From NCBI GenBank assembly GCA_021847795.1, contig JAJZPZ010000014.1:1-38192 (forward strand): a stretch of DNA of 38,192 nt, read 5' to 3'. Shown here piece after piece: positions 1 through 38,192 of this stretch. The position numbers and the translations under genes are program-made. The notes under the pieces were generated by a model, which saw nothing but the letters and a program-made list of their open reading frames with translations, ran no database searches and was not told where the DNA came from. The number at the start of each line of letters is the position of its first letter. The stretch's first letter is position 1. Source of the stretch: Nitrospirota bacterium (GTDB lineage: Bacteria > Nitrospirota > Thermodesulfovibrionia > Thermodesulfovibrionales > Dissulfurispiraceae).

Positions 1-35
1 GATCTTATCGGAATAATGCTGAACTCTGCAAGCAT
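1..35 (-). CDS. Partial: probable MTH1187/YqgV-family thiamine-binding protein (N-terminus only)
   Basis: Eleven codons run off the left edge on the minus strand and read MLAEFSIIPIR. A perfect AGGAGG lies five bases upstream of the ATG (plus-strand 41-46), so this is very likely a true start. The N-terminus resembles the small MTH1187/YqgV family (DUF77), which begins with a similar M-x-AEFS-hydrophobic-P strand and is reported to bind thiamine. With so few residues the family assignment is tentative; the gene start itself is well supported. Confidence 0.5.
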   Translation of the reverse strand, partial: MLAEFSIIPIR

Positions 36-125
36 GTGCGCCTCCTGAGCAGTATTTCACTCCCTCTTAAATTATATCCGATACGGCAGGCAACCGCATT
101 GGGAAGGCAGCAAAGGTGTCTGCTC

Positions 126-159
126 CAAAAATAAAGAGGCGGCCGGAAGCCGCCTCTTT
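126..159 (-). terminator. Rho-independent terminator of the HU gene
   Basis: An 11-bp perfect GC-rich stem (133-143 paired with 149-159, five-base loop) is followed on the minus strand by A then five T. It lies about 20 bases beyond the HU stop codon, so it most likely ends that transcript. Confidence 0.85.
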
Positions 160-180
160 ACCAGGGAAAATAGGAATTCT

Positions 181-453
181 TTATTTTACTGCGTCTTTAA
201 ATGTCTTGCCTGATGTGAACTTAGGAATCTTTGTAGCGGGAATCTTGATTTCAGCACCGGTTCTCGGGTTGCGGCCTTTTCTTGCTTTTCTCTTGGACAC
301 TGAGAAGGTACCAAATCCAACGAGAGTGACTTTCTGTCCTTTTTTCAGTGAAGCCTTTACTGCGTCAAGTGTTGCATCAAGTGCCTTTCCTGCATCGCTC
401 TTCGAGAGCCCGGCGCCTGATGCAATCTTATCGATAAGTTCTGCCTTTGTCAT
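181..453 (-). CDS. hup: HU family DNA-binding protein
   Basis: Small basic histone-like protein that binds and bends DNA as a dimer and compacts the nucleoid. The 90-residue product has the usual HU length and order: N-terminal helices ([11 protein letters not shown]), the conserved [11 protein letters not shown] strand at about residues 42-52, then the beta-arm with R-NP-TG (residues 60-66) and IPATKIPKF leading into the closing helix. A purine-rich AAAGGGGGG Shine-Dalgarno lies upstream of the ATG. The gene has its own strong sigma-70 promoter and its own terminator, so it appears monocistronic. Whether it acts as HU or IHF cannot be told from sequence, though a single self-contained gene fits HU. 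Confidence 0.95.
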
Positions 454-517
454 GTTCTCATTCCCCCCTTTCTTTTATTGGTTTATAGAAAAAATTGCGG
501 TAAAAGTTTTGGTATAC

Positions 518-546
518 ACAATAACAATATGGGGCTTATTTGTCAA
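518..546 (-). promoter_or_regulatory. Sigma-70 promoter of the HU gene
   Basis: On the minus strand a perfect -35 hexamer TTGACA (541-546) is followed after 17 bases by TATTGT (518-523). It points at the HU gene about 65 bases away. The spacing is optimal and the -10 matches consensus at four of six positions. Confidence 0.7.
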
Positions 547-660
547 GGGGGAAAGGGCGTTTGCACGGCGTTTGCCGCGTTGTGGCGTGTGCACACGGCG
601 CTGATAAATAAAATAAAGGGCTTTAACTGCGGGGCGGCGACGTCGTGCGTTCTGCGGCTT

Positions 661-2508
661 TTAATGCGCTTCCGCCCAGTTTTTGCCCCATCCGATATCA
701 ACCTTGAGCGGTACGGAAAGGGTAAGGGCGTTCTCCATTTCCTGCCGTATGAGCGCTTTCATTTTTTCGAGTTCGCCTTCCGGTGTTTCGAAAAGCAGTT
801 CATCGTGTATCTGCAGTACCATTCTTGATTCGCACCTTTGCTCCTTGAGCTTTCTCCAGGTGTTGATCATTGCTGTCTTTATCAGATCGGCTGCAGTCCC
901 CTGGATGGGGGTATTGATCGCCAGCCTCTCTGCCTGGAGCCGCGCATTGGCGTTGCTGCTGTTGATTTCAGGGATCGGCCTCTTCCTGCCCAGCATTGTA
1001 GAGACATGGCCCAGGGCCTTTGCAGTTTTGACGGTATCGGCAATATAGTCCCTTACGCCGCTGTACTTGTGGAAATACTGATCAATATACGCGCCGGCCT
1101 CTTTCGGGGAAATGTTCAGGGCCTCAGAGAGCCCGTAGGGACTCATGCCGTACGCAATGCCGAAATTGACAACCTTTGCGACCCGCCGCATGTCCGCCGT
1201 CACCGCCTCTCCGGAGACCCCGAAAAGATCAGCTGCCGTTTTCGTATGGATGTCGATGCCCTTCCTGAAGGCATCGATCAGGCCCGCATCCCCGCTGATA
1301 TGCGCCAGGATGCGCAGCTCTATCTGGGAATAGTCGGCTGAGATGAGCATGTTGCCCTTATCTGCAATGAAGCCTTCTCTGATCCGGGTCCCCCACTGCC
1401 CGCGCACCGGGATGTTCTGGAGGTTGGGGTCGCTGCTGCTGAGCCTTCCCGTTGACGTGACGGTCTGGTTGAACGACGTGTGTATCCTGCCGGTCCTTTC
1501 ATGAATGAGCTTCGGCAGGGTGTCTGCATAGGTGGTCTTGAGTTTGTGCAGTGTCCTGTAGTTGAGTATCTCCCGGGGAAGCTCATGGACCTTTGCCAGT
1601 TCCTCGAGCACGTCTACTCCCGTTGAATACCCTGTCTTTGTTTTCCTCAGCGGCTTCAGGCCGAGACTGTCGAAGAGGACCTTGCAGAGCTGCTTCGGCG
1701 AGTTGATATTGAAGACCTCCCCTGCTATGCGGTAAATGCCGGCCTGCAATATCTCCATCTCCCTGTCCAGCTCTTTTGACAGGTCCTCTATCTTTTCCTT
1801 ATCTATTTTCACCCCCGCCTCTTCCATGTCCGCGAGGACATAAATCAGGGGCATCTCCAGGTCGAAGTACAGTCGCTCGAGCCCTTCCTGTTTCAGGGCA
1901 TCGAAAAGTATGTCTTTCAACTCCATGGCCAGCTCCGCGTCTTCGGCCGCATACAGGGTGGCCTCGTCTACCGGCGCCTCGGCGAAGGAGGCGCGCTTGC
2001 CGAGGACATCGGTAAAGGGTTTCTTTTTATGTGACAGGTACTCGACGCCCACATCCTCAAGACTGTGCCCCGGCTTATTGGGGTTCAGCAGGTATGATGC
2101 GAGCATGGTGTCGTAGAGAGGACCGTTTACGCGTATGCCTTCCTGCCGCAGGATAAGGATATCGTACTTCAGGTTGTGCCCAATCTTTGGAATGGCCGCA
2201 TCCTCAAGGACAGGTCTTAAAATGTTCGGGGCCTTGTGAACGTTCGGCCCGCTGGTGTGCCTGATGGGTACGTAGTAAGCCCTGCCTTTCTCCCTGCACA
2301 GGGAGATGCCGACCACTGAGGCTGAAAGAGGGTCCCGGCCGGTGGATTCCACATCAAAGGCGAGTTCCGATAAGGGTCCTGTATGAGCGATGGGCTGTGC
2401 GCTCACCTTATCAGGGCTTTGCACAGCCTTGCCTCCGGGCGGCTGCTGCGGGGTCCTTTCCGGCCCGGAGTTGTCCTCAAACAGCGAGTATTGCTTTGTC
2501 TTTTTCAT
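661..2508 (-). CDS. polA: DNA polymerase I, 3'-5' exonuclease and polymerase part (Klenow-like), separate reading frame
   Basis: Family A DNA polymerase lacking the 5' nuclease, which is encoded by the gene just upstream. The proofreading domain (about residues 45-210) keeps all DEDDy residues: FDVES, GHNLKYD, and Tyr plus Asp in YAAEDAEL. The polymerase domain has motif A (DYSQIELRILAH), motif B/O-helix (RRVAKVVNFGIAYG) and motif C (QIHDELLFE), so both activities should be intact. The first ~45 residues are a polar, proline-rich linker absent from a standard Klenow fragment. They include QYSLF at residues 6-10, a sliding-clamp-binding-like motif. The ATG lies eight bases after the nuclease stop, in a different frame, and without a clear Shine-Dalgarno. 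Together the two frames give about 926 residues, the length of one normal PolI. Confidence 0.93.
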   Translation of the reverse strand: MKKTKQYSLFEDNSGPERTPQQPPGGKAVQSPDKVSAQPIAHTGPLSELAFDVESTGRDPLSASVVGISLCREKGRAYYVPIRHTSGPNVHKAPNILRPVLEDAAIPKIGHNLKYDILILRQEGIRVNGPLYDTMLASYLLNPNKPGHSLEDVGVEYLSHKKKPFTDVLGKRASFAEAPVDEATLYAAEDAELAMELKDILFDALKQEGLERLYFDLEMPLIYVLADMEEAGVKIDKEKIEDLSKELDREMEILQAGIYRIAGEVFNINSPKQLCKVLFDSLGLKPLRKTKTGYSTGVDVLEELAKVHELPREILNYRTLHKLKTTYADTLPKLIHERTGRIHTSFNQTVTSTGRLSSSDPNLQNIPVRGQWGTRIREGFIADKGNMLISADYSQIELRILAHISGDAGLIDAFRKGIDIHTKTAADLFGVSGEAVTADMRRVAKVVNFGIAYGMSPYGLSEALNISPKEAGAYIDQYFHKYSGVRDYIADTVKTAKALGHVSTMLGRKRPIPEINSSNANARLQAERLAINTPIQGTAADLIKTAMINTWRKLKEQRCESRMVLQIHDELLFETPEGELEKMKALIRQEMENALTLSVPLKVDIGWGKNWAEAH

Positions 2509-2516
2509 AAGGTAAG

Positions 2517-3452
2517 TTAATGCCCTTTTGTCCCGGTTTTTCCCAGGAGTTCGAGGAGTTCGCCTTCGCTCGTTATGGTTCGGTACTCACCCCGTGGCGT
2601 GTATCCTTCGGCAGGGACCAGTTTTACCAGGCTCTTGAACTCAAATTCCGTAAAGAGTTTGAGAAGTTCCGGCCAGTTCGGCTCCCTCACAACGAGATCC
2701 CTGATGTCCAGGTCAACCGGGAGGGTTGAATCAATTGCCGCGAGGGTTTTGCTCAGCTTTATATTTTCCATGCTTTCAAGGATCATATTCCTGAAACGTT
2801 CGTTCTCTATTTTTTCCGGATGTTCCAGGAGTTCATCAAGGCTGCCTGCTTTGAGGAGGAGTTCCCTGGCCCGCTTCTCCCCGATGCCCTTTGCCCCCGG
2901 GATATTGTCTGCAGAGTCGCCGGTGAGCGCCATGATTTCGGACATCCTTGCAGGGGGTATCCCGAACCGTTCTCTCACATACTGCTCATCAATGATCGAA
3001 TCCTTCATAGGGTCGTATATCTTTATGCTGCTGCTTACTGCCTGCATCATGTCCTTGTCGCCGGTCACGATATAAACCGCTGACCCCTGGTCCGCTGCTT
3101 TTTTTGCGAGAGTGCATATGATATCATCAGCCTCGTGCCCCGGCATTTCGAACATCGGAACATTGAAGGCCCCTATGACTTCCTTTATCCGGGGCACCTG
3201 CAGCTTCAGGGCATCGGGCATCTCGGGCCTGTGGGCCTTGTAGGCCTCGTACATCCGGTGCCTTTCCGTAGGGACCGGGGAATCAAAGACAATTGCCAGG
3301 GCATCGGGCTTTTTCTCCCTGACGATCTTGAGCAGCATGGTGGTAAACCCGTAGATGGCGTTGGTGGGAAAGCCTTTTGAATTGCTCAGCTCACGGATTG
3401 CGTGAAACGCCCGGTAAAAGTAGGAGTTCCCGTCTATCAGATAAAGGACCAT
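2517..3452 (-). CDS. polA: DNA polymerase I 5'-3' exonuclease (flap nuclease) part, separate reading frame
   Basis: Structure-specific 5' nuclease that removes RNA primers and flaps. The 311-residue product starts MVLYLIDGNSYFYRAFHA, the family's first metal-binding segment, and continues with FDSPVPTERHRMYEAYKAHRP (shown here only by its R-x(2)-YEAYKAHR core), the acidic cluster EADDIICTLA, VTGDKDMMQ, and the helix-hairpin-helix GDSADNIPGAKGIGEKRA. All expected acidic residues appear present. Its last ~20 residues (YRTITSEGELLELL) resemble the first strand and helix of the PolI proofreading domain, so the break lies inside that domain rather than at a clean linker. It stops eight bases before the polymerase gene. 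A slippery heptamer lies in frame about 20 bases before the stop. Confidence 0.93.
   Translation of the reverse strand: MVLYLIDGNSYFYRAFHAIRELSNSKGFPTNAIYGFTTMLLKIVREKKPDALAIVFDSPVPTERHRMYEAYKAHRPEMPDALKLQVPRIKEVIGAFNVPMFEMPGHEADDIICTLAKKAADQGSAVYIVTGDKDMMQAVSSSIKIYDPMKDSIIDEQYVRERFGIPPARMSEIMALTGDSADNIPGAKGIGEKRARELLLKAGSLDELLEHPEKIENERFRNMILESMENIKLSKTLAAIDSTLPVDLDIRDLVVREPNWPELLKLFTEFEFKSLVKLVPAEGYTPRGEYRTITSEGELLELLGKTGTKGH
2538..2544 (-). other. Candidate -1 slippery heptamer joining the two polA frames
   Basis: On the minus strand, in frame with the 5'-nuclease gene, the sequence reads G_GGA_AAA followed by another A, matching the X_XXY_YYZ rule for -1 slippage. A -1 shift here enters the polymerase frame, which stays open for ten codons up to its ATG, and would yield a fused PolI of about 930 residues. 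I did not identify a clear downstream pseudoknot. A one-base deletion in the five-A run, biological or technical, explains the arrangement equally well. Confidence 0.4.
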
Positions 3453-3457
3453 ATTCT

Positions 3458-3466
3458 ATTATATCA
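3458..3466 (-). promoter_or_regulatory. Extended -10 promoter of polA, nearly at the start codon
   Basis: The minus strand reads TGATATAAT: a perfect TATAAT (3458-3463) with the TG-n extension. No good -35 is visible. Only five bases separate the hexamer from the ATG of the 5'-nuclease gene and no Shine-Dalgarno lies between them, so transcription may begin at or next to the start codon. Confidence 0.45.
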
Positions 3467-3484
3467 AATTGCTCTCGCTCTAAA

Positions 3485-3513
3485 TTGCGCAAAGATTGCG
3501 AATATGTTAATAT
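3485..3513 (+). promoter_or_regulatory. Possible sigma-70 promoter for the ROK kinase gene
   Basis: TTGCGC (3485-3490), 17 bases, then TAATAT (3508-3513), in an AT-rich patch of the divergent intergenic region. It would leave a leader of about 140 bases before the kinase start. Confidence 0.35.
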
Positions 3514-3660
3514 ATTTTTTAATCTGAACAGGTAATGTTCCTCATGGTGAAAATCCTTTAACTCTCGGAATTTTAAAGGTGAACGGGCCTTGAGGCGCAA
3601 AGGCCTTCCAAAGCCTTGAAGCGAAAGAACAATGCAAGAAAATTTCTACAGAGAGAGTCC

Positions 3661-4596
3661 ATGGCAAAAAAATATGTCGTAGGGGTGGATATCGGCGGTA
3701 CCAATATAAGGACGGCCCTGATCGGCCTTGACGGGGTCATTGTATCCAAGGCAAAGAATTCCACGGGGAAAGATCCTCTTGCGGTACTGAACAAACATCT
3801 GGACACGATCTATGCCCCGCATGCCAAAGAGGTCTGCGGTATCGGCATGGCCGTTGCAGGGCTTATCGACAGGGAGAACGGCGTAGTTATGAAATCGCCG
3901 AATATCCCGAAGCTCAACGGGGTGAACCTGAAGGCGGAGATAAATAAACGGTACAAGGTGTGTGTTGCCGTTGAAAACGATGCAAATGCCGCAGCCTGCG
4001 GGGAGAAATTTGCAGGCGCCGGAAAAGATATCGGAAACTTTGTGATGCTGACCCTGGGCACAGGGATAGGCGGGGGTGTCATTGTGGAGAACAGGCTTCT
4101 CCCGGTGGCTGCGGAGGTCGGGCATATGAGCATCAATGCCGACGGTCCCCAGTGCCCGTGCGGCAATGTAGGCTGCCTTGAGCTGTACGCCTCGGCCACT
4201 GCCATTATCGGGGGCGCTGTTGCGGAGATGGAGAAAGGGAAAAGCAGTATTCTCAAAGATTCCTATAACGGGAATTTCTATAAGATCACGGCAGAGGACA
4301 TCTACAAGGCGGCCCTTGAGGGAGACTCTCTTGCCAGGGCCGTCCTGAGAGACGGCGGAAAGAGCCTGGGCGTGGGCATTGCGAGTATTATCAACATATT
4401 CAGTCCCGATGCCGTTATCCTTACCGGCGGCCTTATCGGGGCCTGGAACATTTATATCGAAGCTGCAATAACTGAGGCGTCCAAGAGGGCGCTGAAAGAG
4501 CTTTACAATAACGTAAATATTATTCCTTCCTCTCTGGGTGATGATGCCGGGATCGTCGGCGCAGCAAACCTCATATTCGAAAAATGCAAAAGCTAG
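3661..4596 (+). CDS. ROK family sugar kinase (probable glucokinase)
   Basis: ATP-dependent hexose kinase of the ROK family, probably phosphorylating glucose for glycolysis. The 311-residue product has the phosphate-1 motif VDIGGTNIR (residues 8-16), the sugar-binding/catalytic ENDANAAACGE, the GTGIGGGVIV phosphate-2 loop, and the ROK zinc signature GH-x(8)-CPCGNVGCLE, whose His and Cys residues bind structural zinc. The ATG at 3661 is preferred over one 45 bases upstream because the ROK domain begins directly after it and a purine-rich AGAGAGAG lies just upstream. Glucokinase is the commonest role for a stand-alone ROK protein without a helix-turn-helix; specificity for N-acetylmannosamine, fructose or another sugar cannot be excluded. 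Confidence 0.9.
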   Translation: MAKKYVVGVDIGGTNIRTALIGLDGVIVSKAKNSTGKDPLAVLNKHLDTIYAPHAKEVCGIGMAVAGLIDRENGVVMKSPNIPKLNGVNLKAEINKRYKVCVAVENDANAAACGEKFAGAGKDIGNFVMLTLGTGIGGGVIVENRLLPVAAEVGHMSINADGPQCPCGNVGCLELYASATAIIGGAVAEMEKGKSSILKDSYNGNFYKITAEDIYKAALEGDSLARAVLRDGGKSLGVGIASIINIFSPDAVILTGGLIGAWNIYIEAAITEASKRALKELYNNVNIIPSSLGDDAGIVGAANLIFEKCKS

Positions 4597-4599
4597 CGG

Positions 4600-4690
4600 C
4601 AGGCAACAGGCTGTGGACAATAGGGAACAGGTAATGCAATATTCGTTTCAGCTTCTTACCTATCGCCTTTTGCCTATCGCCTTTTGCCTG
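4600..4690. repeat. Imperfect long inverted repeat with tandem-unit arms
   Basis: The left arm (4600-4636) and right arm (4655-4690) are imperfectly complementary over about 36 bases. The right arm contains a 14-base unit, CCTATCGCCTTTTG, twice in tandem. The element fills the whole gap between the ROK kinase and lepA and ends 11 bases before the lepA ATG. It may act as a transcript-stabilising or attenuating hairpin; function unknown. Confidence 0.7.
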
Positions 4691-4701
4691 TATTCCTGAT
4701 T

Positions 4702-6492
4702 ATGGCCGGAAATATAAGAAACTTCTCGATAATAGCCCATATCGACCACGGGAAATCCACACTTGCAGACAGGTTGCTTGAGTATACAGGGGCGCTGAGT
4801 TCAAGAGAGATGATGGCCCAGGTCCTTGATTCCATGGACCTGGAGAGGGAGAGGGGCATCACGATCAAGGCCCACGCCGTAAGATTGAACTACAAAGCCG
4901 ATGACGGCGAGACCTATATCCTCAACCTGGTAGATACGCCCGGACACGTGGACTTTTCCTATGAGGTTTCAAGGAGCCTTGCTTCATGCGAGGGCAGCCT
5001 CCTGGTGGTTGACGCCACCCAGGGCGTGGAGGCCCAGACCCTGGCCAATACCTATCTCGCCATAGAGCACGATCATGAGATTATTCCCGTTATCAATAAA
5101 ATAGACCTGCCCGGCGCAGAGCCCGAAAAAGTAAAAGAACAGATAGAGGATGCCCTGGGAATAGACTGCTCGGAGGCCGTTCTGGCGAGCGCGAAAGAAG
5201 GGATCGGCACGAAGGAGATACTGGAAGCGATTGTCAGGAAGATAAAACCTCCGAAAGGGGACGCCGGCAAGCCGCTGAAGGGTCTGATATTTGATTCATG
5301 GTTTGACAATTACCAGGGGGTCGTTGTCCTTGTCAGGGTGTTCGATGGAGTTGTAAGGCCCGGGATGAAAATAAAGCTTATGGCCATGAACAAGGAGTAT
5401 GAGGTCGTGAAGGTCGGCGTTTTTACCCCCAAGATGGAGGATGTTGCCCGGCTTTCGGCAGGCGAGGCCGGATATGTGATCGCCGGGATCAAGACTGTCA
5501 GCGATACGAAAATCGGCGACACCATCACCGATACCAAGAACCCGGCGGATACGCCGCTCCCGGGGTATAAGGAAATCAAGCCCATGGTTTTCTGCGGCCT
5601 CTACCCTGTTGAGACCCACCAGTATGAGGAGTTGAAGGTGGCCCTGGAGAAACTCAGGCTGAACGACGCGTCTTTCAGCTATGAACCGGAGACTTCGTCG
5701 GCCCTCGGCTTCGGGTTCAGGTGCGGATTCCTCGGGCTGCTCCATATGGAGATCATCAAGGAAAGGCTTGAGAGGGAGTTCGAACTCTCCCTGATAAGCA
5801 CTGCTCCCACGGTTATTTACCGGATAACGGATACGGCAGGAAAAGAAGTCTACATCGATAACCCGAGCAGCATGCCCGAGAAAGCTCTCAAGATAGAAGA
5901 GCCCTATGTAAAAGTGACGATTTTCGTGCCACAGACCTATGTCGGCCCGATACTCGAGCTGTGCCAGGAGAAGCGGGGCACGCAGAGTAATTTCAGCTAT
6001 ATAAGCAAGGACCGGATCGTTGTTACCTATGAACTGCCGCTGAATGAGATATTATGGGATTTTTACGATAAGCTGAAATCCGTATCAAGGGGCTATGCTT
6101 CCATGGATTACGAATTCATGGGGTACAAGGAATCGGACCTTGTCAAGCTGGACATACTCCTCAACGGAGATTCGGTTGATGCGCTTTCCTTGATTGTGCA
6201 TAAGGACAAGGCTTATTATAAGGGAAGGCAGATTGCGGAAAAACTCAGGCAGATCATACCGAGGCAGCTTTACGAGATCGCCATCCAGGCTGCGATAGGC
6301 GGAAAGATAATCGCCAGGGAAAGCATCAAGGCCATGAGGAAGAACGTCCTTGCGAAGTGCTACGGGGGAGATATAACAAGAAAAAGGAAACTTCTCGAAA
6401 AGCAGAAGGAAGGCAAAAAAAGGATGAAGCAGATCGGAAGGGTGGAGATCCCCCAGGAGGCCTTCCTCTCGGTCTTGAAGGTGGATGAATAA
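4702..6492 (+). CDS. lepA: Elongation factor 4 (LepA), ribosomal back-translocase GTPase
   Basis: Translational GTPase that binds ribosomes and affects back-translocation and initiation. The product is 596 residues (E. coli LepA has 599). It opens with [20 protein letters not shown], containing the G1 loop, followed by switch I with RERGITIK, G3 DTPGH and G4 NKIDLPG. The C-terminal LepA-specific domain is recognisable from [11 protein letters not shown] and [19 protein letters not shown]. The ATG at 4702 fits the family start; an upstream in-frame TTG at 4684 lies inside the hairpin repeat and is unlikely. There is no clear Shine-Dalgarno. LepA directly upstream of signal peptidase I (lepB) is the conserved bacterial order. 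Confidence 0.96.
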
Positions 6493-6506
6493 ATGGTGAG
6501 GCAAGC

Positions 6507-6607
6507 ACGAAACTCTAAGCTCTAAATCCTAAACATAAGGAGACACGACAAAGTGTTTGGAGTATTTGAATTTGTTTGGGGCTTAGATATTCGAATTTAG
6601 AATTTGT
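6507..6607. repeat. AT-rich imperfect inverted repeat between lepA and lepB
   Basis: The left side (6507-6534) is a run of related units such as CTCTAAGC and CTCTAAATCC. The right side (6553-6607) carries their rough complements, including GTTTGG twice and GCTTAGA, which pairs with TCTAAGC at 6514-6520. It is the same design as the other gap hairpins but a different sequence family. Confidence 0.55.
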
Positions 6608-6626
6608 CTTTTAAGAGGGGAGATGA

Positions 6627-7241
6627 ATGAAGCAGGAAAGTCAGAATAAAATATGGGAGTACATAAAGGCAATAGGCACGGCACTTGTACTTGCCCTTGT
6701 GATCAGGGCATACATTGTGCAGGCCTTCAAGATACCGTCGGGGTCCATGATCCCTACCTTGCTCATCGGCGATCATATCCTGGTCAATAAGTTTATTTAC
6801 GGCACGAAGATCCCCTTCAGCGACAAGAGGGTCCTTAGCTTAAGGATGCCTGAAAGAGGGGATGTTGTTGTCTTCAAGTACCCGGAAGACCCGAGCAAGG
6901 ACTTTATCAAGAGGGTCGTCGGAGTCGGCGGCGATGTGGTTGAAGAAAAGAACAAGGTGATATTCGTCAACGGGAAGCGCATGAGCGAGCCTTTTGCGCA
7001 GCATACCGACAGTTCCGTGCGCACCGGCACTTTGGAGCCGAGGGACAATTTCGGCCCCTATCTCGTCCCCCGGGGAAAGCTCTTTGTCATGGGTGACAAC
7101 AGGGACCAGAGCTATGACAGCAGGTATTGGGGCTATGTTGATCTGAAAGAACTCAAGGGTAAGGCCTTTATCATATACTGGTCATGGGACAGCATAAAGA
7201 GCTTCCCGAGACTCGGAAGGATCGGGGACCTGATACATTAA
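6627..7241 (+). CDS. lepB: Signal peptidase I
   Basis: Inner-membrane serine protease that cleaves signal peptides from exported proteins. The 204-residue product has one N-terminal membrane anchor (about residues 12-32). Next comes the catalytic PSGSMIPTL, with nucleophile Ser40, then GDHILVNKF, the general-base lysine Lys95 in KRVVGVGGD, and GDNRDQSYDSRYWG near the C-terminus. AGGGGAG ends four bases before the ATG; an out-of-frame ATG four bases upstream is ignored. It follows lepA across a hairpin-bearing gap and is probably co-transcribed with it. Likely clients in this window are the TPR-barrel, FecR-domain and Skp-like proteins, which all have signal peptides. Confidence 0.96.
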   Translation: MKQESQNKIWEYIKAIGTALVLALVIRAYIVQAFKIPSGSMIPTLLIGDHILVNKFIYGTKIPFSDKRVLSLRMPERGDVVVFKYPEDPSKDFIKRVVGVGGDVVEEKNKVIFVNGKRMSEPFAQHTDSSVRTGTLEPRDNFGPYLVPRGKLFVMGDNRDQSYDSRYWGYVDLKELKGKAFIIYWSWDSIKSFPRLGRIGDLIH

Positions 7242-7264
7242 AGGCAGGGATGCCAAGGACAGTT

Positions 7265-7355
7265 ACAAGTAACGAGTAAAAAGTAAAAATAATAGTCCTG
7301 AAGACTCGTTACCCGTTACTTCTCACTTGTCACTGTCTTCAGACTCGTTACTTGT
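7265..7355. repeat. Inverted repeat between lepB and riboflavin synthase
   Basis: The perfect 13-base arms ACAAGTAACGAGT (7265-7277) and ACTCGTTACTTGT (7343-7355) flank a second pair, CTGAAGAC (7298-7305) and GTCTTCAG. AGACTCGTTAC occurs twice directly (7302-7312 and 7341-7351). The unit GTAACGAGT is close to the GTAATGAGT units of the repeats at 8012 and 27852. Confidence 0.7.
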
Positions 7356-7372
7356 TGTTTGTTGCTAATGTT

Positions 7373-8008
7373 ATGTTTACCGGATTGATCATAGAACTCG
7401 GCAAGGTGGTTTCCCTGGAGAGGGGGACCGGGAGCGCCGGACTGTCTGTCAGCGGCAAAGAGGTGATGAAGGACGCTGCCCTTGGGGACAGCATCTCCAT
7501 AAACGGTGTCTGCCTGACCGTGGTGGGCATTGAAGGCGATGCCGCATCCTTTGATGTTTCATATGAAACCCTCCGCAGTACAAACCTCGGGAATCTGAAA
7601 AAAGGCGAGGGAGTGAACCTTGAGCCGTCTCTCAGGCCCAACTCGAAGATGGGAGGGCATTTTGTTACCGGACATATCGACGGCATCGGTAAGATACGGT
7701 CAAAGAGGCCGGAAGGCGCTGCTGTAAGGATCGAGATAGCGGCCCCGGAAGAGGTGTTGAGGTATCTTGTTGAAAAGGGCTCTGTTGCCATAGACGGCAT
7801 AAGCCTTACCGTTGTAGATGTCCTGAAAGACGCCTTCAGCGTGGTGATCATACCGCACACCGCTGCGCTGACAACCATAGGCATCAAAAAAACCGGCGAT
7901 ACGGTAAACCTCGAACCCGATATCCTTGCAAAATACGTGGCAAAGTTCCTGCAGAAGGACAAGGACTCGTCATTGCTTTCAACCCTCAGGAATTCGGGCT
8001 TCATCTAA
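7373..8008 (+). CDS. ribE: Riboflavin synthase, alpha chain
   Basis: Converts two molecules of 6,7-dimethyl-8-ribityllumazine into riboflavin and a pyrimidine, the last step of riboflavin synthesis. The 211-residue product is normal length and has two lumazine-binding repeats. Repeat one starts MFTGLIIELGKV and has SINGVCLTVV; repeat two has GHFVTGHIDGIG and AIDGISLTVVDV. I use the ATG at 7373 because MFTGLI is the invariant family N-terminus; the frame extends further upstream only into the hairpin repeat. No Shine-Dalgarno is visible, so initiation may depend on coupling or on the upstream hairpin. The other riboflavin gene here, ribBA, is 19 kb away and not in the same operon. Confidence 0.95.
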   Translation: MFTGLIIELGKVVSLERGTGSAGLSVSGKEVMKDAALGDSISINGVCLTVVGIEGDAASFDVSYETLRSTNLGNLKKGEGVNLEPSLRPNSKMGGHFVTGHIDGIGKIRSKRPEGAAVRIEIAAPEEVLRYLVEKGSVAIDGISLTVVDVLKDAFSVVIIPHTAALTTIGIKKTGDTVNLEPDILAKYVAKFLQKDKDSSLLSTLRNSGFI

Positions 8009-8011
8009 AGA

Positions 8012-8119
8012 CAGTGATGCGTAATGCGTGATCAGTGATGAGTTGAAGGACAAAGGCCCGTTGCATCTCACGTCTCATTGTCTTTCTACTCATTACTCAT
8101 CACCCATTACTCATCACTG
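8012..8119. repeat. 42-base inverted repeat made of GTGATGAGTAATG-type units
   Basis: The left arm 8012-8053 and right arm 8078-8119 match at 36 of 42 positions when one is reverse-complemented. Each arm consists of degenerate tandem units around AGTGATGAGTAATG. It lies between the convergent riboflavin synthase and MBL-fold genes and may serve as a bidirectional terminator, though it lacks a T run. Confidence 0.8.
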
Positions 8120-8122
8120 CCT

Positions 8123-8890
8123 TTAAACGGTGATTGTATCTCCGTCCCTCAGCACTTTAAGATTTTTTACCTTTAGTTTGCCGAGTTCGGCGCTGATCGC
8201 CTTTAAATGCTGGGGCTTGGGGTGCGTGATGTAGATATGCCCGGGCATGTGTTTCAGTTTCTGCAGTTCCTCCCCTAAGAGCTGGGGAGTCATATGGCCT
8301 GTAAGGATCGCCAGCTCTCTCATTCTGTTGGGGAACGACGCTTCAATGATCAGGGAATGTATTTCCTTGTCTCCGATCTTTTTCCATGTGGCGCCGGCAG
8401 GACCTGTATCTCCCGTATAAAAAAGACGTTTGCCGCCCTTACCCTCCACTAAATATCCTACGGCAGGCACCGAGTGGTTTACCTCGTATGGGGTGATTTT
8501 GTAGCCGTTTACGGCTATTGGTTTTCCAACCTTCAGCTCGACATATTTCAGGACAGCGTTCTCGTAGTCGGGAATCATGGTGAAATCAGGCCACAGGGAA
8601 TCGTTCAGGAGGTGTCTTTGGATGGTCTTAATGACAGAGGGTATGCTGATGATATTTACCCTTTGCTTCCTTTTTTCAACAATGATATTGTCTGCCAGGA
8701 ATGAAATGCCCCTTATGTGGTCAAGATGGGCATGGGTGATGAAGATATCTTTTATCGCAGATTGCCCTTTCGTGTCCAGCACATTTGTGAGGCTGCCTGC
8801 ATCAAAAAGGACCTTGCCGTCCAGCAGGAATCCGGGGGGATTGTGCCCGGGAAACTCCGCTCCTGAACACCCTAAGACCTTGATCTTCAT
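8123..8890 (-). CDS. MBL-fold hydrolase resembling class II cyclic-nucleotide phosphodiesterase
   Basis: Metallo-beta-lactamase-fold hydrolase, 255 residues, no signal peptide. Metal ligands seen: HAHLDH (His53, His55, Asp57, His58), His139 in VNHS, Asp161 in YTGDTG, and His199 or His223 in the C-terminal third. HAHLDHIRGI matches the core of the class II phosphodiesterase signature (HxHLDH, then hydrophobic-x-G) but departs from it afterwards, so the substrate could be cAMP/cGMP or another phosphodiester. I choose ATG 8890 because AGAGG lies five bases upstream; a GTG two codons earlier overlaps that site. It follows the HD-GYP gene with two bases between, so the two are surely co-transcribed. 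A cAMP-removing role would fit the cyclases 8 kb away but is inference. Confidence 0.7.
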   Translation of the reverse strand: MKIKVLGCSGAEFPGHNPPGFLLDGKVLFDAGSLTNVLDTKGQSAIKDIFITHAHLDHIRGISFLADNIIVEKRKQRVNIISIPSVIKTIQRHLLNDSLWPDFTMIPDYENAVLKYVELKVGKPIAVNGYKITPYEVNHSVPAVGYLVEGKGGKRLFYTGDTGPAGATWKKIGDKEIHSLIIEASFPNRMRELAILTGHMTPQLLGEELQKLKHMPGHIYITHPKPQHLKAISAELGKLKVKNLKVLRDGDTITV

Positions 8891-8892
8891 AT

Positions 8893-9588
8893 TCACCTCT
8901 TGTAAGTTGAATTTATTCCTATTGCGCTATAAGCGGTCAGGAAGGCATCGACCACATCGGGATCAAACTGTGAGCCCGCGCTTTCTTTCAGCTCCCTGCA
9001 TGCTGAATCAAAGCTCAATCCCTTCCTGTACGGCCTGTCTGTTGTTATCGCGTCAAAGGTATCGGCAACAGCAATAATCCTGGCAATAATGGGGATGCCT
9101 TTGCCTTTCAATCCTTCGGGATAGCCTGAGCCGTCGTATTTTTCGTGATGGTACCGCACTCCGGGGATAACATCCTTTAAATGGTTGATATGATTCAGCA
9201 GTTCCGCCCCGTAAGTAGTATGCATCATCATGTGCCTGAACTCGTCAAGCGACAGTTCTTCGTTCTTCTGGAGTATCTCATCGCTGATGCCGATCTTACC
9301 GAGGTCGTGCAGTATGGCGGCAAGCTTAAGATTGATCATGTCCATGTCGGAGAGCGCAAGAGACCGCCCGATGGCAAGGCTGTAGCTCATTACCCTTTTC
9401 GTATGCCCGCCGGTATACGGGTCTTTTCTCTCGATGGTATCTGCAAGGTCATGTACTGTGGCATGAAAGGTCTCGTTAAGGCCGCTTGCCGCCGCTTCGG
9501 CAAGCATGGCAGCCACGCCGCTCAGCCTCTCCCTTGATTCCGGAAGATCGCCGGGCTGCCCCGGATTCTTACGGAGGTTTGTTCTCAT
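8893..9588 (-). CDS. HD-GYP domain protein (probable c-di-GMP phosphodiesterase)
   Basis: Cytoplasmic 231-residue protein consisting of a ~45-residue N-terminal stretch and one HD-GYP domain, the family that hydrolyses c-di-GMP. Visible motifs: GGHTKRV (His62), ILHDLGKIG (His94, Asp95), His123, HHEKYDGSGYP with the GYP signature at residues 147-157, and ADTFDAITTDRPYR. All metal ligands of the family appear present, so it should be active. There is no receiver or transmembrane segment, so its input is unknown. It is divergent from the TPR-barrel gene and nearly abuts the MBL-fold gene. It could oppose the diguanylate cyclase in the chemosensory operon of this window. Confidence 0.9.
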   Translation of the reverse strand: MRTNLRKNPGQPGDLPESRERLSGVAAMLAEAAASGLNETFHATVHDLADTIERKDPYTGGHTKRVMSYSLAIGRSLALSDMDMINLKLAAILHDLGKIGISDEILQKNEELSLDEFRHMMMHTTYGAELLNHINHLKDVIPGVRYHHEKYDGSGYPEGLKGKGIPIIARIIAVADTFDAITTDRPYRKGLSFDSACRELKESAGSQFDPDVVDAFLTAYSAIGINSTYKR

Positions 9589-9711
9589 ACTGAAAGTGAT
9601 ATCTGCAGAGTTTTCATAATTGGTAAAAATTTTATCATATTTAAAGAGTTTTTAATAAGTTTTTTTACCGGCAAGGCGCGTAACCCCCTGTAACTCTCTG
9701 CGAAAGGCAAC

Positions 9712-9727
9712 AAAAACAGCTGTTTTT
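9712..9727. repeat. 16-bp perfect palindrome in the divergent intergenic region
   Basis: AAAAACAGCTGTTTTT is a perfect palindrome between the divergent HD-GYP and TPR-barrel genes, about 65 bases upstream of the rightward -35. It could be an operator; nothing identifies the regulator. Confidence 0.4.
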
Positions 9728-9792
9728 CTTGAAAGCGCCGGCTGAAGTTTACGACTGCTTTTTCCTGCTTCAGGGCCTCTGATTCCCCTGTA

Positions 9793-9822
9793 TTGAGAAT
9801 TTGTCAGACAATGGTATATAAT
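9793..9822 (+). promoter_or_regulatory. Sigma-70 promoter of the TPR-barrel/FecR operon with an internal palindrome
   Basis: TTGAGA (9793-9798), an 18-base spacer, and a perfect TATAAT (9817-9822). The spacer holds the 11-base palindrome TTGTCAGACAA (9801-9811), positioned where a repressor would block polymerase. Transcription would start about 40 bases before the gene. Confidence 0.6.
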
Positions 9823-9870
9823 GCAGCACCTTTTTGGGGAAGGCAATCAAGTAAACGGTGTAGAGGTCTT

Positions 9871-11436
9871 ATGAAAAAAATCATTTATTTATTTTTTATT
9901 CTTTTTTTCGCGTTCGCGCCCTTGCATGCTGCATATGCTGAAGATGGTCTTATCGAAAAAGGCCTTGCAGAGATCAAGAAGGATAATTACGAAGAAGCAG
10001 TAGACTATTTTTCCCGGGCAAGGGCCCAGGACCCCCGGTCTTCCCTTGCAGCCTTCTACCTCGGCCTTGCTTATAAACAGTCCGGCAGCTACAAGGACGC
10101 TGTGAAGCAGTACAAGGATGCGCTTGCGCTTACTCCCCCTGTCCTCGATTCCTACACCGAGCTTATCGAGGTGCTGTATAACATGAATGAACTGAAAGAG
10201 GCGAAGGAGTGGATTGCAGCGGCTGAAAGGGCAAAGATCAAGCCTGCGCAGGTGGCCTTCCTGAAAGGACTGGTGTTTGCGAAGGAAGACAACAATGACT
10301 CCGCAGTAGAGGCTTTCAAAAGCGCCCGGGAACTCGACAAATCCCTGGCCCAGGCAGCGGATTTCCAGATTGCCATGGCCTATGCAAAAGAGCGGAGGCT
10401 CAAAGAGGCAAGGGAGAGCCTGAAAGCGGTCATCACGCAGAACCCGACCTCGGAGATCGCCTCCTTTGCAAAAGAATATGAGAAATCCATTGCCAGGGTC
10501 ATTGAGTCATACAAGGCATGGCACTTTGCCGTAGGCGCGGCATACCAATACGATGATAACGTTGTTTCCAAACCTACTGCCGCAATCGGTATCCCGGTTG
10601 TCGACCAGCCGGTAAAGGGCAAAGGAGACAGCGCCCTGGTAAATACTTTCAGGGCTGATTATACGCCTCTTTTGGGCGGCCCCTGGAGCTTCAGCGGGCA
10701 GTATAATATCTTCAGCACTACCTATTTTAAGAACTACAGCATGGATATCCTCTCCCATTCTCTTTCACTGATCCCGGGCTACAATTTCAAGAAGGGAGCG
10801 GTCACTCTCCCCTTAACTTATAACCATGTATGGCTGAATGAGCGCGAGTATATGGGCGTCGTCTCAGCGAAGCCCACGCTCACTGCCATAATCGCGCCCA
10901 GGCACATAGGCCAGCTTTCCGTGGGATATGGGAAAAGGGACATGCTCCGGCCCACTACTCCCGAAGAAGACAGGGATGGCGATATCTACAGCATAGGCGC
11001 CGGCTACATTTACCCGTTCTCCGAAGGCAAAGGCATGTTCAACCTGAGGTATGAATACACCAAAGAGAATACCGACGGGGTGAACTGGGACAATTCGGGC
11101 AGCAGGCTCAGCGCAGGGCTCCTGGCGCCCCTCAGGGACAAGGTGAGCCTTACGGTTTCGGGTGATGCCACGCTGCAGTATTACGATCACCTGCACACGA
11201 TTACGGTATCAAATGCCGATGCCGTTGCAATAGGATTGCTTCCCGTTCCCGGATATCCCGATACCCCGACCAGGAGGCGGGACAAGGTATATACCGGCAT
11301 GGTGGGCATTACCTGGGAACTGCTGAACAATCTGAATCTGAATGTGAATTATTCATATACAAGGGCTGATTCCAATTTCGCAATTTATGATTACAAGAAG
11401 AACGCCTACATGGCCGGCCTGGAGTACAGCTTTTAG
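9871..11436 (+). CDS. TPR protein with C-terminal outer-membrane beta-barrel
   Basis: A 522-residue exported protein. It starts with a signal peptide (MKKIIYLFF..., probable cleavage after AAYA, residue 23). About residues 24-215 form TPR repeats, for example KDNYEEAVDYFSRARAQDP and GSYKDAVKQYKDALALTP. From about residue 217 onward, alternating aromatic/polar strands end in a terminal Phe (AGLEYSF), typical of an outer-membrane barrel. The layout and size resemble Slam/DUF560-type proteins, which move partner proteins across the outer membrane; I infer but cannot prove that homology. AGAGG precedes the ATG. The large FecR-domain protein follows after nine bases with an AGGAGG overlapping the stop codon, so the two are co-translated and may be exporter and substrate. 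Confidence 0.75.
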   Translation: MKKIIYLFFILFFAFAPLHAAYAEDGLIEKGLAEIKKDNYEEAVDYFSRARAQDPRSSLAAFYLGLAYKQSGSYKDAVKQYKDALALTPPVLDSYTELIEVLYNMNELKEAKEWIAAAERAKIKPAQVAFLKGLVFAKEDNNDSAVEAFKSARELDKSLAQAADFQIAMAYAKERRLKEARESLKAVITQNPTSEIASFAKEYEKSIARVIESYKAWHFAVGAAYQYDDNVVSKPTAAIGIPVVDQPVKGKGDSALVNTFRADYTPLLGGPWSFSGQYNIFSTTYFKNYSMDILSHSLSLIPGYNFKKGAVTLPLTYNHVWLNEREYMGVVSAKPTLTAIIAPRHIGQLSVGYGKRDMLRPTTPEEDRDGDIYSIGAGYIYPFSEGKGMFNLRYEYTKENTDGVNWDNSGSRLSAGLLAPLRDKVSLTVSGDATLQYYDHLHTITVSNADAVAIGLLPVPGYPDTPTRRRDKVYTGMVGITWELLNNLNLNVNYSYTRADSNFAIYDYKKNAYMAGLEYSF

Positions 11437-11445
11437 GAGGTGTTT

Positions 11446-14400
11446 ATGAGGCATATCACAGGGCATAAGGCATATTTTCTCTATTCATGTCTGGTCCTTT
11501 TTGCATTTTTTCTCCCTTTCCTCACCGCTTCTTTTGCGGAAGGGGCCGAGGCAGTAGGAAAGATAAGCGCTGCAGAAGGTCAGGTGGATGTGCTCAGGGG
11601 AGGCAAGCTTCCTGCTGTCCCTGCAAAGGCGGGGGATGCCCTGTATGTAGGAGATATCGTAAGGACCAAAAGCGAATCCAAGGCAGAGGTCAAGTTCCAT
11701 GACGGCAATGTGCTGAGGGTCGCCCAGCGGAGCAGGATCGATGTGAGCGAGTACAGGTCGGGCGCCAAGGGTGTTATCACCCTGACGCGGGGCAAGGTCG
11801 AGGCAGTAGTGGAAAAGAAGACTGCCCAGCGCATGGCCTTGCCCAAGGGAGAGCACCGCTTCGAAATCCGCACGCCCAGCGCGGTTGCGGGTGTGCGGGG
11901 CACGGACTTTTTCGTGTTCCAAAACAGGAACATCACCGGGGTTGCGGTCAAAGAGGGATCGGTTAGTGTTGTCAACCCCAGGTTCCCTGACAAACCTGTG
12001 GTGGTTACCGCGGGCAATATGACTGTTGTTGCCCCGCAGACGCCTCCACAGGCCCCGAGAGCTATGACTGAAACGGACATGAAGTCACATGAAAAGGATG
12101 TTGCCCCGGACAAGAAGAAGTCCGATGATAAACAGAAGTCTGATGATAAAAAGAAAGCGGATGCCGGCAGCAGCGATGACAAGTCTTCCGGAGGGAAATC
12201 GGAAGGTAAGACTGCTGAAGGAAACGGCAAAGGCGATAATCAGAAGAACGACAAATCGCAAGACACCGCAAAAGAGGGTGGAGACAAGTCAGGCGGAGAG
12301 CAGGCCAATGGAGGGGGAACGTCCTCCGGAAGCGGCTCGGGTGATTCAGGATCATCGACGACAAGCTCTTCTTCCGGTTCATCTGGTGCAGGGCCGGAAA
12401 GCTCAGGGCTTGCTACTCCTGTCTCATTATCAACAACTTCAGGGACATCAGAGGGAATCTCTTCAGGAGGAACTGCATCTACAGGCGGCATATCGGCTGA
12501 TCTTGCAACCGGAGGAATGGATTTATCTGGTGGTTTGCTGAGCGGCCCTTTATCCCCCACAGGGTCACTTATTCCCGGGGGGACGACCACTAGCACTAGC
12601 ACGTTTACTCAAAACAACAATATTTATACTCCGCCAATAACGGAGACCACGGCTGCTGGTATTGTTACGGACACAACTGCTCCAAAAGTTACTATAGTAG
12701 ATAACCCGAGTTCAGTAACGGATCAGAGTTCTGCTGTTTTTTCTTTCACTAGTAATGAAGCTGTAATCTTTGAATATCGCTTAGATAACGGGACATGGCT
12801 CTCAACCGGAGCAACATTGAATCTGGCGGGACTGAGTGAGGGGGGGCATACTATTGAGGTCAGGGCGACAGATCTTGCCGGCAACGTTTCCTCTGTGATC
12901 AGCTTTAACTGGACCACGAATTACCTCGCTGGGCTCATCAGTGGGACTCTTCTATCAGGTTTCCAAACGGCAATGTTGTCCTTAGGGCTGAACTCGAGCA
13001 GCCTTCCTTCGGGCTGGTCAACTGAGTCCTACGCGGTAAGCCGTACGGATGCGAATGGCGATTTAATAGGCATTATCGACAACGATTATATATATGATAT
13101 GATATACGCCCCTGAGATAAAGAGCTCTAATTCCAACGAATACTATTCAAATGACAGTTTTGGGGTATTCATAAATTCCCCCGACTTCCTGAATTTGAAT
13201 GTTAAGAGTTTCTTCGATAATAGAAGCGACAGCAACTTCAGACTGGTCGAATTGAAAACCGCAGGTCTTGCCTTCGGTCTGTGGCAGCTCTCATCTGCTG
13301 GAACATTTGATCCATCGAAAGAGTCGAATTCATGGGCCATGGGGACCAGCGCTTACCTCGATTTTAATGCCCCGGGGGTGATTGACAGCATCCTCCATAT
13401 CTTCACGCTGGGCGATTTATGGTCGGATTCGCTTGGATTGCTCCATGGCAAAAGCGACGGCGTCTTCGGTTCTATTAATAATGGAAAGGTGCGCATCCTT
13501 ACCGGAGATACAATGGGAACGCTTGATAAGACTTTGAAAACCTTCGATGCCTTATCCGTAGGTACATGGTTCGACGCAGCGATGTTTTACGATGTGATGA
13601 CCGGCGTCGGCAGCGGAGATGTTACTATCTCTAAGCTCGCTGACCTGGCTTTCCCCACGGTTGCGGTGGGCACGCCTGTTAAGCTTTCCTCCTGGGCAGC
13701 GCAGGCTGCGAGCAGCGCCGGCGGAAGCGGTACTCTCTCTGTCAATATCGGAGATACGAAAAAGATACGGTTTTATTCGCGCAGTTCCACAGCCGCCCCG
13801 AGCATCTGGGTGACTAATGACGTTACCGGAGCATACACTATTGCATCCGGAGCAGTAGGAGCAGGGTGGAGGGTCGGCATAAGCGATAACGCTACTGCGG
13901 GAAGCGCATCACTTTTCGGGGAATTTACCGTCCTGGGATGGAGTGCGAATAAATGGATTGCCGACGTGGAGTTTATCGGAGGATTGAGTGCGGACAATAA
14001 GCAATACTCGTTTTACGGGGTGGCTGCCGGTGGCTATATTGAAACCACCGCCTCAGATGGCACGTTCTCAGGCACAGCCGCAGGACTGGTAAACCCGGTA
14101 ACCGCCTTGTCGAAAATCAACGGCGTGCAGCTTCAGGAGTGGGACGGCACAACAAACCCTCTTGTCACTGAGGGCACCCTTTACGGTGTCATGGGAGCGG
14201 TGTCTTTGTGGAATTCCGATGTGGCGAACAAGGGAAACAATATGGAATTCAACCTTGTAGGGTTGCATTCCAACATTGCTACTCCGGCAAATAATCATAT
14301 CTGGCAGATGAACGGAGTAGTGCCCTATAACTACACTACGGGAACAGCAACCACGACTGATGGCGGGTCCTATTGGGGCTACCTGGGCGGCTACCAGTTG

Positions 14401-15894
14401 CAGGTTAGTGGCGGCCTGACCAGCAATGGACTGGAAGCGCTGTTTACGGGCCTTTATCTTGACCCCAATGGTAACATTGGAATATTGAGCGGCAGCAATC
14501 ATAAGGACGACTGGTACTCGGGAAGGATAGACAGCAACGGCTACTGGGATGCGGATATCGACATCGATACAGCAAAGCTCGGGACAAATTCCAACCCATC
14601 AATAAACTATACGAACTTCACTGCCTCTATCTCTAATGTTGCCGCTGTTTCTGTTTCTGCAACAGGAGGCGGAACATTTACCATCAATTTTGCGATAACT
14701 GGTGACCCCTCTAATGACCTTGTCAGGGTGACAGCGAACGGTGTCACGTATAACGCAAACCTTACTCCAGGAAATTATGGGGCTGATTCTCTGGCGTATG
14801 AGCTGCAAAAACAAATCCAGAAAGCGCTCGATGCGACCGGCGCCAGGTATAAGGTCAAGGTCTGGTATGATTTCACGAACAACTATTTTGTTATTGAAAA
14901 CGACGCATCAAATCCAACGGCAATAACTGTCTTTGATTCAGGATCTACTGCCAGTGAATTCAGTTATTCGTCGCATACTATTAACCCAGATGGAACTCCG
15001 GTCAATGGCAGCGCGGTTTCGTTGTCCACCAGCACGAACAACGGTATTACTGTTAATTCGGCATCTACGTATCAGTCTGCAAATATTACCGGTCAGCCCT
15101 GGGGCATCTGGACATCGACTCTTGTGGGTTCGACGAGCGGCACCATCAGCAATACCTGGACCCTGCCCCTTGACATGAATACCGGAGCCGATGTGATCAG
15201 GCATATGGAAGTGACTGGTTATCAGTGGTCGCCCGACGGCATTAAGGGATATGTGAAGGGATATTGGGGTGACATTAAGGCTGCAGACCCGGCGGCAACA
15301 GCGACAACGGGCATTTACGTCGGCAATATCGCGGGCGTTTTTAACGCAAACACCTGGCAGGCCACGGCAATGGGCTCATGGATGGAGACTACTGCTTTCC
15401 TGACAAATGCCTGCCCCGGCGGCGCCTGCAATACCACCGGGTCGAGCCTGACAGACGCCCAGAATCAACTCCAAAAGCTGGGGATCCCTGTTGTTGAAGT
15501 GGGCAGGGCAAATCTGACAGGAACGTATTCGGGAATGGGATCATTAACAGTAAATTTGAATAATGTGATATTTTTTGCTCCGGCCACAGGTCAGCAGCCC
15601 AGCATATGGGCGGCTGGGGCCGGGAATGTCACTGGTTCTTATGATAGCGCTTATTCGTATGGAGGCAAAACGGTGACGATGACCGGAAATGGAATAAACG
15701 CAGATTTGAATGTGAATCAGTGGAGTGGGGGTAAATGGCTGGGAGCTGTTTCCAATTCTGTTGGCTCACCGGGCCCTTATACCGGCACGGGAACTATGAG
15801 TGGTATTACTGTTAACCAGATAAAAGGGGCTGCAGCAGGTACCTACAGTGGCGGCAGTATTACTTCAGGTACTGCAGCGGGCACAGTGAAGTAA
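11446..15894 (+). CDS. Very large exported FecR-domain protein
   Basis: A 1482-residue surface or periplasmic protein. A signal peptide (hydrophobic about 10-30) precedes a FecR domain (about 37-195: GQVDVLRGG, GDIVRT, LRVAQRSRIDV, IRTPSAVAGVRGTDF). Residues 205-310 are a low-complexity Lys/Asp/Ser/Gly linker. An Ig-like segment follows at about 408-490 (FEYRLDNGTW, IEVRATDLAGNVSS). The remainder is Ser/Thr/Gly/Asn-rich beta structure. Two related blocks, near residues 755-880 and 1362-1480, both have a G-[ST]-L-x-VN strand and PSIW. A segment at about 1063-1205 resembles flagellin/hook inserts. The ATG at 11446 is chosen for its AGGAGG five bases upstream, over a GTG two codons earlier. A strong terminator follows. 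FecR domains elsewhere often sit with CHASE2 cyclases, as here. Role inferred: adhesin or envelope scaffold. Confidence 0.8.
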   Translation: MRHITGHKAYFLYSCLVLFAFFLPFLTASFAEGAEAVGKISAAEGQVDVLRGGKLPAVPAKAGDALYVGDIVRTKSESKAEVKFHDGNVLRVAQRSRIDVSEYRSGAKGVITLTRGKVEAVVEKKTAQRMALPKGEHRFEIRTPSAVAGVRGTDFFVFQNRNITGVAVKEGSVSVVNPRFPDKPVVVTAGNMTVVAPQTPPQAPRAMTETDMKSHEKDVAPDKKKSDDKQKSDDKKKADAGSSDDKSSGGKSEGKTAEGNGKGDNQKNDKSQDTAKEGGDKSGGEQANGGGTSSGSGSGDSGSSTTSSSSGSSGAGPESSGLATPVSLSTTSGTSEGISSGGTASTGGISADLATGGMDLSGGLLSGPLSPTGSLIPGGTTTSTSTFTQNNNIYTPPITETTAAGIVTDTTAPKVTIVDNPSSVTDQSSAVFSFTSNEAVIFEYRLDNGTWLSTGATLNLAGLSEGGHTIEVRATDLAGNVSSVISFNWTTNYLAGLISGTLLSGFQTAMLSLGLNSSSLPSGWSTESYAVSRTDANGDLIGIIDNDYIYDMIYAPEIKSSNSNEYYSNDSFGVFINSPDFLNLNVKSFFDNRSDSNFRLVELKTAGLAFGLWQLSSAGTFDPSKESNSWAMGTSAYLDFNAPGVIDSILHIFTLGDLWSDSLGLLHGKSDGVFGSINNGKVRILTGDTMGTLDKTLKTFDALSVGTWFDAAMFYDVMTGVGSGDVTISKLADLAFPTVAVGTPVKLSSWAAQAASSAGGSGTLSVNIGDTKKIRFYSRSSTAAPSIWVTNDVTGAYTIASGAVGAGWRVGISDNATAGSASLFGEFTVLGWSANKWIADVEFIGGLSADNKQYSFYGVAAGGYIETTASDGTFSGTAAGLVNPVTALSKINGVQLQEWDGTTNPLVTEGTLYGVMGAVSLWNSDVANKGNNMEFNLVGLHSNIATPANNHIWQMNGVVPYNYTTGTATTTDGGSYWGYLGGYQLQVSGGLTSNGLEALFTGLYLDPNGNIGILSGSNHKDDWYSGRIDSNGYWDADIDIDTAKLGTNSNPSINYTNFTASISNVAAVSVSATGGGTFTINFAITGDPSNDLVRVTANGVTYNANLTPGNYGADSLAYELQKQIQKALDATGARYKVKVWYDFTNNYFVIENDASNPTAITVFDSGSTASEFSYSSHTINPDGTPVNGSAVSLSTSTNNGITVNSASTYQSANITGQPWGIWTSTLVGSTSGTISNTWTLPLDMNTGADVIRHMEVTGYQWSPDGIKGYVKGYWGDIKAADPAATATTGIYVGNIAGVFNANTWQATAMGSWMETTAFLTNACPGGACNTTGSSLTDAQNQLQKLGIPVVEVGRANLTGTYSGMGSLTVNLNNVIFFAPATGQQPSIWAAGAGNVTGSYDSAYSYGGKTVTMTGNGINADLNVNQWSGGKWLGAVSNSVGSPGPYTGTGTMSGITVNQIKGAAAGTYSGGSITSGTAAGTVK

Positions 15895-15920
15895 GGTTTT
15901 CGTGTAAGGCACAATTTTCT

Positions 15921-15951
15921 AAAGGCGGGATTATGAAATCCCGCCTTTTTT
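15921..15951 (+). terminator. Strong Rho-independent terminator after the FecR-domain gene
   Basis: A 12-base stem (15921-15932 with 15937-15948, core GGCGGGATT/AATCCCGCC), a four-base loop and a T run. It separates the barrel/FecR pair from the Skp-cyclase genes transcriptionally. Confidence 0.9.
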
Positions 15952-15952
15952 G

Positions 15953-15961
15953 TGCTATATT
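15953..15961 (+). promoter_or_regulatory. Possible extended -10 promoter for the Skp-like gene
   Basis: TGCTATATT, an extended -10 element, immediately follows the terminator T run and precedes the Shine-Dalgarno by about 18 bases. No -35 is seen. It is proposed mainly because the terminator leaves the next gene needing its own start. Confidence 0.3.
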
Positions 15962-15990
15962 TCCTGAAATTATCTGAAAAGGAGCGTATG

Positions 15991-16509
15991 ATGAAAAAGT
16001 TTTTGATAACGGTTATCGCACTGTCCTGTGCGTTTGCTTTTACCTGTTCTCCCTCACATGCCGAAACCCTGAAAATAGGTATTTTCGATCTGCAGGCCAT
16101 TATGGCTAAATCCAAAGTGATCCAGGGGTATCGCCAGAACATCGGCAAAGAGGCCGAAGCAGACCGGAAGGTGTTCGCTGATAAGCAGGCCTCCGCCAGG
16201 CAGACAGAGGACAGGCTGAAGAAAGAGGGACAGAAGCTTTCCGCAGGCGAGAGAAAGCTGCTGGAGGAAAAACTTGGAAACGAGGTGAAGGAACTGAAGC
16301 GGCTCAAGGAGGACATGGAGGCCTCTTTGCAGAAAAAAGACAGGGAACTCACCCAGCAGGTCCTCAGGGAAATAGAAAAGGTCGTAAAAGGAATCGCGGA
16401 CAAAGAAGATTACACGATTGTATTCGAGAGGAGCGCGGCAGGAGTCGTGTATCTCAAGGATTGGGTTGATATTACGGAAAAGGTCATCACGGAGTATGAC
16501 AAGCGCTGA
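15991..16509 (+). CDS. OmpH/Skp-family periplasmic chaperone
   Basis: A 172-residue exported protein that probably holds unfolded outer-membrane proteins in the periplasm as a trimer. The signal peptide ends at SHA/ETL (residue 24). The mature start LKIGIFDLQAIM and closing YTIVFERSAAGVVYL...DITEKVI form the small beta body. The charged middle (about 55-140, KLGNEVKELKRLKEDM) is the long coiled-coil tentacle of the Skp fold. Two ATGs are adjacent; the second (15991) has AAGGAG at six bases and is preferred. The gene sits apart from the usual bamA-lpxD locus. It lies between an outer-membrane/surface pair and two cyclases, so it may be a dedicated chaperone for the upstream barrel; that is inference. 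Confidence 0.85.
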   Translation: MKKFLITVIALSCAFAFTCSPSHAETLKIGIFDLQAIMAKSKVIQGYRQNIGKEAEADRKVFADKQASARQTEDRLKKEGQKLSAGERKLLEEKLGNEVKELKRLKEDMEASLQKKDRELTQQVLREIEKVVKGIADKEDYTIVFERSAAGVVYLKDWVDITEKVITEYDKR

Positions 16510-16533
16510 TGGATTCCCCCTGCAAAGACCTGA

Positions 16534-16592
16534 GGGGACTGTCCCTATTTACGGACGGAGGGAACCGGAGTCGTAGAATAGGGACTGTCCCC
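16534..16592. repeat. REP-like double palindrome (GGGACTGTCCC)
   Basis: The two 16-base arms GGGGACTGTCCCTATT (16534-16549) and AATAGGGACTGTCCCC (16577-16592) are inverted with a single central mismatch. Each arm contains the perfect 11-base palindrome GGGACTGTCCC. The pairing of palindromes in head-to-head arrangement resembles REP/BIME elements. It fills most of the 100 bases between the Skp-like gene and the first cyclase. Confidence 0.7.
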
Positions 16593-16609
16593 GGAGCATA
16601 CTGCAGAGC

Positions 16610-19600
16610 TTGAACGACGTGCCGGGAAAAAAAGAAAAACAGAGCAAACGAACCTTCTCATCCCGAAAAGCGCTCCAGGGACTGCTCATTGGAACAGCAA
16701 TGAGCGCTCTTGCGCTCTTCATAGGGCTTTCCGGGTTCGGCAGGAACCTCGAGCTGATGTCCCTTGATCTGAGATACCGGATGCGGCCCCGGATCGCGAC
16801 CCTCCCTGAAATCGGCTTTATCGATTACGACGACAGTTCCCTGGAGGTCTTTGGTGAATGGCCGTGGCCGCGCTTCCGGCATATCGCCCTGGTGAACACC
16901 CTTGATTTCTACAAAGCCCGCATGGCCGGGTTTGATGTTTTTTTCGTTGAAAATGAAAATACCATATTCCATCCCGACCGGCTGAAAAAGGCCCTCGCCT
17001 CCCGTCCCGGGACCGCTGCTGCCGGAAATCCCGTCAACATGCAGGACCTGATCGATAATTCCTTCAGAAATTACGACAGCGAGTTCGCCTATGCCATGGA
17101 AGAGGCGAACAACATTTATCTCGCTTATTTTACGTTCCCTCCGGATGAGAAGGTCGCTGCAAAAGGCCTCGCAGGAATACGGGAAGATACGCGGGAGAGG
17201 CGGAAAAGGCTTTCAGGCCTGAAGAAAATGGCAATGGAGGAAGTCGAGAAGACCTTCCTGCCCCTGCGGGGCGGCGAGGAGAAAGATTTATACAAGGTTG
17301 TCGAAGTCGATCCACCGCTGCCTGATTTCGTCCGCACCGCCAAAGGCGTCGGGTTTGCACAGCCCGGGGTTGACGACGATTCCGTAGAGAGGAGCTATAT
17401 CCTTGCGCGGTATTACAATAACCGGATGATCTACCCGATTGCGTGGAAAATGCTCTCGGACATCATGGATTTCAAGCTGAACGAGGTTGTCTTTTATCCC
17501 GGGAAATACGCCCTGATCAGAAACGCCCTGGATTACAAGACAAAGCAAAGGAGGGATGTCCGGATCCCGATAGACGACCATTACCAGATGCTCGTGAACT
17601 GGGCAGGGGATTTTCGTAATACCTTTGTGCATGTCCCCTTCCGGCTGATTTCGACGTACCACGCCTACAACACCGCAAAAGAGATCGCGCGCAAATACGG
17701 GAATGGTGACGGGGCCGGTTTGCCTGTGCTGAAGGACCGCATTTCCGAGGCCATCATGGAACAGAGCATGGTGACGACAAAGGAAGCGGATGCCATTTCA
17801 AAGGAAATCGCCGCAGCGCAGTACATAACGAAGCTCTCCGATAAAGGCCTGTCCAGGGATCAGATATTCCGGGAGCTGGGGGGAACTGTAGACCGCGCCC
17901 TGCTGCAGCAGGTCTTCAGCATTGTTTCAGCGGGCCGGGACATGGAGAAGGCCTTGGCATCGGACCCGTCGCTGACCTTTGAGCAGTTCTCCGGCAATCA
18001 GCAGCAGGCAGAAGGCGGTTCCGGGGCACATCTCAGGGAGGTGTTCAGGAACATGAAGTTTTTTTCGGATAAAAAGCGGCTGGAAGACGCGAGGCCATAC
18101 TATTTTCCTGCTGCCGCCAAAGTGCTCAGCAACGGCGCCTGGGTAAGTTTTTCCCCTGTTGATCTCGAAAACAAGATCTTTATGGTGGGGCTGACCGGAA
18201 CGAACACCATTGACTTGAACCCGACCCCGTTTGAGGAAAATTGTCCGCTCGTTGCGTACCATGTGAATGCCCTGAACACGGTCCTTACGGAGAATTTCCT
18301 GCACTATCCACCTGGATACTATAAATACATTGCAACCGTATTCCTTGCAGTGCTGGTGGGCATCGCGGGCGTCTCGCTCAGCCTGTCCGTTTCTCTCCCC
18401 CTGATTGCCCTTGCTGCGGGAGGGTACCTGTTTTCAACCTACAAAATCTGGGAAACCCGGGGCTATTGGCTGGACTGGGTGGCGCCGGCCGGCGGCATGG
18501 CCCTTACCTACGTGACTGTTGTTGCCGTGCAGTTTATCGGGGCCTTCCGCGAAAAAAAGAAGGTGAGGGGCATCTTCTCCACCATGGTTTCTCCCGCGGT
18601 CCTGAAGGTGATGGAGGAGAACCCCGACAAGTTTTCCCTTACCGGCGAGCGCAAGGCAGCCACCACGTTTTTCTCCATGGTCAATGGCATGGGGGGTGTG
18701 ACAAAGACCATAGCCCCTGATGAACTGGCGAGCCTGTTGAGCATTTACCTTACCCCGAACAGCGAGATAATCATGGACTACGACGGATACATAGACAAGT
18801 ACGAGGGGCATGTGATCATGGCTGATTTCGGGGCGCCCCTGGATGATGAGGGCAATCCCTGGAAATGCGCCTTTGCCGCTCTTGAGCAGCAGATGGATGT
18901 GGAGGCCTTCAAATATTTTGTCAGGGCCAAATACGGCCTGGAAGTCGGCGTTTCCATGGGATTCAATTACGGCTACGTATCGGCCGGGAACATGGGGTCC
19001 GAGAGGAAATTCCAGTATACGGTAATGGGAGACCCGGTCAATGTCGCGGCAAGGTTCATGGCGTCGAACTACATCTATAATTCCTTCTCTCCGATCACCG
19101 GGGAGGAAACCCTTCCCGCAATAGCGGATTATGTGCACCTGCGTCCTTTAGACAAGCTGCTCCTCAAAGGCAAGACAAAGCCCACAGCTATTTACAATGT
19201 GCTCGGGTGGAAGCCGGACGCCTACCTGAAGCTGCGGGGCAGGCGTCCTGTCCCTGAATTCCTGGGCTCCCTATGGGCGAAATGTCCGCCTGAGAAGATC
19301 TTCGGCTATCACAGGCAATGGGAAAGAAAGTATGAGCAGACAGGGCATCCGACGGCTGCAGCCTTGCAGAAGTTCTTCGGGAATTCTCTTGACCCGGCAA
19401 AAGACCTCCTGGTCCTTGGATGGAAGCGTGAAATCGCTGCGCATAACGGGAGTATTGAAGCAGTGAAGGCCGAAGTCCGGAAGTCCCTGGGCAGGCACAT
19501 CGACTTCCTTCCCCTTAAAAAGGGGAGCGGTTTCAGGGAGGTCATGGAAAACTGGGAGGAAAACCTCACCGCGGCGATCGGGGCAGTAAAGGAGAACGGC

Positions 19601-20140
19601 CTGCAGAAGGGCAGTGACAGGGCCGTTGCGCTTTCCCTGGAGCAGAGCGCCCACAGCGGGCAGATACTGCTGAATAAGATAGCAGTGATAAAGATGCGCC
19701 TTGAGCAAGGGACTGTCCAGGGTGGAGTTGATGAAAGAATAGAGGAAGCCATGCAGGAAATACGGGACTTTCTCCCGGGTGCGCATGAAGCCGTGGTCAG
19801 CCGGCTCGACCAGGCACTGCTCGAAAGCCGGAGGAGATACAACGGCGCTGCCGGTGAATTTTTCAAATCGATAAAAGAGAAAAAAGAGGAATACCATGAG
19901 ATGATGTCCCTGGCCGGCGCCCCGGCCCCTGATGAGCTGAAGGCAGCGCGCTCTTTTGAAGAGGGGCTGAACCTTTACCGGGAGCGGGCATGGGAGGCTG
20001 CGCTCGAAAAGTTCGAGGCTGCCCGGAGACTGTCCTCCGATAAGGGCCCTGCCGAATCCTTCTGCCTGAGGATCAACGGCTATAAGACAACTCCTCCAGG
20101 CGAAAACTGGCAGGGAGAATTCGTGCAGACAAAGAAATAG
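16610..20140 (+). CDS. CHASE2-domain class III nucleotide cyclase homologue lacking metal aspartates (C2-like subunit)
   Basis: A 1176-residue membrane protein: one N-terminal helix (about 22-42), a large extracytoplasmic CHASE2 sensor domain with insertions (about 45-555), three membrane helices (about 565-645), a class III cyclase domain (about 680-860) and a C-terminal region with a TPR-like segment ending in the PPGENWQGEF type of tail found in this family. In the catalytic domain the first metal Asp is Met690 (FSMVNG) and the second is His734 (KYEGH). The base-recognition Lys730 and Thr804 remain, as do the transition-state Asn811 and Arg815 (VNVAAR). Alone it should be inactive. The start is a TTG with weak ribosome site and is uncertain. 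The next cyclase begins five bases after its stop and has the reciprocal defects. Confidence 0.88.
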   Translation: MNDVPGKKEKQSKRTFSSRKALQGLLIGTAMSALALFIGLSGFGRNLELMSLDLRYRMRPRIATLPEIGFIDYDDSSLEVFGEWPWPRFRHIALVNTLDFYKARMAGFDVFFVENENTIFHPDRLKKALASRPGTAAAGNPVNMQDLIDNSFRNYDSEFAYAMEEANNIYLAYFTFPPDEKVAAKGLAGIREDTRERRKRLSGLKKMAMEEVEKTFLPLRGGEEKDLYKVVEVDPPLPDFVRTAKGVGFAQPGVDDDSVERSYILARYYNNRMIYPIAWKMLSDIMDFKLNEVVFYPGKYALIRNALDYKTKQRRDVRIPIDDHYQMLVNWAGDFRNTFVHVPFRLISTYHAYNTAKEIARKYGNGDGAGLPVLKDRISEAIMEQSMVTTKEADAISKEIAAAQYITKLSDKGLSRDQIFRELGGTVDRALLQQVFSIVSAGRDMEKALASDPSLTFEQFSGNQQQAEGGSGAHLREVFRNMKFFSDKKRLEDARPYYFPAAAKVLSNGAWVSFSPVDLENKIFMVGLTGTNTIDLNPTPFEENCPLVAYHVNALNTVLTENFLHYPPGYYKYIATVFLAVLVGIAGVSLSLSVSLPLIALAAGGYLFSTYKIWETRGYWLDWVAPAGGMALTYVTVVAVQFIGAFREKKKVRGIFSTMVSPAVLKVMEENPDKFSLTGERKAATTFFSMVNGMGGVTKTIAPDELASLLSIYLTPNSEIIMDYDGYIDKYEGHVIMADFGAPLDDEGNPWKCAFAALEQQMDVEAFKYFVRAKYGLEVGVSMGFNYGYVSAGNMGSERKFQYTVMGDPVNVAARFMASNYIYNSFSPITGEETLPAIADYVHLRPLDKLLLKGKTKPTAIYNVLGWKPDAYLKLRGRRPVPEFLGSLWAKCPPEKIFGYHRQWERKYEQTGHPTAAALQKFFGNSLDPAKDLLVLGWKREIAAHNGSIEAVKAEVRKSLGRHIDFLPLKKGSGFREVMENWEENLTAAIGAVKENGLQKGSDRAVALSLEQSAHSGQILLNKIAVIKMRLEQGTVQGGVDERIEEAMQEIRDFLPGAHEAVVSRLDQALLESRRRYNGAAGEFFKSIKEKKEEYHEMMSLAGAPAPDELKAARSFEEGLNLYRERAWEAALEKFEAARRLSSDKGPAESFCLRINGYKTTPPGENWQGEFVQTKK

Positions 20141-20145
20141 ACTCT

Positions 20146-23100
20146 ATGAAGATGAAGATAGTTCATGCAAAGCTTAAAACGGCGCTGAAGAAGGCGGTGC
20201 TTTCGGGAACGGGCATTGCGCTCCTGATCTCGGCAATGGTTTTCGCTGGTGTCTTCGATAAAATCGAGCTGAAGATCCTGAATACGGCTTTCCGGGAACG
20301 CAAACCCATCCAAAAGAGAACGGACATCATCACCATTGATATCGATGACAGCGCGGTGGGCACAATCGACAGATGGCCCTGGTCCTGGGACAAGCATGCC
20401 CTGCTGCTTGATTTCCTGACCATGTACCAGGCCCGCACCGTAGCGTTCATGGATATGGATTTCTCAAAAGAGATTCCCTTCGGCTTTCCCCTGAAGACTG
20501 TCGAGAGTTACAAGGGGATGCTCCAGTCCATGGCCGCATCCAAGGAGCCCCCGGGCCGCATCCTTTCCGTTCTGCCTGATTTTAATGCGGCCTTTTACAG
20601 CAGCCTGCGGAAAAACGGGGAAGCCTGCTTTACAGTCGGCTTCAAAATCCCGGAAGCTGCCGGAGGTGGGAAAAGCTCGTTGCAAACGGCTGAAACCAAT
20701 GCAGCCCTGTACTCGGATCAGAAAAAGGAGGGCATCCGCCTCCTGAAAGAGAGTATCGGTGTGCCCGCCGCACCGGCATATAGACCCGGCAGTTTCCCTG
20801 TCTCGACGGATGTGCTGCCCCTTGTCCCGGATATCCTGCAGTACTCTTCGTGTTCCGGTTTCAATGCGGTGGTGAGGGAGCGGGACGGCGCTGTATACAA
20901 GTATCCGCTCATGACCTACTATCGCGGCAGCTTATATCCCTCTGTCGGGCTGCAGATAGCCCGGAAATATATGGATGACGCGGAAGTGAAGATCAAGGAC
21001 GGAGAGTATATAGAGTTGCGGAACAAGGCCGGGCGCGTGAGAATCCCGGTCAACCGCGCCGGCGAGATGTATATCAACTGGCCCGGAGCTTATGGCGAAT
21101 CCTTTGTGCATCTTCCCTTTAACATGGTCGCCATGTTCATGGGCTACCAGATGGCAAAGGACGAACTGGCCGCCCACTCCCGGGAAGAACTCATGAAAGA
21201 CCCCATGGCCCTGGGCCAGGTCATTATGCAGAAGCTGGCGGACTCGCGGCTCGTGCCCGATGACATGGGCAATGAAATAAGCGCCGTCACCATTATTTCG
21301 GCATTGGCCGAGCATGCCCTGGAGCAGAAAAAATACCGGACGGCAGAGGAAGTGCTTTCCGCTGTCGGCATGGTTGATCCGAAGGACGAGGTCTGGCTCG
21401 GGATCGTCAGGCAGATCTGTTTCAACAATTACCTCCTGGAATCCTATCAGTCTTCCGGGAAGTTGCCTGCTTTTGAAGCTGCGATAAAGGGGGCGGGCAT
21501 CACCCTGAAAAAAGAAAAAGAGCCGCAATTCCGCGACTCCTACAACACGATGGCCTATTTCATAGAGAAAAACCTGGTCCCTGACGTCCGGCCTTTGTAT
21601 TTCCCCCAGGCCCGGATCTCCGGCCCCGGGAAAAAGGAGCTTTCCATTACGCCGCTGTTCTTTAAGGACAAGATCGTCTTTTACGGGCTGACGGCAACAG
21701 GGCTGGCTGTGCAGACTGCATCTCCCTTTGCTAAAAAGCACGACATGCTCGACCTGGCGCCAAGCGTATTGAACACCATTCTTACAGGGCAATTTATCCG
21801 GGAGCTGCCCCCCGGCCTGAACTATGTGGTCATATGGGCGTATGTTCTCATCGTTCTGCTCTGCGTACTGCTGTCGTCGCCGCTTCCGGGCCTTGCGTTT
21901 GTCTGCCTGTTTGCAGGGGCGCATCTCGGTATTGCCTGGTTCTCTTTTTCCGAAAGGGGCTATATCCTGCCGGTATCGCCGCCCCTGGCCGCGCTTGCCT
22001 CTTCATACCTTCTTGCTGTTGTGTACCGTTATTTCCAGGAGCAAAGGGAAAGGCGGAAGGTCAGGAACATGTTCTCCACCATGGTTTCCCCGGAGGTCCT
22101 GAGGATCGTGGAGAATAACCCCGACAGCTTCAGGCTGGCAGGGGAAAAGAGGGAGGCAACGCTCTTTTCTTCCGACGTTTCCGGCTTTACAACGATATCA
22201 GAGGGAGTAACGGCCCGGGAGTTGGCAAATATCCTGAACATCTATCTTACCCCGATGAGCAACATTATCATGTCCTATGGCGGCTATGTCGATAAGTATG
22301 AGGGTGATGCCATCAAGGCGGATTTCGGCGTGCCCCTGGATGATCCCGGCCATAGCTGGAAAGCCTGCTTTTCCGCCTTGTACCAGCAGGAGGAACTCAA
22401 GGTGATACAGCGGATGATCCTGCTGAAGTACGGGGTGAAGATAACCGCCAGGATGGGCATCAACACGGGAACGGTATCAGCGGGAAACATGGGCTCGGAG
22501 CGGCGCATGCAATATACGGTCATGGGCGATGCCGTGGCCCTTGCAGAGGAACTGGAGCCTGCCAATAAGATTTTCGGGACATGGATTGCCATAGGTCCCG
22601 AAACATACGGGCAGGCCGGGAATTATATCGAAACCAGGCGCCTTAACAACCTGGTTGCAGGCGCTGCAGGACATTCCATTCCTGTGTACGAACTGGCGGG
22701 CTGGAAAAAGGAGAAGTTCCTGGAATACTGGGCCGGCAAGCCGGTCCCCGAACTTGCCCTGGAGTCCCTGAGAAAAATGCTTCCCGAGAAGGTCCTTGCA
22801 TACCATGAATTCTACCAGGAGAAGAACCTGCCCGAATCCCCTCTGCTGAAGGACTTCAGGGAACTCTTTTCGGGCCTGAGGGGGCCTGCGGTCGAGTATA
22901 TGAAAGTGAACAATGTCAGGAGCGTCCTGGCTATCAGGGAGGAACTGAAACAGCTTATGCATGATCTCGGGGCGGATGAGCAGCATGCGGTGAGCGCAGG
23001 AAAAGAAGAGTGGGAAGGGGTAGCGCTGCAATGGAAACGGGACCTGAAGCAGTGCTCCTCAGTGAGACGGATGCTGAAGGAAAAGATCACAAAAGAGGAG

Positions 23101-23595
23101 CATGACCGCTTTCTGAACGTGACCGACGTCCTGGAAAAGAGTGTGGAGTGCATTTACAAGCGTATTACCTGCGCAGAACGCAACGATCCCGCAGCCCTGG
23201 AGATGTCGGAGCATCTGAAAGAGCTTGTGTGCGGCAGGGGACTGCCTGAACCGGCAGATACCGGGTCCCTTTCCGCAAGAAGCGCCTCCCTGGAAAGCCG
23301 GATCAACAGCCGCCTTGCCGCATTTGCCGAGGGGCTGAGGCCCCGGGCCGCAGAATACCATGCCTTGATTTCCGATTTCTGTGTGGCGCCGGAAGGGAAG
23401 AGAAAGGTGATGGAACTGTACAGGCAGGGACAGGAGCTATATCTCGAAAAAGAGTGGGAGCCGGCAGCAGAAAAAATAAAGGAGGCCCTTGCCCTCATGC
23501 CCGATGACGGCCCCTCTGCGAAGCTCCTGGAAAAGATAAAAGAACTGCAGCAGGAACCTCCGGGAGAGGGTTGGGACGGCACATGGGGGGAGTAA
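20146..23595 (+). CDS. CHASE2-domain class III nucleotide cyclase lacking transition-state Asn/Arg (C1-like subunit)
   Basis: A 1149-residue paralogue of the preceding protein with the same plan: N-terminal helix (about 17-35), CHASE2 periplasmic domain, three membrane helices (about 560-640), cyclase domain (about 665-850), and a TPR-like C-terminus ending PPGEGWDGTWGE. Both metal aspartates are present, Asp677 in FSSDVSGFTT and Asp721 in KYEGDAI, with Lys717 and Thr791. At the transition-state position, however, VNVAAR is replaced by VALAEE, so Asn becomes Ala798 and Arg becomes Glu802. A homodimer should have little activity. Pairing with the upstream subunit would build one complete site, as in mammalian C1/C2 adenylyl cyclases. 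The residues suggest ATP over GTP, but bacterial Lys/Thr pairs leave some doubt. Confidence 0.9.
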   Translation: MKMKIVHAKLKTALKKAVLSGTGIALLISAMVFAGVFDKIELKILNTAFRERKPIQKRTDIITIDIDDSAVGTIDRWPWSWDKHALLLDFLTMYQARTVAFMDMDFSKEIPFGFPLKTVESYKGMLQSMAASKEPPGRILSVLPDFNAAFYSSLRKNGEACFTVGFKIPEAAGGGKSSLQTAETNAALYSDQKKEGIRLLKESIGVPAAPAYRPGSFPVSTDVLPLVPDILQYSSCSGFNAVVRERDGAVYKYPLMTYYRGSLYPSVGLQIARKYMDDAEVKIKDGEYIELRNKAGRVRIPVNRAGEMYINWPGAYGESFVHLPFNMVAMFMGYQMAKDELAAHSREELMKDPMALGQVIMQKLADSRLVPDDMGNEISAVTIISALAEHALEQKKYRTAEEVLSAVGMVDPKDEVWLGIVRQICFNNYLLESYQSSGKLPAFEAAIKGAGITLKKEKEPQFRDSYNTMAYFIEKNLVPDVRPLYFPQARISGPGKKELSITPLFFKDKIVFYGLTATGLAVQTASPFAKKHDMLDLAPSVLNTILTGQFIRELPPGLNYVVIWAYVLIVLLCVLLSSPLPGLAFVCLFAGAHLGIAWFSFSERGYILPVSPPLAALASSYLLAVVYRYFQEQRERRKVRNMFSTMVSPEVLRIVENNPDSFRLAGEKREATLFSSDVSGFTTISEGVTARELANILNIYLTPMSNIIMSYGGYVDKYEGDAIKADFGVPLDDPGHSWKACFSALYQQEELKVIQRMILLKYGVKITARMGINTGTVSAGNMGSERRMQYTVMGDAVALAEELEPANKIFGTWIAIGPETYGQAGNYIETRRLNNLVAGAAGHSIPVYELAGWKKEKFLEYWAGKPVPELALESLRKMLPEKVLAYHEFYQEKNLPESPLLKDFRELFSGLRGPAVEYMKVNNVRSVLAIREELKQLMHDLGADEQHAVSAGKEEWEGVALQWKRDLKQCSSVRRMLKEKITKEEHDRFLNVTDVLEKSVECIYKRITCAERNDPAALEMSEHLKELVCGRGLPEPADTGSLSARSASLESRINSRLAAFAEGLRPRAAEYHALISDFCVAPEGKRKVMELYRQGQELYLEKEWEPAAEKIKEALALMPDDGPSAKLLEKIKELQQEPPGEGWDGTWGE

Positions 23596-23666
23596 CTGCG
23601 GTTTTGAGACAATTCATTCGGATTTGAATTGAGGAATGAAAAAGAGTTGAGAAACCGAAGCCGGTT

Positions 23667-25454
23667 TTATGATTCCGCCAGGGTGTTTTCCACTACCTGG
23701 GCAAGTGAAATGACGCCTTTGAGCGCTTTGTCGATGGCTTCCTGCCGAAGGGTCATCATGCCTGTTTCCATGGCTACCCTTCTTAACTCTTCCGTTGTCG
23801 CCCCTCTGATGAGGAGGTTCCTGAATTCCCTGTTCACCAGGAGCATTTCGTAAATTCCCGTACGCCCTTTTTCCCCTGAGCCGTCGCATACCTCGCAGCC
23901 TTTCCCCCGGTAGAGGGTGGCGCCTGCCTTGATGTCACCCTTTGACAGCGCCTCGTCATCTTCTGTGGCGATGTAGGATTCCTTGCACTTTGAGCATATC
24001 CTCCTGGCGAGTCTTTGTGCGCATACCAGGACAATGGAGTCCGCTATGAGGTATGGTTCGATCCCCATCTCTATGAGCCTTGTCACCGTTCCGACTGCGT
24101 CGTTCGTGTGAAGTGTGGAGAAGACCATGTGGCCTGTGAGGGACGCCTCGACAGCGGCCTTTGCGGTTTCCAGGTCTCTTATTTCTCCTATCAGTATGAC
24201 ATCCGGGTCGTGCCTCATAAAGGCCTTTAACGCCTTTGCAAAGGTATAGCCGGTAGCGGGATTTACACTGCTCTGGATGATCTGCCCGCCCAGGGTGGTT
24301 TCAACCGGGTCCTCAGCGGTCACTATCTTTAAGTCGGGCGTATCAATGGTTTTCAATGCGGCAAAGAGGGCTGTCGATTTTCCGCTTCCCGTGGGCCCGA
24401 CATGGAGCATGATCCCGTACGGCACTTTGATCGCCTCTCTGTACAGGTTCATGCAATGATCGTTGAAGCCCAGCATGTCTATGGTCAGCACATTGCCCGA
24501 TTTGTCTAGAAGTCTCATGACCACGTCCTCTCCGAAAGGAGTGGGCACGGTTGAGACGCGAAGGTCAAGCTCGTAAGAGGGATTGTATTTTGTGAAATCA
24601 ATTCTGCCGTCCTGGGGCACGCGCCTTTCGTCGATCCTCAGGTCTGCCATGATCTTGTAGCGCGTGATGAGCGCGTCCTGGGCGTATTTGGGAACACGCA
24701 TGACTTCCTGGAGGTCGCCGTCAATGCGGTATCTGACGCGCAGGTTGTAAAGTGAGGGTTCGATATGGATGTCGCTGGCCCTCTTGTGGACCGCCTCTTC
24801 CACGATCCTGTTGGCGAGCATGACTACAGGGGCGCTGTTTTCAGTGGCTTCTTCCTGCTTTACTTCCGCAAGCTCGACTTCGCTCCTCATGGATTCTGCT
24901 ACGTTATCCAGCAGGTTCCCGAGGCCGAGGTTGTCTTTGTCCTTTTCTTTCGACTTTTCCTTGAGGCCGTAAAATTTATCGATTGCCGCGAAGAGTTTGT
25001 CGGCGGTGGTCACGGTGACCTTTACGTTCTTGACATTATAACGCGCGTCTTTACAGAAACGGGTGACTTCATCAAGGGCCATAAGGTCCCTGGGCTCTAC
25101 CATTGCGACTGTCAGGACAGGCTCCTGGTATTTGATGGGCAGCACGCGCAGATGTTTTGCGTATGCCGGCTTCAGGATCTTCAGCAGTTCGGACTGTATC
25201 GGGATGGCGCTGATGTCCATGAACTCGTATCCCAGGGATTCTGCAAGGGCAGCGGAGACCTTGTCGGCAGGCACGCCGGACTCCATGAGGAGCTGGTCAA
25301 GGTTTTTCCGTTCTTTTGCCACTCTTGAAATCAGTTCCTGCAGCTGCTCGGTGGTGACGAGTCCTTTTTCTATTGCAAGTTCTTCAAGACTCTTCTTCGG
25401 GGCTTTTTTCGCATCGTGCGCGCATTTGGGGTCCAGTGGTTTTTTTACTTCCAT
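23667..25454 (-). CDS. PilB/GspE-family secretion ATPase (type IV pilus or type II secretion)
   Basis: Hexameric cytoplasmic ATPase that powers pilin or pseudopilin assembly, 595 residues. The N-terminal MshEN-type domain (about 20-165) is followed by a charged linker and the ATPase core. The core has SDIHIEP, the Walker A loop GPTGSGKST (near 353-361), an Asp box (TAEDPVE), Walker B ILIGEIRD and the His box STLHTNDA. The zinc tetracysteine (CSKC near 487-490 and CEVC) is the mark of PilB/GspE rather than the retraction ATPase PilT. MshEN domains often bind c-di-GMP, but the RLG and LG residues of the two repeats look replaced (KSLEEL, NLDQLL). The second of two adjacent ATGs is better spaced from GAGG. 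The stop of the upstream GAF gene overlaps this start, giving translational coupling. Confidence 0.93.
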   Translation of the reverse strand: MEVKKPLDPKCAHDAKKAPKKSLEELAIEKGLVTTEQLQELISRVAKERKNLDQLLMESGVPADKVSAALAESLGYEFMDISAIPIQSELLKILKPAYAKHLRVLPIKYQEPVLTVAMVEPRDLMALDEVTRFCKDARYNVKNVKVTVTTADKLFAAIDKFYGLKEKSKEKDKDNLGLGNLLDNVAESMRSEVELAEVKQEEATENSAPVVMLANRIVEEAVHKRASDIHIEPSLYNLRVRYRIDGDLQEVMRVPKYAQDALITRYKIMADLRIDERRVPQDGRIDFTKYNPSYELDLRVSTVPTPFGEDVVMRLLDKSGNVLTIDMLGFNDHCMNLYREAIKVPYGIMLHVGPTGSGKSTALFAALKTIDTPDLKIVTAEDPVETTLGGQIIQSSVNPATGYTFAKALKAFMRHDPDVILIGEIRDLETAKAAVEASLTGHMVFSTLHTNDAVGTVTRLIEMGIEPYLIADSIVLVCAQRLARRICSKCKESYIATEDDEALSKGDIKAGATLYRGKGCEVCDGSGEKGRTGIYEMLLVNREFRNLLIRGATTEELRRVAMETGMMTLRQEAIDKALKGVISLAQVVENTLAES

Positions 25455-26317
25455 CATATCCTCGTAAAAATGAGAATCAGCTTTCTTGTTTTCCCTTTTT
25501 CATCGAGGTAAGGAATGATCTTTACCTCAAGCACTGACAGCTGCACGATCATTTTGTACCCTTTTACCATGACATCGTTGATCTTCTCTTCCAGTTCCGA
25601 GCCCAGGAAGCTCGGGAATACGTCAAAGAGGTTCTCCCCGGTCATGGATTCGATCGTGTGCCTCATGCCGCTCATCACTTCCATGAATTTGCTTGCCGAG
25701 GTTATCCTTCTTTTTGTGTCGAGTATGCAGATGCCTTCTTCGATATCGTCTATGATGTATTCCCTGAGTTTCTTTTCCTCTTCGATGGCCTGGTAGAGAA
25801 GTGCGTTGTTTACTGCGATGCCCAGCAGGTACGCAAGCTGCTCCATGGTGTTCACGTCCAGGTCCGAAAACCCACCGGGCTTGTTAAGGGCCTGGAATAT
25901 CCCGATAATCTCTTTCCCTGATTTTATGGGTATGGGGACCACCAGCACGCTTTCGGTCCTGTAGCCGCTCTTTTGGTCCCAGGACTTGTTGAAGGACAGT
26001 TCGCCGTCTATGCCCTGCAGTTCCCCGTCATCATAGGCGTCCCTGATATTTATGATCTTTTCCGTGGTGGCCGAGTAGCCTGCAAGACTGCTCTTCATGA
26101 TCGGCACCCGGATTTCCACAAGGTTTTCCGCCTGGAGGACCTTCGAGTACAGTTCATTGGTTTCCCTGTCGATCAGGTAAAGAGTGCACCTGTCGGCATT
26201 GAGGATGCAGCGTATCTCCCCGACCACATTGGTGAGTATCTCATTGATATCGAGCGTGGAGAGGATGGTGCTCAGGATATTGAAAAATTTGCCTGTCTCT
26301 ATATAAAGCTGTTCCAT
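25454..26317 (-). CDS. GAF-PAS sensor protein coupled to the pilus ATPase
   Basis: A 287-residue soluble protein. Residues 1-175 form a GAF domain (DINEILTNVVGEI, DRCTLYLIDRETNELYS, VLVVPIPIKSGKEIIGIFQALNK). A helical linker (YQAIEEEKKLREYIIDDI) joins it to a PAS-like domain (about 188-287: GICILDTKRRITSASKFMEVMSG). There is no kinase, cyclase or output domain, so it must act through a partner. The overlap with the ATPase gene start suggests it senses a ligand or redox cue for that machine. Pairing of GAF proteins with PilB-type ATPases occurs in other Gram-negatives, to my recollection. An extended -10 promoter lies just upstream. Confidence 0.8.
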   Translation of the reverse strand: MEQLYIETGKFFNILSTILSTLDINEILTNVVGEIRCILNADRCTLYLIDRETNELYSKVLQAENLVEIRVPIMKSSLAGYSATTEKIINIRDAYDDGELQGIDGELSFNKSWDQKSGYRTESVLVVPIPIKSGKEIIGIFQALNKPGGFSDLDVNTMEQLAYLLGIAVNNALLYQAIEEEKKLREYIIDDIEEGICILDTKRRITSASKFMEVMSGMRHTIESMTGENLFDVFPSFLGSELEEKINDVMVKGYKMIVQLSVLEVKIIPYLDEKGKTRKLILIFTRI

Positions 26318-26341
26318 ATCGCGTTCCGGTGAATTCCGTTC

Positions 26342-26350
26342 ATTATATCA
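26342..26350 (-). promoter_or_regulatory. Extended -10 promoter of the GAF-pilB operon
   Basis: The minus strand reads TGATATAAT, identical to the element in front of polA, again without a recognisable -35. The predicted start lies about 18 bases before the GAF gene ATG. Confidence 0.5.
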
Positions 26351-26540
26351 GAACTTCCTGATTTTTTTCTGCATATAGGAATGGCCCTAATCCGTAATCA
26401 TGGCCGGCAGGAATGCCTCAAAGTCTTTCATCATGCGATAAGATCATTAAGACTGCCTGGAAAGCCTTTTCGGCACACCTGCCGTCCATGTCCATAGTGT
26501 CTGCCCACGGATTATGGAATGGAAAGACTCTCCGTTTTTT

Positions 26541-26549
26541 TGCTATACT
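26541..26549 (+). promoter_or_regulatory. Possible extended -10 promoter of ribBA
   Basis: TGCTATACT forms an extended -10 element about 90 bases before ribBA, with no convincing -35. The 318-base gap 26318-26636 otherwise shows no gene. I found none of the conserved FMN riboswitch segments in it. A good GGAGG (26625-26629) precedes the ATG. Confidence 0.4.
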
Positions 26550-26636
26550 CAAGAAGCGTTGTAATGTGGAGCGCCTATATATAGCGGTATAGTGTTCAAT
26601 GTGATAACGCCATAAACGTCACCCGGAGGTCGTGAT

Positions 26637-27851
26637 ATGGAAAAAAACAGATTCAATACCATAGAGGAGGCGCTGGAAGATATAAAGAAAGGCCGGATGG
26701 TTATCCTCGTGGACGATGAAGACAGGGAAAACGAAGGCGACCTCTGCATGGCAGCGGAAAAAGTCACTCCCGAGGCCATCAATTTCATGGCCAGGTACGG
26801 GAGAGGGCTTATCTGTCTGTCCCTTGTGCCCCAGAGGGTCGAGGAACTCAAGCTTCACATGATGTCCGATGAAAACACCTCATCCTTCGGCACGGCTTTT
26901 ACAGTATCCATAGAGGCAAAAAAAGGTGTCACAACAGGCATATCGGCCCAGGACAGGGCAATAACCATACAGACTGCAATCAACCCGCAGATGAAGTCCG
27001 ACGATCTTGCAAGGCCCGGGCATGTCTTCCCGCTCAGGGCGAAGCCGGGGGGTGTTTTGCAGAGAGCAGGGCAGACCGAGGGGTCTGTTGACCTTTCAAG
27101 GCTTGCGGGGCTGAATCCCTCGGGCGTTATTTGCGAGATCATGAACGATGACGGGACAATGGCACGGGTCCCGCAGCTGATGGAATTTGCAAAAACGCAT
27201 AAGCTGAAGATAATCACCGTGAAAGATCTCATCCGGTACAGGATGAGGATGGAGAGGTTTGTTAAAAGGATCGCCACTGTCCAGATGCCCACAAAGCATG
27301 GAGGGGATTTTACCGCCATCGCATATTCCAACGAAGTGGACCCCAATATCCATGTAGCATTGGTCAAGGGCGAATTTGAACCTGATGAAAAGGTGCTCGT
27401 AAGGGTGCATTCCGAATGCCTTACAGGAGATGTGTTCGGCTCGAAGCGCTGTGACTGCGGCGACCAGTTCCAGCGCGCAATGGAGATCATCAAGAAAGAA
27501 GGCAAAGGCGTTATCCTCTATATGCGCCAGGAAGGGCGGGGTATCGGTCTGGCAAACAAGCTCCGGGCCTACGAACTCCAGGACAAGGGGCTCGATACGG
27601 TGGAGGCCAACCTCAAGCTCGGGTTTAAGCCTGATTTGAGGGATTACGGCATAGGGGCGCAGATACTGGTCGATCTCGGGGTGCGGAAGATGAGGCTGAT
27701 TACCAATAATCCGAAAAAGATCGTGGGTCTTGAGGGATACGGACTGAAAGTGGTTGAGCGGGTGTCCGCGGAAGTGACGCCACACGACAAAAATATCATC
27801 TACCTGCAGACCAAAAAGAAGAAACTCGGGCACATTATAGAAAATATCTGA
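26637..27851 (+). CDS. ribBA: Bifunctional DHBP synthase / GTP cyclohydrolase II
   Basis: Supplies both precursors for riboflavin: the N-terminal RibB half makes 3,4-dihydroxy-2-butanone 4-phosphate from ribulose 5-phosphate, and the C-terminal RibA half opens GTP. The product is 404 residues, standard length. RibB motifs: [24 protein letters not shown] and [16 protein letters not shown]. The RibA half carries the zinc site [17 protein letters not shown] (three Cys), the [10 protein letters not shown] catalytic loop and [12 protein letters not shown]. Both halves look active. It stands alone between the GAF gene and tRNA-Arg, without ribD or ribH nearby, and is followed directly by a hairpin repeat of the same family as the one after riboflavin synthase. 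Confidence 0.96.
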
Positions 27852-27982
27852 AGACTGTGATAAGTGATCAGTGATGAGTAATGGGTAACGGCAAAGAGAA
27901 AACAGGAGTTCCTGTCATGTTTCGGCTTTGTTCTGTTTCCGTCCTTTACTCATCACTCATTACAGATTACGCATAACGGTCT
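27852..27982. repeat. Imperfect inverted repeat between ribBA and tRNA-Arg
   Basis: The left arm (27852-27891) and right arm (27939-27982) match at about 30 of 40 positions after reverse complementing. The arms share the GTGATGAGTAATG unit with the repeat at 8012-8119. A small inner palindrome, ACAGGA/TCCTGT, lies near 27902-27915. It ends eight bases before the 3' end of the convergent tRNA gene. Confidence 0.7.
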
Positions 27983-27990
27983 TTGGAGAG

Positions 27991-28064
27991 TGCGCCTGAG
28001 AGGATTCGAACCTCCGACCCTCGGCTTCGGAGGCCGATGCTCTATCCAACTGAGCTACAGGCGC
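27991..28064 (-). tRNA. tRNA-Arg (anticodon CCG)
   Basis: A 74-base cloverleaf on the minus strand: acceptor stem GCGCCTG/CAGGCGC, D-arm GCTC...GAGC, anticodon stem TCGGC/GCCGA with loop CTCCGAA, so anticodon CCG reading the Arg codon CGG. The T-arm contains GGTTCGAATCC. The discriminator is A and CCA is not encoded. No second tRNA is nearby. Confidence 0.96.
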
Positions 28065-28099
28065 AGATTGTTTTGACCGTGCGGGGCAATGTGCTTTTT

Positions 28100-28129
28100 A
28101 GTATACAATTTTTTTGCACAAAAGGTGAA
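28100..28129 (-). promoter_or_regulatory. Probable promoter of tRNA-Arg
   Basis: On the minus strand TTCACC (28124-28129), an 18-base spacer and TATACT (28100-28105). Transcription would start about 30 bases before the mature 5' end. Confidence 0.45.
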
Positions 28130-28167
28130 GCTGCCCGCATTTCTTGCGCCGGCGTACGGCGCTTCTG

Positions 28168-28199
28168 ATGATTCCCGGACCCGGGAATCATTTTTTTTC
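28168..28199 (+). terminator. Rho-independent terminator upstream of the chemosensory operon
   Basis: An 11-base stem (28168-28178 with 28181-28191; core TGATTCCCGG/CCGGGAATCA) followed by eight or nine T on the plus strand. It would stop plus-strand read-through from the ribBA side and insulate the chemosensory operon. Confidence 0.8.
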
Positions 28200-28286
28200 T
28201 CCCCGATGTTGCGCATAAAATAAATCCTCCAAGACACAAGGTCTTGCCCGCCTGTTCCTTTGCCCCCCCGCAGCGTTCCCGAATGT

Positions 28287-28315
28287 TTGACAATGAAAAG
28301 AGGGAATATTATATG
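28287..28315 (+). promoter_or_regulatory. Sigma-70 promoter of the chemosensory operon
   Basis: A perfect TTGACA (28287-28292), 17 bases, then TATATG (28310-28315); TATGAT two bases on, at 19-base spacing, is an alternative. A small leader hairpin, AGTCCC/GGGACT (28335-28351), lies between the promoter and the first gene. Confidence 0.6.
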
Positions 28316-28371
28316 ATAGTACGCGATTCAGTTCAGTCCCGGAGAGGGACTTTGCGAAAAATGGAGGGCAC

Positions 28372-28788
28372 GTGGCAATGCAAGGAATAAGGATACTGGT
28401 TGTAGATGATATGCCTCCTATGAGGACTTTTGTGAAGGCCGGCATAAAAACGGCTGTTTCAAAAGACATCGAAGTGGATGAAGCGAGTAACGGCGAGGCG
28501 GCAAAGGGGAAACTGCAGTTGCAGCGCTACGACCTTGTCTTGTGCGACTGGAATATGCCCGGCATGAAAGGAAGCGAGCTGTTGCAATGGATGAAAGAGC
28601 AGGAGAAACTTAAAGACATCCCGTTCGTCATGGTCACTGCTCATAATGAAAAGGACATCATCATGGAGGCCATCAAGCTCGGGGTAAGGGACTATGTGCT
28701 GAAGCCGGTAACTGTTGATGCCCTGGGCAGCAAAATAAAGGCGGTCCTCATGGAGGCAATTGCACGTAAAGAGAAAGAGGTGAAGTGA
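28372..28788 (+). CDS. CheY-like single-domain response regulator
   Basis: A 138-residue receiver domain with no output domain, first gene of the chemosensory operon. Conserved residues: acidic pair Asp12/Asp13 (VVDDM), phospho-acceptor Asp59 in CDWNMPGMKGSELL, Thr89 (MVTAHNE) and Lys111 (VLKPV). The DWNMP segment is typical of CheY proper. The start may be GTG 28372 (GGAGG at 4-5 bases) or ATG 28378. It likely takes phosphate from the CheA hybrid encoded 6 kb downstream, acting as an output or a phosphate sink. No flagellar motor genes are in the window, so motor binding is not implied. Confidence 0.92.
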   Translation: MAMQGIRILVVDDMPPMRTFVKAGIKTAVSKDIEVDEASNGEAAKGKLQLQRYDLVLCDWNMPGMKGSELLQWMKEQEKLKDIPFVMVTAHNEKDIIMEAIKLGVRDYVLKPVTVDALGSKIKAVLMEAIARKEKEVK

Positions 28789-28830
28789 TCAGCGGTGCAT
28801 GTTGTTATAATTGCCGGGGAGGCGCTATAG

Positions 28831-29343
28831 GTGGACGCAGACAAGGACAAAAGCGGGCGCATATTGGATGAGTTGAAGAGGCGCAGGGACAGGGGGAATG
28901 CAGTTGATGTCGAGGAAGAAAGGATAAAGCTGGTCATCTTTTCCCTCCTGAACGGTTATTATGCGTTCCACGGCAATTATGTAAAAGAGATCCTTCCCGT
29001 GGGCAGCATCTTTTACGTCCCCGGCGCCCCTGACTTTATCCTGGGAGTAGTCAATATCAGGGGGGACATAGAATCCGTAATAGCCATCAATAAGTTCCTC
29101 GGCCTGCCCGGGCAGGGGGTGATGCAAAGCAGCCGCATCGCCATAGCTTCGACGGACGAGATGCGGTCCGGCATACTGGTCGACTCCATTGAAGATGTAA
29201 TCGATGTCCCTGTCAGCGCTCTTAAGCCCCCGATTGCGACCCTTGATCAATCCCGGAAGGAATTTGTCGCAGGAGAATTCACCTGTGACGGGAAGAACAT
29301 TACGCTTCTCGACATCGGCAGGATATTCGGTAAGATCGTATAG
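28831..29343 (+). CDS. CheW-type adaptor (first copy)
   Basis: Scaffold protein linking chemoreceptor to CheA, 170 residues. A charged N-terminal tail (about 1-30) precedes the CheW fold: KLVIFSLLNGYYAFHGNYVKEILPV, then VPGAPDFILGVVNIRGDIESVIAI (only cores given), SGILVDSIEDVIDVP and a closing ITLLDIGRIFG. VNIRGDI is the family's best-conserved motif and is intact. The GTG start has GGGGAGG eight bases upstream. The stop overlaps the next CheW start by one base (TAGTG), so the two adaptors are co-translated. Confidence 0.9.
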   Translation: MDADKDKSGRILDELKRRRDRGNAVDVEEERIKLVIFSLLNGYYAFHGNYVKEILPVGSIFYVPGAPDFILGVVNIRGDIESVIAINKFLGLPGQGVMQSSRIAIASTDEMRSGILVDSIEDVIDVPVSALKPPIATLDQSRKEFVAGEFTCDGKNITLLDIGRIFGKIV

Positions 29344-29762
29344 TGGACGGGGAGCGCATATATGAGGAACTCCAGTTGCTCACTTTTACCGCAGGCGGCG
29401 TGAGAATGGCTGCCGATATGTCGCAAATCGCAGGGATGGTTGAACCTGAAAGGGCTGAGGCCATGGGGGTCAGGCTGAGCCGGCTGCATGAACATATGCT
29501 CTTTAGAGAAGGTCCGGTCATCTATTCCCACCCCCGCGTGCTTCTCATTAAAAGCAGCGGCGCGCCGTCCGGTATTGTAATAGACCAGCCTGAAGAAATC
29601 ACTTCCGTCCCCATTGGTTCCATACGGCCCCTTCCCCCCCTGTTTGCACTGTGTGCCGGCTCGAAGGCGGTCTGGGGAGCTGTGGTGAGAGATGGCGGGG
29701 TCGTCCTGATCATCGACTTTTATAAATTGCCCCTCACGGAAGATATAAATCGACGAGGGTGA
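29343..29762 (+). CDS. Divergent CheW-like adaptor (second copy)
   Basis: A 139-residue protein with a weaker CheW pattern: LQLLTFTAGGVRMAADMSQIAGMV at the first strands, RVLLIKSSGAPSGIVIDQPEEI as the core (equivalent to the VD-x(2)-x-VI segment), and VVLIIDFYKLPL at the end. The VN-x-RG-x-I motif is absent, so it may bind a different partner or the same receptor differently. Its GTG overlaps the previous stop by one base and it lacks its own clear Shine-Dalgarno. Two non-identical CheW proteins in one operon is a feature of Wsp systems (WspB and WspD). Confidence 0.75.
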   Translation: MDGERIYEELQLLTFTAGGVRMAADMSQIAGMVEPERAEAMGVRLSRLHEHMLFREGPVIYSHPRVLLIKSSGAPSGIVIDQPEEITSVPIGSIRPLPPLFALCAGSKAVWGAVVRDGGVVLIIDFYKLPLTEDINRRG

Positions 29763-29797
29763 AATTCACGAGAAAATAGAGCGCCTGGAGGTTGAGA

Positions 29798-31495
29798 ATG
29801 ATATCTGTGTTTAAAAGGATGTTCGGCATGAGGAAGTCGCTGGGGAATCAGGTCCTGTTTCTTGCAATTGCCCCCATGATTGTCGTTTTTTGCATAACTT
29901 CGTATATCTCTATTGCGACCGTGATGTCTTCGAGCGGGGAACGGATAAAATCCTATGAAGAGGCGCTCCTCTCCGAAAGAAAGGAAAAGATAAAAAATTA
30001 CACCGGGCTTGCCGTCAAGGCAATAGCATCTCTTCCCCGGAAGCAGGCCCGGGAGTATATAAAACGGCTGACGTATGGAAAAGACGGGTACTTCTGGATA
30101 AACGACCTCAACCTGGTCATGGTGTCGCATCCTGACCCGAAACTGGAGGGAAAGGACGTGTCCGGCCTCAGAGACCCCAACGGGGTATATATCATAAGGG
30201 AGGCGGTGAAGCTTTGCAGGGAAGCCGGAGAGGGCTATTTCCCCTATCACTGGAAGGCGCCGGGTGACGAGAAAATGCAGCCCAAGATATCCTATGTGAA
30301 GTTGATAAAAAAATGGAACTGGATTGTCGGGACGGGCATCTACACCCGCGACATAGATGAACTGGTTATGAAGGAAAAGGAAAAAGTGCATGCTGAGACC
30401 CTTGCGTTTATTCTGAAAATTTTCCTTGTCTCCGCGGCCTCCATACTCGCCATTGCGGCTATCATGAGGCATTTCATCAACAAACTGGTCAACAGGCCGC
30501 TGGCGGATGTGGCCGGGGCGGTAAAGAACTTCAGCAATGACCTGACGACCAGGATACCGGTCGCCGCCGATAATGAGATCGGGGAGCTTGCAGATTGCTT
30601 CAACAGTTACAGGGAAAATATGCATAACATCGTGGGCAAGGTCACGGACGCCGTCATGGTCATCAATTCCTATGCCGGCGAGATCGCATCGGCTGTCGAG
30701 CAGCAGGCGGCCACCGCCTCACAGCAGTCCGCCGCGGTCTCTGAAATCACCTCGACGATGGAGGAGCTTTCCGCATCCTCCATGCAGATTGCCGATCATT
30801 CGAATTCCGTGGTGGACATAGCGGCCAAGACATGGGAGGACACGAAGAAAGGGGCCACCGCGGTGGAGTCGGTCATCATGAAAATGGGCGAGATCAATGC
30901 GGACAATCAGAACAGCATCATGGAGATCGTAGAGCTGGGAAGAAAGTCAAAAGAGATAACAAAGGTGATGGAGATTATAAATACCATAGCCGACCAGACG
31001 AAGCTGATCGCCTTCAATGCGGCCCTGGAGGCATCGAGCGCGGGGGAGGCCGGCAAGAGGTTCGGCGTGGTGGCGGTCGAAATCCGGAGACTGGCCGACA
31101 GCGTTATGGAATCTACCGGCGACATAGAAGGCAAGATAAACGAGATCCAGGAGGCGATCAGCCGTCTGGTGATCGCCTCGGAAAAGGGTTCAAAGGGCAT
31201 TCAGGATGGAATGGAACATTCAAACCAGACCGCTGTATTGCTTTCCGACATCGTTGATGCCGCGCAGACAACCACCAGCGCCGCAAAGCAGATATCGCTT
31301 TCGACCCAGCAGCAGAAGACTGCGAGCAACCAGGTCGTCGGCGCGCTGAAGGAAATAGTGTCGGGGTCCAGCCAGACATCCGACTCCATCGGACAGATCA
31401 GTTCAGTAAGCAGGGATTTGGCGCGGCTGTCGGACAACCTGAGGGAATTGGTGGAGAAGTTCAGATTGAAGGATGAGCAGAAAAAAACTGAATGA
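29798..31495 (+). CDS. Methyl-accepting chemotaxis protein with single Cache sensor
   Basis: A 565-residue transmembrane chemoreceptor. TM1 at about 18-42; periplasmic single-Cache domain at about 45-190 (YGKDGYFWINDLN, MVSHPDP, WNWIVGTGIYTRDID), a fold that often binds small organic acids; TM2 at about 204-224; HAMP at about 225-280; then the coiled-coil signalling domain. Its hairpin tip reads IINTIADQTKLIAFNAALEA (canonical IAxQTNLLALNAAIEA with N-to-K and other changes), followed by RFGVVAVEIRRLAD. There is no C-terminal CheR-docking pentapeptide. ATG 29798 has GGAGG at six bases; the upstream TTG does not. It should signal to the CheA encoded in the same operon and be modified by the CheR and CheB that follow. 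Confidence 0.95.
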   Translation: MISVFKRMFGMRKSLGNQVLFLAIAPMIVVFCITSYISIATVMSSSGERIKSYEEALLSERKEKIKNYTGLAVKAIASLPRKQAREYIKRLTYGKDGYFWINDLNLVMVSHPDPKLEGKDVSGLRDPNGVYIIREAVKLCREAGEGYFPYHWKAPGDEKMQPKISYVKLIKKWNWIVGTGIYTRDIDELVMKEKEKVHAETLAFILKIFLVSAASILAIAAIMRHFINKLVNRPLADVAGAVKNFSNDLTTRIPVAADNEIGELADCFNSYRENMHNIVGKVTDAVMVINSYAGEIASAVEQQAATASQQSAAVSEITSTMEELSASSMQIADHSNSVVDIAAKTWEDTKKGATAVESVIMKMGEINADNQNSIMEIVELGRKSKEITKVMEIINTIADQTKLIAFNAALEASSAGEAGKRFGVVAVEIRRLADSVMESTGDIEGKINEIQEAISRLVIASEKGSKGIQDGMEHSNQTAVLLSDIVDAAQTTTSAAKQISLSTQQQKTASNQVVGALKEIVSGSSQTSDSIGQISSVSRDLARLSDNLRELVEKFRLKDEQKKTE

Positions 31496-31509
31496 GGGGG
31501 TGAGCCGGA

Positions 31510-32574
31510 ATGGGACCAATAAGGGTATTGATAGTCGATGACAGTGCGTTTGCACGGGATGTGATCACCGCCATCCTGTCCACGGATGATGAAATCAAAG
31601 TGGTCGGTGAGGCGGTCAACGGTCGTGAGGCCGTGGAGAAGGTCCGGGAGCTGAAGCCCGATATTGTGACCATGGACATAGAGATGCCCGTTATGGACGG
31701 ACTCGGGGCGATAGAAATGATCATGGCTTCCTGCGCCGTTCCTATCCTCGTCGTTACAACGAGGGGGGATGCCCATACGGCATATGCCGCGATATCGAAA
31801 GGCGCCCTTGACCTCGTTGTAAAGCCGGAGGTGAACCTCGATTGCGCACGGGAATTCATCGATAAGGTCAAGCTCCTCTCCAGGATTACCGTCATCACCC
31901 ATATCAAAGGCAAGCGCGCAGCCGATGCGCTGAAACAGACCAGGAAACATGAATTCAAAGGAATCCCGTCCGATAAGGCGGTTGCCATCGCCTCATCCAC
32001 GGGCGGGCCCGAGGCACTGTCCGTTATCCTGTCAGGACTGCCTGAAAAGTTTCCCTGCCCGGTTCTCGTCGCCCAGCATATATCGGACGGTTTTGTCTCG
32101 GGGATGGTCGAATGGCTGAAGAGGGTGACGAAATTAAAGGTGAAGGTGGCTGAGGAGGGCGAAACGGTTGTCCCGGGCACGGTGTATATCTCGCCCTCGG
32201 AAAAGCACATGGAAGTGAACGATGCAAAAGCCGTCGTATTAGTGGAAAGGCATCCGAAAGACATATATCGCCCGTCCTGCGATATTCTCCTTTCGTCCGT
32301 AGCCCGCGTGTACGGGCCGAAAGCCGCCGGCCTCATACTTACCGGCATGGGGAGCGACGGCGTGCTCGGGATGAAGAAGGTCAAGGAGGCGGGGGGGACC
32401 ACCATGGCACAGGATGAAAAGTCGTCCATTGTGTTCGGCATGCCGAAGGTGGCCATCGAAAACGGCTGCATCGACAGGATATTGCCTCTCGACGAAATAG
32501 GAGAAGGTATCTTGCGGTTTGTGTCGGGAGGCGGGGGCTTTATGGAAAGGGCGGGTGCGCAGGCCGGGAGATGA
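31510..32574 (+). CDS. cheB: CheB protein-glutamate methylesterase
   Basis: Removes methyl groups from the chemoreceptor when phosphorylated. The 354-residue product has an N-terminal receiver (Asp10/Asp11, phospho-acceptor Asp56 in TMDIEMPVMDG, Lys105) and a C-terminal methylesterase domain with catalytic Ser163 (SSTGGPEAL), His190 (VAQHIS) and Asp283 (GMGSDGVLGM). All key residues are present. It begins 14 bases after the receptor gene. Its stop overlaps the cheR start as ATGA, which couples the two opposing enzymes. It corresponds to WspF in Wsp-type systems. Confidence 0.96.
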   Translation: MGPIRVLIVDDSAFARDVITAILSTDDEIKVVGEAVNGREAVEKVRELKPDIVTMDIEMPVMDGLGAIEMIMASCAVPILVVTTRGDAHTAYAAISKGALDLVVKPEVNLDCAREFIDKVKLLSRITVITHIKGKRAADALKQTRKHEFKGIPSDKAVAIASSTGGPEALSVILSGLPEKFPCPVLVAQHISDGFVSGMVEWLKRVTKLKVKVAEEGETVVPGTVYISPSEKHMEVNDAKAVVLVERHPKDIYRPSCDILLSSVARVYGPKAAGLILTGMGSDGVLGMKKVKEAGGTTMAQDEKSSIVFGMPKVAIENGCIDRILPLDEIGEGILRFVSGGGGFMERAGAQAGR

Positions 32575-34100
32575 CAATGGATTTAACGCCTTTCAAGAAT
32601 CTCGTCAAGGGCGAATGCGGGCTCTGTTTCGAAGACATAAGAGAGGCCACCCTCAGGGACGGTATTTGCGCGCGGATGGCGGCAACGGGGACGAAATCAC
32701 ACGCGAAGTATCTTACCTGCCTGCTCTCCGATCATAATGAGCTTAACAGCCTTGTGAACCTTCTGACCGTAAACGAGACCTACTTTTTCAGGGAGGCGGC
32801 ACACCTGCAGATGCTCTCGGACCGTATTGTCCCCGAACTGCTCGGCAGGAAGAACACAGGTGAGAAGATAAAAATAGTCAGTGCAGGATGCTCGACCGGG
32901 GAAGAGCCTTATTCGATTGCAATGGCGCTTATGGAAAAGTACGGGGCGGGAATACGGAGTTCCCTTTCCATTATAGGGGTTGATATCGACAGCGATGCGA
33001 TCGGCAAGGCCGGGGAGGGGGTCTTCTCAGGCCATTCTTTCCGGGGCTTTCCTGATGAATTAAGAGCGAAATACTTTGCGGCTGACGGCCCCAACCGGTT
33101 TAAGATCAAAGATGCGTTGAAAGAAGGCGTCTCGTTCAGGAGGCTCAATCTTCTGAGTGACGAATATTCCGAGGCGCTCCGGGGAGTCGATGTGGTGTTC
33201 TATCGCAATGTGTCCATTTATTTCGAGCCCGAAACGCAAAAGAGGATTTTTGCGAAACTTGCGGGGTGTTTGAACGAGAGGGGATACCTGTTCGTAAGCG
33301 CCACCGAGACCTTGTCCCATAATATCGGGACCTTGTCCCTGATTGAGCTGGACGGCCTCTTCCTCTATCAGAAGAAAATCGAGTTCTCTGTTGATGAGAG
33401 GAGGGCCGGCGCGGCAAAGAATGCAGGGGCAAAGGACCGGAGATATAAATTGCCCGGCTTCCCCATACCGCCGCATGCCTCCGGCCCGGCGGCCCGCCCG
33501 GGAACCCCTCCTGCGAAGCGTGCGCAGGGCGGTGCTGCTGCGCTCCAGGACCCGAAGGATACTCTTGCCGAGAGGAGAAGTGATACCCGTTCAGCTTTCC
33601 AGGAGGCGTTGCTGCTGGCCAGGGACAAAAGATATGAGGACGCGTTGAGCCGCATCGAAGAGCTCCTGAGGCGTGATCCGGTTTTTGTCAAAGCCCATAT
33701 GCTGAAAGCCGGCATACTGATCAACATGAAGCGGATGGACGAGGCGGAAAGAGTCTGCCTGGAAAGCATCGAGACGGACCAGTGGTGCCTGGAGGGTTAC
33801 CTTCTTTTGGGCCTGATCGCTAAAATAAGGAATGACGAGGAGGCCGCGATAAAGAGATTCAAGGAGTCCCTGTATATACAGTCTTCCTGCTGGCTGGCGC
33901 ATTTTTACCTGGCTGAGCTATACCGTTTGCGCGGTGAACTGGAAAGGGCCCGCTGCAAATACGAAGTCGTGGTGAAACTGCTGGGCAAGGGAGACCTGCA
34001 TGAGCACGGCCTTACCTTCTTCCCCCTCTCATTCCCGGCGGAGCACATTGTGCACCTTTGCAACCATAATCTTTCCGAATTGAAAAAGCGTCTTGCATGA
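32571..34100 (+). CDS. CheR methyltransferase with C-terminal TPR domain
   Basis: S-adenosylmethionine-dependent methyltransferase that modifies receptor glutamates, 509 residues. The N-terminal helical domain ends in VNETYFFR (68-74). The methyltransferase domain has SAGCSTGEEPYSIAM (104-118), VDIDSDAIGKA and DVVFYRNVSIYF. A proline/alanine-rich linker (about 290-340) leads to TPR repeats (about 345-505: RYEDALSRIEELLRRDP, MDEAERVCLESIE, NDEEAAIKRFKESLYIQ). CheR-TPR proteins are typical of Wsp (WspC) and other non-motility arrays. The TPR part may replace the missing receptor pentapeptide as a docking device; that is inference. Confidence 0.95.
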   Translation: MTMDLTPFKNLVKGECGLCFEDIREATLRDGICARMAATGTKSHAKYLTCLLSDHNELNSLVNLLTVNETYFFREAAHLQMLSDRIVPELLGRKNTGEKIKIVSAGCSTGEEPYSIAMALMEKYGAGIRSSLSIIGVDIDSDAIGKAGEGVFSGHSFRGFPDELRAKYFAADGPNRFKIKDALKEGVSFRRLNLLSDEYSEALRGVDVVFYRNVSIYFEPETQKRIFAKLAGCLNERGYLFVSATETLSHNIGTLSLIELDGLFLYQKKIEFSVDERRAGAAKNAGAKDRRYKLPGFPIPPHASGPAARPGTPPAKRAQGGAAALQDPKDTLAERRSDTRSAFQEALLLARDKRYEDALSRIEELLRRDPVFVKAHMLKAGILINMKRMDEAERVCLESIETDQWCLEGYLLLGLIAKIRNDEEAAIKRFKESLYIQSSCWLAHFYLAELYRLRGELERARCKYEVVVKLLGKGDLHEHGLTFFPLSFPAEHIVHLCNHNLSELKKRLA

Positions 34101-34133
34101 GGAGCGTATGTTGAACAGGCGGGAGAAATAAGC

Positions 34134-36401
34134 ATGGCGTTCGATATGGCAAAATTCCTTGCGAGGTTTGCAGAGGAGGCCCGCGAGCATGTGGCCAAAC
34201 TCAACGAGGGGCTGGTGCGCCTTGAGAACAACCCCGGCGATGCGGAAAACATGAACGCCATTTTCCGCTCTGCGCATACGATCAAGGGCTCGTCAAGGAT
34301 GATGAAGCTCACCCTGATAACGGAAGCGGCCCATAGGCTGGAAGACGCCCTCGGGGCTTTGAGGGACGGAAAAATCCGGCATTCAAAAGAACTTGCCGAT
34401 CTCCTTTTCAGGGCGGTCGACGCAATCTCCGACATGGTTGAAAACACCTCAGCGGGAAAAGAGATCACAATGGACAACAGCGGTCTTTGCGACGACCTGG
34501 CGAAAGCGGCTGAAGGCGCCTTGTCCTCGCCTGTGCAGGAGGGAAATAAAGAGACGGGGGCTCTTGTTTCTCCCCCGGCAAAGGAGGTCGGAGAGCAGGC
34601 GGCCCCTGCGTTGGGCGAAAGGCCGGCCGCTGGCAACGCCCCCTGCCCGGAGCCTTCCCCTGAGCAGCACGCCGCCGCAAAGGAGGCAAGGCCGAAACCG
34701 GCCGAAACGGTGCGCATTAATTCGGAAAAACTTGACGAGCTCGTCAAATTGATGGGGGAGATAGTATCAAGCCAGAACCGTTTCAAACAAAGGCTGCACG
34801 ACATCAGGGAAATTGAGGGGATGGCGGGCAAATACATGGAGTTGCTCGCACGGGCCGGACATTGCGACTCACCAGGCGGCAGCGACGGGATTCCCGGCCT
34901 TGCACACTCGCTTTTCCTCAAAGTGAAGCAACTGGCCGCCGCTGCCAGGGATGATATCAATATCCAGGAACTGCTGACCTCTGAGCTCCAGGGAAAGACC
35001 TTGACATTGAGAATGGTCCCGCTTTCGGCGGTCTTCGACTCGTTGCCCAGAATGGTGCGGGACATATCAAAAAACCTCGGAAAGGACATTGTGCTTGTCG
35101 TTGAAGGGGGAGATATCGAGCTTGACAAGAAAATGATTGATAAGCTGGGGGACCCCCTGGTCCATATGCTCAGGAACTCCGTGGACCATGGGATAGAGCC
35201 CCCCGAAGAAAGGCAGAGGGCGGGCAAGCCGGGCACGGGGACCGTGAAGCTGTCCGCCTGCTATGATGCGGGCAGCGTATTGATAGAGCTGAGCGATGAC
35301 GGGGGCGGCATCCCGCTGGAAAAAATCAAAGAAAAGGCGCTCCGCAAAAAGCTGTTCAGCGAGGCTGAACTGAACGATATGCCCGAATCCGCACTTGTCG
35401 ACCTTATATTCCAGCCGGGCTTCAGTACAAACTCCATTGTTACCGATGTCTCGGGCAGGGGAGTGGGCATGGATGTCGCAAGGAGAAATATTGTCGGGGA
35501 ACTCAGGGGGTCCTTCAGGATCGAGACGAAGCGCGGCAAGGGCGCCTCTTTCTTCATCAGGCTCCCCCTCACCCTCGCGGTCATGCGGGTCCTGCTCGTA
35601 GATGTCGCAGGCATGGTTTTCGCTTTCGGCGCCCATGATGTCAGCGAGATCATAAGGGTCCCGAAAGACGAACTGATAACGGTGGTGGACAAACGGGCCG
35701 TCAGGCTGCGGGAAGAGATCATTCCCGTTGCGGATATGGCGTCCGTTCTCAACCTCCCGGCCGGGGGCAAAACGGAGAAGGGTGTTGTTTTGGTCGCAAT
35801 TGTGCATACCGGAGGGGAAAAACTCGGGCTCATCATCGATGCCCTGCGCGACGAAGAGGACATGGTGATCAAGCCGCTTCCTGCGCACATGAAGAATATA
35901 CGGCTGGTGTCCGGGGTTATCATATCGGGGAGGAACGAGATCATCAATGTAGTGCATATCCCTGCCGTCATGGAGGCCGCCGGGGAGATAAGGGAGGGGG
36001 AGCCCCTCAGGGAAACCGCCGGTGAGGAGAGCGGCGCCATTCATATACTTGTAGTGGATGATTCCATAAACACAAGGGAGATAGAGAAGAGCATTCTTGA
36101 ATCATACGGGTACAAGGTTGATCTGGCAGGCGACGGGATCGAAGCCCTTGAGAAGATACGGGAGTTCAGGTACAGCGTCGTAATTACCGATGTCGAGATG
36201 CCCCGGCTGGACGGGTTTTCCCTGACAGAGAGGTTGAGGAATGACGAAGCGCATAAGGACATCCCCGTTATTATCATGACGTCCAGGGAAAAGGAAGAGG
36301 ACAAAAAAAGAGGCATTAAGGTCGGGGCGGATGCGTATATTGTCAAGGGTGCGTTCGATCAGTCGAACCTTCTGGAAACAGTCCGCAACCTGATAGGGTG
36401 A
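34134..36401 (+). CDS. CheA histidine kinase with C-terminal receiver (hybrid)
   Basis: Central kinase of the array, 755 residues. Domains: Hpt P1 with His48 in SAHTIKGSSRMM; a long Ala/Pro/Glu linker (about 130-190) with no obvious P2; dimerisation P3 (about 190-300); ATPase P4 with N-box HMLRNSVDHG (Asn348), DDGGGIP and GRGVGMDVAR; CheW-like P5 (about 480-620); and a receiver (about 636-755) with Asp686 in VITDVEMPRLDG and Lys738. The fused receiver is the WspE layout and may tune or drain phosphate. A short leader reading frame (34108-34131) with its own GAGGAG precedes the ATG. The next gene begins 12 bases after the stop. Confidence 0.95.
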   Translation: MAFDMAKFLARFAEEAREHVAKLNEGLVRLENNPGDAENMNAIFRSAHTIKGSSRMMKLTLITEAAHRLEDALGALRDGKIRHSKELADLLFRAVDAISDMVENTSAGKEITMDNSGLCDDLAKAAEGALSSPVQEGNKETGALVSPPAKEVGEQAAPALGERPAAGNAPCPEPSPEQHAAAKEARPKPAETVRINSEKLDELVKLMGEIVSSQNRFKQRLHDIREIEGMAGKYMELLARAGHCDSPGGSDGIPGLAHSLFLKVKQLAAAARDDINIQELLTSELQGKTLTLRMVPLSAVFDSLPRMVRDISKNLGKDIVLVVEGGDIELDKKMIDKLGDPLVHMLRNSVDHGIEPPEERQRAGKPGTGTVKLSACYDAGSVLIELSDDGGGIPLEKIKEKALRKKLFSEAELNDMPESALVDLIFQPGFSTNSIVTDVSGRGVGMDVARRNIVGELRGSFRIETKRGKGASFFIRLPLTLAVMRVLLVDVAGMVFAFGAHDVSEIIRVPKDELITVVDKRAVRLREEIIPVADMASVLNLPAGGKTEKGVVLVAIVHTGGEKLGLIIDALRDEEDMVIKPLPAHMKNIRLVSGVIISGRNEIINVVHIPAVMEAAGEIREGEPLRETAGEESGAIHILVVDDSINTREIEKSILESYGYKVDLAGDGIEALEKIREFRYSVVITDVEMPRLDGFSLTERLRNDEAHKDIPVIIMTSREKEEDKKRGIKVGADAYIVKGAFDQSNLLETVRNLIG

Positions 36402-36412
36402 GGAGGACCGCA

Positions 36413-38062
36413 ATGGCTGACAGCCCACGGGAAAAATTGAAACAGCTCCGCGAAACCTATGCCGGGCAGCTCCCCGGCAAGATCGGTCAGATAGGGGAGG
36501 CCCTGGACGGCTTGCGCCTGAGCGGTGAGGACCCCGGCGCTGTGGAGGGCCTAATCCGCATGGCGCATACCCTCGCGGGGTCAGCGCCTTCTTTCGGATT
36601 TACGGCTGTAGGCAAAAGTGCGCGCGTAATGGAAAGCCTCTTGAAAGATTTCGCAAAGGGCGGCTGTTCCGCGGATGAGCTCTGTGAAAAGGCGGGCCGC
36701 TGCATCGAAGAGATGAAGCATTTGTGCGATGACCTGCGCCCGGCGGCCGGCGACGCCCCTGCAGGCTGGGCTGTCCCGCAGGACGGCGACCGGGGGCGCA
36801 AGACGATTTTTCTTGTTGAAGACGATCCTTTGCTCTCCCAGAGCATGGCGCTGCAGATCAGCCATTTCGGATATCACGCCGAAAACTTTACGGCGCTTTC
36901 CGAACTCGAAGGCGCCCTGCTCCATACTTCTCCTTCAGCGATCATTATGGACATGATGTTTCCCGAAGGGGACCTCGCCGGCGCAAAGGCCATTGCCCGG
37001 ATTCAAAGGGGGCGCAGTTCGCCGCTGCCGGTCATCTTCATCTCAAACCGCGGCGACCTCAATGCCCGGCTCCAGGCGGTCCGGGCCGGGGGGAACGCGT
37101 ATTTCACCAAACCCGTCGATATTGCCGGGCTGGTAGACAGGCTCGATGCATTGACGGACGGTGAGGTGGTGAACCCGTTTCGTATCCTCATCGTCGATGA
37201 CGACCCCGAGCTCGCGAACTATTACTCGCTTGTACTGCAGGAGAACGGCATGGATACCCTGGTTGCCGAAGACCCCCTGGAGATCATGAGATATATGGTC
37301 GAATTCAATCCCGACCTGATCCTTATGGACATGTATATGCCCCAATGCGCCGGGTATGAGCTGGCAAAGGTTATTCGCCAGATGGAGGCGTATATCAGCG
37401 TCCCCATCGTGTTTCTTTCCGCCGAAACAGACATCAACAAACAGCTGAGCGCGATGAGCACGGGAGGGGATGAGTTCCTTACCAAGCCGATCGAGCCCCG
37501 GCACCTGATTTCATCGGTAAGCACCCGCGCTGAACGCATGCGCATTATCCGTTCCTTCATGGAATGCGACAGTCTCACCGGCCTGCTCAACCATACGAAA
37601 ACAAAAGAGTATCTGGACAAGGAGATTTCACGGGCCGTACGGCAGGGAAGCGTGCTTGCGTTTGCCATGCTTGATATCGACCGCTTTAAATCGGTAAACG
37701 ACACGTACGGGCACCCGGCCGGAGACAGGGTTATCGTAAGCCTGTCAAGGCTCCTTCAGCAGCGGCTGCGGAATACCGATATCATCGGCCGTTACGGCGG
37801 CGAGGAGTTCGCCATTGTCCTGGCCGGCGCCGATGAGGAGTCTGCAGCGAAGGTCGTTGACGAAATCCGCCTGAGCTTCGGGCAGATCAGGCATAACTAC
37901 GACGGCGCTGAATTTTCCGCGACATTCAGTTGCGGAGTCGCGGGTTTCCCCCGGTACGGTGATGTAATAAGCTTGTGTGATGCGGCGGACAAGGCATTAT
38001 ATGAGGCCAAACACAAAGGACGCAACAGGATCATGCTCGCACAAGAGCAGGAGAACCGCTGA
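36413..38062 (+). CDS. Diguanylate cyclase with Hpt-REC-REC-GGDEF layout
   Basis: Makes c-di-GMP from two GTP, presumably as the operon's output; 549 residues. An N-terminal Hpt domain (about 1-110) has phospho-His52 in MAHTLAGSAPSFGF. Receiver 1 (about 130-245) has Asp180 (IIMDMMFPEG); receiver 2 (about 257-375) has Asp306 (ILMDMYMPQ). The GGDEF domain (about 385-545) has an intact GGEEF (462-466) and, five residues before it, RNTD (453-456), a complete RxxD inhibitory site, so product feedback is expected. ATG 36413 has GAGGAGG at six bases; the upstream GTG does not. It takes the place of WspR, which has only REC-GGDEF; the added Hpt and receiver suggest an internal phosphorelay. Confidence 0.95.
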   Translation: MADSPREKLKQLRETYAGQLPGKIGQIGEALDGLRLSGEDPGAVEGLIRMAHTLAGSAPSFGFTAVGKSARVMESLLKDFAKGGCSADELCEKAGRCIEEMKHLCDDLRPAAGDAPAGWAVPQDGDRGRKTIFLVEDDPLLSQSMALQISHFGYHAENFTALSELEGALLHTSPSAIIMDMMFPEGDLAGAKAIARIQRGRSSPLPVIFISNRGDLNARLQAVRAGGNAYFTKPVDIAGLVDRLDALTDGEVVNPFRILIVDDDPELANYYSLVLQENGMDTLVAEDPLEIMRYMVEFNPDLILMDMYMPQCAGYELAKVIRQMEAYISVPIVFLSAETDINKQLSAMSTGGDEFLTKPIEPRHLISSVSTRAERMRIIRSFMECDSLTGLLNHTKTKEYLDKEISRAVRQGSVLAFAMLDIDRFKSVNDTYGHPAGDRVIVSLSRLLQQRLRNTDIIGRYGGEEFAIVLAGADEESAAKVVDEIRLSFGQIRHNYDGAEFSATFSCGVAGFPRYGDVISLCDAADKALYEAKHKGRNRIMLAQEQENR

Positions 38063-38101
38063 ATAAGTTTTTTTTAATGAAAGGTGAGGGGGGTAACGGC
38101 T

Positions 38102-38192
38102 GTGCAAAAGACAAAAATCCTTATAGTTGATGACGACCCGTTTGTGCGGGATATGCTGGCAATGATTCTGCAGTCCGGAGGCTACGATACCG
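38102..38192 (+). CDS. Partial: response regulator receiver protein (N-terminus only)
   Basis: From GTG 38102 the frame reads VQKTKILIVDDDPFVRDML (Met-initiated) and remains open to the window edge. The acidic DDD after a hydrophobic strand is the first receiver motif. A GAGGGGGG run lies about eight bases upstream. The gene begins 39 bases after the GGDEF gene in the same direction, so it likely extends the same operon. Its output domain is out of view. Confidence 0.85.
   Translation, partial: MQKTKILIVDDDPFVRDMLAMILQSGGYDT

Follow-up and report, generated by a model that had tools for sequence, protein, structure and literature searches.

Two adjacent genes on the forward strand of the 38,192-nucleotide stretch of DNA analyzed here (hereafter, the window; contig JAJZPZ010000014.1 of Nitrospirota assembly GCA_021847795.1) encode large proteins, A and B, that each combine a CHASE2 sensor with a class III nucleotide cyclase domain (Table 1). 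Gene A begins at a putative TTG start codon. Both cyclase domains matched Guanylate_cyc (PF00211) above the curated Pfam cutoff, and both proteins were assigned to the CHASE2 sensors on the basis of the profile match and the transmembrane (TM) helices around CHASE2. Hydropathy placed one N-terminal TM helix in each protein (at about residues 21 to 44 in A) and a cluster of TM helices ahead of the cyclase domain, with which AlphaFold models agreed. These models (full length, single chain, 14-row alignments) were useful for domain layout and gave A and B long, helical C-terminal parts, that of B with a weak TPR match (Pfam) at its end. The model of B matched class III cyclases in the PDB, with low confidence in the catalytic part, and residues 787 to 866 of A had pLDDT values under 50. 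Because the catalytic domains were poorly modeled, the models were left aside for residue placement. The genome to which the window belongs (97.8% complete) had A and B as its only two Guanylate_cyc matches, together with eight cNMP-binding domain matches.

Table 1. Genes, domain matches, and active-site positions of the A/B locus (window coordinates)
Feature	Position	Strand	Description
Protein A	16610..20140	+	1176 aa; CHASE2 plus class III cyclase domain; C2-like half, metal Asps absent
CHASE2 match in A	16712..17650	+	Residues 35-347; extracytoplasmic sensor; Pfam, E 3.5e-33
Guanylate_cyc match in A	18656..19060	+	Residues 683-817; domain extends to about residue 868
A Met690	18677..18679	+	First metal Asp position, lost; M/A/K/L/S/W across orthologs, never D
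A His734	18809..18811	+	Second metal Asp position, lost; H 19, A 2, V 1, N 1
A Ser782	18953..18955	+	Arg of metal-side subunit lost
A Asn811 to Arg815 (NVAAR)	19040..19054	+	Ribose and triphosphate residues; Asn, Arg invariant in A
A Lys853	19166..19168	+	Triphosphate lysine; present in all A
Gap between A and B	20141..20145	+	Five bases
Protein B	20146..23595	+	1149 aa; CHASE2 plus class III cyclase domain; C1-like half (metal Asps; without Asn/Arg/Lys)
CHASE2 match in B	20218..21327	+	Residues 25-394; Pfam, E 1.9e-28
Guanylate_cyc match in B	22150..22560	+	Residues 669-805
B Asp677	22174..22176	+	Metal ligand; invariant in B
B Asp721	22306..22308	+	Metal ligand; invariant in B
B Arg769	22450..22452	+	Arg of metal-side subunit; invariant in B
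B Ala798 to Glu802 (ALAEE)	22537..22551	+	Neither Asn nor Arg present; Glu replaces Arg in 22/23 B rows

Two copies of GGGACTGTCCC, a near-palindromic, REP-like element, lie in the gap just upstream of the TTG of A (16534 to 16592); the window contains 3 matches to it, versus 0.32 expected. Farther upstream on the same strand (9793 to 16509) are genes for a TPR/SlipAM-like barrel protein, a 1484-aa FecR plus Ig-like protein, and an OmpH/Skp-like protein. FecR and OmpH genes occurred beside A and B in several representatives of the window's family, and FecR, OmpH, and TPR/barrel genes all occurred in one outer genus (L112). Their products are possible envelope partners of the sensor. As a defining part of the system, these upstream genes were rejected, being retained in the close family and that one outer genus only. 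Downstream on the opposite strand (23667 to 26317) are genes for a PilB/MshE-like ATPase with an MshEN domain and for a GAF-PAS protein, which adjoin A and B, in either orientation, in most family members.

Class III catalytic sites lie at the dimer interface, with residues drawn from both chains. An earlier reading of this DNA (the sequence-only reading) had proposed that A and B have lost complementary parts of such a site and form a C1/C2-type heterodimer. Direct checking confirmed the coordinates, protein lengths, five-base gap, and all A and B residues that it quoted, including the Lys and Thr of base recognition in both proteins (Lys730 and Thr804 in A; Lys717 and Thr791 in B). Its assignment of the lost residues also held up: in alignments with solved class III cyclases (CyaB, Cya2, a Cya2 chimera, and others), Met690 and His734 of A coincided with the metal Asps, and Ala798 and Glu802 of B coincided with the Asn and Arg. 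The split proved to be wider than that reading had recognized, since two more positions are reciprocal. The triphosphate lysine position (Lys853 of A) is Gly in B, and the position of Arg769 of B is Arg in 23/23 B rows and Ser, Ala, or Thr in A. Thus, all eight catalytic positions are supplied across the pair (D, D, and R by B; K, T, N, R, and K by A). As judged from these alignments, the C1-type half is complete in B and the C2-type half is complete in A.

Orthologs were sought in relatives, GTDB genome contigs, and 396 Nitrospirota genomes. With the window proteins counted, A was represented by 23 sequences and B by 22 distinct ones; the homologs were 34 to 60% identical to the window proteins. 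Two families of one order contributed, namely, the GTDB family of the window and one that includes "Candidatus Magnetominusculus" and Magnetomicrobium. The others came from a second phylum, represented by locus L044 (labeled Hydrogenedentota) and one more genome of that phylum group (2/2 genomes carry A and B). Both metal Asps were absent from 23/23 A sequences, all of which retained the base-reading Lys and Thr as well as the Asn, Arg, and Lys. The 22 distinct B sequences all had the two Asps, the Lys, and Thr or Ser, lacked the Asn and Arg, and lacked the last Lys wherever the sequence reached that position. The Lys and Thr at the base-reading positions of A are those expected for an adenylyl cyclase, and an adenylyl rather than a guanylyl cyclase is therefore predicted. 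Co-conserved pairs with the same reciprocal substitutions, for which the sequence-only reading had called, were thus found in two phyla. Neither A nor B nor any ortholog had the complete single-polypeptide catalytic set of the homodimeric class III type. The sequence-only reading had named such a complete site in an orthologous pair as evidence against itself, and its core claim withstood this check. By contrast, the Asp, Asp, Asn, and Arg were all present in 76/76 related single cyclases, and the reciprocal-loss pattern occurred in 0/76.

A and B always co-occurred. Among the 396 Nitrospirota genomes, the 14 with A were identical to the 14 with B, and no orphan A or B gene was found. The division persists where the genes are unlinked: in genome G181, contig 13 carries A and contig 55 carries B, neither adjoining its partner, with Ser and Asn at the metal positions of A and Glu and Lys at the Asn and Arg positions of B. 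The B gene of another genome (G388) is truncated by a contig end. Across pairs, the A-to-B spacing ranged from -4 to about +116 bases; in many pairs, B starts 4 bases inside the A stop, and the value of about +116 was seen in one. Such spacing is typical of translational coupling, as far as gene positions indicate, though it is not constant. Given this range and the unlinked pair, the fixed stoichiometry that had been read from the five-base gap is not supported. In one relative (G012; L110:8180-11686), the B gene is interrupted by a single in-frame TAA near B residue 524, which may reflect a pseudogene, a sequencing error, or read-through.

The division was also evident when columns were chosen by their conservation in relatives. 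We took the 38 catalytic-domain columns that were at least 93% conserved among the 76 single relatives expected to be homodimers. Sixteen of the 38 were retained in both A and B, including the base-reading Lys and Thr. A alone lacked seven: the two metal Asps, the Glu at A817, and four positions in the loop after the first of these Asps. B alone lacked six: the Asn, the Arg, the Gly-Lys that follows the triphosphate Lys, and two more. Position 734 of A is not His in four pairs (a three-genome clade and G181), which have Ala, Val, or Asn instead. In these four pairs, position 798 of B is Arg, His, His, or Glu, versus Thr or Ala elsewhere, and in G181 position 802 of B is Lys in place of Glu. 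Only 3/138 little-varying B columns change in all four pairs. This covariation, which represents two evolutionary events and involves a B position that was among a few inspected, is consistent with inter-chain contact at the degenerate pocket, where His734 of A and Ala798 and Glu802 of B should lie.

A tree of 82 rows (IQ-TREE quick mode, SH-aLRT support, midpoint root, eukaryotic sequences left out) recovered A and B as monophyletic groups (SH-aLRT, 100 and 99, respectively) and as mutual sisters (98). Their nearest neighbors were single cyclases of Neomarinimicrobiota, and the second-phylum sequences branched near the base of both clades. Given this sister relation, a single duplication with subsequent reciprocal loss would account for A and B and is the simplest history suggested by the tree. 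The pair was not placed in the mammalian transmembrane adenylyl cyclase/soluble guanylate cyclase lineage, given that its best PDB matches and its neighbors in this tree (without eukaryotic sequences) were bacterial.

On this evidence, A and B very probably constitute an obligate heterodimeric class III adenylyl cyclase in which one site would bind ATP and the other is degenerate. Physical pairing, cAMP as the product, and control by CHASE2 are what we infer from the sequences. In each chain, an N-terminal TM helix would lead into CHASE2 on the extracytoplasmic side; three further TM helices would follow, then the cyclase domain in the cytoplasm, and finally a helical C-terminal region. Since A and B lack opposite halves of the active site, pairing is probably needed for one working site. 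On pairing, B would contribute both metal aspartates and the arginine (C1-like), and A would contribute the adenine-reading Lys/Thr and, to hold the ribose and triphosphate, the Asn, Arg, and Lys (C2-like). The symmetry-related pocket, formed by the Met/His of A and the Ala/Glu of B, would be incapable of catalysis, and A/A and B/B homodimers would be inactive. Because neither homodimer would have a complete site, cAMP is expected only when A and B are both made. Of the claims of the sequence-only reading, the C1/C2-type heterodimer is thus supported by the complementary residues and by co-occurrence, and a catalytically dead second pocket is likely; an allosteric role for that pocket was the alternative it offered, and a ligand may still bind there, since the base-reading pair is retained in all B. 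Its coincidence sensing of two periplasmic signals is supported no further than by the presence of two sensors; the CHASE2 domains may detect two ligands, a single shared one, or none, or may contact each other. A fuller scheme, in which an independently evolved C1/C2-type cyclase arose by duplication and reciprocal loss, the degenerate Lys/Thr pocket is allosteric, and two sensors and an internal ligand control one site, is put forward tentatively and seems to us less likely than the simpler proposal by a wide measure.

The Glu at position 802 of B (22549 to 22551), which replaces the catalytic Arg, lies in a motif, AEELEP, that is likewise nearly invariant. This near-invariance suggests that Glu802 is maintained by selection for a role outside catalysis.

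Several other explanations were considered. One variant, which overlaps the preferred explanation, retains the heterodimer but gives it another product or makes tuning by a ligand of the degenerate pocket its main role. The Lys and Thr (or Ser) in that pocket of all B and the near-invariant Glu802 would suit such a role; however, class IIIb adenylyl cyclases also carry Lys/Thr in the active site, and this variant is improbable. Less likely still is a rival in which B, by itself or as a homodimer, would be the sole enzyme, with low activity in spite of its missing Asn, Arg, and Lys, and A would be a regulatory pseudo-cyclase giving no catalytic residues. All B orthologs do have both metal Asps and the base-reading pair, but the five C2-type residues kept throughout the A sequences despite a lost metal half would be left unexplained, and Glu stands in place of the phosphate-binding Arg in nearly every B.

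We give slightly less credence again to the idea that both proteins are catalytically dead and form a non-enzymatic heterodimeric sensor that signals, for example, via the helical C-terminal parts. Each is a predicted pseudo-enzyme alone, and both have long helical C-terminal regions. A purely structural role could also explain why folded, non-catalytic domains are deeply conserved, a point against the heterodimeric enzyme. Nevertheless, a full catalytic set is present across the pair with each half invariant (23 A and 22 B), and this would be needless in a dead complex. The reading of the losses as drift, a frame or assembly artifact, or a local pseudogene pair has the in-frame stop in the L110 relative in its favor and retains almost no probability, as the open frames are intact and the same losses recur in two phyla and in independent assemblies; it is refuted by the conservation of the reciprocal losses.

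A close parallel to the heterodimeric cyclase proposed here is found in mammalian transmembrane adenylyl cyclases, in which the metal Asps likewise come from one half (C1), the Lys, base reader, Asn, Arg, and Lys come from the other (C2), and the second pocket is degenerate. In those enzymes, however, the halves are fused in one chain with two sets of six TM helices, whereas A and B are encoded by two genes and have CHASE2 sensors, and the metal half (B) also retains the base Lys/Thr. The nearest kin of A and B in sequence are bacterial CHASE2-type cyclases, not mammalian C1/C2. Single CHASE2-type adenylyl cyclases of Neomarinimicrobiota, Lentisphaerota, Spirochaetota, and Nitrospirota share the membrane-plus-cyclase core and fold. 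Unlike A and B, they have the Asp, Asp, Asn, and Arg together, are expected to be homodimers, and are usually about 700 to 780 aa long, versus about 1000 to 1200 aa for A and B with their long C-terminal helical extensions.

Soluble guanylate cyclase (sGC) resembles the pair in that separate genes encode a subunit with the metal Asps and an Arg (alpha) and one with the base reader, Asn, Arg, and Lys (beta). Its homodimers are inactive because the catalytic residues are divided between the subunits, and Arg574 of alpha sits on the metal-bearing subunit (PMC3591389). By motif and spacing, Arg574 appears to be equivalent to Arg769 of B. In contrast to A and B, sGC is eukaryotic and cytosolic, senses NO through heme, and has GTP-specific Glu/Cys, whereas the Lys/Thr of A and B predicts ATP. 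The mutations D300A and R376A in Rv1625c (M. tuberculosis Cya) hit, by family alignment, the positions of His734 of A and Glu802 of B. Each of these mutants is inactive alone, and the two are active together (PMC4821796). By analogy, A and B are best read as a natural form of this complementation, although the Rv1625c mutants were engineered from a homodimeric enzyme, whereas the A/B pair is natural, conserved, and marked by multiple further losses. The rhodopsin-guanylyl cyclases of chytrid fungi, RGC1/2 with NeoR, likewise come from distinct sensor-cyclase genes and must form heterodimers to be active (PMC7655827), but they are eukaryotic. RGC1/2 retain all catalytic residues (PMC8815786), and the cause of their heterodimerization must therefore differ from that in A and B.

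According to published accounts, bacterial class III cyclases homodimerize, which has been termed a fundamental difference from eukaryotes (PMC4821796; PMC9552081). In the open-access literature, we found no report of a natural bacterial heterodimeric class III cyclase and, for CHASE2 with FecR or with Nitrospira, no earlier report of such a pair. A natural bacterial two-gene, reciprocally degenerate cyclase is thus probably new, the kind of enzyme itself being known. If the proposal is true, bacteria independently evolved the C1/C2 arrangement, in which one site is active and the other degenerate. In the two-gene A/B system, mutating single genes would allow the contributions of both sites and both membrane sensors to be told apart, and the pair would offer a model for duplication leading to obligate heterodimers.
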